From Gari tellinella (lineage: Eukaryota; Mollusca; Bivalvia; Cardiida; Psammobiidae), in NCBI GenBank assembly GCA_922989275.2, contig OV277868.1, forward strand, positions 14,380,291 to 14,444,290: a stretch of 64,000 bases of DNA, given 5' to 3'. Below the pieces are notes generated by a model, which had not been told where the DNA came from, did not search any database, and saw only the letters and a program-made list of their open reading frames with translations. Shown piece by piece: positions 1 to 64,000 of this stretch. A program made the translations under genes and the position numbers. Numbering within the stretch: position 1 is the stretch's first letter; every line of letters begins with the position of its first letter.

Positions 1-60
1 GACTAGTATACTCGTCGTTTACAAACAGTGTATCTATGAGGATTACATTTGTCCCATGCA

Positions 61-121
61 AACAGTGTAGACCCTGATCAGAGGGCTACTTCAGAGCCCT
101 CTGATCAGGGTCTACACTGTT
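61..121. repeat. Perfect 27-bp inverted repeat (hairpin)
   Basis: Arms at 61-87 and 95-121 are exactly complementary over 27 bp with a 7-nt loop (ACTTCAG). The arms contain the motif CCTGATCAGAGGGCT next to AGTGTAGAC. The related phrase CTGATCAGGGTCT recurs at about 1096-1112 and, degenerate, at about 1182-1204. This is the core of a palindromic MITE-like element; no gene is near it. Confidence 0.9.
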
Positions 122-430
122 GTCATGTTCAAGTATATTATTAACCTAAAACCCCATCCCTTAATTGTCCATAGTTGACTGGACATATTTTGAAATTCGA
201 TTTGAACCATTGAAAGGTTCAGGTGTGAATGAGTTAATGAGACAATAACAGATTATCAGGGACAGATACAGTGGAGAAAGCGTTATTCTTTCCCGTTTAA
301 ATGCAAGAACGTAATGAAATGTACAAAATGGCAACTTTTTTAAACTTCTGACTTCTAGTTTCGATATGAGTGGCAAATAGTTTGAATAACGTTTTCTCCA
401 CTGTAACAATTGCCACAATACCAGTGTTCA
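122..430. other. No gene; dispersed repeat fragment
   Basis: No credible coding region. The segment around 280-310 (TCTTTCCCGTTTAAATGCAA) recurs at about 46930-46965, so at least part of this stretch is a dispersed repeat. Confidence 0.5.
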
Positions 431-860
431 GCTGATTCAAGGATTAACAGTTAAACTCAACAGCAAGGTGCTAATAATTGATTGCTTTAATTACTGGTAA
501 TCCGCGATCATTTCCAAAGAGATTAAAGAGATCAGTTATCTTTGAATATCTGTAATCAAAACTTCTTTGATCTTTATGCTGATTCCAGGATTAACAGAAA
601 AATTCAACAGCAAGGTGCTAATTGGTGATAGATTTAATTATTGGTAAAACGCTATTACTTCCAAGGAGATTAAAGATTTCATTTTTTCTCTTTGAATATT
701 CTTTTAAAAAAACTTCTTTGATGTTAATTATAATTGGAGAGTTTACAGGAAAAAAACCCGCTCTCACTTCAAAGGAGATTAAATAATTTATTTTATCCTT
801 TGAAGATCTTTAAAGAAAACGTTATTTGATTTCGTTGTAATTGCCGGGTTACAAGCTTTT
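431..860. repeat. Tandem repeat, about 147-bp unit, three degenerate copies
   Basis: The phrase GCTGATTC(A/C)AGGATTAACAG begins copies at 431 and 578. The phrase TTCCAA(A/G)GAGATTAAAGA occurs at 512 and 659, and as TTCAAAGGAGATTAAATA at 768. Spacing is 147 bp, then 109 bp, so the third copy is shortened. AT-rich and non-coding. Confidence 0.75.
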
Positions 861-1024
861 TATTCTTTAGGGATCATAAGTTTAAGATTCTTTGTTTTAT
901 GATTAATTGAAGGATTTACTATTCATCCCTGAATCTTTAAATGGACAATTCCAGTTTACAATTAAATTAATTCCATTTATGATTATGGTGTTTATGTTTT
1001 GTTCATGGCGAGCGTACTCTTATC

Positions 1025-1290
1025 TGGGTATTTACTGTTTGAATAGGACAAATGTACTCTTGATAAGTACACTCGTCGCTATATATTGCTCAATGTATTA
1101 AGCCTCTGATCAGGGTCTTCACCTTTTGCATAGGACAAATGTACTCTTGATAAGTAAACTCGTCGTTAGTTTTAACTATGTTTAGCCTCTGTTCAGGGTC
1201 TTCACTGTTTGCAAAGGACAAGTGTACGCTTAATAGGTGATTGTTGTGTTCATGACGAGTATACTCGTCGCTGGGGTTCATAATAAGGTT
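1025..1290. repeat. Tandem repeat, about 86-bp unit, three copies
   Basis: The phrase GGACAAATGTACTCTTGATA occurs at about 1047 and 1134, and a degenerate copy starts at about 1217. Each is followed by an ACTCGTCG motif, and a GATCAGGGTCTTCAC-like segment lies between units. The unit shares words with the hairpin at 61-121, so it probably derives from the same family. Confidence 0.7.
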
Positions 1291-1624
1291 TTGTTTCTTT
1301 GTAATATGTTATACTATCACTCAAATGGACCCTTTCGCACACACCAAACACATAATTTAACAACACAACATGCATTTCCATCTACGATTATTGCAGTAAA
1401 TACACCTCCATCAGTTTTAATACAGTAAATTTAAAATCCATTTTTCGGCGACCGTCAATGTCCGCTAAACGGAATCACCTGAAAGAGAAGTGAAAAGAAC
1501 GCAAATATTAAAAATTATATAAAATCGAAAAAAAAAACCATACTGATACATTTTTATGTATATAAACATATTTTTTTATATAAATGTATATAAATATTTT
1601 ACATATTATATATATGAAACAAAA

Positions 1625-1722
1625 ATGGGGGCGTTTTGACCAGGCTATGGGGGCGTTTTGACCAGGCTATGGGGGCGTTTTGACCAATTTGGGGGCGTTT
1701 AGACTTGGGGGCGTTTTGACCT
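1625..1722. repeat. Short tandem array of a GGGGGCGTTTTGACC motif
   Basis: The 15-bp word GGGGGCGTTTTGACC, or a one-base variant, occurs five times. The first three copies are spaced about 22 bp and separated by AGGCTAT; the last two are closer. All copies are in the same orientation. Confidence 0.85.
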
Positions 1723-2234
1723 GCAACCCAGTGTATGGTATACACTGTCTCTGCACCCAGGAAGATTTCAAGCACATTTCTAATGCGATAGAAACAGATA
1801 ATTATAACAATAATTCCCAAAAGTTTCCAATCAAAAGATAATTATGTTGATAATTTTAATTCTAGCTGTCCATTGTTACTTTTTTAATGTTAAGTTGTAA
1901 AAGTTATGATTTACTTTTAAAAAAATTAAATATTTCAAAATCATGAAAAAATGTTCAAGTTTCATGAAACAAATTATAACATACTGACAGAGCCTACATT
2001 GACCTTATTATCGAACGACCAATCATAGGAGGCGAATTGACAAGAAAGCACCCGGGTGATCCAGAGCAATGACCTTGTTCGAAAACGGTACAGTTATTTA
2101 CACTTTGTATTTATTTCACAAGTTTTTATGAATTTAGCACATGGCTTGGAGCTCTCGGCCAATCAAATGCCTCACTGAAAACCTGTGAATATATCGTTTA
2201 TTTTACAAAACCATGAAATAACTAACACACTGTT
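1723..2234. other. No gene or repeat recognised
   Basis: AT-rich sequence with no sustained reading frame of recognisable content. It ends at the tail of the LINE element that follows. Confidence 0.5.
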
Positions 2235-2305
2235 CTGAATCTGAATCTGAATGATATACGTCACAGTAACCAATTCTGGCTTTTACGCGACGGAGTGGTG
2301 TGCGC

Positions 2306-2805
2306 TTAATCAAAATGAAACTGATCTGAAAGTCTTTTCCTAAAAATGTCCACTGATTCAGAATTCACTGTATTTTCATCTAACTTGTTCCAATCGTAGA
2401 TTGTTCTGACAAGAATGAATGTTTATAGTTTTCTGATTTTGCTTGGATAGGTTTGTAACATTTTGTATTGTTATTCACGAATTTTTCAACAATGTTTTTA
2501 TGGTCAAAGCCTGCAAATCTTGTAGCCCGGATTGCCCGTTTTTGTCTCTGGGGTTGAATGTAATGACTCTTGTCGATCGCCGGTATATGCCCTTCCACTA
2601 CCTTGTACAGTAGAGCCAGTCTCTGATGTTTCCGTCGCTCTTGAAGAGAAGGAAGCCTTAGTTCTTTGAGCATTTCACTAACACTTCCTTCATGCCTGGA
2701 ATGGTAATCCCTCTTAATGAATCGGGCTGCAGAACGTTGAATGCTTTCAAGTTTGTCAATATCTTGTTTAGAGTAAGGGTCCCAGATAGTTGCCCCATAT
2801 TCCAT
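2306..2805 (-). pseudogene. LINE ORF C-terminal region
   Basis: This continues the reverse transcriptase protein in another frame. It begins with MEYGATIWDPYSKQDIDKLE and then QRSAARFIKRDY, the conserved segment after the RT thumb in jockey/CR1-like elements, followed by a basic LQERRKHQRLALLYK stretch. The frame breaks again near 2412. The adjacent frame reads on through RTIYDWNKLDEN to a stop at about 2306, just before the short 3' untranslated region. The C-terminal sequence closely resembles the fragment at 36359-37018, which shows family membership. Confidence 0.85.
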
Positions 2806-2812
2806 TTTTGAC

Positions 2813-4852
2813 CTAACTAGGGCGAGGTAAGCATTTTTTTCTACAGCTTTGGGGACAGTGATGTAGATTCCTCCTTAAGAAACCAAGAATGGAATTTGCT
2901 TTTCTCCTTACCAAATCAATATGTGTGTTCCACTTCATGTTATCTGAGAATGTGATACCCAAATACGGATTATTTTGCACCTGTTGGAGAATGTGATTCT
3001 GGATGGTGTAAAAGTGTGTAGATTTTTGTCTAATACTCATTTGGTAACATTTTTTCGCGTTAAATTTCATTCCCCAGTTGTCCGCCCAGGTTTGGAGGCT
3101 ATCCAAGTCTTGTTGTAATTTAAGATGGTCGCTGAAATTTTTTATCTTTCTGTAGATCAAACAATCGTCTGCAAATAGTCTAATTTGAGATTTGACACAT
3201 TCGGGCATGTCATTTATATGACAGAGAAATAATAGCGGACCCAACACTGTTCCTTGAGGTACTCCTGATCCTACGTTCACTTCACCAGAGGTTTCACCGT
3301 CAACTACAACACACATTTTCCTTTGTGTAAGAAAGTTCTCGATCCACTCAAGGATGGTCCCTTGGATGCCGTATGCTTCAAGTTTCAACAGAAGACGTTT
3401 GTGGGGAACTGTGTCGAACGCTTTACTAAAGTCGAGTATCATCACATCAACTTGTTCATTAGCATCAAATGATTGTAGTAAGTCATGAGCCGTTACCACT
3501 AGTTGCGTTTCACATGAATAACCGGTACGAAAACCATGGTTTAAAGAAGTGAGCACATTGTGTTTATCTAGGTGGTTTAACAAGTGACGGCAAATAATAT
3601 GTTCCATGAGCTTGGAGAGAACGCATGTCAATGATACTGGACGATAGTTTTCTGGCAAATGTCTGTCACCTTTTTTAAATACTGGTGCGATGTTGGCATT
3701 ACGCCAATCACTAGGGAGTTCACCAGAGTCAATAGATTTCTGAAATATATCTGTTACCGCAGGAGCTATCTCTGAAGCACATGCTTGTAAGATGCGGTTA
3801 GGCAAACCATCCGGTCCAGCTGCTTTGTTTACTTTGACATTCTGAAGTAGCTTGGTTACCCCTCCAGTGTTGATGGTGAGTTGAGGAATGCTTTTATTTA
3901 GACGCTTAGGAAATATTGGGGGATTAACGTCCTCATCTTTAGTGAAAACCGACTGGAATTGTTCAACTAATATTTCAGCTTTAGCCTTTCCGTCTGTGAC
4001 AAGGTGGTAACCAGATTTTAAAGGTGAAACACCAATATTGTCTTCTTTCTTTGATTTAACAAATTTCCAGAAGGGTTTACTGTTATTTTGTTTTAAACTT
4101 TCATTTATGGTATCATTTATGTAACTCCATTCAGCTTTCCTGATTTCACGTTTACATTCACGCTGGTATTGTCGGAAGCGCGTCCAATTGTTTGTTTTCT
4201 TAGCTCTCTTATAAAGCCTGGCCTTTCGACGGAGAGCACGCTTGACATTACCTCTTATCCATGGAGTTGAACAGTTGGATTTGACCATTTTCGATGGTAC
4301 GTGAGTGTCTACTGCCATAAAAAACTCAGATTTAAACACCTTCCAAAGGTCATGAACAGAGCTACCTGATTCATATAGTTCAGACACTTTGGTAGATAAA
4401 TCAGATATTTTTACTTTCAAATCATCCCAGTTTGCTTTTGAAAAAAGGAAGCATTTCCTTGGCTTCTGCCTTGAATAAAAAGGTTTAGTGTCAGAGTCCA
4501 CTACCACAATGTCATGGTCGGAGATGCCGGGGGCGTTTGAGGAAGATTTGATGAGCGAAGGGTTAGTTGAGAAAACTAAATCCAATAGGTTCATTTCACG
4601 AGTGGGTTTGTCATGGATTTGTGTCAAGTTAAAGTCAATAGCTATATCAATTAATGCTTGCTGGATGTCTTTGTCTTGTCCTTTATTTACAGTTAATGAT
4701 TGCCAGTCAATGTCTGGGCAATTGAAGTCACCGGCTAAGAGAATCTGGTTGTCTTTCCCAGCAGTTGCTAGTTCAAGAGAGCGACGAAGTTCCTGCAATG
4801 CTTTCATGTTTCTCTGTGGCATATAGAATGACGCTACTAGAAGCTTTTTCAT
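2813..4852 (-). pseudogene. LINE endonuclease C-terminus plus reverse transcriptase
   Basis: This uninterrupted 679-residue frame carries the rest of the endonuclease, with GDFNCPDIDW at residues 41-50 and the catalytic SDHD at 111-114, then a basic linker. The reverse transcriptase follows: AGPDGLPN at 345-352, LDFSKAFDTVPH at 473-484 (motif A), GVPQGTVLGPLLF at 530-542 (motif B) and FADD at 560-563 (the catalytic motif C). All catalytic residues are present. The first Met is a convenience; the frame continues upstream to the shift near 4918. At the other end the frame derails at an A7 run (plus-strand T run near 2834), where family alignment predicts one base fewer. This is the core of a LINE that may have been active recently. 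Confidence 0.95.
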
Positions 4853-4901
4853 GTTCTTTAATTTTAATTCAATCCATGCAATTTCACAGTTTGTGACAAG
4901 A

Positions 4902-5264
4902 TCAGGTTTTTCCGAAGCAATAATTAAGGTCCTTATGTGCTAATACGAAGACACCTCCTCCCACTGAACTACGGTCATTTCTGTATGCAACGTAATGACT
5001 GGGGAAAACTTCGCTAGATTTGATGGCGTCAGCAGACATTGGCTTACCAGGCTTTACACCCCTCAACCACGACTCGGTTCCACAAACTAGATCTGGCTTA
5101 ATATAATTTAGTGCAGCCTGAAATTCAGAGCTATTTCCACGTACACTACGACAATTAACGTTCATTAGTCTAAAGTTACGCTTTTCAGACAGACCATAGA
5201 GCGAAGAGGTGTTTGAGTGCTCTGATGATGAGAGGCGCGATTTTCTCAAGTTAGAACTGTTCAC
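4902..5264 (-). pseudogene. LINE endonuclease, N-terminal part (frame 1 of 3)
   Basis: This 120-codon segment starts the retrotransposon protein. After a serine-rich leader of about 30 residues, the EEP fold begins with MNVNCRS at residues 34-40, whose Asn is a metal-site position in this family. It continues with GTESWL at 62-67, containing the catalytic Glu64, and GGGVFVL at 102-108. The frame then runs into a stop. The neighbouring frame continues the protein (IIASEKPDLV) from the same place, so a single-base change near 4918 splits the endonuclease. The first ATG is used here, but the true start is uncertain because LINE leaders vary. The role in the intact protein is nicking target DNA to prime reverse transcription. 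Confidence 0.85.
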
Positions 5265-5784
5265 TTATTCCACGCTTTCGTCATCTCAAGGCAATTTGAC
5301 GTCACAACCCTAGCAATCCTCCAAGCGGGCCACCGCGAAAACCTTTTGTCTGCACTGTAGGCTTAACGATAAATTATCGGAATAAACACCAGAGCAAGGA
5401 TTCAAACTAAAGCAATACGGTAATTCCACAGTATCAATAATAGATCTAGATCTACCCCATCCCTTTGGACCTAGATATATGCATTGTTTCAGCTGTAGAT
5501 GTAAAAACCGCGATATGCATGTCTCGTAGATTGTCTTTATTATACAGCTAAGATCGGAGGGGAACTGCACTCGCTTGATGACGTCATATTATGTACAGTG
5601 AGACTCAAACTAAAAAGGCAATTAATAATGAATTGTGCTTACACATAGAGCTTCAATAAGCGTTATTTATGTTGGTGTTAAAGCATGCTTAATGTCTCAA
5701 ACTACACATTGAAATAACCTTTCAATTTAAGTAAAATATTACAAATAAAATGACTTTTTCGTCCAAAACAAAAAGCAGAACTAA

Positions 5785-6080
5785 GGGCGTGTTCGATTAT
5801 CAGTTCCAGAACTGTTTGGAACGATCCCATGGAATTAGTAAATCGAATAAAAACGCTAGAATTGAACCCTTGCAAATATGGTAGTCTGGTTCCCTACTTA
5901 TTACAAATTTGCTGGCGAAGCGTTGGTAAATTGTGCCGGGAACCATGATGATACGTCACAATTCTGCTCACACCACCTATTTGAACAGAACTGATGGAAC
6001 AGTTCTAGAATTGAATTCCGGACCATTCGATTTCGATTCCGTCAATCCGGAAGATTCCGGACTGATAAACGAACACGCCC
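5785..6080. mobile_element. 296-bp MITE with 19-bp terminal inverted repeats
   Basis: Left end GGGCGTGTTCGATTATCAG pairs with the right end CTGATAAACGAACACGCCC with one mismatch. No transposase is encoded. Short open frames inside are incidental. Superfamily unassigned; the target duplication is unclear (TAA on the left, TAT on the right). Confidence 0.85.
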
Positions 6081-6162
6081 TATGGGTCTTCTTGTTTTCC
6101 TCGAGCCCAAGCCCAGTGCTAAATAGGTTAGACCATCACGGTGGCCATATCCCACGAGTTAT

Positions 6163-6462
6163 GGTCATTTCGTACACACGCCTTTTCGTACCCTATTTTT
6201 TTGGTCATTTCGTACCCTTTCAAATTCACTAGTCATTTCGTACCCATATGTTTGGTCATTTCGTACCCGCGATTTTTTTTTATTATTATTACGTATATTT
6301 CATCATTTTTATGCAAAATTTAATGAGATATATGTTAGATCGGGTAATATGTGCTCAGAAATGAAAAAAGAAATCTTATTCTGCTGGTTTCATAATTATT
6401 TGAACAGTTATCAAATCCAGTATTAACTTCGAATCCATATGTTTGGTCATTTCGTACCCACC
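6163..6462. repeat. Dispersed-in-tandem GGTCATTTCGTACCC motif array
   Basis: The word GGTCATTTCGTACCC occurs at about 6163 (variant), 6203, 6232 (variant), 6253 and 6443, all in one orientation with irregular spacing of 20-190 bp. No coding content. Confidence 0.8.
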
Positions 6463-6603
6463 CCATAAAAGGTAAAAACCCAACTTTTACTAAATGTGAA
6501 ACGTATTTAATGAATGGAAAAAGAAACAACAAAACAAGAATCTATAAATAAATAATATTTAGATCTAATAGACTTTTGAGAGCTATATAGACATGCACAA
6601 TAC

Positions 6604-6797
6604 AGGAAAACCTCTCTTTTACGACCACAAAAGTACGACGGCTAATTGGTTTTATGAAAGACAGGTAGCAGTTTATAACAGTTTGACAGTCAAACAGGAG
6701 CTTTCTGTTCCCCTGTCACCTTGCTTTAAGCAGTCAAATGTATTAAACACCTAATAACTCGACACAATTTTAGTGGTCGTAATAGTAAGGTTTTACA
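6604..6797. mobile_element. About 195-bp MITE (AAAACCT...TTACGACCAC ends)
   Basis: The left end reads AAAACCTCTCTTTTACGACC and the right end is its imperfect complement, GTGGTCGTAATAGTAAGGTT. A solo end of the same type (TTTAGTGGTCGTAATTTAGA) occurs near 39195-39225, and a degenerate copy near 61926-61990. Confidence 0.7.
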
Positions 6798-7020
6798 GTT
6801 CTAGTGTAAAAACATACTAAAATAACAGGGAAAGCTCCTGTTTTTCTGCATAACACTTCTGCGCCGCACTAAGCTGATACTTTAATAAAATTTAACTGAA
6901 TGTTCTCCATTTAAGTATTCGCTTTCCATAATAGCTATGTTTACTACAACTATGAACTTACATGTACATATCCAACATGCAAATAAAAGACACGCATATT
7001 CAATGAATACATAGTTATAT

Positions 7021-7144
7021 ATGCTGTAACTTCTGATCTGGATCATAATTATTTGCGAATAATAATAACTTTACACAATATGATTTATAACGGTCAAACT
7101 GACCAATGTACTCTTCACAGGTACACTGTTTGTTAATGGCGAGA
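7021..7144 (+). repeat. Direct repeat copy 1 (pairs with 7661-7783)
   Basis: The sequence from ACTTCTGAT(C/T)TGGATCAT through TTTGCGAATAATAATAACTT to GGTACACTGTTTGTTAATGG is present twice in the same orientation about 640 bp apart, with only scattered differences. Confidence 0.85.
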
Positions 7145-7265
7145 TTTAACCTTTTCAGAGGTGTGGCGCATAAATAAGTTCAAAGTGTGCCGTAATTGTT
7201 TGATTGCATTAAAGGTGTTAATCTGCTGTTTGATTTGTGTTTGTAAAGGTTAATCTCTTCACTGC

Positions 7266-7321
7266 ACTGCTTTGATCCTTATCAGGCACGTAACGCGGTA
7301 TCTGATCAGGATCCAAACGTT
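7266..7321. repeat. Palindrome fragment of the TCTGATCAGGATCCAAAC family
   Basis: TTTGATCCTTATCAGGCACG is followed by TAACGCGGTATCTGATCAGG and ATCCAAACG, forming an imperfect palindrome around a CGTAACGCGG centre. It is the same motif as the palindromes at 47046-47110 and 40133-40201. Confidence 0.65.
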
Positions 7322-7660
7322 TTTCTGATGTGAACAAACATAAATAGACTTTGAGAAATAAAAGTAACCGTTAAAGATCTGTTTCCAACCTGTTGTGAAT
7401 ATATTTATTAAAATTAACAGAAATCACAATTTTTCAACAATTGTTATCTTTTTATATACAACATATCTTGACTTAAGGATTGTGACCAGAAGTATTTCTT
7501 AATATGTGCATTCTAATATGAAATGAAACTCGTTTTCTAAAACATTGCATTGAGAACAATTTCTATTTTCAAAAGCTGTTCCCACTGCTTTTTCCACCTA
7601 CCAGCCTATACTTTTTTTAAAGCAGTCAAACAGTTTGGATTCTGAACAGACATCGCGTTA

Positions 7661-7783
7661 TTCGGTTACTTCTGATTTGGATCATAACTATTTGCGAATA
7701 ATAATAACTTTAAACAATACTGAATTATAACGGTAAACTTGACAAATGTACTCTTCACAGGTACACTGTTTGTTAATGGCGAG
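7661..7783 (+). repeat. Direct repeat copy 2 (pairs with 7021-7144)
   Basis: Second copy of the approximately 124-bp repeat. The words TTTGCGAATAATAATAACTT and TGTACTCTTCACAGGTACAC are identical in both. A related ending recurs near 60960-61010. Confidence 0.85.
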
Positions 7784-7944
7784 TTTTTACCTTATCATAT
7801 ACACAAATCTGCATTTTCCCGAAAATGGTGTCGTCCAATACCTGTATGCGCGATAACGCTGAATCGATCGATAATTCAACTGCACCGGTACGCCGATAGC
7901 GGGCTATCGCGTTTTTTATCGTGTTGAATGGTTACCTACTGTTA

Positions 7945-8590
7945 GTTTAAGTTACATAAAATCCTTAATTTTTACCCGATTTTCATTATAGTGATCTTAA
8001 AAGAAGGCTAAGATATTTATCTTTCACTTGTGAAAATAACATAATCTAATTTTTACATTGATCATTTTTATGGCGAGTTAAAGAGCGGTTACCAAATGAA
8101 TTTGCCGATAAAAGGGAGCAAGCGCTCGCTCAAAAATATATCACGCCCTGTTACAAAACCTTTCATAAAATCCTCAATTTTAGGCCGATTTCCATAACAA
8201 TGGTCTTAAAGGACAGCTAAGATATTTTTCTTTCAGTTGTAGAAAATACCAGTGTTTATTTTTGAAATCGACACATTTTATGGCGAGTTAAAGAGCGATT
8301 GCCAAATGAAATAGTCGATAAACGAGAGCAGGCGATCGCGAAATAAATACAACGTCCCGTTTCAAAAACTTGAATTTAATCCAAAATTTTCGTCCGATAT
8401 ATATATATACGAGTATATTTTAAAAAAAGGTCTTGATATAAAGCCGTGACACTTATCTTTCGGTTGTAAAAATACCAGGGGTTTTCTTGAAGCGAAAAAA
8501 GTAATGATGGCCTACAAAGGTTGCTGGCTAATGAAATGACTAGACCAACTCGCGTAAGAAAAGAATTCCTTCCGTATAAAAACTTAAGCA
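7945..8590 (+). repeat. Tandem repeat, about 205-bp unit, three copies
   Basis: Each unit has a CATAAAATCC(T)TCAATTTT-like start, a GCTAAGATATTT(A/T)TCTTTCA segment, and, in the first two, ATGGCGAGTTAAAGAGCG(A/G)TT followed by a GAGCA(A/G)GCG(A/C)TCGC palindrome. Starts lie near 7951, 8159 and 8364. The third unit is more diverged. Confidence 0.75.
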
Positions 8591-8819
8591 AACTTTTAAA
8601 CTTCTAAAAATGTGTTCATGCATTGTTAGAATGTTCTATATGGAGGAAATATTTCCTTGGAGGCAAAAAAAAATCCATTTTGTATGTAAAGAGACATTTG
8701 AAAGGAGTGCGCGTCAAACGGCCATAATCAAACGGCCAAAGTTGTAACTGTATTATTATGTCGTATGTGATCCTTATTATTATTGAAGGCAGTGGCTAGG
8801 AGTACGGACCCGTACCTCT
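8591..8819. other. No gene; flank of foldback element
   Basis: Nothing coding recognised. A direct pair of CAAACGGCCA words lies at about 8727-8748. A partial CTAGGAGTACGG copy near 8795 precedes the long-TIR element. Confidence 0.4.
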
Positions 8820-9796
8820 AGACTCGGAGGCTAGGAGTACGGATCCGTACTCCTAGTCTCAGATGGTGGGTTTATGCTAGGAGTACGGCACTACGGAAAA
8901 AGTATTAGAATACTTACATTATCAAACTATTAACCTGGAATGTAAACTTTCTTCAATGTGAGCGATTATTTAAAGTTTTTGCTTTCCGTAGCGAGGATCT
9001 ATCGGCTTTTTTTTGCGAAGGATATGACTAAGTCAGAAAGAATAAGAGAGCTGGTGTTTATCATTGTCGGCCACTAGCTAATCGAGGTCGGAACCTAGAT
9101 AATAATGGTAAATTGGTAATGATAAGTTTTAGGCAAAAGGAGCGGAAAAGCAAATAACAAATGCACGTAAACAAAAGTAAAACAATTATGACATGCAGAT
9201 ATACAACTATATACAACTTTGGCGTTCAGTTACAGTATGAATTAACAAATGTCATAATTCATGCAGGCCACACCACGGGCAGGCGCCTAGTAAACGTGGC
9301 CCAAAGTTATTTATTTCTATTCTAGACATACAGAAGGACAGGCAGACAGACAGATAGAAGAGTGAATATGTGGAAGACACGCATCAGAAAGAATAATAGA
9401 ATTATCATGTGACAAGTGAATGCTTAATGCATGGTGAAATAATATAGAAAGTTTTTAATTGCTTTTCTTACCTTGCAACCGCCAGTAGATTCTAATCTAC
9501 AATTTTTTTTTTAAATTTAAACATTCAATTTCCTTCTCTATTTCTCGTAATAGAGAGATCAAATTTTTACTGTTGCCATACATGCATTTGTTATATGGCA
9601 AGCTTAGTTATATAGTCGAATATATAACGATATACCGGTAGTGTGGCTACACTAGTGGCCGACAACGATAAACACCAGCTCTCTTATTCTTTCTGACTTA
9701 GTCATATCCTTCGCAAAAAAAGCCAATAGATCCTAGCCTAAACCCATCATCTGAGGCTAGGAGTACGGATCCGTACTCCTAGCCTCCGAGTCAAGC
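8820..9796. mobile_element. Foldback element with about 150-bp terminal inverted repeats
   Basis: The left arm (8820 to about 9078) and right arm (about 9648-9796) are inverted copies. Both carry GACTCGGAGGCTAGGAG at the outer side, a perfect 26-bp palindrome centred on GGATCC (8831-8856 and 9757-9782), and an inner block including GCGAAGGATATGACTAAGTC and GAGAGCTGGTGTTTATC. The left arm has about 108 extra bases (roughly 8889-8996) missing from the right arm. The interior of about 570 bp has no transposase-like frame, so the element is non-autonomous. Confidence 0.85.
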
Positions 9797-10072
9797 CTTT
9801 GGCAGGTACAGGGGTAAAAGTTTTAATGCTCATCATGTATATACTATTGCACGATTTGGACAAGGCTTTCTATGGTGTCCTAGTAGAGACACAACCGACG
9901 ATTTCGTTGGGCAGAGACACACAATTATATTTTGTCCTTACTACTTTTTTCACGTATATTCTGCTCCTGCATTTCACACATACACACACATTAAAATACT
10001 GTAATAGTTCATGAGTATAATTATGAAACTACCACCCTGATAGCCTTACTTCAGTAGTTGTAAGAATTTAAA

Positions 10073-10165
10073 GACATCCCTAGATGACCTTTCGATCATA
10101 ACACCTTGCCAGACAATTTCCTTGCAAAAATCATGGATTTTATGGCCATGTCGCTAGCAAAGAAC
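10073..10165 (-). repeat. Dispersed repeat, inverted match to 39000-39103
   Basis: The stretch containing ACCTTTCGATCATAAC and CTTGCCAGACAATTTCCTTG matches the reverse complement of 39000-39103 at roughly 85-90 percent by eye. The family is not recognised. Confidence 0.75.
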
Positions 10166-10430
10166 CGTTGAAGCCTTTCGTGTGAGACTCTACCTTTATA
10201 TTTGATAGTTTGGTTAGAAATAACCATTGAAAAGCACTAGAGCGTGTGTATAATCTGGTTATCACCAGCTTAACTGAGATTGGTACACCCACCGGCTGCA
10301 CGTGTTGAACATGTTTTGACAGTTACATTGACACCTCAAATTCTATGGGGGGACTCTTTCACAGGACTGAGGAAAAGTCTTTAAAAACAATCATAAGGGC
10401 ACAGATATTTGAAAATTTAGTCAGAAACAA

Positions 10431-11400
10431 TCATATATTAGTTTATCTGATGCTCAATTTGGTTTTCGTTCTAGGGGATCCTGCCTTTTACAGTTAATTG
10501 AATACATAGATGATTAGTCACATTACATTGAGGGTGATAGAATTTGGGAAAATATATTGTATATTTAGATTTTGTCAAAGCTTTTGAGAGCATAGTACAT
10601 CAACGTTTTCTCGCAAAGTATCAGTTGTATCAGAGGTCCAGTTTTGTCATGGAAACGTGAAATTTTTACTGGACGTAGGCAATATGTATCTGTGAAAGGA
10701 CCCTGGTCTTTTTCGTGGAAAGACATTTTAAGTGGGGTACCCCAGGGAAGTGTCCTGGGACCCATATTATTCATATGTTTATAATAGATGACACCCTACC
10801 CCTGAAGTTATACGTAGTATTATGAAATTATTCGCTTATGGTACCAAACTATACAACAAAGACATTAAAATTGATATTATCCAGCACGACTTAGATGCCT
10901 TACACATAGTCAAAGTGGCTGTTGCGTTTTAATGTGAAAAATTACAGAACCATACACTTTGGAAGAGACAACCAATATTACCAGTATACTTTGAACTTTG
11001 CGGACATTGAGTCTGCTAGTGAAAAGGGGGATTTAGAGGTAATATTTTAACAGGATTAAAAAGTAAGTAGTCATATAGCTGAAAAAGATAACAAATCCAA
11101 CAGTGTATTATCCTTAATAATCAGAATGTATGATTACATTGCGAAAAGCTATTTCATAATTTTGTACAAAGCACTCGCCAGGTCAATATGGAAACACTAT
11201 TATCATGTATTATGGTATCTATTCTTAAAACAAGTGTTTAAAAAGTATGTAAGCCTACCAATAAGCGTCTTCTGAATTGTCAACCTTACATGTACCGAAA
11301 GATTGGTTTTCAAAAATTGCTTGGTCATCGACGAAGCCGTGGTGATATGATACAATGTTGAAAATTATTTTAAGAAATGGAGGATATGCATATAGAAAGA
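10431..11400 (+). pseudogene. Decayed LINE reverse transcriptase
   Basis: With frame changes, the plus strand reads LSDAQFGFRSRGSCLLQLIE (about 10440-10500), then DFVKAFESIVHQRFLAKY (motif A, Asp present but F/Y context altered), LSGVPQGSVLGPILFI (about 10730-10775, motif B) and KLFAYGTKLY (about 10825, where the FADD catalytic motif has decayed). Further on, HFGRDNQYYQYTLN and GHRRSRGDMI (about 11325-11350) match the region after the RT thumb. Several stops and indels make it non-functional. It belongs to a different subfamily from the element at 2235-5600, with a much greater level of decay, and therefore appears older. The 5' part is absent or unrecognisable. Confidence 0.85.
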
Positions 11401-11734
11401 TTTGACCTTAAAAATATTTTTCGAATTAAAAAAACATCATTAAGTTTACAACACTTTACACAGAGAATTATAAACAACCGGATCTCACTTCAGTTTATAT
11501 AGAATTAAAAATAATAAATTTTGTTGATACATTTATATGCCGGATGAATTATTTTTGTAATCGAAGCTTCAATGTCATAGTCATGTGTTTGTGTACTTCA
11601 TTGGATTAGAATCAAATATTGCATACTTTTTAATGAATAATTCAGTTGAGAGGGTCGAAATGGAATATTCTTAATAATTAGAATGACCACACAGCATCTG
11701 GAAACAAACATGTACTTGATGCGCATTTAAAGTG

Positions 11735-12172
11735 ATGTTAAAAAAAGCACTAGTAACCACTGTTCCCTCCATTTTACGGATACATTGCAGAATACGTCCC
11801 CTCATTGATTTTATGTAACGTTTCAAATACGTTGCCATTCCAACCACAATGCACTTTGGAGGTCATTATGGTATAAATTTGATGATTTGACCCGACCTTG
11901 TTATCAAATACATCCGATATGTGTTCTATGGGGCTCATGTCCGAGGATAAAACAGGCCAAGGCAGGACGTTAATGTATTTTTAGCAAGAAATTGTGTGGT
12001 GATACGCGCCGTGTGATGCTTTATACATGTATTGTCAAGCTGAAAATGCCAGGTCCTTCCTTTCTTTTGCATGAATCGAATCACTGTGCTTTTTAAAACA
12101 TTGATGTAATGCTGAGCATTGGCATTTTATTTAATAATAACCAAGTCAATTTCCAGAGTTCCCATTTTCCCA
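11735..12172 (-). pseudogene. Tc1-like transposase relic, C-terminal half
   Basis: On the minus strand this reads KMGTLEIDLVII, then ITSMF/LKSTVIRFMQKKG, QLDNT...HHTARITTQFLA (the second catalytic Asp region, as in QxDNAxxHTA) and, in shifted frames, PDMSPIEHI-like residues around 11930-11950, where the DD34E glutamate lies. It ends with a ...RGRILQCI segment comparable to the family's C-terminal RRRxxAxI. Stops and frame changes are frequent. The N-terminal and middle parts lie at 12584-12800, separated by an inserted element (12186-12570). Confidence 0.8.
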
Positions 12173-12185
12173 ACCCAGACCACAG

Positions 12186-12570
12186 GTTTTCGGCGCGTAA
12201 GCTATGACCCCCCCCCCCCCCCCACCCCCCACCCCCCCCCCCCAGCTACTACCCCCCATTAATCTTTCAAAATGAGTCAAAATACATCCATATGTTCAAC
12301 AAACATCCTTAACAAATGTTTCAAGAAGTTTAAAAAAAAAATTTTTTTTTCGTATCATGTATGTATTCAACTAGATCTATTTTACTTATAAATTATCCAA
12401 AAAAAAATATTTTTTTAAATTTCATGAAACTTCAGGAAAAGTTCTTTTATGATGATTATTGAATGTATGGATAGATTTTAGGGTTTTATATCCACGTTTG
12501 GTGGTGGTGGTGGAGGGGGAGGGGGTAGCAGCTGGGGGTAGTGTCATAGCCAACGGGCCGAATGCCTATG
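12186..12570. mobile_element. 385-bp TIR element inserted in the Tc1-like relic
   Basis: The 13-bp word ACCCAGACCACAG flanks the segment exactly on both sides (12173-12185 and 12571-12583), as expected for a target duplication. Ends are inverted: TTTTCGGCGCGTAAGCTATG on the left against CATTCGGCCCGTTGGCTATG read inward from the right, continuing into C-rich and AGCTRCTACCCCC segments. The middle is very AT-rich with A and T runs. Removing it rejoins the transposase reading (AVVWV-G). No protein is encoded. Confidence 0.8.
12207..12245. repeat. Cytosine homopolymer tract
   Basis: Nearly pure C with two interspersed A bases. It lies at the inner side of the left inverted repeat of the 385-bp element; its G-rich complement near 12511-12540 is partly preserved. 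Confidence 0.9.
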
Positions 12571-12583
12571 ACCCAGACCACAG

Positions 12584-12800
12584 CGCTGCCACCACCCATT
12601 ATGTCTCTCTCAAACATATCGTTCTCCACGGTCACTCCTCCTTTTTGCGCATTGAGGCGAGCGGACCGTGGCGAGAGATTCTCTTGCCTTCGCGGTAATG
12701 AATGTAGCGCTGTTTACAGTGAAACACCTGTATCTGCGCACGTGCAAAGTAAGGAACACGTTGGCAAGCTTAGACGCATAAAGAGACCTGGGATTTGAAT
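12584..12800 (-). pseudogene. Tc1-like transposase relic, middle part
   Basis: The minus strand reads RRGERYV-like residues in one frame and MGGGSAVVWV (12584-12613 region) in another. This corresponds to the GGGSVMVWG motif found between the first and second catalytic Asp of Tc1-like transposases. It is disrupted by stops. It is continuous with 11735-12172 once the inserted 385-bp element is removed. Confidence 0.7.
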
Positions 12801-13624
12801 AGCAATTGTGTAATCGTTATACGCAATGAAGTCATTATAATCATGTATATATCTTGCAACATGCGTTAAAACACAGTTATAGAAGACTTTTAGGAAGAGG
12901 ATGGGCTTATAAAGAAGCAGATCCTCCCGCGAGAGCACAAAAACGATTCTCAATGTATTCTCAAGGTATAATTCAGTTAAAAAAGGATAAAAAAAATAAC
13001 ACAGCCTGCATATTTATACATGTAATACTGTTTGACAGAGGCTCGTGTTGCCCACCATACTTTGGAAAAAATAAGTAGTCCCCCCATGGCAAAATAGTGT
13101 TGTCCTTGAAAATTGTCAAATATTCCATGACTTCTTCTGTTGTTATTTGAGTGGATTTCGTCAGGATTTTGGTCCTACTAGATCTACCTCATGTAAAGCA
13201 TATTCTTCAATATAGAGGAAGGATTTGTTGAATTTCAGTACAGAAAATTTGCTTCACATTTTGGTGCAAATCCAAACATATTGTTCAAAATCAAGATACA
13301 CAGTTTTCCTTTTAAATTGTAAGCTATCTCATAAGCTTGTTCATTTCAATACGAACATTTTGATATGAAATTATGCAACATTGCTCCATAAATGACCAAA
13401 ATATCACCTTTCAAAAATGCACCGAAAAACTCTTTACATGAACCTTAACTACATGTAAGCGCGCCAAGTAAAAATCGATATCGGGGGAACACGGGTTTTT
13501 CGATTGATTCTTTAATCAAAGCACTGAAAGTACTGAAGTGGGTGTGTCCTTGTTAAAGGATGAAAAAAGTAGTTGATAAAGAGAGAGTGACTGGCAATAT
13601 TTACAGTAAGCTTTCAAAGTTTGA
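12801..13624. other. No gene recognised
   Basis: AT-rich sequence without a recognisable coding region or clear repeat. Confidence 0.4.
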
Positions 13625-13875
13625 AAAAAGGCCCATGTGGGCCTAAATATCGCTCACCTGGGAAAACCCAGACAACGGGCACATGACCCCTGAGATGGGA
13701 TCATTTTCACCCCAAGGACATAATTTAAAATATCTTGCTGATGAACCTGCTAATTAAGTGTTCTGTCAAATATCTAAGCTCATGGCTTTGTTCATGGTTT
13801 CAGACAGAAAGATTTTTCATTGAGAAAAAACAAACTATTTTTAGCTGTAAACTGTCAAAACAACAATTTAATGTA
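13625..13875 (+). mobile_element. Fragment of hairpin-capped element (GGCCC end only)
   Basis: The start AAAAAGGCCCATGTGGGCCT followed by AAATATCGCTCACCTGGG matches the GGCCC-hairpin end seen at 20092, 48282 and 48940. The matching CTAA end is not found nearby, so this copy is truncated. Confidence 0.7.
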
Positions 13876-13914
13876 ATGTATGGAATGTCATAATGACATT
13901 GTCTGATCTAAAAT

Positions 13915-14520
13915 ATGTCGAACAGTTGGGATATTGATTAGACGCAGCGTTACGCGAGACCTTGGTTCACACTGCTAACACTCTGATGTATAAAAAAAAT
14001 GTATTGCAGCGAGTTTAGATGATATCATAATGACACCCATTGCAATCTTTACTGTCTGTAACTAATACTCGATAAGTATTTGATAATTAAAACACTTTTA
14101 AATGCAGAAGTGTTAATTTGTGTTTAAGAGAGCTGGCTTATACATGATGCAATTAAAAGTTAATGTTTCTACACGAGTTATTTTTATGCATTGTATTTCG
14201 TCATGAAATAGCATGCAGAGTGTCAAACAGTTTATCCAGATCTCATCTGGATGCAAACTATTTGCAACAGTAATAATGAATTCGCGGTATCGTGTATAAG
14301 GTTAATAATCGTCTTGATTAAAACTATTTCCAACAATAATCATACTTCCAAATTGAATTAGCCTTCTCCTTGATCAAGTATGAAAGTTTCATCTGCAAAA
14401 TTTCGTCTTAGTGGATTGTAATGCATTTCATATCAACATAGAATAGCATCCGAGTGTAAAGCGGTTGTACCAGATCTCATCTCGATCTAAAATATGTGCA
14501 AAAAAATGATTTTACAAAAT
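13915..14520. repeat. Degenerate palindromic MITE fragments
   Basis: The stretch 13919-13975 has the CGNNGCGTTACGCG centre of the palindromic family. Around 14225-14270 and 14455-14490 the phrases GTCAAACAGTTTATCCAGAT and CAGATCTCATCTCGATC recur. These are the monomer-like precursors of the 122-bp satellite that follows. Confidence 0.55.
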
Positions 14521-14539
14521 AATCACTCTGGAAAATTAT

Positions 14540-14660
14540 TATTTTAAACATATTTTATTTCCATATACATATTGAAATGGGGTCGGATCACAAGTTCTCG
14601 CAGCGTTAGATTCGACCCTCCTCCTCTGGGTTAGCCCTTTAGCTGCTTGCTATGTAATTG
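14540..14660 (-). mobile_element. Retroposon 3' end
   Basis: On the minus strand the segment GAACTTGTGATCCGACCCC is followed by GGAAATAAAATATGTTTAAA. The same arrangement occurs at 34946-35045, and the final AAACAT...-type tail recurs at 32764. The AATAAA-containing end suggests the 3' terminus of a retroposon. Confidence 0.55.
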
Positions 14661-15140
14661 TCGTCTGCAAACTTTGCATCTTCAACAATTCCATGAGTTG
14701 ATTTTTGGCTCGGAGAGCCTATATCGAATCCTTAAGAAAAATATTGGTGCGAGTCTAGCTCCACTTACAAACAAATCCTGTCATACGGGGTTTACATATG
14801 CTATCTAATGGAGCTTCAGTTGCTGGATACGTCACTATCAGATAAACCGTGTAGTAGTAGCACTGAGTTAAACTCAGGATCCAGAGCCTGTACGTGTGGT
14901 GATTTAAACACCGTATTTACTCCCTTGTAATAAACATCCACCTAGTAGTCATAGCAGACGATGCATTATAAGACATGCACATTACAAAATTCTTTAGGGT
15001 CTTTAAGCGCTGCAAGTCACTGCTTAATGCATGGCAATGGTAATGCAGAAACTCCATAATTAGCTTTCTGCATTACTTTGTTCTACATTAAACTGAAAGT
15101 CAGAGCCTGCAGTACTACAGTACTTTGATTTTATATCTTT
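14661..15140. other. No gene recognised
   Basis: No coding or clear repeated structure seen before the satellite begins. Confidence 0.4.
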
Positions 15141-16306
15141 ATAAATCGCACCCGATTGGTCAAACGGTACGTATCACAATTTGATCTGAATCCAAACTAT
15201 TTGCAGCAATAATCATGAATTAGCTCGCAGCGTGCAGTCATTTGGATCCAAACTAAAATCACACCGAGTGTCAAACAGTTCGTATCACGATCTGATCTGG
15301 ATCCAAACTGTTTGTAGCAATAATCACGAAATCGCCCGCAACGTTCAGAAGATTAATATTCATCTGGATCCAAACTAAAATCGCACCGAGTGCCAAACAC
15401 TTCGTATCACGATCTGATCTGGGTCCAAACTATTTGCAGCCATTATCTTGAATTCGCCCGTAACGTGCAGAAGGAAAATATACATCTGGATCCGAACTGT
15501 TAAATCGCACCGAGTATCAAACAATTCATATCACGACCTGAACTGGATCCAAACTATTTGCTGCAATAATCACGAAATCGCACGTAACGTGCAGAAGATA
15601 AAAATGCATCTGGATCCAAACTAAAATCGCACTGAGTGTCAAACAGTTCGTATCACGATCTGAACTGGATCCAAACTATTTGCAGCAATAATCACGAAAT
15701 CGCCCGTAACGTGCAGAAGGTTAATAATCATCTAGATCCAAACTAAAATCGCACCGAGTGTCAAACAGTTCATATCACGGCCTGAACTGGATCCAAACTA
15801 TTTGCAGCAAATAATCACGAAATCGCCCGTAACGTGCAGAAGGAAAATATTCATCTGGATCCGAACTAAAATCGCACTGAGTGTCAAACAGTTCATATCA
15901 CGATCTGAACTGGATCCAAACTATTTGCTGCAATAATCACGAAATCGCCCGTAACATGCAGAAGGTTAATATTCATCTGGATCCAAACTAAAATCGCACC
16001 GAGTGCCAAACACATCGTATCACGATCTAGTCTGGGTCCAAACTATTTGCAGCCATTATCTTGAATTCGCCCGTAACGTGCAGAAGGAAAATATTCATCT
16101 GGATCCGAACTTTAAAATCGCATCGAGTGTCAAACAGTTCTTATCACGATCTGAACTGGATCCAAACTATTTGCAGCAACAGTCACGAAATCGCCCGTAA
16201 CGTGCAGAAGGTTAATATTCATCTGGATCCAAACTGTAAAATCGCACCGAGAGTCAATGTACTGAAGCACGGTTACGAGGTGTCTGGTCTGGATCCAAAC
16301 TGTTAA
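15141..16306 (+). repeat. Satellite array, about 122-bp unit, nine to ten copies
   Basis: Units begin AAATCGCACCGAGTGTCAAA at about 15141, 15255, 15377, 15501, 15622, 15745, 15867, 15989, 16112 and 16236. Each contains CACGATCTGA(A/T)CTGGATC, then CAAACTATTTGCAGCAATAA and CGCCCGTAACGTGCAGAAGG, then CATCTGGATCCAAACT. CAAACAGTT near the start and AACTGTTTG-like sequence further on make an inverted pair in each unit. The same words make up the dispersed palindromes elsewhere in the window, so the satellite arose from that MITE. Reading frames through it are incidental. Confidence 0.95.
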
Positions 16307-16815
16307 AAATGACACTCTTCATTAGGTTTCTTTACTTGAAAATGTATAAATCTAAATTAAAATAAACTTTGCAGACGACAATTTCGAAGCAGACGACATC
16401 ACCGCAGCCTACGCGTTGACATGTGCCTAGGTAACTGGTACCAGGCTTTATTAACAGACCCTGGGTCGATTCGGGTACCAGCGTGAAATAAACAGGTGTT
16501 GACCTCACATAATCTTGGTTTGCTTTTGTATTCTTGCGCGTAAGGAAAATATTTATATACATTCCTTGTTTAACAACTACTTGTCAATATCCTTTCCATT
16601 GATTAAGTTAGAACGTTTTAGATCCAAATTTCAAATGAAAATCGGGTTCACTAGGTGTAAGGCCATAGTTAATAACACACAGACTCATTTACATCGCCCT
16701 TTATTTTTAGCCGCCCAAGCTCACAAAATCGGCTCTGAACTCTTGGTAATTCGGTACCTTTGTAGCACCCAGTGCTAAAGACTTCGTGTTATGCAGCCCC
16801 ATCTGGAGATTTTTT
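16307..16815. other. No gene recognised
   Basis: Unique-looking sequence. Short frames here have no recognisable domain. Confidence 0.4.
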
Positions 16816-17360
16816 CTGAACTACACTGTGGATGTGTCCAAGGACACACCCACAAAAACAATCATATCTTAAAAACTGCTGAATATTTTTAGACCAAATT
16901 TGGACGACATAGCAAAATGTCGTATCTACTTATTTATATAAATGTACTTTTTATTTATCGATATTGATAGGAAATGGATATTTTGCATATTTGACCAAGA
17001 GTTCCGTTTTTTCTGGGACACCCTGTACATTATGTACAAGCATAATCAAAATCTGTTGAAAACTGTAGTTGCTAGAAGAAAAAAACTGTTAAATACCGGT
17101 ATGGCATTTTAACACGTAAATGGCAGATAACTCCTAAATACCTAAACATATGGGGAAAAGTAATACTTTCCCACGATGGCCCCGTGATGAAGAATAACTA
17201 TATTTAGTTTCATCCAAATCCGTTAATCGGTTTAAGAGATACAGCTGCGGATGGAAACCGGACTAAAGGACGAACGGACGGACGGACAGACAAACCTAAC
17301 AACAGTATCCCTCTGTCTTTCGGCATGGGAAAGTAACATGACCGTGTCCACGAATATCAT
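16816..17360 (+). mobile_element. Non-autonomous element with GACGG tract
   Basis: A terminal hairpin GTGTCCAAGGACAC (about 16837-16850) opens the segment. The interior carries ATAATCAAAATC(T/C)(G/A)TTGAAAAC and AACTGTAGTTG phrases shared with 49230-49260, and a GGACGGACGGACAGAC tract at about 17277-17292 near the other end, with TGACCGTGTCCAC closing it. The architecture resembles the hairpin-capped elements elsewhere in the window. Boundaries are approximate. Confidence 0.55.
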
Positions 17361-17619
17361 CAAAAATCGCATATATTAAAAATTAACTTGAAGTTTGTTT
17401 AAAATGTTCATTAGTATCATTTATTTAGAAACAAAATTAGTCGATCATCAACTCAAAGAAACTATTGCCTGACTGACACGTAGAACGCGGAAGGTCAAGT
17501 GCTTGGAAAGTAATTTCATATCGAGTTTTTACGATGTTTCTCGAGAGAAAATTAAACAGCAGCTTCAGTGGCTTCGTGCAAATATTGGAGAATATTAAAA
17601 TGATCCTCATTGTGCTTTA

Positions 17620-17870
17620 AATGTGTATATGCAGTGTCCTCCCCTCAAACAACGGTCGTCCGACAAACAACGGTTCCCTCCTTACAACAATGTTTGTCGC
17701 TGTTCCCCAAACAAGACACTTATGTCTAACCTTTTCACTGCTGCAATACTGTCTGCTTGGAATTGTCGTTTGTCAAAGTTACGTACTCAACAGACCGAGT
17801 GCCAAACAGTTTTAAGCAAGATTAGATGCTGCGTTACGCGGCGTCTGATCTGGGTTCAAACTGTTTCCAA
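17620..17870. repeat. Palindromic MITE copy
   Basis: The core at 17806-17868 pairs CCAAACAGTTTTAAGCAAGA with GTCTGATCTGGGTTCAAACT around a GCTGCGTTACGCGGCGTC centre. The upstream flank (ACAACGGT...CCCTCCTTACAACAATG) resembles the reverse complement of 59225-59290, suggesting a longer family member. Confidence 0.65.
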
Positions 17871-18094
17871 ATGTAATCTAAGTCATGCTCTGTACTCAAA
17901 GCGTATTTCTCCCTATAACAACTTCCTCCGATCAACACAAACGATATTTGTCTCCCATTGGGTGTTTAATAGAATAGGCAAATCGCTTTCAATGGCGTGG
18001 ATTGAAGCGTATTTGGTCGTTTTTGTGGGAGGGACATGGTGTTCCCGGGGGGGGGGGGGGGGACCTAAATGTTCGGACTGGCGACCAATGTACT

Positions 18095-18175
18095 CTCTCA
18101 CATACTGCCTAGACCCGGGATCGAACTTAGGGCGCATTGATGAGAAGCGGATGAGGTATCCTAACAATTTAAACT
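18095..18175 (-). mobile_element. Possible tRNA-derived SINE fragment
   Basis: The minus strand carries AAGTTCGATCCCGGGTC, which resembles a Pol III B box, but no convincing A box upstream. A run of G on the plus strand (18049-18062) lies beside it. Weak call. Confidence 0.3.
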
Positions 18176-18519
18176 ATATAGTCATATGGAAATGGCCACA
18201 CACATCTCTGGTGGGGATGGTGTTTGATGGATAATATTTTAAGGCAGTCTACCCGTAATGCGCCATTTTGAAATTTATTTGACGTCGGCATATTTTTGGG
18301 CGATGTCGTAACCATTCGGCCATGTCCGTATCCTATTCGGCCATGGCCGTAGCATTATCTTTTTATCTAATTTTATTTTCTTCGTTAATAGTGTATCAGA
18401 TATACTCGCAATATGTTTATAAAAGTTGAAAGCTAATGTTAAAACCCTATAATTGATTATATCTAAATTATTTGCAAAATAAGTTCTCACTTTTGTCAAC
18501 TTCCTGTCTTTGGTAAAGG

Positions 18520-18546
18520 CTATCGGCACGACCATCGTGCCGATAG
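18520..18546. repeat. Perfect 12-bp hairpin
   Basis: CTATCGGCACGA, loop CCA, then TCGTGCCGATAG. Located 130 bp outside the long-TIR element; no role assigned. Confidence 0.85.
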
Positions 18547-18674
18547 ACACTTTCATCATGGTCCTTTGATGATAATGGAGTTTCGCGACCTGAGTTGAGT
18601 TTTTCTCGAAATGAAAGGCATACATCGGATAAACCAACAATCAATGTAGGTCGTAAAAAGATCACAGTTATACA

Positions 18675-19155
18675 CACCCTATACCATCGTACTCCGGAAC
18701 TAGCTGTCGTGAGCAACCGTTTCTATCAACAAACGCAACACCTGAGGTAAGACATTCGCCGTGTTTCTGCTTTTAAAGCACCGAACAAACAGAGTTGGTT
18801 GTATGCATATATCAAACAAAGTTTACAGCACCATGCAGCCAACATTTGCATGATATAAGCGTTTGCTCAGTAAATAAAGCTGTTTTTCTTCGACTGCTCA
18901 CCGTGACTCACGGTCGATGCGTACCGGTGTTGCCGGTAAAATTCGAACATTTGCCAGTAATGTCCATAAAATATTGACCTTATCACTGAATAGATGGTAA
19001 ATTACTTTAAGTTGTCGAGAACATCAATAATGAAGATTAATATGTCGTTTTAACTTCGCAAAAAATCCATTCTGTATGGGGTCTACTGTACTGCATCTAG
19101 CGAATTACTGTACTGCATCTAGTAATTCATGCATGGAACACTGTACCGCATCTAG
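18675..19155 (+). repeat. Left terminal inverted repeat
   Basis: A 481-bp arm complementary to 22968-23450. It includes GCTCACCGTGACTCACGGTC, an internal small palindrome, and three ACTGTAC(T/C)GCATCTAG motifs at about 19085, 19108 and 19140. Confidence 0.9.
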
Positions 19156-20091
19156 TTATGTTCGATCACCTTATTTTTCAGTTTTCTTTATGACAACCTT
19201 GATTTGTAGCTGTTTTTCTCGTCACAAATGATTCAAATAATAACAGTGAATAAATATAAAATAAAGTTGTAATTTAATGTGTGTTTTTCTTTCTTTCTTA
19301 AACGCATTCTTACAATTCGTTGCTCTTCGAATTATTTTGACAGGCTCCCGTCCAATGTGGTTTTTAAATATGCATTTACATGTATTTAAACAGTCTTTAT
19401 GTATATTTTCAGATAAATGATGTTCCGTGCCCATTCTCCTGGACGACCTCCTTCATCATAAAACAAGCTGACAATTATCCACGGGTCATTTCAACATTCA
19501 ACAGTCGTAATAAATTATAAATGCAGCAACTGTACACTTGACTTTCAGACATTTAAAGGTGTTATAGAACACTCGTTAGAAAGTCATAGTGAATTAGAAC
19601 TTGAAATTGGTATATTGCAACATAATGAACTCAGACATATCAACTATAAAATAATCCCTCATATGATCAATAAATAGAAAGAAAAGAAGGTTGATGTGAC
19701 AAAAGGAAATGTGACCCCAAAAGACAGTCCATTCAAGAAAATATTGAAAGTGGATAGAGGAAACACTGATAACGGTGACAAAGGAGACACCACATTGCAG
19801 TGTGAACCATTAACTGAGGAGGTGAGAGAATTATAACATACAATGAAATGCAGCGTCGTCAACAAATTTGATTCAATGTGTCTCCCAACTGAGACAAGCT
19901 TTTAGATGTACCATTTAAAATGTTAAATTAGTTTCTATAAATACCCAGTTATTAACATTTTTTGATTTAACAGATGTTTGAATTGGGTTGCACTGTCGAA
20001 ACATTCGAAAACTGGACAATGTATATCCTCCGTTACGATATAGAGTACTTACTTCTGAATAGAATTTTTAATTTGCATTATTTCTATCTAT

Positions 20092-20910
20092 AACAAGAGG
20101 CCCATAGGGCCACATTTCGCTCACCTGAGACATTGCACCATAGAAACTGACTGGGCAAGACAACATTTTGATATAGCTATGACCCAGGTGTCATAATTTG
20201 ATCTTGGTAGAGGACTACAATGCGAAGCTACATGTCGGATACGGACATAATTTGAACACACTTGGTACAGAACCACAAGACAAAGATATATGTCAATTAT
20301 AAAGGATCTGGGCATTACAGTTTCAGAGAAGAAGATTTTTAAAGGTTTTCCTATATAAGTCTACGTAAAACTGATAAGACCCGGGGGTCATAATTTGAAC
20401 AATCTTGGTAGAGGACCATAAGGCAAAGCTGCATGTCAAATATTAATGATCTAGGCCATACAGTTTCAGAGAAGAAGATTTTTAAAAGTTTTCCTAAGAA
20501 CAACTGATAAGCCCCAGGGCGGGGCTTTTTTTGGCCCCAGGGTCAAAATTTGAAAATCTTGGTAGAAGATCATTAGGTAATGATACATAGCAAATATCAA
20601 AGGTCTGGGCCTAGCGGTTTCTGAGAAGAAGATTTTTTAAAGATTTTCTTATGCATTAAAAGTTGTCTATACGGTCATGTTAGAAAAACTGGCCCCTAAG
20701 CAAGGGGAATAACTCTAGCCCAAAACTTTGAACAACATTTCGTTTCCCCTTGTCACTGATGCTTCTGACAAAGTTTGGTTTAAATCGGGTCAGTGGTTTC
20801 AGAGGAGATGTTGTTTCAAAATGTGGACGTACGACGGACGCCAGACACCGGACGACGGACGGAATGGGATCACAATAGCTCATCCTGAGCCTTCGGCTCA
20901 GGTGAGCTAA
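20092..20910 (+). mobile_element. Complete hairpin-capped element (819 bp)
   Basis: The 5' end AACAAGAGGCCCATAGGGCC is a hairpin, followed by TCGCTCACCTGAG. The 3' end has the perfect hairpin CCTGAGCCTTCGGCTCAGG (20884-20902) followed by TGAGCTAA. CTCACCTGAG and CTCAGGTGAG near the two ends are inverted. The interior has about three cassettes of roughly 150 bp containing TTTCAGAGAAGAAGATTTTT, and a CGGACGACGGACGG tract close to the 3' end. No protein. This copy lies inside the 4.78-kb long-TIR element and is therefore younger than it. Confidence 0.85.
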
Positions 20911-21055
20911 AAACAGATTTAAAAACCAGGATAGTCATACCATTTCCTGGAGATGAAGAATCAATAATTGGGTCCCAGCAAATGTTATTGGAATGTTCTA
21001 CTTCAAATGTATATAAATTAAACTAAAAATTTAGCTTGGTCAGCTATATATGTAT

Positions 21056-21221
21056 ATGTGATAAATAGGATATTAAATTTGTGTTTTTTCAGTAATAAAT
21101 TTATTGAACTCGTAAAATGATATGTTGCTCGCCAAGGCTCGCAAAATATCATTTTTATCCAACTCGTTCAATAAATTCATTACTGAAAAAACACTCATTC
21201 AATATCCTCTATTTATCACAT
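21056..21221. mobile_element. Palindromic MITE, copy 1
   Basis: The ends ATGTGATAAATAGGATATT and its complement are inverted, and the arms continue inward through TTCAGTAATAAATTTATTGA and ACTCGT to a GCTCGCCAAGGCTCGC centre. Nearly the whole 166 bp is one imperfect palindrome. Copy 2 is at 21808-21975 in the same orientation. Confidence 0.9.
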
Positions 21222-21807
21222 AAACGTGCAAAATATAGAGGGCCGTAAAAATCGTATGGCCCACTGGGCATATATTTTATACTAATTTTCGAATCACCAA
21301 AATAATGTACTACTACGCCGACTGTAAATCAGTTAAGAGAATCTAGACAAACATAGATCACCACTAGGTATTGAAACATTTCGAAGTGTCATCGAAACAT
21401 TATCCCTAGCAGTCTCGCAAACTCAGGCTGCAAATCAGGCTAAACTTAATACTACGTAGACTTTAGTATTAACAGTGACTGTTTTTCAAATTTAGACGTT
21501 ACAATGATAATGACGTCATGTTACGTCTTGACGTTATTTTGAAAACGAAACTTAGATTCTTAATGTCAACTGATCATTTTTAGTCAATTAGAACAACTTT
21601 AATTTAAATATTAATTTAAAATTTGAATATGGTATCAGAGAAGTCTTTTCACAACGTAATGGTTTTGATTTTCTTTACGTTAATATGATTGGTGTTTTTA
21701 TCTACGGATGAATAAAACCGAATAACACCTATGACGAATCGTTTACCTAAGAGCCGAGGGCAAAAGTGAAAGTAAGACCTTTCGGATTTTCGTGTCATTT
21801 GGTGTTT

Positions 21808-21975
21808 ATGTGATAAATAGGATATTAAATTCGTGTTTTTTCAGTAATAAATTTATTGAACTCGTTGGATAAAAATGATATGTTGCTCGCCAAGGCTCGC
21901 AAAATATCATTTTTGTCCAACTCGTTCAATAAATTCATTACTGAAAAAACACTCATTCAATATCCTCTATTTATA
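21808..21975. mobile_element. Palindromic MITE, copy 2
   Basis: Almost identical to 21056-21221. It retains a TGGATAA block next to the centre that copy 1 has lost on one arm. The two copies bracket 586 bp of otherwise unassigned sequence in direct orientation. Confidence 0.9.
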
Positions 21976-22967
21976 ACTGTTTTTCTGTTGTAAAAACTGT
22001 CTGTTCTGTTCTGTTCTGTCAATGGTTTGGCATTGAAATCAAGTATCAAGAAATCAAGTATATACATGTATATTTTTTGCAAACTATGCAGACCCAGATC
22101 AAAGTGCAACTCTGGTCAATGATTGCAATGTTTTTATCATGCATGGTTAATTCGGGATAAAAGTATTTCGTGAGTCAATGTAAGCCTATAATTTATCAGA
22201 AAGTAGTGTCCATTTGGATATTCCGTAATTTAAAAGATAAAACCATAATTAAACCCGTTCACTGTCATTGCGTCATTAGCTTAAAATAATTGCCGTCTGC
22301 TTTCATTTCTCAAAATTAGATTTCAGGTATTTTGACTCAAGAAATAAAAGCACTGTTAAACCTTCGGTGTTGCAATCAAAGGCGTCGGAACATGGGGATT
22401 GGAGGCGCCCCTAGCCCAATTCTGAGGGTAGGGGACCAGTATATGGTTTCCCCAAATAATAAGCTCCTTTGGGAAAATGTTTGCAAACATACATGATCAG
22501 CCTAAATCAGGCCAAACGTTGTTGAAAACATTTTTGGTTTTAAGTTGTCTATTCTTTCCGGAGGCCGTTCTTCCCCCAATACTATCCGGATTTAGGACAA
22601 AAACAATAAAAATCGGAGACCTTTCTCTCACACAATGCCCTTGCCAAACATGGCACAATGTTACCCCTGTTTACAATTACCTTGATCAAAGTATAAATTA
22701 TTTTTTTTACGAATGCCAGATAAAGAGGACTCACTTATATCTGTTTGATTTATGGAAATTGCCAGGAGGTCAAATTATTTAATACGAAAAAATGTTTTCA
22801 CATCATCACGATGCAAAATTCAATAATTGCGACATTGCACTGATTCTCGGACCACACATTCGGTCCGTGTAACTATACACATCATTCGTGTCTCATTGAA
22901 GATTAATTTAGATGTGTAAACCACTTTATTGTAGAGAAATTTAAATAAGGAAAATTCGCAAACGTGG

Positions 22968-23450
22968 CTAGATGCGGTACAGTATAAATGCTCGATGCAG
23001 TACAGTAAATATTCGTGTTTAGACTAGATGCAGTACAGTAGACCCCAAACAGAATAGCATTTTGCGAAGTTAAAATGACATAATAATCTTCATTATTGAT
23101 GTTCCCGACAATTTATAGTAATTTACCACCTATTCAGTGGATAAGGTCAATATTTTATGGACATTACTGGCAAATGTTCGAATTTTACCGATCACACCGG
23201 TAAGCATCGAACGTGAGTCACGGTGAGCAGTCGAAGAAAAACAGCTTTCTTTACTGAGCAAACGCTTATATCATACAAATGTTGGCTGCATGGTGTTGTA
23301 AACTTTGTTTGATATATGCATACAACCTACTCTGTTTGTTCGGTGCTTTAAAAGCAGAAAAAACGGCGAATTTCGTACCTCAGGTGTTGCGTTTGTTGAT
23401 AGAAACGGTTGCTCACGACAGCTAGTTCCGGAGTACGATGGTATAGGGTG
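22968..23450 (-). repeat. Right terminal inverted repeat
   Basis: A 483-bp arm complementary to 18675-19155, ending with GGTATAGGGTG and followed by ATA. Confidence 0.9.
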
Positions 23451-23699
23451 ATACAGTACCAAATGCCAAATCCATCAAAAGCACCCTACTACAACCAAAA
23501 ATTCGAAAAGCGGTAAGAGAATTGCAGAATGCTAGACTTTAGATCTACTTTCGGTTTAAGCTGCTGCCAATCGTGTTTCATAGTTCATGACGTGACCCGT
23601 ATCTTTACCGAGCAAACATCATGCAACTCCAGAAAGGGTTTGGTGGTCATTTGTACGTAAGATATGAAGACTCTGATTGTGGACATGTGAATGTAGTGG

Positions 23700-23780
23700 T
23701 CTAAGAGAAAACGGTAACGGGTCAAATCGGCCCCAAACCAAATCGGACCCGAATCAAATTGGCCCCTAAACCAAATCGAA
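23700..23780. repeat. Short array of CCAAATCGG motif
   Basis: Four copies of a word like AAATCGGCCCC / AAATTGGCCCC / AAATCGAAC spaced about 17 bp apart in one orientation, directly beside a MITE end. Confidence 0.7.
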
Positions 23781-23974
23781 CAGGGCTCCAGATAAGAGGG
23801 AGTAAAATGAACAAATCCAACATTTACTCACTCGTTTTAGCCCCAAATCCCATGGCGTTACTTCTCGCCATTCTTATTAGTAGTAACACCATAGACTGAA
23901 ATACAGAAAAAAGATCAAATTACTTCCCTTTAAAGATTTTAGTTTTTGAAAGTCTCCCCTTATCTGGAGCCCTG
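23781..23974. mobile_element. CAGGGCTCCAG MITE, copy 1
   Basis: Left end CAGGGCTCCAGATAAGAGGG and right end CCCCTTATCTGGAGCCCTG are inverted. Length 194 bp. CAGGG ends suggest a hAT-like origin, although no 8-bp duplication is evident. Other copies lie at 35512, 52854 and 61164. Confidence 0.85.
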
Positions 23975-24078
23975 CTTATAATAAATTGTAATAGATAGTA
24001 ATAAGTGTGTCTACATAAGTTATGTGTTGCTGGGTGGGTTTTTTTTAGACACAAGGGACACATGAAATTAGCATTTAA

Positions 24079-24598
24079 AGGGACTCGCAACCGGATGGTG
24101 TACTTGTCAAAATAAAATTAAATACTCAAATAAAAGCAAATTTGTGGCATTATTTGGCTTCTGACATTAAAAAAATATGATCAGTCCAAAAAACGTCTCA
24201 AGAATCGTCACAGAATCTTAGTTTTTTTAGATATTTTCCATCGTTTTTCTATAGCGTCAGCTGACGGTATAGTTGTTGTTGCTTCTCTACACAGGCTCAG
24301 TCATAAACCCGAGCCGAATAAAGTACTATCAACCGCTACCAGTGAAGTACGTTAATTCGCTACCATATCTATATAGAGCGCTGGTAGCCGAGGTGATAAA
24401 GGCGTTTCCTCATTTTTCATGTTTGTCTCCGCATGGAGGGTCACGGGTTCGAATCCCACCAGAGCTTTTTTTTTTTTTTTTGAAATGCATTTTTCAACAG
24501 AATTTATTATCCTAAACTAAATCTTACCCATTTATATAAGCATTTGACATATATTTACAAATTACTATTTTTGATGCTAAATCCGGTTGCGAGCCTCT
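24079..24598. mobile_element. 520-bp TIR element flanked by TTAA, carrying a tRNA-like sequence
   Basis: The left end AGGGACTCGCAACCGGAT and right end ATCCGGTTGCGAGCCTCT are inverted over 18 bp with two mismatches. TTAA lies directly outside each end (24075-24078 and 24599-24602), the duplication typical of piggyBac-type elements. No transposase. A tRNA-like sequence sits in the interior at 24378-24465. Confidence 0.75.
24378..24465 (+). tRNA. tRNA-like sequence (type II, degenerate), probable pseudogene
   Basis: Acceptor strands GCGCTGG and CCAGAGC pair at 6 of 7 positions. TAGCCGAGGTGATAAAGGC gives an A box and a GCC/GGC D stem. GGGTTCGAATCCC is a strong B box. A long variable arm is implied by the spacing (Ser/Leu-like), but the anticodon stem does not fold. 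A run of 15 T follows at once, as for a Pol III terminator. It may be a tRNA pseudogene or the head of a SINE captured in the TTAA-flanked element. Confidence 0.6.
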
Positions 24599-24602
24599 TT
24601 AA

Positions 24603-25340
24603 ATGCACTTTATGGACTACAATATGCTTAAATATAGCTGAAACATAACATTTATAAGAGGTTTTGCGGTCTTTTTTAAAGCTTATAATATGTCTGATTG
24701 CAAAGATGCTAAAACACTGTTTGCTTTGTATATTGTTTGAATCCTGTTGCAGTAATGATTCTGCTTCCATTGCGTAAATTTCGTAAGGGTAATTTTCAAA
24801 GAGCAAATTTGACAACATTTTGATTGGAAACCTTTCTGATTTTTTGTGAAATTGTTACTTAGATGTCGATTATAATTAATTTACACCCAGAATGTATGCC
24901 CCGGATATAGAATACATGTAATCTTACAAGAACAAATTACTTGCATCGAAAAAAGTAAATAATCGGCAGTCATTTTTTTGAAAGGTGCAATTATCATGTT
25001 GCCTTTTAGATACACATTGTAGTACTGTTGTTGTTTTTTTTATTTCATAGTACACCCTTGTGTTTTCTATGAGGGCTTTTATTGTTAAATCAATACATCA
25101 AACGTCTGGAAAAATGCGTTTTTAAATAACAGGGGTCTGTTGATTTACCGGTAAAATTGCCAAAAGGGGATAAGAGGTACACATGTGTCTGTTTTTTTCC
25201 TAGACTTTATTCAATGCTCATAAAAGTTTATAAATAGGTCTAATAGGTTATGAAAAATACATGCTTTGGTGATGTTTTAATGTTTGACTATTACGGGTAG
25301 ACAATCTTAGGCAACTTTTAGTCTTGAGCTCAGTCTTGTG
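24603..25340. other. No gene recognised
   Basis: AT-rich; nothing coding or repeated identified. Confidence 0.4.
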
Positions 25341-26263
25341 TTTGTATATCCTCTTTATAGAGGGCCATATAAAAAAACATGTATTTCAAATATAATGGCT
25401 TTAGGGCGAGTAGTTTCTGACAAAAAAAATCAACTTTATTTATGTTTATGTACTCTATATCCATATACTGAAAATGACAGTGCCTCTGGCGTCCATGCTT
25501 TTTGACTGATCAAATGCTTTTAAAGAGTATTGATACAGGGCCACAAAAATTAGATGTTTACTAAATATGAAAGTTCTGACAAAAATATGTTTGTTGTACA
25601 TGTATACTCCGGCCAGTTTTAACAAACTTGGTTTAGGTTTGCTCGATGATGAATACACCAAATATATAAATGCGGCATCGTCTGGTTGTTGACAAGAAGA
25701 TTCTTGTAAAACTTTTCTTGTATGTAAAAATAATGACTATGTCAACATAGTAACCCTTCGGTGCGGGTCCAATTTTGGCTAGAAAGCTACGAATTTATTG
25801 AGTTTTCAAGAGGTTTATTAGTGTACGCTCCCCGCCAAATATCTATGCAATGTCCTTTCTTATTGTTGGCAAGAACTGTCATTGCAACCGGATTTCTGAA
25901 TGGTTCCTCTAAATTTAAACAGCTTTTGTCGGGAGCCACCAAAGCGAAATTTATACTTAAGTCAACAACTTTCACCCATTACAGAGGCGATGTCATTTTT
26001 AAACTATAGTTACGATATAACTCTATACAAAAAATACTACGCCACCTTTCGTCCATGCTTTTTAACGCAATCAAATCACTTAAACAACTTTGAAATACTG
26101 TTATCTGATGAATGCTTTTGTAAAAATATTTTTGAAATCTGACCATTGCACTATCTTAAGATGTATTTTTTAAAAAAGATTTGGTCCTTTGTTTGTATGC
26201 CGGATAGTTGGGTGATCACTGATCACCATAGCTCGCATTGAGCCTTTGTCCCGGGTGAGCTAA
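25341..26263 (+). mobile_element. Hairpin-capped element, degenerate
   Basis: The right end ATAGCTCGCATTGAGCCTTT...GGGTGAGCTAA (26228-26263) matches the CTAA end of the element at 20092-20910. AGAGGGCCATAT near 25355 may be the worn GGCCC end. Two cassette-like copies share CGTCCATGCTTTTT (25492 and 26051). Left boundary uncertain. Confidence 0.5.
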
Positions 26264-26454
26264 AAGTACAACGTTTGAAAATACACTTTTAAAAGTGCAT
26301 ATGTTACGGATTTATTAGGTCAACATTATTATAGCTTAAACCACTCGTTATTTATTTAGCCTATAGCTCTAGTACTGGAGTTTATAAACCAAATTGAATT
26401 ACTCCAGAGACCTACCTACCGTGTCGCGGTTCTTGGGATTTATTGTCATATATA

Positions 26455-26675
26455 ATTATTGTTTATCTGCCCGAGATTATCCTCTCTGCCAAGAACTAAA
26501 AGGAAGGCAGGTCGGTGGTTTTGGTTCCATGCGCTGCTTCCCAACGAATGATATAAGCAGAAATCATATTCCTGAAATCAACATCATCTTATCTCATCAC
26601 CCCCTATCATTCATCGGCGATATATGACCCATATTGTGTCGCAGTGCCGTAAAACCCAACTCATCCATCCATCTA
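26455..26675 (+). mobile_element. SINE-like retroposon, copy 1
   Basis: Matches the reverse complement of 56205-56395 at roughly 80 percent: GCCAAGAACTAAAAGGAAG, CAGGTCGGTGGTTTTG, CATCGGCG(A/C)TATATGACC and GTAAAACCCAACTC. It ends with an ATCC-rich short-repeat tail, a common retroposon ending. No protein. Confidence 0.7.
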
Positions 26676-29039
26676 TCAATTCAAATTGAATAGATATAAG
26701 CATATGGTATAGATGTATTGTAAACAATATTATCTACAGCATCACGGACCTAATCTCAAAACTGCCAACTCATTATTACAAACTTTAAACATGCATATAA
26801 ATACAGAGTTGTTTGGGCGGGTGAGAGAAGAAACTCCAAAAAAATCATTTGAATGCACAGAAAGCCGAAATGAAAATTCAGTGTAAAAATGTTAGCTTTT
26901 CTTAGATACCATGTCCGAAATGCTTCACTTTTTATCAATTATATTTACTATATATCGAATGTGGGTCAATTTACGCATGCTACGATAGTTTTTAAATATG
27001 GTTTTGGAAAAGTGATATGTACTCGCATAGACCTATATATCAAACAATGTTGATCGTGTTCTGGGAACTCATACTTGTTCTACACTTATTATAAATGTCT
27101 TGTACGGAAAAAAACCACTTACAGTCAATCATGTGCTGAGCGGTCATTCCTGCAAGCATCATGACCAGCCTCTTTTAAAAACAGACGCCGCGTCACTACT
27201 AAGGTGGCAATTAATCGTCAGCATGTTCAGGCCTTCTTTGTTCTTTATTTTCCTGCATTGCGTGTTCGCGATCGTCTCTTTAACTGTTGTTACAAATTGC
27301 TGGAAATGGTCTACATGTTTCGATTTATTGGTGCAACACATGATACACTGATACGTGATTGTCTAGTTGTCAAACCTCAACCAATATTAAAGAAACCTTA
27401 CACGAAACCAATTTCCTTGCTGAGCGGGTATCATCTGGGGAATAGCTTAGCTTTAAATCATAATGTTGACTTTAACGTATGCATTCAAACTTGATATAAT
27501 GCATAATATACAGTGTATGTCGTATTAGAAAGGCAAATTGATTGTTGATAAGCAGATGGGGATTTTAAGCCGGTTTTACGAAGTAAAGTGGCCCACATAT
27601 AACCGGGACCCGTTTAGTATTGTTAAGAAAGTGACCGACTCCTATTATGGATAACGACTCTCTCTAAAAAATAGTGACTCCTAACAACCACTGGTAAATC
27701 AACACTACACGTAAACTCGAACTTTAACACGTCTTTGCATGGCTTCTTCCAATCGCCGATATTAGAAACCGCTGATTGCAACCACTTAATTTTCCAAATT
27801 TGATCAACGGCAATTGGCACAATGACTGCATAAAAGGGTAAATGGTCTCAACAGTTTTACCAAGTTTTACTTCTTTGCTTTTAAATTACGCAAGGATAGT
27901 CTCAAAGAAATGATTGGATCAATTTAGGGAGAAACAATCAATTAGTTGGCTTGTCTATAAAAATGGTCTATATAGGCGTCAGTTAAAGGCACTGTAGCGT
28001 AAGAACAACGCACAGCATGTACAGCAATGGGTGCCTCACATGGATATTGGGCGATATCATAGTGAAGTTGTCAGTATATTGTGATAGCTGTGATTCAGAC
28101 ACTAGACAACAGGGCTTCGTGTCCTTGTGGAATATAGTGAGATGTCGTGAGGAAGAAATAATGTATTGTCCCCGAACGTGCAGTACAATAGGAACTATCA
28201 AAGTCTCTCCTTTTCCAATCGCAATGCAGTGAAATACAGAAAATTACACCAGGTTTCAGGATTTTTTCAAGTCGGAATGACGATCGGTTTGAAGTTTTAA
28301 CGGACGACACGTAATTCTGTGTATGGATAGAAGCGTTTACGATTGGAAAAAGGTGCTTTTAGTACAAACATGTTTATAATTGAGAAACATTGCCGATATA
28401 TTATTGTTCTATATAGATGTTCCTCCATAACTCGAACTTAAATTTAACTTGCATTTTAACTCTGAATACGGCTATATTGGATGTTAACTACTTGTAAATC
28501 TTCAAATATGTGGAGATCAACTGTAACCTTTTCCCGCTATGGATGACTTTTCTTATAATTGCAAATGCATGCAGCTTGGATACAGTACCTCGATAGGCGC
28601 CTGATCGTGATAAAACTGTTTGCCGCTGCTTCATATAGTATTGGTGTTTTATTTTACAGTTTGGATTTGTTATTAGACAACATATACAATCCCTCCAAAG
28701 GTTACGTGTGAATTGTGATTAATGCTCCAAAAAGTTTTGATCCAGATGCGAAGTCGAGTACCTTGGAATCTTGTCATGATCCAAACTAGTTGACACCCTG
28801 ATATACTCGATATGTTCAAGGACAAAACATATAGATAAACTTCGAGCATTGTTCCAGACAACACATTTTTCAGACGACATTACCTTTCGGCGCGGACTGT
28901 TTCTGCAGACGAGCATTATTCTGCATTTAAATGGCGTCAGTTTTGGTCTAGTATTAACGTGTTTGTTGGACAGCATAGCGCTTCATCGCCTGTTTTAACC
29001 CAAAATTGATTAGCGGAGCACAAGAAATATATACACTGC
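26676..29039. other. Repeat-poor stretch upstream of the ABHD15-like gene; no gene recognised
   Basis: No sustained domain-like reading frame on either strand, and few repeat words recur (a GATC...AAACTGTTTGCC fragment at about 28600). Promoter elements for the downstream gene would be expected near the 3' part, but none is recognisable with confidence. Confidence 0.4.
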
Positions 29040-30170
29040 ATGATGCTGTTACTATTGTCTTACATCGCAAAGTGGATTATTTGTGTGGTGGTATTCTTGC
29101 GATCTTTGCTCCGACCTTGCGATATTTTGCCTGTGTTACACTGTCGAGAGTCAGCCTTGAGCAAACACCTCATCAAACGACGTGGATTGCTAAGTAAGCC
29201 TTTTAGACCACCCGCTATCCTCAGAAACGGTGTGGTCCAGACATTTGTGTCTTATTTTCACATACCCACGGAAGAATTCGAGTTCCAACGGGAATACTTA
29301 CAGATGAATAACAGAGGAGTAGTGGCTGTAGACTGGTACACAAAATATCCTGATACACTCAGGCTGAATTGTCCAATCATTCTCATCTGTCCCCGTCTAA
29401 CTGGTGACGCAGAAAGTGTTGGCCAACTGTGCAAACTTGCGACGTGTAAGGGGTTCAGGACGGTTGTGTTCAACAGACGAGGTCATGGATCAACCTTACT
29501 TACATCGTCGAAATTGACGAGTACAGGAGATACTTCAGATATACGGCAAGTTCTAGAATATATCACATTCAAGTACCCTCACGTTCAGATCGTTGGAATA
29601 GGTATTGGGGCAGGCTGTGCCACTCTGTTCTCCTATCTTGGAGAGTACGGTTCATCGTCCCTTCTGAAGGCGGCCGTGTGCATATCACCATCGTATGACA
29701 ACACAGAGAAACTCTGTGATAAGATACCGAAATGGTATGAGTTGCTTCTGCTACTGAAAATGAAAAGAGTTCTTATGTGCTACTCCAAAGCCTTTCATAA
29801 AGTGATAGATTTGAAAGCAGCTATTGTGAGCGCATGGAGCCTGAAGGAGTTCGACTACCACGTGTACTGCAAACTCTACGGCATAGATACCTTTGAAAGT
29901 TTTTGGGCGCGCAATGATCCTATGAGAGATATTGATGAAATAGCGGCTCCAATTCTTTGCATTAACAGCATGGACGACCCTGTATCCAGGACGGAGAACA
30001 TTCCTTTCGACTTGTTTCACTTTTATCCCAATATGCTGCTTGTAACTGTGGACAAAGGCGGCCACTGTGCATTCCATGAGGATATACTGGGCTCGTCCTG
30101 GGCTGAGGGGCTGGCTATCCACTACATGGAAGGTGTGCTCGAGTTTATATCACATCCAAGACTTTATTAG
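29040..30170 (+). CDS. ABHD15: ABHD15-like alpha/beta-hydrolase, probable non-catalytic (Ser to Gly at nucleophile)
   Basis: A single uninterrupted 376-codon frame. Residues 1-24 are hydrophobic and look like a signal anchor or membrane segment. The PPAILRNGVVQTF block (57-69) opens the conserved region. FNRRGHGSTLLTSSKL (144-159) and GDTSDIRQVLEYI (163-175) follow, then the elbow VGIGIGAGCATLFSYLGEYG (185-204), ACISP-like VCISP at 213-217, FWARNDPMRDIDE (288-300), SMDDPV (310-315) and GGHCAF (340-345). These blocks and their order fit ABHD15 better than ABHD1/2/3. The family elbow is GxSxG; here it is GIGIG, with Gly188 (codon GGT, 29601-29603) at the serine position, while Asp312/313 and His342 remain. 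In mammals ABHD15 is linked to PDE3B and control of lipolysis; extending that role to this protein is inference. It is shorter than the human protein (about 470 residues), so an upstream exon is possible. MM start chosen as first Met before the hydrophobic segment. Confidence 0.88.
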   Translation: MMLLLLSYIAKWIICVVVFLRSLLRPCDILPVLHCRESALSKHLIKRRGLLSKPFRPPAILRNGVVQTFVSYFHIPTEEFEFQREYLQMNNRGVVAVDWYTKYPDTLRLNCPIILICPRLTGDAESVGQLCKLATCKGFRTVVFNRRGHGSTLLTSSKLTSTGDTSDIRQVLEYITFKYPHVQIVGIGIGAGCATLFSYLGEYGSSSLLKAAVCISPSYDNTEKLCDKIPKWYELLLLLKMKRVLMCYSKAFHKVIDLKAAIVSAWSLKEFDYHVYCKLYGIDTFESFWARNDPMRDIDEIAAPILCINSMDDPVSRTENIPFDLFHFYPNMLLVTVDKGGHCAFHEDILGSSWAEGLAIHYMEGVLEFISHPRLY

Positions 30171-30561
30171 CATGCACTAACGTACAAAACATGTAATAGG
30201 CGTACTGCGTACACTTTGATTCAATACTACAGCTGAAACACGATACTTCGAACTTGCTTAAATCGATCGAACCTGTATTTCATACAAGTTTAACATATCC
30301 TTATTTCAAGGAGGCTAAGTCACGGTTTAACTTTGAAATACGGGTATGTTCGAACTAACAACTGTAATATTGGTTTACATGCCATGTTACTATTATTGTA
30401 ATTAGTATTGGTGTTAGTATTATAAGGGATAGTGGAATATGATAAGAAGTTGAGGAAATGGTTTCTAGTAATATGTATTTAGGCTTTGCCTATGGACGGA
30501 AAAAAGCAATGAAAACGGAATACATCTATCGCCAGTGTGTGATCAGCGCTCAGACTTGTAT
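30171..30561. other. 3' flank of the ABHD15-like gene
   Basis: No canonical AATAAA seen close to the stop codon. Nothing coding recognised. Confidence 0.4.
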
Positions 30562-30637
30562 CAGTTCGTTGTGTATTCCAGATCACACTCGAGGCTACGC
30601 CTCTCGTGACTGAGATCTGGATTACACAACCGACTCG
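30562..30637. repeat. Palindromic element
   Basis: TGTGTATTCCAGATC and GATCTGGATTACACA are inverted (14 of 15) around an inner GAGGCTACGCCTC hairpin. Confidence 0.8.
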
Positions 30638-30822
30638 AACTTTCATTATAAACCTAAATTGTTTGGGACAAGATCTATATGTACCCAATAATCAAAATAG
30701 ATATATAAGCACCCGTGTATACAATGTTAAAAGTTAAAACTCCTCCGTACAGCTATATTATCAGGGCTGCCAATTCTCCGTATTTTTCCTTAATCTCCGG
30801 ATTTCCCCCCAGGTTATGGTAG

Positions 30823-30894
30823 CTTAAAGCAGGCTGAAAGTAAAGCAGAATGCGCCATAAGGCGCATTCTGCTTTACTTCCAGTCTGCTTTAAG
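30823..30894. mobile_element. Palindromic MITE of the CTTAAAGCAGGCTGAAAG family, best copy
   Basis: Arms of 34 bp (30823-30856 and 30861-30894) match with two mismatches around ATAA. The arms contain GTAAAGCAGAATGCGCC. Related copies: 33520-33605, 42795-42905, 50640-50705 and 61724-61845. Outer flank GTTTCTAGT(A/T)TTGAAGA is shared by several copies. Confidence 0.9.
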
Positions 30895-31480
30895 TAGTCA
30901 CATGCCAACAAAACTAGAAATCGGCTATGGGGTAAAGGTACGATTCGTAAAATCGCGCTTGAAAAATGCATATTTGGAAATCTTAGGATTTTTCATTTCA
31001 ACTTATGGCAGCCCTGTATTATAATGCAATCTGAAACTATTTTTGGAAGTCATATGACCACCAATAATGACGTCATTATTTTTATTGATGACGTATGGTA
31101 ATCCGTTATTTTTATCGGTTCGATTGAGAAGTAGCTTTTTGCAAATACCGTTCATTTTTAGCGTTAAAGGGTATGAATTGAACTGTTTGAAAGTTTGTCA
31201 TTTGGAGGAAATCATTACAATGTACAAGTGAGTGTTGTGGGTTATTCATTCTTAAAATGGTTTAAAAATATCGCCGAAATCGGGAATTCCGAAACGTCAC
31301 GCACAACTCTTCGTAAAAGCCGTGACGTCATCATCCAAGATGTCAGCCCCCATGTTTTGTAGTTGCCTAGTTTTGAGGAAATTATTCACGCGCAAATCAA
31401 ACACTTTTCAAAGTCTGTCAGTGATTAAATAGAATTGGAATACCTTAGTAATAGTAGGATAGGATGCTGTGGTCACTTTT
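30895..31480. other. No gene recognised
   Basis: Contains TGACGTCA at about 31069 and a second TGACGTCATC near 31322, but no transcript can be attached to them. Confidence 0.4.
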
Positions 31481-31562
31481 AGTAGTAGCAGTAGTCACTG
31501 GGGGTCATCGAGGTATCACGAAGGCCCGTTTCGCACAGAAGTCCTGTATATGTTTCGCACCT
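31481..31562 (-). repeat. Dispersed repeat with trinucleotide edge, inverted match to 34667-34740
   Basis: Reverse complement reads GGTGCGAAACATATACAGGA, then CTTCTGTGCGAAAC and GATACCTCGATGACCCCCAG, matching 34671-34738 closely. In both copies an AGT/ACT trinucleotide run begins right after CCCCCAGTG. Confidence 0.8.
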
Positions 31563-31780
31563 ACAATCCATGTAAACACAGCCATTTGTGTACTATTTTT
31601 TATGCGTTGACATTCGCATTAACCACCTGTGTCCATAGACACACATATCAATTGAATTATTTGTTTGGCAAATTACAGTATAGGTTCGTGAATAAACTGT
31701 TTACATACCTTTTCTTGTATTATTTATGGAAAATAAGTATGTATATCAAGCACAAACGTCAATTTGTCTCTCTTAAATGA

Positions 31781-32095
31781 ATATTACCGGGCGATTATCG
31801 AAAAAAACATTGGAATGATCCACTATATTTACAAATATTCTGGAACCCCATCTCAGACATGATGCATGTTTATTAATAGCTTCATTTTTCCATACTTTTT
31901 CAATTTATTTTTCACAATAATGTATACAACTTTAAATCACTCACAGTACCCTGAAGGGTTTATGAGTGTGTATGTGCCCTCCTGAAGTCCCATTTACGTG
32001 TATACGTTACCAACAGAAGGTGTATGTGTTACCTCCTGAAGTCAATTAATTGATTTCTGTTGCAGTGACAAAAAAATGGATTGGACAAATGTATT
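31781..32095. other. No gene recognised
   Basis: AT-rich; GTGTATGTG(C/T)... and CCTCCTGAAGTC words repeat at about 31978 and 32032. Confidence 0.4.
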
Positions 32096-32099
32096 GTTT

Positions 32100-32395
32100 A
32101 TGCCTAGCTCACATTGGCTGTGGCGGTCGTACGGCAGTCGCACGGATTATTATTTTTACGGCGAGTAGCAATTTCCCGGCCGCCGTTGATTTCCTACGAC
32201 CACCGTATGTTGTGCTCACATTTGCTGCGGCCGCCGCAATGCGAGATTTGATGTTTTGGGGGTAAAAAACTTGCGGCAGTGCGGTCTCCGCTAGGCAGCC
32301 GTATTCGCCTCTGCGGCGGCCGCGATTTCTAATAAAAGCCACGGCGACCGCCAAATGGCCGTACGGCGGCCGTTGATGTGCAGTCTTAATGCTGC
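32100..32395. mobile_element. GC-rich foldback (MITE-like) element 1
   Basis: CACATTGGCTGTGGCGGTCG on the left and the complement of GGCCGTACGGCGGCCGTTGA on the right form an imperfect inverted pair. GGCCGCCG-type words recur throughout, in sharp contrast to the AT-rich surroundings. Frames through it are incidental. Confidence 0.65.
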
Positions 32396-32544
32396 TCCTG
32401 CTACACACATTGGCTTGCTACATGTGCACATAACTAATATCCGTCCAACTACACCGATAACTCAAAGGCCATATATGATTCCACTTTTAGATCAATAGAC
32501 ACATATGAAGAAAAGTGCAAATGTCCAAAGTAAAATTAACCATT

Positions 32545-32755
32545 GAGGCCCGGCGGCCGCACGGTGGCCGTACGGCAGCCGCAGAACCGCTCTATGGCGT
32601 GTCGTTTTCTACGGCCATCATAGAAATGAACTTTTTTATAACTCCGCGTTATAATACTGCGGCGACCTCTACGGCCTTTAAAACTTTGGGATTTGCCGTG
32701 CGGCCGCCACATTGCCGCCGTAGGATTTCTTCGGCCAGCGCAAGAATCTTCCGAT
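32545..32755. mobile_element. GC-rich foldback element 2
   Basis: Same vocabulary as 32100-32395: GGCGGCCGCACGGTGGCCGT at the left and TGCCGTGCGGCCGCCACATT near the right end. Probably a second, diverged member of the family in tandem arrangement. Confidence 0.65.
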
Positions 32756-32763
32756 TTCATTTT

Positions 32764-33519
32764 TAGTTTAAACATATTTATTGCATAATATATACATCCA
32801 GGGGATTAGGCTACAAATCTTCACAACATTATATAATGCCCGCTGTCCGACTTAACCTTTCTGCGAGCGCCGTACGCCCGACGTAGAGCAAGTGTGGGCG
32901 CACTTTTAGCGATGAGGCCGTCCAGTCAAGCGGTACCAGTGTGACCATACCAAGTGGTTTGTGACGTTAATTTTGGTACAACTGACAGCTAAATTATCAC
33001 CAAAAAGCCTCGATTCGGAATTTTAATCGAATGTTGTTTGTTTGTTTTTATTTATGAGTCGATTTCAAGGATACATAGTCTATGCTAAAGGTAATAATAA
33101 GTTAATTTAGATTGATGTCAATGTATTTGTCCCTAGATGGATAGTTTTTGTCTGAAAACGAGGCAAATATCCAGAAATGTTAACACACACAATGATACCA
33201 CGACAATTTAATGCTAGATATTGCCAACTAATTTGCCCCATTTTCAGGCAAAATGTATTACCTTGGAGACAAATCCATTGATACCACTGTAAAGAATCCA
33301 GTCCCCCGTATCATAAGCTATGTTTCGTTGAAATCGGCTAAAACAAATTTCTAACATTTGATTGAAGTTCCGAATGGAGGCCTTTTTGTTGACAATTTGA
33401 ATGCCAGTGGTATCCACATATTACGTCACAGACCATGTGGTATGGTCACACTTGGTACTATCCATTTATATTCTCTTCGCTTTTTGATAAAACGTGTAAA
33501 ATAAAAGACATTCACCCAT
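32764..33519. other. No gene; retroposon-tail-like start
   Basis: Begins with TTTAGTTTAAACATATTTAT, the complement of the retroposon ends at 14540 and 34946. The rest is unassigned. Confidence 0.45.
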
Positions 33520-33605
33520 TACCCTAAAGCCTGTTTCTAGTTTTGAAGACGGATAGTCACTTATTAAAGCAAATTGAAAGTAAAGCAGAATGAGCATTAA
33601 GGTAC
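33520..33605 (+). repeat. Half copy of CTTAAAGCAGG MITE
   Basis: GCCTGTTTCTAGTTTTGAAG, then TTAAAGCAAATTGAAAGTAA and AGCAGAATGAGC; the second arm is missing. Confidence 0.65.
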
Positions 33606-34665
33606 TTTTACCATTTGCTGGTATATACGTAATTATTAGATCATTGTTTCATAAATAGAATATATATAGGGAAAAACCTGTGCAGCTTCTCATACACTTT
33701 TCTTAACACTTTCCCAGAGTAAATGCTTATATATGAAGGTGTTCGTGTAGTTTGGAATATTGGCTGTTTCTCTTTTACAAAATTATAGCCCTTTGAGTAT
33801 TTTCCTATAAAGAACATGTTGCAAACTTTCACAGATTAATTGATTACATAGACCAAGGTGTTCATGAGGTTTTCAATTCGGGATGCAACATTTTTAAAGA
33901 AATTATGTCGCTTTGAATTTGTTTCGTACAAAATAATTATAGTGTATTTCAGTTGCTCTGACAAATCAACAACTCTATCAGCTTCATCTGCTTCCGCAAC
34001 AGTTGATTGATCGAATTCATTTCCTAGTCCTGCACTTTTAACTGCTTCAGAAACTTACATGAAATGGACCGGTTTTTTTGTGTGTTTAACCTTTAAACAT
34101 TTTCTCACTGGACTGTCACTATCAACAGATTTGGTGGAGATTATTTATTTTCGAGATAAACGGTATAGGCAACAGTAAGTGCATGATACTAGGCAGTTTG
34201 CATCCTATTAATTCAATGATGACTTCAGTTGGTAACATATACATATAAAATGGACTTCGTTTAGTAACATATACATACTCTGTGCGGCACATATACACGG
34301 TTAATTTGTTAAACTCGATTTAAAATCCATTTATTGCATTACTGCAGATTCTTTATAACCCAAATAATATTCCATTGTTACAATCAATCTAAAAAGGTAA
34401 TGTTCATATAATGATTAATAGCATTGTTTACCAAATATCATACATTTGAAACATTTTACATCATAGGATGAATGACTATGTTATTTTGCAAGTAATACAA
34501 TGAATAATATGAAATTTGTACGTAGATTGCTTGAGAAACCGTTCTACCTACCATCGGACCTATTTGATAATATGTTCCGGCTAGGAAAAAAAAGTGTAGG
34601 CGAAATTGAGAGACACTCAAGGAAATTCGTGTTTTACTTTCGTTTTGGGTACACAAAATATGTAC
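33606..34665. other. No gene recognised
   Basis: AT-rich, no domain-like frame. AACATATACATA words repeat at about 34235-34275. Confidence 0.4.
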
Positions 34666-34666
34666 T

Positions 34667-34740
34667 TTGTCGGTGCGGAACATATACAGGACTTCTGTGC
34701 GAAACAAACCTCGTGATACCTCGATGGCCCCCAGTGGTAG
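34667..34740 (+). repeat. Dispersed repeat, copy 2 (pairs with 31481-31562)
   Basis: GGTGCGGAACATATACAGGA and CTTCTGTGCGAAAC, ending GGCCCCCAGTG, directly followed by a GTA trinucleotide array. Confidence 0.8.
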
Positions 34741-34945
34741 TAGTAGTAGTAGAAGTAGCAGAAGTAACAGCAGCAGCAGTAGTAGTAGTAGTAGTAACAG
34801 CAGTAGAAGAAGTAGTAATTGTAGTAGTAGTAGTAGTAGAAGTAGTAGTTGTAGTAGTATTGGTAGTAGTAGTAGTACTAGTAGTAGTAGTAGTAAATGT
34901 AGTAGTAGTAGTAGTAGCAGCAGTAGCAGTAGAAGAAGTAGTTTA
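34740..34945. repeat. AGT trinucleotide array 1
   Basis: About 200 bp of AGT units with interspersed AGA, AGC and TGT variants. It is bounded by a dispersed repeat on the left and a retroposon 3' end on the right. Confidence 0.95.
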
Positions 34946-35045
34946 GTTTAAACATATTTTATTTCCAAATTGTTTTACAGGAAAAGGAGTTGGACCACAA
35001 GTTCTACCAACTTAGAATCTGCCCTTCCCCTACAGTTTCACAAAT
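34946..35045 (-). mobile_element. Retroposon 3' end abutting AGT array
   Basis: On the minus strand: GAACTTGTGGTCCAACTCC, then GGAAATAAAATATGTTTAAA and CTAAACTAC running straight into the TAC array. Matches the segment at 14540-14660. Confidence 0.6.
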
Positions 35046-35056
35046 AATACAAACAC

Positions 35057-35128
35057 TATTGGAGAGGGAGAGAGAGAGAAAGAGGAGAGGGAAAGAGAAA
35101 GATACAAAGAGATAGAGAAAGAGAGAGG
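35057..35128. repeat. GA-rich simple repeat
   Basis: GAGAGGGAGAGAGAGA followed by AAAGAGATAGAGAAAGAGAG; pure purine over most of its length. Confidence 0.85.
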
Positions 35129-35511
35129 TTGCTTGTTTACAGGCGACACCACATAATCTTGTTAAGAATAATCAATTTAGATAGATGAAAACACAATGCT
35201 AAATTATCCATCAGTGCATTTTAAGCTGTCTCTCAAAAGAATAACAGAAATGGCCTATTAGTTAATGATTACAATCATATCAATGTAGGGTAAAAGTAAT
35301 GCGGACAGCTTGTAGAGGGTCATTTTCCAAATAAGTAAGGTTCTATGCTTCTGCATTTAGACTGAACTTTATTTAACATATACATAATATAGGCTAGATG
35401 AGCAACTAGTTGAACGTCTAAGGGGGCAACTTTGTACATTTTGGGATAACAACTTTTGAGATATGCCCCGCCTAGACCTGGGAATCGCTTCATAAGGTTT
35501 CACACTGCATT
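35129..35511. other. No gene recognised
   Basis: No coding or repeated structure noted. Confidence 0.4.
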
Positions 35512-35705
35512 AGTGCTCCAGATAAGAGGGGGTAAGTTGAACAAATCGAGCATTTTCTCGCTCATTTCAGCACGGATCCATATGCTGCCACCACCCATTA
35601 GAATCGTCTCTTCGAAACGATTCTAATGAGTAGTGATATCAACGCGTCTAGTGCATAAATAAAACATTTTTTTTTAAAAATACTCTCCCCATCTGGACCC
35701 CGCTG
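35512..35705. mobile_element. CAGGGCTCCAG MITE, copy 2
   Basis: Ends TGCTCCAGATAAGAGGGGG and CTCCCCATCTGGACCCCGC are worn versions of the family ends. The centre has an ATTAGAATCGT / ACGATTCTAAT hairpin (35610-35640 region) around CTCTTCGAA. Confidence 0.8.
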
Positions 35706-35876
35706 CATATATGAAGTGGACAATATAACTCTTGTCAAAGTCAAACTAGGACATATTAATTATATATGTATCAAAGCTCAATTACAGAAACGAACCAAAA
35801 TAGAGGGGAAAGAACTGATCAAGTGTTAAAACGTTTGGTTTCTTTTATAAAAGCTTGTACAGCTCCAAAAATCAAG
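35706..35876. other. No gene recognised
   Basis: Short unassigned stretch between the MITE and the AGT array. Confidence 0.4.
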
Positions 35877-35878
35877 CA

Positions 35879-35911
<33 letters not shown>

Positions 35912-36308
35912 CAAGAAGTAGTAGTAGTAGTAATAGTAGAAGTAGTTCTAGTAGAAATAGTAGTAGTAGTGGTAGAAGTAGTAGAAACAGTAGTAGTTAT
36001 AGTAGTAGTAGTAGTAGTTGTAGTAGTAGAAGTATTAGTATTAGTAGAAGTAGTAGTAGTTGTAAAAGTAGTAGTTGTTGTAGTGGTAGAAGTAGTTGTA
36101 GTAGTAGTAGTAGGAGGAGTAACAGTAGTAGTAGTAGATGTAGTATTAGTTGAAGCAGTAATAGTAGTAGTAGTAGTTTTAGTAGAAGAAGAAGTAGTAG
36201 AAGTAGTTGTAGTAGTAGAAGTAGTAGTAGTAGACGTAAAAGTAGTAGTAGTAGTAGTAGTAGTAGAAGTAGTAGTAGAAGTAGTAGTAGTAGTAGCAGT
36301 AGCAACGG
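35877..36308. repeat. AGT trinucleotide array 2
   Basis: About 430 bp of AGT units with AGA, TGT and ATT variants. Reading frames through it give only Val, Thr, Leu or Ser runs and are not genes. It abuts the 3' end of the LINE fragment at 36310-37018. Confidence 0.95.
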
Positions 36309-36309
36309 T

Positions 36310-37018
36310 AGTACCTGTATCTGTGTATTTCTTTGAAGATACCAATACTGGCTTTAATTCAACGGGGGAGTGCGCTTAAGTCAAAAATACTTATGAGCGA
36401 TTTGAAGCTCTCTATAGTGTCAGTTTCCACAATGTTATCACTGAGCTTTTTCCAATCCAACGCTGTTCTCACAAAAAAAAGAGTTTTTAAAGTTCACTTT
36501 CTTTGAGAATATAGGAGAAAAACACCGTTTGTTGTTGTTAACACTATTTTCCACAATGTTTTTACTTATGTACTCCTCATATTGTTTAGCCCTTATAGTT
36601 ATTTTCGGTCTTAAGTGATGGTTTTAGATAGTGTTCTAGATTGATGGCCGGTACGTGCCCTTTCACCACCTTGTACAGAAGAGTCAGTCTGTGGTGGCGT
36701 CGTCTCTCTTGTAGTGGAGGTAGCTCCAGGTCCCTTAGCATGTTGGTGACACAGCCATCTTCTTGAGTCTTGTAGTCTCTGGTGACGAACCGAGCCGCTG
36801 ACCGCTGTACGCGCTCAAGTCTATCGATGTCTGTCTGTTGGTAGGGATCCCAGACACTGCAGCCGTACTCCAACTTGGACCTGATCAATGCAATGTAGGC
36901 ATTTTTCTTGCAGTCTTTTGAGCAGTTTCTTAAATTTCGACAAAGGAAACCTAGTGTAGAGTTGGCACGTTTGGTGATGTTGTTGATGTGAGTCTTCCAT
37001 TTTAGGTCTTCAGATAGT
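36310..37018 (-). pseudogene. 5'-truncated LINE, C-terminal coding part
   Basis: The minus strand begins at LSEDLKWKTHIN (about 37018), followed by RSKLEYGCSVWDPYQQTDID and QRSAARFVTRDYK, then LQERRRHHRLTLLYKVV. After a frame change near 36600 it continues as KQYEEYISKNIVEN, and after another at an A8 run (36470-36480 region) as RTALDWKKLSDN, ending LSALPR at a stop around 36359. The 3' untranslated segment shares AAAGCCAG(A/T)ATTGG with the element at 2235-5600, so both belong to one family. AGTAGTAGTA remains on its truncated side (37019-37028). Confidence 0.9.
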
Positions 37019-37052
37019 AGTAGTACAACAAGAGCACCGCAAGCCGGGCACA

Positions 37053-38394
37053 TTATACGCCCGTAAAATCGATCTTAGAATGTAGTCATACTAAAACGCT
37101 ATCAAGGTAAAGGGGAAAAAAGGGGAAGAACCGTGAAAGTTAGGTGTCATATGCTGACCAAGTTTCAAAAGAATTGGAATAAATTGTTTGAGAAAGAGAG
37201 CGGACAAACTAAAAAATGCCTGTTTTTGACGATAAAAGGGGCATAACTCTTGATTGTCTAGGGCAATCTTGCTGGTTATCAAAACTTGACCGAGACGTTA
37301 TGGCCATACACATGCTGAAAAAGTTTCAAAAGGATTGAAATAAATTTGTTTGAGTAAGAAAGCGGACAAACTAAAAATGCCGTTTTTGACAAAATAAGGG
37401 GCATTACTCTTGAATTTCAAGGGCAATCTGACAGAGACATTTTGGTCATACAGCTGCACACAAGTTTCAATGGAACATAACCGAGACAGTATGGTAATGC
37501 GGACAAAGTTTCAAAAGTATTGGCATAAATTTGTTTGAGTTAAAGAGCGAACAAACTAAAAAAATCCCATTTTTGACAAAAAAGGGCATACCTCTCGCAT
37601 GTCTTTGGAAATCTTATTGGTTATGGAACATAACTAGGACATTATGGTAATACACATGCTGATCAAGTTTCAAAAGGATTGGAATAAATTTGTTTGAGAA
37701 AGAGAGCGGACAAACTAAAATATAGCCGTTTTTGACGAAAAAGGCGCATAACTTTTGAATGTCTGGGACAATCTTGCTGGTTCTCAAACTTGACTGAGAC
37801 ATTTTGGTCATACAGCTTTACACAAGTTTCAAAATGATTGGAATAAATTTGTTTGAGTAAGGGCGCGGACAAACTAAAATGCCATTTTTTTGACGAAAAA
37901 AGGGGCATAACTCTTGAAAGTCTTGGGCAATCTTGCTGGTTATCGAACTTGACCGAGATATTATTGTCATACACGTTCTGACCAAGTTTCAATAGGATTT
38001 GACTAAATTTGTTTGAGTTAGAGAGCGGACATGAAAAAAGGTAACGGACGGACGGACGGACGGACAGACGGATGGTGTCCGTGCTTACGAGAGGGCACTT
38101 ACGTGGCTAAAATTCTTAGCCCCATAATTGAAAAACTTTAACTTGGCCGTCTCTTGTGTCATTAACCTGGCCATTTCTTGTGTCATTAACCTGGCCAGTT
38201 GTGGGATATAGGGTTAGGGGTAGGGTTAGCCTCCAGATCATTATTTTTTCAAAAAGAAAGCGTCTGTTGTGTGGCTAGCCACGCAAAAGAAAATAATAGA
38301 AAATAGCCACATAAGTATCCTCCCGTAAGAAGGACGGACGGACAGCGTCATAACATAATACGTCCCGTCTGAAGACGGGCGTATAATAAAAGTA
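37053..38394. mobile_element. 1.34-kb TIR element with internal tandem cassettes
   Basis: TTATACGCCCGT at the left (from 37053) is complementary to ACGGGCGTATAA at the right (to 38394), with TA-rich flanks compatible with a TA duplication. The interior carries about six cassettes of roughly 150-180 bp, each with GTTTGAGT(A/T)A(A/G)..GAGCGGACAAACTAAA, AAAAGGGGCATAACTCTTGA and AAGTTTCAAAAGGATTGG. A GGACGGACGGACGGACAGAC tract follows at 38046-38065. Near the right end CCCGTCTGAAGACGGG (38368-38383 region) is a small hairpin. No protein. Confidence 0.8.
38155..38228 (+). repeat. Short tandem and telomere-like GGGTTAG words
   Basis: Within the TIR element, TTGTGTCATTAACCTGGCCA occurs twice (27-bp spacing), followed by TAGGGTTAGGGGTAGGGTTA. 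Only three telomere-like units are present. Confidence 0.7.
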
Positions 38395-38705
38395 GTAACA
38401 GTATAACAATAAAAAGTACTGGCTGTAGTTGTAGCTGTTGTAACAGTAAAAGCAGTAATGAAAGTAGTAGTTGTAGAATAATAAAAGTAGACGTTGTAGA
38501 CAGTAATATTAATAGTACAATAAAAGTACATGTAGTAGTTATAGTTGTAGTAGTAGCTGCAGCTGCTGCAGTGTAGTAATCGTAGTAGTAGTGGTGGTGG
38601 TACTTTTTATTAGCACATGTAGTAGTAATAGTAGCAGTTGCTGTTTTTGTAGCAGTAGTAAAATGTATGTTTTTGTAGCAGTAGTAAAAAGTATGTAAAA
38701 TAGTA
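38395..38705. repeat. Degenerate AGT-rich tract
   Basis: GTAGTAGT, GTTGTAG, GCAGTAGTAAAA and similar units at lower density than arrays 1 and 2. Probably an old continuation of array 2 on the far side of the insertions. TGTTTTTGTAGCAGTAGTAA is duplicated at about 38642 and 38669. Confidence 0.7.
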
Positions 38706-38999
38706 ATGATTTGGTTATAGCAGTGGTGCTATTAGAAGGACAAGTGGTAATTAAGTCGTAATAGAATCAGCAAAACAAGTATAGAGCACGTTTACTGTTT
38801 ACTTATGCCACTTTGGGCAGAACGAGTTCAGTGTGTTATATGACTCTGTGTTATTGTGTCACAATTAAAGAACAAACAGTTAAATGAATTAATTATCCAA
38901 GTCTTTATACAGATCAGACAGTTGATTGAGACTAAAACGGCTGTTAGTGTTATACAATAATTACAAAACCATATGCACCATTTGTCCTACTTGTGAAAA
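38706..38999. other. No gene recognised
   Basis: Unassigned AT-rich sequence. Confidence 0.4.
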
Positions 39000-39103
39000 A
39001 ACCTTCAATGGTTCTTTGCTACCGACATGTCCATAAGACCCATGCTTTTTGCAAGGAAATTGTCTGGCAAGGCGTTATGATCGAAAGGTCGTCAGGAGAT
39101 GTC
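39000..39103 (+). repeat. Dispersed repeat, inverted match to 10073-10165
   Basis: TTCAATGGTTCTTTGCTACC, TTGCAAGGAAATTGTCTGGC and GTTATGATCGAAAGGTCGTC match the reverse complement of 10073-10165. A TTTAGTGGTCGTAATTTAGA MITE end lies about 90 bp downstream (39195). Confidence 0.75.
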
Positions 39104-39225
39104 TTTAAGACAGGTGACTACTTAAAGCAAGGTGTCGCATTGCTGTTAACTCAGTGTCATCTGACATTTATACACTCAACTTGGCTATTAGGTTTAGTTT
39201 TAGTGGTCGTAATTTAGAGAGATTT

Positions 39226-40132
39226 TAATGTACTTGTAACAAATAAACTTTAACAACCAAATAACCAGTACAAAGGAAGTAACTCCGACAACATCGTGGT
39301 ATCATTTTTATATTGTTATCTCCCTTTGATTGTAGCTTTGCCCTCCATCCATGCTATAATTATGTTTATTTGCAATCTGGTTGACAATCTCTAAACCTGT
39401 TCCTTCATAGAATTTTTCACAATGTATCATAGACGACTGAATGTAAAGCAGACAAAGTTTAATCACTCGTCATTATGTCATCCAGAGGGGAATATGCAAT
39501 TATTTCCCGTTTAAGCCATCCTAAACACTCGCCCAATGTAATTAAACCTAGGAAATGACAGGTTGTGAAAATGTGGATGAATTATTTGAAATATTGAAGC
39601 AAATTGTTTCGAGGTTGATCGGAGGTGGATTTACTCGATGTCTGGTCTAGCTCGATACTGTTTGCTCAAACGCGCTCACTGCCAGCCACACTTGTCGTCT
39701 TGTTTCACACTTTCGTCTGATCTAATTCTTAAATTTATTCAAACCTTTGATCATTTCCATAATCACTATTTAAAGACAAACTTTTGAAGTTATATAGAGT
39801 ATAACTGTTGTTTTTTTCAGTGTAAGATCCAAATTTAATCCATTGAGTGAACATCCGACTGTATATTTTCACGAGTGGCGAAGCCTGGTGTCCACTGATG
39901 TTTAACTTCAGGTCCCATGTATCAGTGCTTTACACTGGACATATGAAAGAACCAGAGAGCTCTGTCGATAATAAGAAATGGGCGTCGTACCCTGATTTTC
40001 TACATCCGCTCCCCTCCCAGAACGCATCCTGTTATCCATGAAGCAATCATGACTACACACAGACTAGTTTTAAGCAAACACTCAATGAGTATATGTGTTT
40101 ACTCTTTTTGCCTATCACAACTTAGTATTTAC
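39226..40132. other. No gene recognised
   Basis: No recognisable exon. The 64-codon frame at 39847-40041 has no domain. Confidence 0.4.
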
Positions 40133-40201
40133 AAACAGTTTGGATGCAGACACCTTGCCTCGTAACACGGCGTCTAGTTAGTATTGGTCCAAACTGTTTG
40201 T
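40133..40201. repeat. Palindromic MITE core
   Basis: ACAAACAGTTTGGATGCAGA and GTATTGGTCCAAACTGTTTG are inverted around CCTCGTAACACGGCG. Same family as 47046-47110. Confidence 0.8.
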
Positions 40202-40395
40202 CTCTTATTTTAGGTTTCTTTAATTAAGAATGCATGAGACAGAGCTTATAATTCATTTTTGTTCTTCTCGAGCCCAAGGCAGTGCTATCAAAGTCAATAG
40301 GTTAACAATTGAGCCCAAATAACGACATACCGGTAGGTTTTCGGAAGTTATGATCTCCCTCTTTAAGAACTTAGTTTAGTTTTGGATACTGGCGT

Positions 40396-40603
40396 ATCGC
40401 CGGTGTAATGCAGTAGAATGACCCACCCGTGCAAAAGGACCCCGGGTCTTTATACTACGTAGGGAAATGACCCCAGACCGTGAGGGGGTCATTCTACTAC
40501 GAGTCGATGGGGTCCTTTTTCTGCGGTCTGGGGTCCTTTTTCTACGTAGTAAAATGACCCGGGTCACTGTTCTACGTAGTGACATGACCCATGGGTCATT
40601 TTA
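40396..40603 (+). mobile_element. GACCC/GGGTC MITE, copy 1 (right end missing)
   Basis: Begins GCCGGTGTAATGCAGTAGAA and runs through CTACGTAG, GACCCCAGACCGTGAGGGGG and CTACGAGTCGATGGGG to GACCCATGGGTCATTTTAGC. It is over 90 percent alike to 40829-41066 but stops before the right terminal repeat. Confidence 0.85.
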
Positions 40604-40781
40604 GCATGTACAAAAATGAAACAAACTTTATTAATTTATTTGACTATTAAGTGATCGTTTCAATTCATTTGATCAGAAACACTATATTATACAAATGGGC
40701 ATAGTGTTATTGTCTGTTAAGACTAATTCATGATTTCTGCACTACTTTACAAAAATAGCGTATACATATACATGTGTAGTT

Positions 40782-42283
40782 TTAGCTCACCAGAGCACGA
40801 AGTGCTCAAGGTGAGCTTTTGTGACACCCCTGCCGGTGTAACGCAGTAGAATGGCTCACCAGTGCAAAAGGACCCGGGTCTTTATACTACGTAGAGAAAT
40901 GACCCCAGACCGTGAGGGGGTCATTCTACTACGAGTCGATGGGGTCCTTTTTCTGCGGTCTGGGGTCATTTTTCTACGTAGTAAAATGCCCGGGTCACTG
41001 TTCCACGTAGTTACATGACCCATGGGTCATTTTAGCAGGAGTGGGTAATTCTACTGCGATGCACCGGCGTCCGTCCGTCCGTCTATTTGTCCGTCAACAA
41101 TTGCAAACGACTTCTTTAAATAGCCCCAGTGTAACCAAACTTCACCAGAAGCATCAGTAGGATGGGGGAATGAAAAGTTGTTAAAATTTTGCGGGTTTGA
41201 AAATTTGTTTGGTTGTCATGGCAACTGTGCACAATATCTGGAAAAATCTTCTCCGAAACTACTGGTCCGATTACAATTTGGTTTTAACCTAAATGTTTTC
41301 TATGGATAGACTTCAAAAAGTGTTCAACGAATCTCGAGTAATCAAAAAACATGGCCGCAAGAAGGCGTGGTCATTTTCCGTGTTCGGAAATATCGAATTA
41401 AAAGTTAAAAACATTCTAGAAGTCATATTTTTGGCTATATCTTTATGAGATTTTGTCAGTGGTATGTCCTTGATAAAGTTTAGGTCATACTGTAATACAG
41501 ATTATGTCGGGTCATAAAGTAGGTCAGATCGCAGAAAAAGCTTTTTGCCTCTCAAGCGGGCATGTTTTTATCCCAATCTGCTTAAAACTTGCTTAGAATG
41601 ATTATCTTGACAAAAGCTACGCTTTGTGTGCATATAGGTTACATAAGGTTTAAAAGAAGTTGAGTAGGTCAAAACATAGAAAAAGCTTCTGAACACTGTA
41701 GGAGCCATATTTTAAGCTATGATTCCATAAAACTTGCTCTAAATGATCACCTTAACAAAATGTAGGCAAAGTAGTAATATTGATTACTGGGGGTCAAAAA
41801 GTAGGTCAAATCATAGGAAAAGCTTAAAAGTATTCTAGGCCCCACATTTGTTGCCCTAGTTTCATGAAACTACTTCAGGTTGATCACCTTGAAAAAATCT
41901 AGGTCAAATATGAATATGCGTTTTGTCTGAATAAAAAGAAGGTCAAGTCCTAATAATGGCTTCTGAACACTTTAGGGTCCATATTACTTTCACCCCCAAT
42001 TACACGAAACTCGCTCACAACAATCACCATGACAAAATCTAGGTAATGTATGAATATGAGTTAGGTCAGGTAAAAAAGTAGGTCATCAGGTCAAACTATT
42101 GAAAATGCTTATGAACCCTCTAGTTCATATAGAGTACCCCTTCACACATCAGCATTACCCTGACACATTTGCTTCTTTTGACAAGGTGCTAGTGGGGGTA
42201 TTAATAGTGATAAGTCTAGATCTAGTTAAATCTGGAAACTTTGTACTCTGATGAGCGCCTTAGAGCCCAATGGGCTCTTGCTT
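40782..42283 (-). mobile_element. Hairpin-capped element, complete, with inner MITE
   Basis: Read on the plus strand, TTAGCTCACCAGAGCACGAA and GTGCTCAAGGTGAGC form the CTAA-end hairpin in reverse; the opposite end GAGCGCCTTAGAGCCCAATG followed by GGCTCTTG is the GGCCC-type hairpin. GTCCGTCCGTC (about 41068-41082) lies near the CTAA end. The interior has several cassettes with AGTAGGTCA(A/G)AT, CTAGGTCA and ATGAAAC. A GACCC MITE (40829-41066) is inserted near the CTAA end. No protein. Confidence 0.8.
40829..41066 (+). mobile_element. GACCC/GGGTC MITE, copy 2 (complete)
   Basis: The left end GCCGGTGTAACGCAGTAGAA and right end TTCTACTGCGATGCACCGGC are inverted with three mismatches. The inside is full of AATGACCC, GGGTC and CTACGTAG words. 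It lies inside the hairpin-capped element, thus younger. Confidence 0.85.
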
Positions 42284-42385
42284 TTCTAGCAGTTGGAATT
42301 CTTCTTTGTAGAAAATTTGGGAAAAAAGATAATTTTTGCCACTGGGAACATTGGGAACGGCTAGATATATGAAATCGGCCAAAAG

Positions 42386-42600
42386 CCCGAGGTTATAAAA
42401 CTTAAAAAGAACTCTTTACTCAAAACTCAGTTTTGATTGCATGCTTGAGATGAAATAAGTAATCTGATTTGGATATATTTTTACAATAGAAGGATGGTAT
42501 CAAATACTTGTTATTTACAAAATGTTTGCTAAAGTGTTATGAGCTGAGAAAAATTCTGAGTTTTAAACACAAAGTTCATTTAAAGTTTTATAACCTAGGG
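42386..42600. mobile_element. 215-bp MITE with about 45-bp inverted repeats
   Basis: Left CCCGAGGTTATAAAACTTAA continuing to ACTCAAAACTCAG is complementary to the right CTGAGTTTTAAACACAAAGT...TATAACCTAGGG, at about 80 percent. Confidence 0.8.
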
Positions 42601-42794
42601 ACCAGACTCCGAGTTTAGAATATCTGACACAATTCTGATCGTATTTGACACAGAATAAAATATTGCATGTTTTATCACAATCGCGTTTATGTGGAGACCT
42701 CATGTATTCATGTGAAAACATGTAGATCTACTGAGCGAAATAAAGAATTTGAATTTGAGATGCATAATTAACCTATTAAAATATACCCCATATA

Positions 42795-42905
42795 TCTAGC
42801 CTGTTTCTAGTATTGAAAATAGTTGACTTCTTAAAGCAGGTTAAAAGTAAAGCAGAATATTTGCCTTTAAAAGACACATTCTGCTTTACTTTTAGCTACT
42901 ATCTG
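42795..42905. mobile_element. CTTAAAGCAGG palindromic MITE, copy
   Basis: CTTAAAGCAGGTTAAAAGTA and AAGCAGAATATTTGCC face CACATTCTGCTTTACTTTTA. The outer right arm is missing. Confidence 0.75.
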
Positions 42906-44120
42906 ATTGGACATAGGAAATATTTATCATGGTACATATTCATAACTGTTTTAAAAGGAACACTTTTCTTCGGTGGAATAAAAATTTTAAGGCGTTAAAA
43001 TGCGTAACTATGGGGTAGATGGGTTAACGAATAGTGTGGCTATATCTATAAGAAAGTTTTACTGTAGTCTACTAGATCTACTAGATCTGTTTTAATGTTA
43101 TGGATGCTGTATCAGGTACAAAATCAAGTACGTGATTTACAACACTGACATCTGGATACCCATATCAAGTTCAACAAGACCATAACCCTTACTATACAGC
43201 ACACCGAATTTCACCCGTATTAACAATATCTACATCGTGGGGCGACAAGTGGTTTCTCACAGTGTTCACTCTTCAGTAGTCATACGATATATTATTATCA
43301 CGCCACTAGCTACTTCGTATATGCATATTCCGGGCAACCTGCCTTAACGATAAATGTTCTATAAATAGTCTGCATGGATTAAAGGGACAGTTTGCCTTAA
43401 ATAGTAAACATCAAACCATCGTCAAATTTATATCTATATATGATTATATGATTACTCATTATATTCAAACATGATAAAGTATAGCTGTCATGTATATCAC
43501 GGCTTCTGCAGGGAAAACCTTCGGAATTTACCTGTATTAAGGTAATTCGCGGGCGAGCTTAGTTTGAATAGTTTCCATGCAAGGTGTTATGGAACTTTGC
43601 TTGAAGAATGATAATAGCCTAAGAAACAATGTGTGCAAATATAGGCAAATTTATCGTTCGGTTTGTCTTTAAGTTTTGACAAAATCCTGGAATTTGGATG
43701 ATTTAATTTTTCTCATTTTTTTTTTAAAAAAAGGCTAATGACGATAAGTTTCGCGCGATAAGTAGATCTAGTCCACAACATTCAATACAAGAAAAGCTTA
43801 AAACATTTTAGATAAAGGTGTTCAGAAAGATGTTATCAGCTATTTAAAATTTGCAAAATTCAATTATTTGAAGTACAAAAACTGACTCATTTAATGTATA
43901 TATTTTTCGTTTTATTCAAATATATGGTTAGTGAAATAGTTGGTCAGAAAAAAGAGAAGAAAATATTACAGTCAGGATTTGTTGTAATAACAGATTTTCT
44001 TATTAAAATGTGGGAAATTTGAAATTGAAATACAGTTACCTACCTTTAAAATGAAATTGTGTCATTAAAATGCATTATAATTTATTCATGGACTTGCATA
44101 CAAGGTTAATTATATTAATT
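42906..44120. other. No gene recognised
   Basis: No coding region seen. A small GAATTTACC / GGTAATTC hairpin lies at about 43533-43557. Confidence 0.4.
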
Positions 44121-44123
44121 ATA

Positions 44124-44305
44124 TTGGGCAATGTCATCTACATTGACGACCTTCCAGATTCCTTAAAATCAGAATGTTACATGTTTGCGGATGACACAAA
44201 AGTATTTAGAGAAATAGTATCTCTACAAGACCGGGAAACTCTGCAACAAGATATGAAAGAACTCCAAATTTGGTCGCAAAAATGGTTATTAAAATTCTAT
44301 GACCT
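44124..44305 (+). pseudogene. LINE reverse transcriptase fragment
   Basis: The frame reads GNVIYIDDLPDSLKSECYMFADDTKVFREI and then LQQDMKELQIWSQKWLLKF, the segment around the FADD catalytic motif of a jockey/CR1-like reverse transcriptase. Upstream and downstream parts are absent. The family differs from the two copies at 2235-5600 and 36310-37018. Confidence 0.85.
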
Positions 44306-45482
44306 TTGGATTGCTAGTCAATCACTCTGCCGACTGCGCTATGAAGGACTACTATGAATCGTATCAACATTTCCTTTATATAAATTTTCTAGTATAAGCA
44401 CGTGCGGAAAATGTCTATGTCTTCAAGACGCATTTCCGCTCGCCCGCAAGAAGATTTCCGTATGCGAAGTACCTTAATTCTCCTGCGTTAAAGTACTGTC
44501 TTTTATAGATGTACAAGATTGCAATTTGCAAAATATCTTCGTTTCTATATCCGCTGTAGGATTTACTTTTTTAACATACTAAAAGTATGAAAGGGTTAAG
44601 TTTAACGTTCTCAAAACTTAGTAACGGGTAAGTGACAAATAATACTGATGAAGTTAAAGTAATGCGGCCACGCCTCTTGTCAATATGTCCTGAAACTAGA
44701 TCTGTACCTTTAAGATTAAGCGCAGGTTAAAATTCTGTAAACCCTCGTTATTACGACAAACTAAGTTATTAACTAACCTATACTAGTTTCAAACTGACGG
44801 CTGCTAAATACACCGTGATAGTAAAAGAGAGCGATAATTATTTCCGTTATAAGGTGAAAAGTAATGGATACCACTTTCAATGAGTGTTGTTGAGAGTGGT
44901 TGATATAGCTGCCGTTTACTGTATACATGTACATTGGCCATAGGATTAATGATTTTTTCAATGCCCCGGTATATGGATAAATAAAGACGGCATTCAAGCA
45001 ACCAGCAAACATAGGCGCCTGTAACGAAGAAACTAGATTATCGTGGTGAAATAAGTTGGTGACAGGCGCCTGGTGACAAATTTGAATTTAGCTTTTCTAT
45101 AGGTAAGTAGCTTGTGGAAATTTAATGTAAAATCATACTATCAAACAGAATATTATATCCGGGTTTTTGGTGGTTATATTTTATCAATGCTATGTGGAAT
45201 ATTAAACTATAAAATGATCATCTGTTGTAGTTAAAATAAAATATTTACCCGAGATGTGTGGCGGTGGGTGGGGCTCATGTCAGTCGATATGTGTACAGCT
45301 ATTCAGGGGTTTTGTTGTTGTTTGTTTGTTTGATTTTGTTTTTAATAAATGATAACTATTTATATATAATTTTGTTGAAATCATCATAGGTCTAGTTTAT
45401 TAATATTATAGGTCTATATTAACCATGTAGATCTAGATATAGGCTCTAAATGGTTTCGATGTTGTTCATGTAAAAAAAAAAT
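44306..45482. other. No gene recognised
   Basis: Contains a pair of inverted GGCGCCTG palindromes (about 45013 and 45064) but no coding region. Confidence 0.4.
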
Positions 45483-45562
45483 GCGAATTGGGTGTGGATT
45501 TGCTATTGATGCGTAAAAAAGTGCGAATTGGGTGTGGATTTGCTATTGATGCATATATGTGT
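45483..45562 (+). repeat. 40-bp tandem duplication
   Basis: GCGAATTGGGTGTGGATTTG and CTATTGATGC occur twice, 40 bp apart. Confidence 0.9.
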
Positions 45563-46685
45563 TTGCTACTTATGCGTTGGCAAGTAGTTTGGAGCCTGTT
45601 CATACGCATAGTTATTTCGTCGGTGTCAAATCTGATTAAAAAACTGTTTGCAACGGCCATTATAAATGGTTTTGCAAAAGGGCGTGTAGGGAAAGATTAA
45701 CGTGATAATAATAATAATAATTATCTTGCTATTTTTTAATTAGCAATTTTTGCGAATATCTGTAGTAAAAAACTAAAACGAATAATGTCATTTCTATAAC
45801 TAATCATGGTGTGTACGTCATTTATAAGTGCCCTATGTTTACCACCGATAATCTGTAAAGTAATGGAATGTCCGATCGATCCGTATTGATCTGTACTAGA
45901 ATCTAGATCTAGTACAGTCAAACCCTAGAAAACGCAACCTGCTGGACCGAGTAAAATGTTCTGTTTTAGTGACGTTGAGGTGACAGGCATGGGCTCCTAT
46001 AGTAGCTTTCTGTAGCGTTTGCATGCTGTTACCCTGAGTTCGTTGAAGGAGGGATCTGACATATATAAGCTCTGTATGTTTGATAAGAAATTACACATCA
46101 AACAGATAGGACTAAGAAATTCGCTCATTTTCCGGTTTCTAGTTGTCTGGTTTTAGAAGGTTACACTGTGACAAAAAGGTATAGGTGTAGTAAGTATGTA
46201 ATATGTCCTAGATTCTACTTTGGATTTGACTTATATCAATGATAAATCGATATGGCGGGTTTGCCCAAGAGTTCATGAACTCTGGAATGTCACAATCAAC
46301 CACAGTTCTGTACTTGTTGACATATTTCATTGAAACGGTCATGGGTGGTCATGCGTTAGAGACTTCGAACGGCTGTTCCCAAATGAACATGTCGGAACTT
46401 GACGAAGTACTCCAAAATGCGGTGTAGCTTTTTATGGATTATAAATTACTAACAAAGACACTCGGTGTACACTAAAACGTGTGTTAAGCGGCCACTAAAA
46501 GATAATGTATAGGGATCTCCATAGACCAATTAGTGCTTATAGAAGGGCAAAAGTAATACAGGACTTTCTGTATACATTTGGCCTACCTGTAACATGAATG
46601 TATATCTGTCAATTAATAATATTTTAACTAGGCGCTTAACTTGTTCACTCTCAATGACGCTCTAACGCGCATTTGCAAACATTTT
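45563..46685. other. No gene recognised
   Basis: No recognisable exon or repeat. Confidence 0.4.
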
Positions 46686-46689
46686 TTAT

Positions 46690-46745
46690 TCTGATCAAAC
46701 GCCGCGTAACACGGTGTGTGATCAGGATCAAAACTGTTTGCCACT
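46690..46745. repeat. Palindromic MITE half
   Basis: TGATCAAACGCCGCGTAACA facing CGGTGTGTGATCAGGATCAA, followed by AACTGTTTGCC. Confidence 0.7.
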
Positions 46746-47045
46746 TGTTTTGAAATTACGTCTAAGACTGCCTTAAATCTAACTTTGAAACGATATCGCA
46801 GACAACAATATTGAAGCAGACGACAAGATGGCGGTGAAGGGGTAAACACTTCACGATACTTTTGATCATAAAAGGTTTTATTGTACTCGTTAACCCCTTT
46901 ACTGTCTGTATGGTAAAACATAGGAGAAGACGTTACTCTTTCCCGTTTAAATGCAAAATGAAACGCAAATACATTGCAATAAAAATAAGAAAATAGATTT
47001 AACACAATTGAAAACTCTTTTTTTTGTTTTAAACTGCACGAGTGG

Positions 47046-47110
47046 CAAACAGTTTGGAGCCTGATCAGACATCGGGTTACCCGGTGTGTAGTCTGGCTCC
47101 AAACTGTTTG
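47046..47110. repeat. Palindromic MITE core, best copy
   Basis: CAAACAGTTTGGAGCC (47046-47061) and GGCTCCAAACTGTTTG (47095-47110) are perfect complements. Between them TGATCAGACATCGGGTTACC and CGGTGTGTAGTCT continue the palindrome with few mismatches. Confidence 0.9.
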
Positions 47111-48281
47111 CACCGAAAATAGTAGTTTTAGCGTAAACGCTTTTATGCCTATTTGGGAAAGAATAAAATATTCTCCACTGTGTCTGCATCTAAAATTGAT
47201 GATTTCGGCATGTTGACTGAAGAAAAGTCGTTATGGGTGTTAATCAGTTTAGATCGTGACAAGGGATTTACTAATTGTTCAGCGTCTTGTCTAGATTTAA
47301 ACTGTTGGTAAATGGGACTGCATGCCAATGTTTTTAGCTCACCTGGCACGAAGTGCCAAGGTGAGCTTTTAGGATCGCTGGATGTCCGTCGTCCGTCGTC
47401 TGTCTGTCTGTCTGTTCACAATTGGTTCGTTAACACTCTAGCGGCTACAAATTTCATTGGATATTCATGAAACTTTATGACAATGTTTGTCTTGATGAAA
47501 TCTAGGTCAATTTCGAATGTGGGTCATGTCGGATCAAAAACTAGGTCACTAGGTCAAATCATAGAACAATCTTGTTAACACTCTAGCAGCTACAAATATT
47601 ATTGGATCTTAATGAAACTAAGTCAAAATGTTTGCCCCATTGATATCTAGGTCAAGTTCGAATATAGGTCATACTCGGTCAAAAACTAGGTCACTAGGTC
47701 AAATCATAGAAAAACCTAGTTAACACTCTAGAGGCTACAAATCTCATTGGAATTTAATGCATCATAGTCAGAATGTTTGCCTATTTGATATCTAGGTCAA
47801 GTTTGAATATGGATTATGTCGGGTCAAAAACTAGGTCACTAGGTCAAATCATAGGAAAACCTTGTTTACACTCTATAGGCTACAAATCTCACCTTACCTT
47901 CATGAAACTTTGTCAAAATGTTTGCCTCATTCATATCTAGGTCATGTTTGAATATGGGTCACGTCCGGTCAAAAACTAGGTCACTAGGTCAAATCATAGA
48001 AAAACCTTGTTAACACTCTAGAGGCTTCAAATCTCATTGGATTTTAATGAAATTCGGTCAGAATGTTTGCCTAATTGATATCTAGGTCAAGTTCGAATAT
48101 GGGTCACGTCGGATCAAAATTTAGGTCACTAGATCAAATCAAAGAAAAACATTGTTAATCCTCTAGAGGCTACAAATCTCATTAGATCTGAATGAAATAT
48201 TGCCAGAATGTTTGCCTACATCAAATCTAGGTCAAAATCAAATGTGGATTGTGTCTGGTCAGAAACTAGGTCAAATCATAG

Positions 48282-48939
48282 AACAAGAGGGCCATGGCCC
48301 ACAAGTCGCTCACCTGAGAACATTGTATCTAAGCTGACTGGGCAAGACAATATTGTGATATATATAGCTATAAAAAGATTTTTAAAGGTTTTCCTATATA
48401 AGTCTATATAAAATTGATAAGCCTCGGGGCGGGGCCAAATTTGATCATGGGGTCATAATTTGAACAATCTTGGTAGAGGGCCATAAGGCAAGGTTACATG
48501 TCAAATATAAATGATTTGGGCCTTACGGTTTCAGAGAAGAAGAATTTTAAAGGTTTTCCTATGAAAAACTAATAAGCCGGAGGGCGGGACCATTTTTGGC
48601 CCGGGGGTCATAATTTTACCACTCTTTGTAGAGGACCATAAGCAAAAGCTATGAGTCAAATAATAAAGATCTGGGCCATACAGTTTCAGAGAAGAAGATT
48701 TTTAAAGGTTTTCCTATATAAGTCTATGTAAAACTGATAAGCCTGAGGGCGGGGCCAATTTTGACCCAGGGATATCATAATTTGAACAATCTTGGTAGAG
48801 GACTATAAGGCAAAGCTACATGTCAAATATAAATGATCTGGGCCTTACAGTTTCAGAGAAGAAGATTCTTAAAGGCTTTCCAATGAAAAACTGATAAGCC
48901 CGAAGGCGGGGCCATTTTTGACCCAGGGGTCATAATTTG
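48282..48939 (+). mobile_element. Hairpin-capped element, middle nested copy (3' part lost)
   Basis: Starts AACAAGAGGGCCATGGCCCA then TCGCTCACCTGAG. Its cassettes match those of 20092-20910 (TTTCAGAGAAGAAGATTTTT, AAACTGATAAGCC, GGTCATAATTTGAACAATCT). It is cut by the next element, and its own CTAA end is not present. Confidence 0.85.
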
Positions 48940-50340
48940 AACAAGAGGGCCTGAAGGCCCTGATATCGCTCACCATTTGTAATGAAGCCTGATAGCTTTA
49001 CCTTTGAATTTCACCCTTTTTATTCTAAATCCATTCAAGTTTTGTCGACCTGCTCTAGCATAGTAGAGTACATCAAAGGTAGATAACTAGAGCCTAAACT
49101 ACTGAAATGAAGCCTTTTTCTAGCGTTTCAAAGTACATCAAGGGCAGGTAACTATTGCCACAATGATAACATTTCAACAATAATTGCACTCCTTCGAGAA
49201 CGTATAGCTACATCCTTTGTGTACAAGTATAATCAAAATCCATTGAAAACTGTAGTTGTAAGAGTGTAAACGCTGTAAAATATGGCATTTTCAGCAATTT
49301 AAAGGTAGATATCTCTTGATCTATTTGTCCGATTCCGACCATAATCACCCAGTTTCGAACTCTTATGGTCATATACAATCTGGGCAAGTTTGAGAGAGCT
49401 TGGATAAATATTGTGGTCTCAAGAGCGTAAACACTGTTAAATATATCATTTTCAGCAATTCAAAGGTAGATAACTTTTGACCTATTGATCCGATTACAAC
49501 CATAATTGATCTCATCTGAATTCTTATGGTAATATACAATCTGAGTAAGTTTGAGAACGATTGGATAAAATTTGTGGCCTCTAGAGTGTAAACATCGTTA
49601 AATATGGCATTTTCAGCAATTCAAAGGTAGATAACTCTCAACCTATAAATCTGATTTCAACCATAATCAAACTCATCTGAATCCTTATAGTCATATACAA
49701 TCTGAGCAAGTTTGAGATAGATTGGATAAAAATTGTGAACTCTATAATGTAAACACTATTAAATATGGCATTTTCAGCAATTGAAAGGTAGATAACTCTT
49801 GATCTATTTGTCTGATTTCAACCAGAATCGAACTCATCCGAACTCTTATTGTCATATACAATCTGAGCAAGTTTTAGAAAGATTGGATAAATACTGTGGC
49901 CTCTAGAGTGTAAACACCGTTAAATATGGCATTTTCAGCAATTCAAAGGTAGATAACTCTTGATCTATTTATCCGATTTCAAACAAAATCGAAGTCTTTC
50001 GAACTCTTATGGTCATTGACAATCTGGGCAAGTTTGAGAAAGATTGGATAAATACTGTGGCCTCTAGAGTGTAAACACTGTTAAATATGCATTTTCAGCA
50101 GTTCAAAGGTAGATAACTCATGACCTATTTGTCCGATTTCAACCATAATCGAACTCATCCGAGATCTTATGGCAATATACCATCTGAGCAAGTTTAAGAA
50201 AGATTGGATAAAATGTGTGGCCTCTAGAGTGTAAACACTAAAATTGTTGACGCCGGACGACGCACGACGCACGACGGACGACGGACGCCGGACAATCAAG
50301 GATTGCAAAAGCTCACCCTGAGCTAGCTCAGGTGAGCTAA
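48940..50340 (+). mobile_element. Hairpin-capped element, innermost nested copy (complete)
   Basis: Starts AACAAGAGGGCCTGAAGGCC then ATCGCTCACC. It contains about seven 160-bp cassettes (TATGGCATTTTCAGCAATTC, AAAGGTAGATAACTCTTGA, GATTGGATAAATACTGTGGC). A CGGACGACGCACGACG tract lies at 50255-50290. It ends at 50340 with a CTCACCCTGAGCTAGCTCAG palindrome followed by GTGAGCTAA. Confidence 0.85.
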
Positions 50341-50639
50341 AAATCTTGTTAACACTCTAAAGGTTGATTGTGGGTCATGTCCAGTCGTAATCTAGGTCAC
50401 AATAGGTCATGTTTTACATGGAGTACCAGGTGAGCGATTTAGGGCCATGGTGGCCCTTGTTTAAAATGTTGACCCTGCGTGAAGACTGTCCAGTCTTCTA
50501 AATTTACCTCCGGGTAATTTTAACAGGGTCAAAATCATGAATAATGACTATGTCAACGAAGGTTTTCCGAATACAACCATGCAGTAAGCTCGCGATTTAT
50601 AAGGACCGCACCAATAAGGGTTGATTTGGCTTTTTGATG

Positions 50640-50705
50640 CAGGTGGCTTACTAAAGGGAGATGAAAGTAAAACAGAAAGCTTCCTTAGGACTTTTCTGCT
50701 TAAAG
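50640..50705. repeat. CTTAAAGCAGG MITE, degenerate copy
   Basis: GATGAAAGTAAAACAGAAAG and GGACTTTTCTGCTTAAAG keep only part of each arm. Confidence 0.5.
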
Positions 50706-51608
50706 CCATCTATATCTTCATCGAGTTCAATGAGTTGTGGTCGTAAATGTGATTTACTGTACGTAGGCTCATATTACATAATATATAGCCACCGCTCAAC
50801 ATAAATACCGCAACATTAAACTGTTCAAGTATTTTCTCATATCCACTGTTTTGACTACTCATCATAAGCCGACGATTCTTAGTATAGGTCACACCATACT
50901 GTTTTAGGGGACAAACGGGGTTAGCATTTGAGCTACAAGTATAATCAGGTGCACGGTTCCCAAGAAGACGTTGGCTATTTCCGTTTTGGAGGAGGTGCAA
51001 CTGCAAGGGTACAGATGGAATTCCACTGCTGCAAAAACCACTGGTTCTTTTAAGTGTCCGTTGTATAGCACCTATATATACATATCACTAGTTGACAGTG
51101 CGATACAGGGTCATGTATTCAGCTCGAGACGTTTTAGCGGAAATAGCCGATCTGATGAGCGCCTTTCCGCCAAAGACATTTAGATCTGAATACAACACCA
51201 CACCACGCACTGCCAACCAGTGAAGTGTTTATTATATGCCTTCAATATACACCAACAATAACGAAACGAAACGTTTTGTTCAATCAATTTATATTGAGAA
51301 ACATTCTATATTTGCAGCAGAACTAAATAGATTCCTCGATTTGAAAAAAGTAGTTACGGCACGCTCTTTTCGAAAACAAAGTTGGAGTAAAATATACTCT
51401 TGTATTTTACTGTGAAGATACACGCGGAAACGCTCGAAATCATAAGAAGGCATATACATGTAATAAACAGATAACTAATCCTAAGACCCATTTGTAATTT
51501 CATTTGATGCAACGGGGCCCGAGTTACTAGTCGAGCGCGTTATCGCCAGACTTCTAACCCGCCACTGTTTAAGCCCCTAACAGTTGAATGGTAATTTATA
51601 CGCATATG
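50706..51608. other. No gene recognised
   Basis: Frames of up to 98 codons here have no recognisable domain. Confidence 0.4.
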
Positions 51609-52694
51609 TATACTCAGCCAAAAAAGAAAGTACCCATCATATATTTCTATCGATATACTAGGAACTCGAATATATTCTGACTTTTTTTTAATCTGGATTG
51701 AAGAATAATTCCTTAGTGACATTCTGTGAAAAATTAAAGTCGACGCGATATTTTTTTTAATGTAAAATATTGAGCGAAATGACATAGGGGTCGATTTCAA
51801 AAATGACACTTTCTTTGAATCAAAAAGAAAGGTTTAATTTCATTTTAAATGTGATATAAGCACTCAAAATGGTACTTAAGTCTTGAATTTGGAATCAGTA
51901 GTCCATGCGTCCACCATTTTGTCCAATGCATGGCATGATGCGGCGGCGCATGCTGTTGACGTAACGCTGTATAAATGACATTAAATGACACAGGCACATT
52001 GTTCCATTCAACATGTTACACTGCTGCCAGGTCATTTACAGAGTTGATTGCGTGATTTTTTCCAACACTATGTCCTAGTTCATCCCACACATGTTCTATA
52101 GGCCATAAATCGCGATAATTCGCAGGTCAGTCTAATATACTCAGCAAAAAAGGAGGCTGCCCTCTTGTTACATTTAATCTAAATTAAGTAAATTTTCAGG
52201 CTCAATATCTTTTGAAGTACTTTATCAACTCCAGTTTTGTTTGAGGTTTTAAAGGCCCTTACGCTCACCAATGTATTCCAGTAAAAACATTCAGATTAAA
52301 CAACACATGCAACGAAAATGAAACACTTAAAGTTCGTTCTTATTTCATATCAAAGGGGGGGGGGGGTAATTTGATATTTTATGACTTTCTAGTCTTAATA
52401 ACGCCGTAAATATTGTGATGAATGAAAGTATTATGTGATTTTATTTTCTTTAAGAAAAAGATCTAGCTGTTGAAAATGACTACAATTGTTTCTCTACTAT
52501 GGAAAAAGAATTCTAAGCGAAAATGCTATAGAGTTATAGACCTTTTATTTCTAATACAACTTGCTAGTTTTTTTAGCCACAATGATATCATGATTTGTTA
52601 TTTTCTATAAAATATAATTTGAATACAGTTTATGTATGAGCCGCTGATAAGTTAGAATAAAAAAGTGGGTACTTTCTTTTTTTGGCTGAGTATA
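51609..52694. mobile_element. Tc1-like element remnant with TIRs
   Basis: The left end TACTCAGCCAAAAAAGAAAG continuing TACCCA and the right end TGGGTACTTTCTTTTTTTGG continuing CTGAGTA are inverted, flanked by TA on both sides as for Tc1/mariner elements. A decayed transposase C-terminus occupies 51880-52135. A second, related terminus (TATACTCAGCAAAAAAGGAG) occurs inside at 52137, so two related elements may be joined here. Confidence 0.8.
51880..52135 (-). pseudogene. Tc1-like transposase C-terminal relic
   Basis: The minus strand reads, with stops, a segment comparable to the family's PDLNPIEHVWDELG (52100 region; here the L-x-I...GL-N-C-WDE-like residues survive). It then reads NDLAA and LNGTM residues and SMRRRIMPCIGQNGGRM, matching the conserved SMRRRxxAxIxANGGHT terminus. 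No intact frame. Confidence 0.7.
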
Positions 52695-52853
52695 AATAAC
52701 GCATGTCATGGGCGACAGGTTTTTCGGCGGAGCTGACTGTTTTCTATTTAGACACACTTTATATTTGGCCACACATTTCAAACAATAATATTTGATCAGA
52801 AATTTAGAATTAAGAGCACCTGTTGAAACTGAATAGTCTGATTGGATAGTAGC
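52695..52853. other. No gene recognised
   Basis: Short unassigned flank between the Tc1-like element and the next MITE. Confidence 0.4.
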
Positions 52854-53043
52854 CAGGGCTCCAGATAAGGGAATTGTTTCAAAACTTAAAATCTTTATTT
52901 GTGCATTAAACCTGTGGTGTCACTATACATATGAATTGTCTCTTCGAGACAATCAAAATGAGTGGTAATACCATAGGGTTTGGTGTTAAAAGAGGTGAAA
53001 AAATGCGATTTGTTTAGTTTACTCCCTCTTATCTGGAGCCCTG
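52854..53043. mobile_element. CAGGGCTCCAG MITE, copy 3
   Basis: Ends CAGGGCTCCAGATAAGGG and CCCTCTTATCTGGAGCCCTG. Central hairpin ATTGTCTC, TTC, GAGACAAT. Confidence 0.85.
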
Positions 53044-53750
53044 TAGGCTGGTTTATGTCCCATTACAGTTTTACATGATGTGGACTGTGGGTGTAAAATT
53101 TAGAGATACAGGCTGGCTTTTACTACACACTGGGCTGATGAATAGGCCACAGAAGTTTTCCACTGTTGACAAAATTATGCTTCTATTTTAAGATATGATC
53201 TGAAATCTATTTATAGATATACAGAGGAAGCTAGGTGTTTCGTAATTGTTTACAACCAATTTGTTTTAATTGCTAACTATTTGTACACATTTGCCATACA
53301 TTAAAAGCAATATTTTATATATGAATAGCCTCAAGTGAGTTAAACACAATTGTGTTGTTTCATCATTATTTACAAGAGTGAAGTACAGTAGATTGTTGTA
53401 TCTGTACATTTGTTTATGCTATAGTTTGTTTCAAGAAACTCTATGAATGAAGTTTGACATATAGAACAATAGATTAATGTGAGGATCTCCTACCAGTAGC
53501 TAGGATATGCGTTAAATTATTGTTTTGTTTTGCATTTCTGTACATGATAGTTTTGCATTTTAAATAAAAGTTACTGTTTCAATTGAATACTTGTAATTTT
53601 TGCTTTTCAATCCAAGATATTACAATTCTTTGAAAACCTCAATTCCATTCAATTTTGCACACCCATCTATTAGTCCGGCAGAGAAACCCGGATTTGGAGG
53701 TCCACCTAGAAATTGCGTCCTAAGTTTTTTTCTTGATTGATATTGATAGT
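53044..53750. other. No gene recognised
   Basis: AT-rich, including an ATTTTAAATAAAAG stretch near 53560 that could be a polyadenylation signal by chance. Confidence 0.4.
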
Positions 53751-54420
53751 TCAAAGCAATGACATTCAGAATTGACCGGGTGCCACCTTGGCACCCTTGA
53801 GCATTTTGATATATTTCCGGTTTACCCCACCCACCCTTTTTTCACTCATTTTCAAGAAATGGGACATTTTATGCTATACACTGGCAGCGACTACCGAGTT
53901 AATACCTTGGAAGTTGAAGTATTATATCAATGAAACTCAAACCATAGATGCACATTAATGAGAGTAACATGTTGCATTGCAGTTTGGTACCCTTGACCTT
54001 TGCCCTTGACCTCTGTGGCATTTGTAAGTTGTTTTGCATTTAATAGGTCAATTTTGGACTACGTACTTAAGTTACGGTCACATAACTTCACGTGTATGTG
54101 CACTTCAACGAGTAAAACTAGTTACAATAATAAATTACTAACATTGACCTTTAACCATGACCTCTGTGGCCTAGATAATGTTTCTTTTTAGGTCAGTGTT
54201 AGACTAATTACAAGCAGCTAGGGTCACGCAACTTAACATGCTTTTGTGCGTCAAAACATTTCATTCTTAGCATATAGGCTTGGTGGCACACTTACTCACC
54301 AGCTTAGTTGCTGATGATGGTAGTTTGATTGACGGAAAATAGAAAGTAATGCAAAGGACATGGAAGGCATGGTAAGACAAGAGGACCATGGTGACTATAA
54401 AATCTCTCACCTGAATCTGG
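53751..54420 (-). mobile_element. Degenerate hairpin-capped element
   Basis: Two cassettes about 150 bp apart share TTGACCTCTGTGGC-type words (54006 and 54157) with GGTCACRYAACTT. At the right, GACAAGAGGACCATGGTGAC then TCTCTCACCTGA (54378-54412) is a worn GGCCC end. The other end is not found. Confidence 0.5.
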
Positions 54421-55236
54421 TAGTTTTATCTTTAAATTTCATCAATAATCAAAACCATCCTAAAACTTAAAGCCTTGATTAACTTGTGAACGTTCGGGAA
54501 AAAATATTCAAATTTGTAGAAACTAGAGTGCAAACATTGTTAAAGTATTGCCTTTCCGATCTGAGTGCATCAAGGACTTTTGACAAAGGGGTTCTATTGC
54601 ACCCAAACTTCATCTAATGGAAGAACTTACAGTAATATACTCTGTGAGCAAGTCAGTTTAAAGTACATCTAAAACTGTAGTTGCTACAGTGTAAAAAAAA
54701 TGATAAAGATGGCGTTTTCAACATTGTTACTGAAGAAATGGAATCAAATGACGTGCATAACAGCTTGGAACCAGGCTTGGGACAGCTAAAGGAATTGGAC
54801 AAACAAGATTCAAGAGAACAAATCACCGTAACCAAATGAGTGTGATGGTTGGTCAAATCATGTGAAATCTACTCAATAGTCTTGGAAAGTCTTCAAGCTA
54901 GCAGCCATGAGGTTGATATCGGAGATGTTCTTTCACATGAATTGACATTTTTCCAACAGCCCTGTTTGGTGATCATAATGATATGACAGTAACGAAAATT
55001 AATAAAGAAACTGAGGAAGACAGTTCCAGATAGGAGTTTCTGACAGAGAAATAGGACCAGTAGACAGGAACCATAGACGGATTGATAGTGTTATTATGGG
55101 TTATGACATACCCCACAAAAGGCTCTGCGCAGAACTACATCGCCAACATTTAAGTTGGAGGAGAACAACAATGTCCACCTATATATGTATGTAGCCGGTT
55201 GAGTTTATGATTAAATGGTGAGAGCTGTGTGTGAGC
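54421..55236. other. No gene recognised
   Basis: No domain-like frame or repeat; some CCA.. cassette-like wording only. Confidence 0.4.
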
Positions 55237-55310
55237 GGCCCGGTGTTTCAGTCCGTAGAACACTTGCCCTGTAAGCAAAAGGTTCCGGGTTCAAGCCTCG
55301 GTCTGGCTGA
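55237..55310 (+). tRNA. tRNA-Thr(TGT)-like sequence, probable pseudogene or SINE head
   Basis: The 74-base segment keeps the tRNA layout. The anticodon arm CTTGC-CCTGTAA-GCAAA places TGT as anticodon with one stem mismatch and C in place of U33. The T arm CCGGG-TTCAAGC-CTCGG pairs fully with one wobble. The acceptor GGCCCGG pairs imperfectly with TCTGGCT. No T-run terminator follows, which with the U33 change argues against a working gene. Confidence 0.6.
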
Positions 55311-56204
55311 ATATTATCCCCACCATGTTACATATACAGCATCGAATTTCTATAAGTGTACGAGAACAAATCGGTTACTATCAGTTGCATGCAAACAGCA
55401 CATTACCAAAAAGGTGTATCTTACTGTCACTGAAAAAAGTAGTTAATGAAGCTGATAATCACTTACATTCTAGATGCTGAGAGTTTTCAGATTGAGCACA
55501 CACAAATTTACAAACTAGTGATAATAGGTAAAAATGAAACACAAGCTAAAACAAGCCGAGGTGAAATGTCAGAAAGCAATTATTTGAAAACAACACATTA
55601 AAAGGTAGACGACATTATTGTGTAGTAGGTATTCTCATGCACAAGAAATTATTCGAATCCTAAGCTGTAAGTGATATTCTAAAACAAGAAGGGCGAATAA
55701 AATATTAATCAAATCTATTATTGATATTGCATTGGCCACCATATGGGCATTGTTTAGGACATTCTTCCTGCACATACCCTCTCGGGATGAAACACGGTTG
55801 CAGACAGCTTTGGAATGGGAACGTGAACTGCTGCAAAGAAATAATTGTGGTCCAACTGTGTGTTTTCACTTATCGGTTGTCATGATTTTTCAATTGAAAC
55901 TTACATTTCACAAGCGATAGTATTTCCTCGAGTTCATATCTGAATCACGCGTTCAGGTATAGACCACACATCTTAGCGATGAACATCAGCAAAACTTTGC
56001 TGCTTTGATTTAGGCATTTATTAGGGGAAATAATCTACCTGATCTTGACCCAGCAGAGTTTTGCTGGAGGAAGGAAAAACGGATAACATCTTCACAGCCA
56101 GCGATTTGGACCGAAAACCTTGTCATAACACTAGAGTTTATTCTTAAACTGAGTCAGGGTAGCATGCACTGTAGAACGTAACTATTGATATGTAAAAGCA
56201 TGGA
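55311..56204. other. No gene recognised
   Basis: No recognisable exon or repeated structure. Confidence 0.4.
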
Positions 56205-56395
56205 TGGACGAGTTGGGTTTTAGGGTACTGCAACACAGAATAGGTCATATAGCGCCGATAAATGATGAGAGGTGATGAGATGAGATGATGATGATTTCAG
56301 AACTAGTCTCATTCGTTGCGAACCAGCGCATGGGAGCAAAACCACCGACCTGTCTTCCTTTTAGTTCTTGGCAGCGGGCATTATCTTGGTCAAAT
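56205..56395 (-). mobile_element. SINE-like retroposon, copy 2
   Basis: Inverted match to 26455-26675. The minus strand shows GCCAAGAACTAAAAGGAAGA, GGTCGGTGGTTTTGCTCCCA and the CCCAACTCGTCCATCCA end. Confidence 0.7.
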
Positions 56396-56529
56396 AAACA
56401 GAAACCTTCCTATGACAATTAAGCCCCAGAACCACGATCAGGTAGGAAGGTCTCTTTGGATAAATGTAAAAGCGCCCTTGTGAACAAATACCATGTGCTA
56501 AATTAGAACCAGTCAAGAAACAACTGTTT

Positions 56530-57995
56530 ATTCTGACTTTTGAACATTTTAAATATTTTAAGCATTTCTTTCGCAATTTTGGCCGCTCTCTTGGATATAC
56601 GAAAATGCTCGATGGTGAAAAGGTGTCACGCGCAATATTTCAATAATGAGTATAATCTGTCAATAATAAGTATCATTCTGGTAGGGTCAAACCATTCAAG
56701 AATAAGAAATACTGAATGTTGTTGTTTGGACTTACTTTGTTTTAAAGCATTCGGTCAACGCTTTGATTGCCATCTCGAATATATGGAAATTCTCAAGCGT
56801 GACAATATGTCACCCACGTACAGTTCCAAAAACAAGTATCATGTTTTCAATAACAAGCATCCCCAGCTTAAATATACGGGAATACTCAAAGATTAAAAGA
56901 TGTAGCTCGTTACATTTCATCAATAAGTATCATGGTTTTAATAGTAAGTATAATTATGTTGATATCGAGTAAGTTAAGAATAAAAAATGTATGATTGTTG
57001 ATTTTTTTGACGTTTTTTGCTACACAAAATGTCCCTCACCATTTATGCCGCCATCTTGAATATACGGAAACGCTCAATGATAAAAAGATGTCAACCATAA
57101 TATTTCAATAATAAATATGACCATTTCAATAACGAATATCATAATGGTGACATCAAATAAATAGAAATTATGAATGCTGAGTTGTAGACCATTTTGTTTT
57201 AAAATATTTCGGTAGCCATATAAGCCACCATTTTGAATACACAGAGATGCTCAAGGGTGACAAGATGTCATCCGTAATAGTTCAATAATATGTATCATCA
57301 TTTCAGTAAAATCTTTCATGATGGTTGGGTAAAATTAGGTTAGAAAAACAAATACGAATGCTGAAGTTAAGAGTAGTTTTTAACCCATTTGGATAGCCAT
57401 TTTAGCCGCCATTGTGAATAAACGCAAATGCTGAAGGGTGATAAAATGTCACCCGTAACATTTCTGAAACATGAAATGTCCTTTAAATAATAACTCTCAT
57501 TATGGTGAGGTCAAATCAGTTAAAAAGAAGGAAACAATGAATGCTGCTTTTTAGGACTATTTTGTTTAAAAGCATTCCGGTAGCCATTTTGGCCGCCATC
57601 TTGAATATACAGAAATGCTCAAGGGTGACAAGATGTCATCCGTAACAGTTCAATAATCAGTAATATCTATCATTATGGTGGGGTCAAATAAGAAAACCAA
57701 ACCATGAATGTATAAGTTTAGAGTAGTTTGTTTCTCCATTTTAGCCGCCATTTTGAATATACTGAAATGCTCAAAAGTGACAAGATTCCACCCGTAACAT
57801 TTTAAAGACATAAAAACGTCTTTTGAATAATATCTATCATTATGGTAAGGTCAAATCAGTTAAAAAAAGACAAAGTAATGCTGATTTTTGGACTATTTTG
57901 TTTAAAAAGCCTTTCGGCAGCCATTTTGGCCGCCATCTTGAATATACGAAAATGCTCAAGGGTGACAAAGTGGCACCCGGTGGTTTTTCAATCAG
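56530..57995 (+). repeat. Satellite array, about 180-bp unit, eight to nine copies
   Basis: The phrase GCCGCCATCTTGAATATACG and then AAATGCTCAAGGGTGACAAG, ATGTCACCCGTAACATTTCA recurs at about 56580, 56766, 57050, 57228, 57405, 57592, 57745 and 57930, with a partial copy near 56865. Spacing is mostly 150-188 bp. Reading frames over it are incidental. Confidence 0.9.
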
Positions 57996-58291
57996 TAGCA
58001 TATGCTGAAGCAGATTCAGTCGAGAAAAAAACTTAGGACGGCATTTCCAGGTCAAGTCAGCCCTCTGCCGGACTATATATAGCCTTAGTTCAACCACTCA
58101 TTCCGCCGAATATCTTTTTTTAAAGATATTTCTTGTTATCAATGAGCGCTATCAAGCATTTACGAGTGAGTGTATACAGGTAAAATTAGATCGTATGGCA
58201 CACCTATTGTTTCCAATGTTTACAAACATAAAGGTAAAAACATTGCAGGTAAAATGGCATAATCAAAGATATTAAAACCAATCGCTACAGG
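57996..58291. other. No gene recognised
   Basis: Contains CCAATCGCTACAGGTAAG before the tRNA-like sequence; a similar CCAATTGTACAGGTATG occurs at 58871. Confidence 0.4.
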
Positions 58292-58391
58292 TAAGTGGCC
58301 GTGTAGCCCAGAGGTAGTATCCGCCGCTATAATGGTACAGGCTATTGCATATTTTGGTGGTTGTTGGTTCGAATCTCACTATGGGCAAACT
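58292..58391 (+). mobile_element. tRNA-like sequence with T-run (SINE head or pseudogene)
   Basis: GTGTAGCCCAGAGGTAG resembles an A box and GTTGGTTCGAATCTCACT a B box, about 60 bp apart, with a run of 11 T at the end. The cloverleaf does not close well. Confidence 0.5.
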
Positions 58392-58749
58392 TTTTTTTTT
58401 TAAGTTTTATATTTGGAATCAAATTGTGTCTAGTGCGTTACTACAAATGTTCTGCAGTCAAAGTTGTAGATCTGCATTGGAATGGGCATTTTGTGTTTTC
58501 ATATATATTGTTGTGTTTCCATAGGGGACGCTAATTGGTAATCAAGTTCCCCAGTTTAGCTTCCTCTGTGCAATAATGATTAATCTATTGCATTTTTAAC
58601 AATTCCTTTTGCCTGCGTATTTAGAACGACTCGCTGTGTACTGTGCTTAGCCATCGCTGCAAGTCAAATGTATTATTACTACAAGGCATACATAAAATGA
58701 TTTACGTTGACTAAAGCATGCTTTTGCAAATGAAAAAAAGAAATAAAAA

Positions 58750-58822
58750 GAATCCGTCGGTGAGATTTGAACTTGGGACCTATTATACATAACGCCTCTG
58801 CCTATACCTTTAGGCCACCGTC
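58750..58822 (-). tRNA. tRNA-like sequence, degenerate
   Basis: The minus strand reads GTGACGGTGGCCTAAAGGTA, then TAGGCAGAGGCG and CCCAAGTTCAAATCTCACCG. Acceptor GACGGTG and CACCGAC pair at 6 of 7 positions and the D stem is GCC/GGC. GATTCTTTTT follows as a possible terminator. The T stem is poor. Confidence 0.5.
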
Positions 58823-59074
58823 ACTTTACATTTTAGTGTTGGGGTCTTAAACATATAACACTGACGAGACCAATTGTACAGGTATGTTTTGTTTACATTT
58901 TAAGTGGGTTATGCGATCTAAAACGGACTGTACTTAGCACAAATGGTGTTTACGCCAGATTTACAACTACGTCATATACAGGGCTCCCTCTCTATACCAA
59001 CACCCGATGGGAGACAGTGATTATATGCGTGTTGTACGAAGGGAGTTGTTAAATGGAGGGAAATTGGCTTCAAT

Positions 59075-59125
59075 TGCAAACAGCGCAAACGCGGTGTCTG
59101 ATCTGAATTCAAGCTGTTTGTCACT
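59075..59125. repeat. Palindromic MITE half
   Basis: GCAAACAGCGCAAACGCGGT and GTCTGATCTGAATTCAAGCT then GTTTGTC. Confidence 0.65.
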
Positions 59126-59329
59126 CGCCATTTTTGTTCTGTCAAAAAAAATCCAATATGACTGTGACTTTGAGAAAAACAGGTGATGCCAATCTTAAGC
59201 AAAATATATTGCAGCAGTGATATGTTGGATGTAATTGTTGTGAGACGAAACTCGTTGTTGAGAGGGCCGTTGTAGGGAGGGAGCACTGAGTAGGGCTTGG
59301 GCATCGGTTTATAAAGTATTATCTGAAAG

Positions 59330-60190
59330 ACTGCAATAGAGCAACCCGGGATCTAACGCCCAATCCATATATTGTTGCCCGGGATGAAAAACCAAAATAC
59401 ATATCTGGAAGCCCCGGATCTAACGCTCAATCTATATGTTGTAACCTAGGGTCTAACGCCAAACCCATATCTGGTTGCCCAGGATCGAACCCTTAATCCA
59501 TATGTTGTAACCCGGGATCTAACGCCCAATCCATATGTTGTAACCCGGGACCTAACGCCAAATCCATATATGTTAGCCCGGGATCTAACGCCTAATCCAT
59601 ATGTGAGCCCGGTGTCTAACGCCCAATCCATATGTTGTAGCCCAGGGTCTAACACCCAATACATATGTTGTAGCCTGGGATCTAACGCCTAATCCATATG
59701 TTGTAGCCCAGGGTCTAACACCCAATCCTTATGTTGTAACCCGGGATCTAACGCCCAATCCATATGTTGTAACCCGGGACCTAACGCCAAATCCATATCT
59801 GTTAGCCCGGGATCTAACGCCTAATCCATATGTAAGCCCGGTGTCTAACGCCCAATCCATATGTTGTAACCCGGGATCTAACGCTCAATCCATATCAGGA
59901 TATTGAGCGTACAATCTATATCTGGTAGCGGCTAAGCCCCGGATCTAACGCCCAATCCATGTCTGGTAGCCTGGGATCTAACGCCTAATCCATATGTAAG
60001 CCCGGTGTCTAACGCCCAATCCATATGTTGTAGCCTGGGATCTAACGCCCAATCCATATGTTGTAGCCCAGGGTCTAACACCCAATCCATATGTTGTAGC
60101 CTGGAATCTAACGCCGAATCCATATGTTGTAGCCTGGGATCTAACGCCCAATCCATATGATGTAGCCTGGTATCTAACGCCCAATACCTT
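59330..60190 (-). repeat. 33-bp minisatellite, about 25 copies
   Basis: Unit GGATCTAACGCCCAATCCAT then ATGTTGTAGCCCG, with some shortened units. Because 33 is a multiple of three, frames remain open and give 11-residue repeats such as MDWALDPRLQH, but units with different lengths break them and no start context or domain is seen. Larger blocks are duplicated (59500-59640 resembles 59740-59870). Considered non-coding. Confidence 0.95.
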
Positions 60191-60530
60191 AGTTACACTT
60201 GGAGAAGGACTTTATTTATTCCTATTTAAACAATTGAATTACAGACCCTATGCTTTTAAAGTGTGACACAATTTAGTGTTCAGAACTAGACAATTTATTT
60301 AAATTTGACCAGGAAATAGTTCGGAGATTGATCAAACACCGAGTTACGCCAACTTGTTTACAATGGAAATATTTTTGGCACAGGCGCGTTTATCATTCAT
60401 TAGGAAATAATAAGGAGTTGTCCACTGCACACAACGACTAGCGACTGTTGATCTCAGACACACAAACAGTCAGTGAGTGCCTGCTGGTAGTGAAACACAA
60501 AGCTGCATAACTCACCTGTCACAAAAACAT
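60191..60530. other. No gene recognised
   Basis: A GATCAAACACCGAGTTACGCC fragment (60339) belongs to the palindromic MITE family. Confidence 0.4.
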
Positions 60531-60749
60531 CTGGGCCCGTTTCAGAAAACTTCGTACTACAAATGTTGTCGTAAGTCAGATTATAAAAGTCTCAATTATT
60601 ATTTATTTCTCCATCTAATCCTGGCTTGTGACAAAGAGATGTAACAAGACAGGATTAGAAGAAGAAATAAGAAATTAAAATTTAATGTATTTTAAAGTTT
60701 TGACTTACGACCGTTTTTGTCATAAGAAGTTTTATGAAACGGACCACAG
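60531..60749. mobile_element. 219-bp MITE with about 90-bp inverted repeats
   Basis: CTGGGCCCGTTTCAGAAAAC at the left is complementary to TTTTATGAAACGGACCACAG at the right. GTCGTAAGTCA and TTTCTCCATCTAATCCTG also have inverted partners, so most of the element folds back. Confidence 0.85.
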
Positions 60750-60954
60750 ATGTTTACTACCAAGGCAGTTTGCAAGTATTACATGGTGTTGAAGACATCA
60801 AAAGTCGAAATAAGAACGGTTAGAGTGTTACTCTCCGTCGCTCTATCAATGCCCTATCACCGTTCAGCTGGACAATTCCAGATTTCAATAAGGTCTGATC
60901 CATTTTTAACAATTTAGGACTAAACTATACGATGTATCCTAAACGACAAACAGT

Positions 60955-61070
60955 ACAGACAGGGCAAGCGTACTCCTCACACGTACACTGTTTGTAAATG
61001 TCGAGTTAACAGATCAATAACACTTTCGTTTTAACAACAAGAGGCCCATTATGGCCTTGGTTACAGTAGT
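60955..61070. repeat. Fragments of the 7021-type repeat and of a GGCCC hairpin end
   Basis: CACGTACACTGTTTGTAAAT (60977-60999) resembles the direct repeats at 7021 and 7661. AACAAGAGGCCCATTATGGC (61038-61057) is a solo end of the hairpin-capped elements. Confidence 0.55.
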
Positions 61071-61163
61071 ATCTTTTATTTCCTCCATTAAGGAGAGCAT
61101 TTTACATAAACAAAAACAATATATATATACACGTAACAACATGAAACTAACAGTAATGCACAA

Positions 61164-61366
61164 CAGGGCTCCAAACAAGAGGGGTTAAATTAAGTTGTTA
61201 GACATTTATCGTTCAAAGCTGCAACAAAACGCACAGTACGACTACTCATTAGAATCGTATATTCGAGACGATTCCAATGAATAGTTACACCGTAGGTCTG
61301 TTCTGTTCTGTTCTAATTTACACATAGAATTTTTAGTTTTGAAATCTCACCTTATTTGGAGCCCCG
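61164..61366. mobile_element. CAGGGCTCCA MITE, copy 4
   Basis: Ends CAGGGCTCCAAACAAGAGGG and CACCTTATTTGGAGCCCCG. Central hairpin ATTAGAATCGT / ACGATTCCAAT. GTTCT units (about 61297-61316) interrupt the right half. Confidence 0.8.
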
Positions 61367-61723
61367 CATATAGATCCATCCATAATACCTCTTACGAAAC
61401 GAAACAAGGAGATACAAGGACAGCGTATCACAAGTTACACCAGAGAACAAACAGACATACGCAAGGAAACACACAGTACGCACATAGAAACGCTCACACG
61501 CACGTTATTTTTCCTTTACATAGGGGAATCCCTTTCGAAACGAAACAAAGAGATAACCAAAGGAACTATTGCAATAAAAAGCATACATGTACTAGAAAAA
61601 GATAATAACCCATTAGATCATAGATATGCACTTTTACGTTTTATACATATTCTTCAATTGGAGAAAATCGTTTCAAGTGGTTCAGTCAGTATATACCATA
61701 AGAAATATTTCAATGTACAAGCT

Positions 61724-61845
61724 GATGGTAGCTTAAAGCAGGCTGAAAGGTAGACCAAAATGAACCTGAAGGCGCATTTTGCTGCACTTTCAGCCCGCTT
61801 TAAGTGGTTATCTTTAATACTAGAAACGAACTATGAGGTTAGGGG
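61724..61845. mobile_element. CTTAAAGCAGG palindromic MITE, copy
   Basis: GCTTAAAGCAGGCTGAAAGG faces TGCACTTTCAGCCCGCTTTA, with GCGCATTTTGC at the centre and AATACTAGAAACGAACTATG outside. Confidence 0.85.
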
Positions 61846-61889
61846 TTAAATTAACTTAAACAGATAGTTATTTATTGGGATTGCAATTT

Positions 61890-61926
61890 ACATAATTATA
61901 TACAGTAACATAATTATATACAGTAA
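61890..61926 (+). repeat. 18-bp tandem duplication
   Basis: ACATAATTATATACAGTA occurs twice in a row. Confidence 0.9.
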
Positions 61927-62618
61927 AGCTCCCCTAATACGACCAGCAAAACGGGCGCTAATAAAGTGTATAAAAGACAGGTGACAGGACAAAGCATGAT
62001 GAAAGCAAAGCAATTTGACAAGTGGTTTGGGAAGAAACTTGCGTAAGTTATGGAAATTACTTTAAAACATCTGGTAGAGAGTCACTCATGAATCTTTTGT
62101 GTAAAATTATTTTCAAATCTGACATGTAGTTTCACGACACCAGGCGTCGGACACAGGCTGACTTTGGCACCTCTTTAGAAACGATTTTGACAAAATAATC
62201 CCACTTGGTCGCTTGCTTTTTAACGGGCACCTGTGTTGAAACTAGAAATAGGTTTATGAGGTAACTTGTTAAACACCATAAACAACTTAATTCATACATA
62301 TCCTTTTTACGGCTTTAAATTTATTTTTACTTTCAACCTGCTCTAAGTTGTCTCCTATCTTCAATATCAGGATCAAAACTGTTTGCAAATGCGCTTTATG
62401 ACGTCATTGAGAGTGAACGGGTTAACAAGCGTGGTATTTAGTCACAAGAGACATCCATGCTACTTCTATTTAATGGTTGACTTTAAGCCATTCTATATTA
62501 CATAATTCTGTCTCATTTGCATAAAAAATGGAGACAAAATTAATTGCCACGAACAAATTGAAATTTCCAATATGAGATGTACATGGTTGAATCCCCTCTC
62601 ACTAAAAACTTTTCTAAT
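61927..62618. other. No gene; degenerate MITE flanks
   Basis: TAATACGACC...AAAAGACAGGT words resemble the MITE at 6604. GAAACTAGAAATAGGTTTAT (62240) resembles the outer flank of the CTTAAAGCAGG family. No coding region. Confidence 0.45.
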
Positions 62619-62791
62619 TTAGAAATAATCTATGCTCTACCGTTGTTAAACGTTATTTTACAACGGTTGGGAGTTGTGATGCGCATGAATTGACCACGAA
62701 GGCCGAAGGCCAGAGTGGTCAATTCCTGCGCATCATAACGACCAGCCGTTGTAAAATACCGTTTCACAACGGTAGACCATAGATTATTTCA
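62619..62791. mobile_element. 173-bp palindromic MITE
   Basis: GAAATAATCTATGCTCTACC and GGTAGACCATAGATTATTTC are inverted with one mismatch. The arms continue through ACGTTATTTTACAACGG, GATGCGCA and AATTGACCAC to the centre GAAGGCCGAAGGCCAG. Confidence 0.9.
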
Positions 62792-63770
62792 ATTCTAACA
62801 TGACCAGATTTAAAGATATTAATTAGAAAGGAAATCAAATGTTCCATACTTATTTCCTCAGCGAATGCAGTTTTTCGACCGAATAACTTCTCCCGCGGCT
62901 TTTACAAGAATCTAACACCCAACAGCAAATTGCACCCACAAAACACATTTACCGACCCACCATCTGGCAAAGAACAAACATAACATGAAACAAGACCGAC
63001 AAATTGGGAAATTACAGTAACATGTCTGGTTAAAAGTATAAGGACTTTACGTAACACGTCACGTCATTTTGAAACTGCGGGAGGGGTGGGGTAGGGAATA
63101 GCGTAAAACGTCTCAGGTATACCACGATGAGCTTGTTCTATGTTTAGTGATCAAGACGCGTGTCATGTTAGAATATTTACATTCACCCTGTAAAGTCTTT
63201 ATGTAATCCTATTAAAAAAATATGCAGTCCATCTGCCGGTGAACCTACAAATCGAAACTGGTTCTAGCCAGTTCGGATTTCCCCCGTGCTATTCGTGGAC
63301 TTCCTAAAATAGACTACATCAGGCACTTAATACTAAGCTCCCATTGGTCGACGGTCATATGACGCTAGCGGAGTGATACAGACCCAGTTGGTCGACTACG
63401 AAGCCTATATAGGTCGTTGCTATCGCGTTGCTATGTGGGTAAATGGGTTAAGAAAACAACAGCGACATGTATTTTGAGAATGTGCTTTGGCAATAGATAT
63501 TCAAGTTGCACTGTTTATTTGTTTGTCTTGTAAGTCTTTTCCAATCACAGAGAGAAAGTTTACTGGGTAAAATCCTGAATTAATAATACAGTTACAGTGC
63601 ATGTAGTTGGGACTACTTTCTCACCTTGTTTAGAAACTGGAATGGCTATTACATCGAGATTACATCTATCAAACCTCTTTGACCGGTATATGATATATTC
63701 ATATACAGAAAAACAAATCTGATGAATATACACATTAAATTGACAAGACAGAAAATAGAATATAAATATA
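62792..63770. other. No gene recognised
   Basis: A CCTATATAGG word lies at about 63400 and TTGGTCGAC occurs at 63345 and 63379, but no transcript start can be argued. AACTGGTTCTAGCCAGTT (about 63257) is a small hairpin. Confidence 0.4.
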
Positions 63771-63887
63771 AGGAATAAGCAACATCTGTTTGCCGCCCAT
63801 GACGGTATGACTACATTAGCTTCGGGGGGTAAGTTTAACGTAAACGCCCTCATACCGTCATGAACGTCAAAAAGATGTTGTTTATTC
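63771..63887. mobile_element. 117-bp palindromic MITE
   Basis: AGGAATAAGCAACATCT and AGATGTTGTTTATTCCT are inverted; CATGACGGTATGA and TCATACCGTCATG are perfect inner arms around a GGGGGG-containing loop. Confidence 0.9.
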
Positions 63888-64000
63888 CTATAATAACCCA
63901 TAACCTGGACTCAACCGTAGTAGACCATTGGTAACTCGAGTCTTACTCATTATGACAGAACAATTAACTGTACCTTTAAAACAAGAACAATTAAGTTATT

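What the first reader, a model, noticed from the sequence alone, without database searches (positions are those of the whole stretch)
29040..30170. ABHD15-like protein whose catalytic serine position is glycine
Seen: a clean 376-codon single-exon frame with ABHD15-type blocks (FNRRGHG, SYLGEYGSSS, FWARNDPMRDIDE, GGHCAF). The nucleophile elbow reads GIGIG, with Gly188 (codon GGT) where GxSxG hydrolases have Ser; the Asp and His regions persist. Known: related ABHD enzymes need that Ser, and mammalian ABHD15 is linked to PDE3B, where a scaffold role has been proposed. Inference: the molluscan protein is a pseudoenzyme under selection for a non-catalytic role. A single A-to-G change would convert AGT to GGT.
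Basis: partly seen in the sequence, partly recalled or inferred. Interest (0 to 1): 0.75.

Follow-up and report, generated by a model that had tools for sequence, protein, structure and literature searches.

The report
Clam ABHD15 protein lacking catalytic serine
A clam-type gene encodes an intact member of the ABHD15 family whose enzyme-type active site has glycine in place of the key serine, a trait its molluscan relatives share and that seems to have evolved several separate times in animals, so it probably works without the usual enzyme chemistry.

Summary
The frame at 29040-30170 is real: 376 codons, ABHD15-like over its full length (best named full-length relative Mercenaria, 63%), modelled as an alpha/beta-hydrolase fold at pLDDT 95.6. 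The nucleophile column is Gly190 (codon GGG, 29607-29609), so the AGT-to-GGT argument falls. Gly is not special to this copy: of 280 aligned proteins (this one included) the column is Ser 170, Gly 109, Cys 1. Named bivalve rows are Gly in 17 of 17, and the clade holding this gene in 31 of 32. Asp313 and His342 are kept in Gly-type rows (108 of 108; 104 of 106). A 94-row tree needs 11 changes, read as 8 Ser-to-Gly. Absence of the Ser and of probe labelling is already published for mouse-adipocyte ABHD15. So this is a new member of a known kind; the wider result is repeated Ser-to-Gly replacement in a family that still has many Ser-bearing members. dN/dS, expression and paralogue number in this genome were not tested.

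The parts
29040..30170 (+). ABHD15-like coding sequence, 376 codons plus stop, one open frame; in-frame stop TGA at 29007-29009
   Evidence: homologues
29043..29108 (+). residues 2-23, predicted helix of mostly hydrophobic residues; membrane anchor inferred
   Evidence: secondary structure of the model and the sequence; anchoring is inference
29394..29396 (+). Arg119 in the loop after strand 113-117 (oxyanion-hole loop by analogy); Arg here in 33 of 109 Gly-type rows and 0 of 170 Ser-type rows
29601..29603 (+).
29607..29609 (+). Gly190 (GGG), the nucleophile-elbow position
29973..29978 (+). Asp312-Asp313 after strand 305-310, acid position of the triad (which of the two was not settled)
30063..30065 (+). 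His342 of GGHC after strand 332-337, His position of the triad

Best explanation
An intact gene for an alpha/beta-hydrolase-fold protein of the ABHD15 family with an N-terminal hydrophobic helix. Its lineage lost the nucleophilic serine (to glycine) deep in molluscan history and kept the rest of the fold, including the Asp-His pair. Shown: the open frame, homology, Gly at the elbow, conserved Asp and His, clade-wide occurrence, several separate Ser/Gly changes elsewhere in the family. Inferred: it cannot do ordinary serine-hydrolase chemistry. Inferred with less support: it is membrane-anchored, the pocket still binds a lipid-like or acyl ligand, and the protein acts by binding a partner, as mammalian ABHD15 is reported to do with PDE3B.
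For: Gly at the nucleophile column in 31 of 32 rows of the clade (11 of the 32 rows carry species names, all molluscs). Register fixed by alignment and by two models. P0001 keeps 42 of 42 columns that are invariant in the other 31 rows, and its end branch (0.34) lies within the 0.08-0.51 of the 13 other rows of its subclade. Asp313 in 108 of 108 and His342 in 104 of 106 Gly-type rows with a letter there. Arg119 only in Gly-type rows, 33 of 109 against 0 of 170. ABHD15 from mouse adipocytes is reported to lack the Ser, not to bind the serine-hydrolase probe, and its loss lowers PDE3B (PMC6601125, section 3.2 read).
Against: Near-invariant Asp and His in Gly-type proteins would also fit a remaining chemical role. 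No assay, transcript or dN/dS. One Ser-bearing row (P0047) sits inside the Gly clade, so Ser may be regained or the row misplaced. In its 14-row subclade P0001 keeps 78 of 83 columns invariant in the others, fewer than 11 of the other 13 rows do. The same mouse paper finds that part of ABHD15's effect is independent of PDE3B, and an earlier paper expected a hydrolytic active site (PMC3827343, passage). A PDE3-type partner in molluscs was not looked for.
Confidence: 0.7

Rival explanations
1. The protein still catalyses by another route, for example a water activated by the Asp-His pair, or substrate-assisted chemistry, with the small Gly opening the pocket.
For: Asp313 108 of 108 and His342 104 of 106 in Gly-type rows; both are among the 53 columns of the clade with at least 31 of 32 identical.
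Against: I recall no alpha/beta hydrolase of this group that works so. Mouse-adipocyte ABHD15 is not labelled by the probe, although the probe reports only a nucleophile. Arg119 enters the loop that by analogy forms the oxyanion hole.
Confidence: 0.15
2. A dispensable or decaying duplicate in an expanded clam family.
For: Mercenaria has at least four listed copies (P0004, P0011, P0018, P0021), so redundancy is possible. In its 14-row subclade P0001 keeps 78 of 83 columns invariant in the others, fewer than 11 of the other 13 rows.
Against: 376 open codons; 42 of 42 columns invariant in the wider clade kept; end branch within the range of its neighbours.
Confidence: 0.08
3. A different residue (Cys193, Ser198) serves as nucleophile.
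For: Cys or Ser at 193 in 85 of 109 Gly-type rows; Ser198 is conserved in the clade.
Against: Position 193 is also Ser in 141 of 170 Ser-type rows, so it is not compensatory; both residues lie in helix 191-206, not in the turn. Distances to His342 were not measured.
Confidence: 0.04
4. Sequencing or assembly error at the codon.
For: Only one copy of the DNA was available.
Against: Gly at the same column in all 13 other rows of the subclade.
Confidence: 0.01

Closest known systems
Mammalian ABHD15
   Same: Same family name; reported to lack the catalytic Ser and not to bind a serine-hydrolase probe (PMC6601125, section 3.2 read)
   Different: PDE3B partner and adipocyte role untested here; no row named as a mammal was among those listed to me, so its residue at the column was not seen
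Ser-bearing ABHD15 proteins (hemichordates, amphioxus, cartilaginous fish, salamanders, most fish rows listed, gastropod P0104)
   Same: Same family, same Asp and His
   Different: Ser at the elbow; only 59 of the 170 Ser-bearing rows have the full GxSxG, and the vertebrate rows listed mostly read SxSxG, so activity is not assured. I saw no assay of any of them
ABHD5/CGI-58
   Same: Hydrolase-fold protein without a conserved catalytic Ser, regulatory, binds acyl-CoA (passage of the PMC6601125 discussion)
   Different: Another ABHD subfamily (recalled)
Neuroligins (recalled, from no call)
   Same: Cholinesterase-like proteins in which Gly stands for the catalytic Ser (recalled)
   Different: Extracellular adhesion proteins of another subfamily (recalled)

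Membership tests
ABHD15 family | Full-length homology to proteins named ABHD15 | tested here: met
   56-65% to Mercenaria, Mya and Ruditapes rows, 45-46% to scallop rows, 44-47% to hemichordate rows, 36-49% to named gastropod rows
ABHD15 family | Shared blocks around NRRGHG, SYLGEYGS, NDPMRD, DDP, GGHC | tested here: met
ABHD15 family | Binding to PDE3B and effect on its stability (mammals) | not testable with these tools
   needs a binding experiment
Catalytic alpha/beta hydrolase (serine hydrolase) | Alpha/beta-hydrolase fold | tested here: met
Catalytic alpha/beta hydrolase (serine hydrolase) | Ser, Cys or Asp nucleophile at the elbow after strand beta-5 | tested here: not met
   Gly190
Catalytic alpha/beta hydrolase (serine hydrolase) | Acid after beta-7 and His after the last strand | tested here: met
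   Asp312/313 and His342; geometry not measured
Catalytic alpha/beta hydrolase (serine hydrolase) | Turnover or probe labelling | not testable with these tools
   needs protein
Functional gene rather than pseudogene | Purifying selection (dN/dS) | not tested
   No relatives' DNA obtained; the own-genome search did not answer on nine tries

The most novel reading that the evidence does not exclude
ABHD15 is a family in which the catalytic serine has been lost again and again in animals, nearly always to glycine, while the Asp-His pair stays. The conserved job of the family would then be non-catalytic (ligand sensing and partner binding), with catalysis an optional, repeatedly discarded and perhaps sometimes regained extra.
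Probability: 0.45. Interest if true: 0.6.

Novelty: new member of a known kind. Interest (0 to 1): 0.42.

Why it matters
Mammalian ABHD15 is studied as an inactive partner of PDE3B in fat cells. If relatives in cartilaginous fish, most listed bony fish, salamanders and hemichordates keep the serine while frogs, molluscs and echinoderms lost it separately, then natural with-serine and without-serine versions exist side by side. That lets one ask directly what catalysis ever did in this family and whether the partner-binding role came first.

Tried and rejected
Rejected: Gly188 as the nucleophile position (register). Rejected: the AGT-to-GGT one-step origin (codon 190 is GGG, and the change is shared by the clade). 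Rejected: a private mutation of this copy. Looked for a second ABHD15 locus in the window by tblastn: one locus only. A PDB sequence search with a caecilian ABHD15 (P0258) gave no match at E 0.01; with P0001 only weak hits to distant hydrolases, best E 0.00075. The viral structure library gave general alpha/beta hydrolases among the 50 rows shown. Coordinates of the models were not available to scripts, so distances around His342 were not measured. NCBIfam gave only matches far below its cut-offs.

Papers. ABHD15 is held in 70 papers, of which 40 were listed to me, and I looked inside five (passages, and one section of PMC6601125). ABHD15 with mollusc: 0 papers; pseudoenzyme with catalytic serine and hydrolase fold: 0; pseudoenzyme with ABHD and catalytic triad: 0; ABHD15 with PDE3B and structure: 13 listed; a neuroligin search: 0. 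One search of six terms, any two required, was too loose to be useful. So I claim only that these searches showed no report on molluscan ABHD15 or on repeated loss.

The chance figure for 8 of 9 replacements landing on Gly (1.9e-5 with AGY codons and ts/tv 2; 3.0e-4 at ts/tv 4) is an illustration: it assumes single-step changes from AGY codons that I could not see, independent events, and the parsimony count.

Full report
What is there. The window's plus strand carries one open frame, 29040-30170, 376 codons. An in-frame TGA lies at 29007-29009, and 386 codons are open from stop to stop. At the window's base composition a frame of that length has a chance of about 2e-12. It matches Pfam alpha/beta-hydrolase models, and 76 homologues were found among 2022 scored candidates; where they carry a specific name it is ABHD15, while others are called hypothetical or generic hydrolases or have no name. 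Full-length named relatives are Mercenaria (63%), Mya and Ruditapes (61%); a shorter Mactra protein matches at 67% over 77% of the query. The source is therefore a heterodont-type bivalve by inference; the species was not identified. Only one such locus lies in the window.

Which residue. In an alignment of 280 proteins (this one included) no row has a gap over residues 184-206; three rows (P0110, P0148, P0158) carry an insert there. The Ser of AIGVSAG (Saccoglossus) or AVSLSMG (amphioxus) stands over Gly190, and Gly188 is the first Gly of the motif. The predicted structure (122 aligned sequences, pLDDT 95.6, pTM 0.92) ends a strand at 189 and starts a helix at 191. In the Ser-bearing Haliotis protein the same turn holds Ser192 (83 sequences, pLDDT 95.8). 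So the elbow is G-I-G190-A-G and the codon is GGG.

The rest of the site. Asp312/313 follows the strand at 305-310 and His342 follows the strand at 332-337, the usual layout of acid and His (general layout from a passage of PMC8389839). Rows with a letter at the column keep Asp313 in 170 of 170 Ser-type and 108 of 108 Gly-type proteins, and His342 in 169 of 169 Ser-type and 104 of 106 Gly-type (2 Tyr, P0039 and P0069). In most of the window's subclade a loop after strand 113-117 reads PRLTG. Arg119 occurs in 33 of 109 Gly-type and 0 of 170 Ser-type rows, a second departure from an ordinary site; that this loop forms the oxyanion hole is by analogy. The position is variable in Ser-type rows too (mostly Asn, Gly or Asp).

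How widespread. Of 280 aligned proteins the nucleophile column is Ser 170, Gly 109, Cys 1. The set comes from three word-based searches with list limits (one search listed 120 of 138, one search listed 120 of 516), so these are not population frequencies. Named rows (groups assigned by me from species names): bivalves Gly 17 of 17; gastropods Gly 12, Ser 5 of 17; octopus Gly 1 of 1; echinoderms Gly 5 of 5; hemichordates Ser 3 of 3; amphioxus Ser 2 of 2; annelids one each; oomycetes Ser 4 of 4; frogs Gly 14 of 14; salamanders and caecilian Ser 3 of 3; cartilaginous fish Ser 9 of 9; lungfish and coelacanth Ser 2 of 2. The other 93 rows from the vertebrate search are Ser 89, Gly 4 (two Megalops, one Stegastes, one unnamed). 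The remaining 108 rows, mostly unnamed and including the window's own, are Gly 55, Ser 52, Cys 1. Lottia has Gly rows (P0051, P0070) and a Ser row (P0159), so at least this gastropod keeps both kinds. Of the 170 Ser-bearing rows 59 have the full GxSxG; 106 have Ser at the first Gly position, mostly vertebrates, so Ser alone does not prove activity.

Tree. From 280 rows, 138 remained after dropping rows under 85% filled, or over 80% identical to a kept row of the same state. I cut these by hand to 109 for a quick tree (10 changes) and to 94 (quick: 9 changes; careful: 11 changes), with the elbow columns left out. On the careful tree the bootstrap 5-95% range is 10-12 changes for the Ser label and 9-11 for the Gly label, well-supported branches force 7 and 6, and no tree of 200 has one origin. 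The bootstrap had not fully settled, and the invertebrate backbone is poorly resolved. Rooted on oomycete rows, equal-cost parsimony reads the 11 as 8 Ser-to-Gly, 2 Gly-to-Ser and 1 Ser-to-Cys; forbidding return to Ser gives 10 Ser-to-Gly plus an artificial detour through Cys at P0047. The frog, Megalops and Stegastes changes are clearly separate from the molluscan one. The clade of 32 rows holding this gene (support 99/86; 11 rows named, all molluscs, octopus, gastropods and bivalves) is Gly in 31; the unnamed P0047 has Ser. The Ser-bearing gastropod rows on the tree (P0104, P0072) fall in a separate group (99/91). Bivalves hold two Gly-type groups: the window's, and one with Pecten P0086 and Ruditapes P0093. 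Replacement almost only by Gly suggests that the tight elbow tolerates little else (inference; illustrative odds).

Selection. dN/dS was not possible. As a substitute, P0001 keeps 42 of 42 columns that are invariant in the other 31 rows of the clade, and its end branch (0.34) lies within the 0.08-0.51 of the 13 other rows of its subclade. This argues against a decaying copy but does not show expression. In that 14-row subclade it keeps 78 of 83 columns invariant in the others, fewer than 11 of the other 13 rows do.

Function. For ABHD15 from mouse adipocytes, PMC6601125 states that the catalytic Ser is absent and shows no labelling by a serine-hydrolase probe, reports less PDE3B when ABHD15 is lost, and finds part of the effect on lipolysis independent of PDE3B (section 3.2 read). 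Its discussion compares ABHD15 with CGI-58, which lacks the Ser and binds acyl-CoA (passage). A 2013 paper had expected a hydrolytic active site (PMC3827343, passage). A review passage says the molecular mechanism of the ABHD15-PDE3B interaction remains elusive (PMC8907745). The clam protein most likely works in the same general way: a non-catalytic hydrolase-fold protein, probably membrane-bound, that senses a ligand or holds a partner. Only the missing nucleophile and the conserved rest are shown; the partner and the ligand are inference. A remaining chemical role of the Asp-His pair is the main rival.

Verdict. The wider pattern, repeated Ser-to-Gly replacement with kept Asp and His in a family that also has many Ser-bearing members, was not seen in the paper listings and searches made (one search listed 40 of 70) and is the more interesting result.

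Noticed in passing
window 2813-4852 (-): LINE-type retrotransposon frame of 679 aa with endonuclease and reverse transcriptase domains (Pfam RVT_1 E 7e-35); frames at 2380-2805, 4902-5264 and 36586-37053 gave no Pfam match at E 0.01.
   Followed up: partly
window 15137-16257, 47429-48273, 49261-50239, 59345-60185: Long tandem arrays (units of about 122, 145, 161 and 33 bases), among others listed.
   Followed up: no
window 34733-34942 and 35878-36302: AGT-type triplet arrays that give long Val-rich or Thr-rich frames, probably spurious.
   Followed up: no
window 30823-30894: Inverted repeat, 34-base arms, 94% complementary, 4 bases between, about 650 bases after the stop codon; may be a small mobile element or hairpin.
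   Followed up: no
P0047 (unnamed source): Ser at the elbow (ALSVSSGS) inside the molluscan Gly clade: possible reversal to Ser.
   Followed up: partly
P0175 and 13 other named frog proteins; P0214, P0258, P0263: Frog ABHD15 has Gly in 14 of 14 named rows, while salamanders and a caecilian have Ser in 3 of 3: loss on the frog stem.
   Followed up: partly
P0061 (unnamed source): The only row of 280 with Cys at the nucleophile column (VGNCAGS), possibly a Cys hydrolase.
   Followed up: no
P0004, P0011, P0018, P0021 (Mercenaria): Four ABHD15-like rows all on a contig of the same length, 82,356,740 bases, so perhaps clustered on one chromosome.
   Followed up: no
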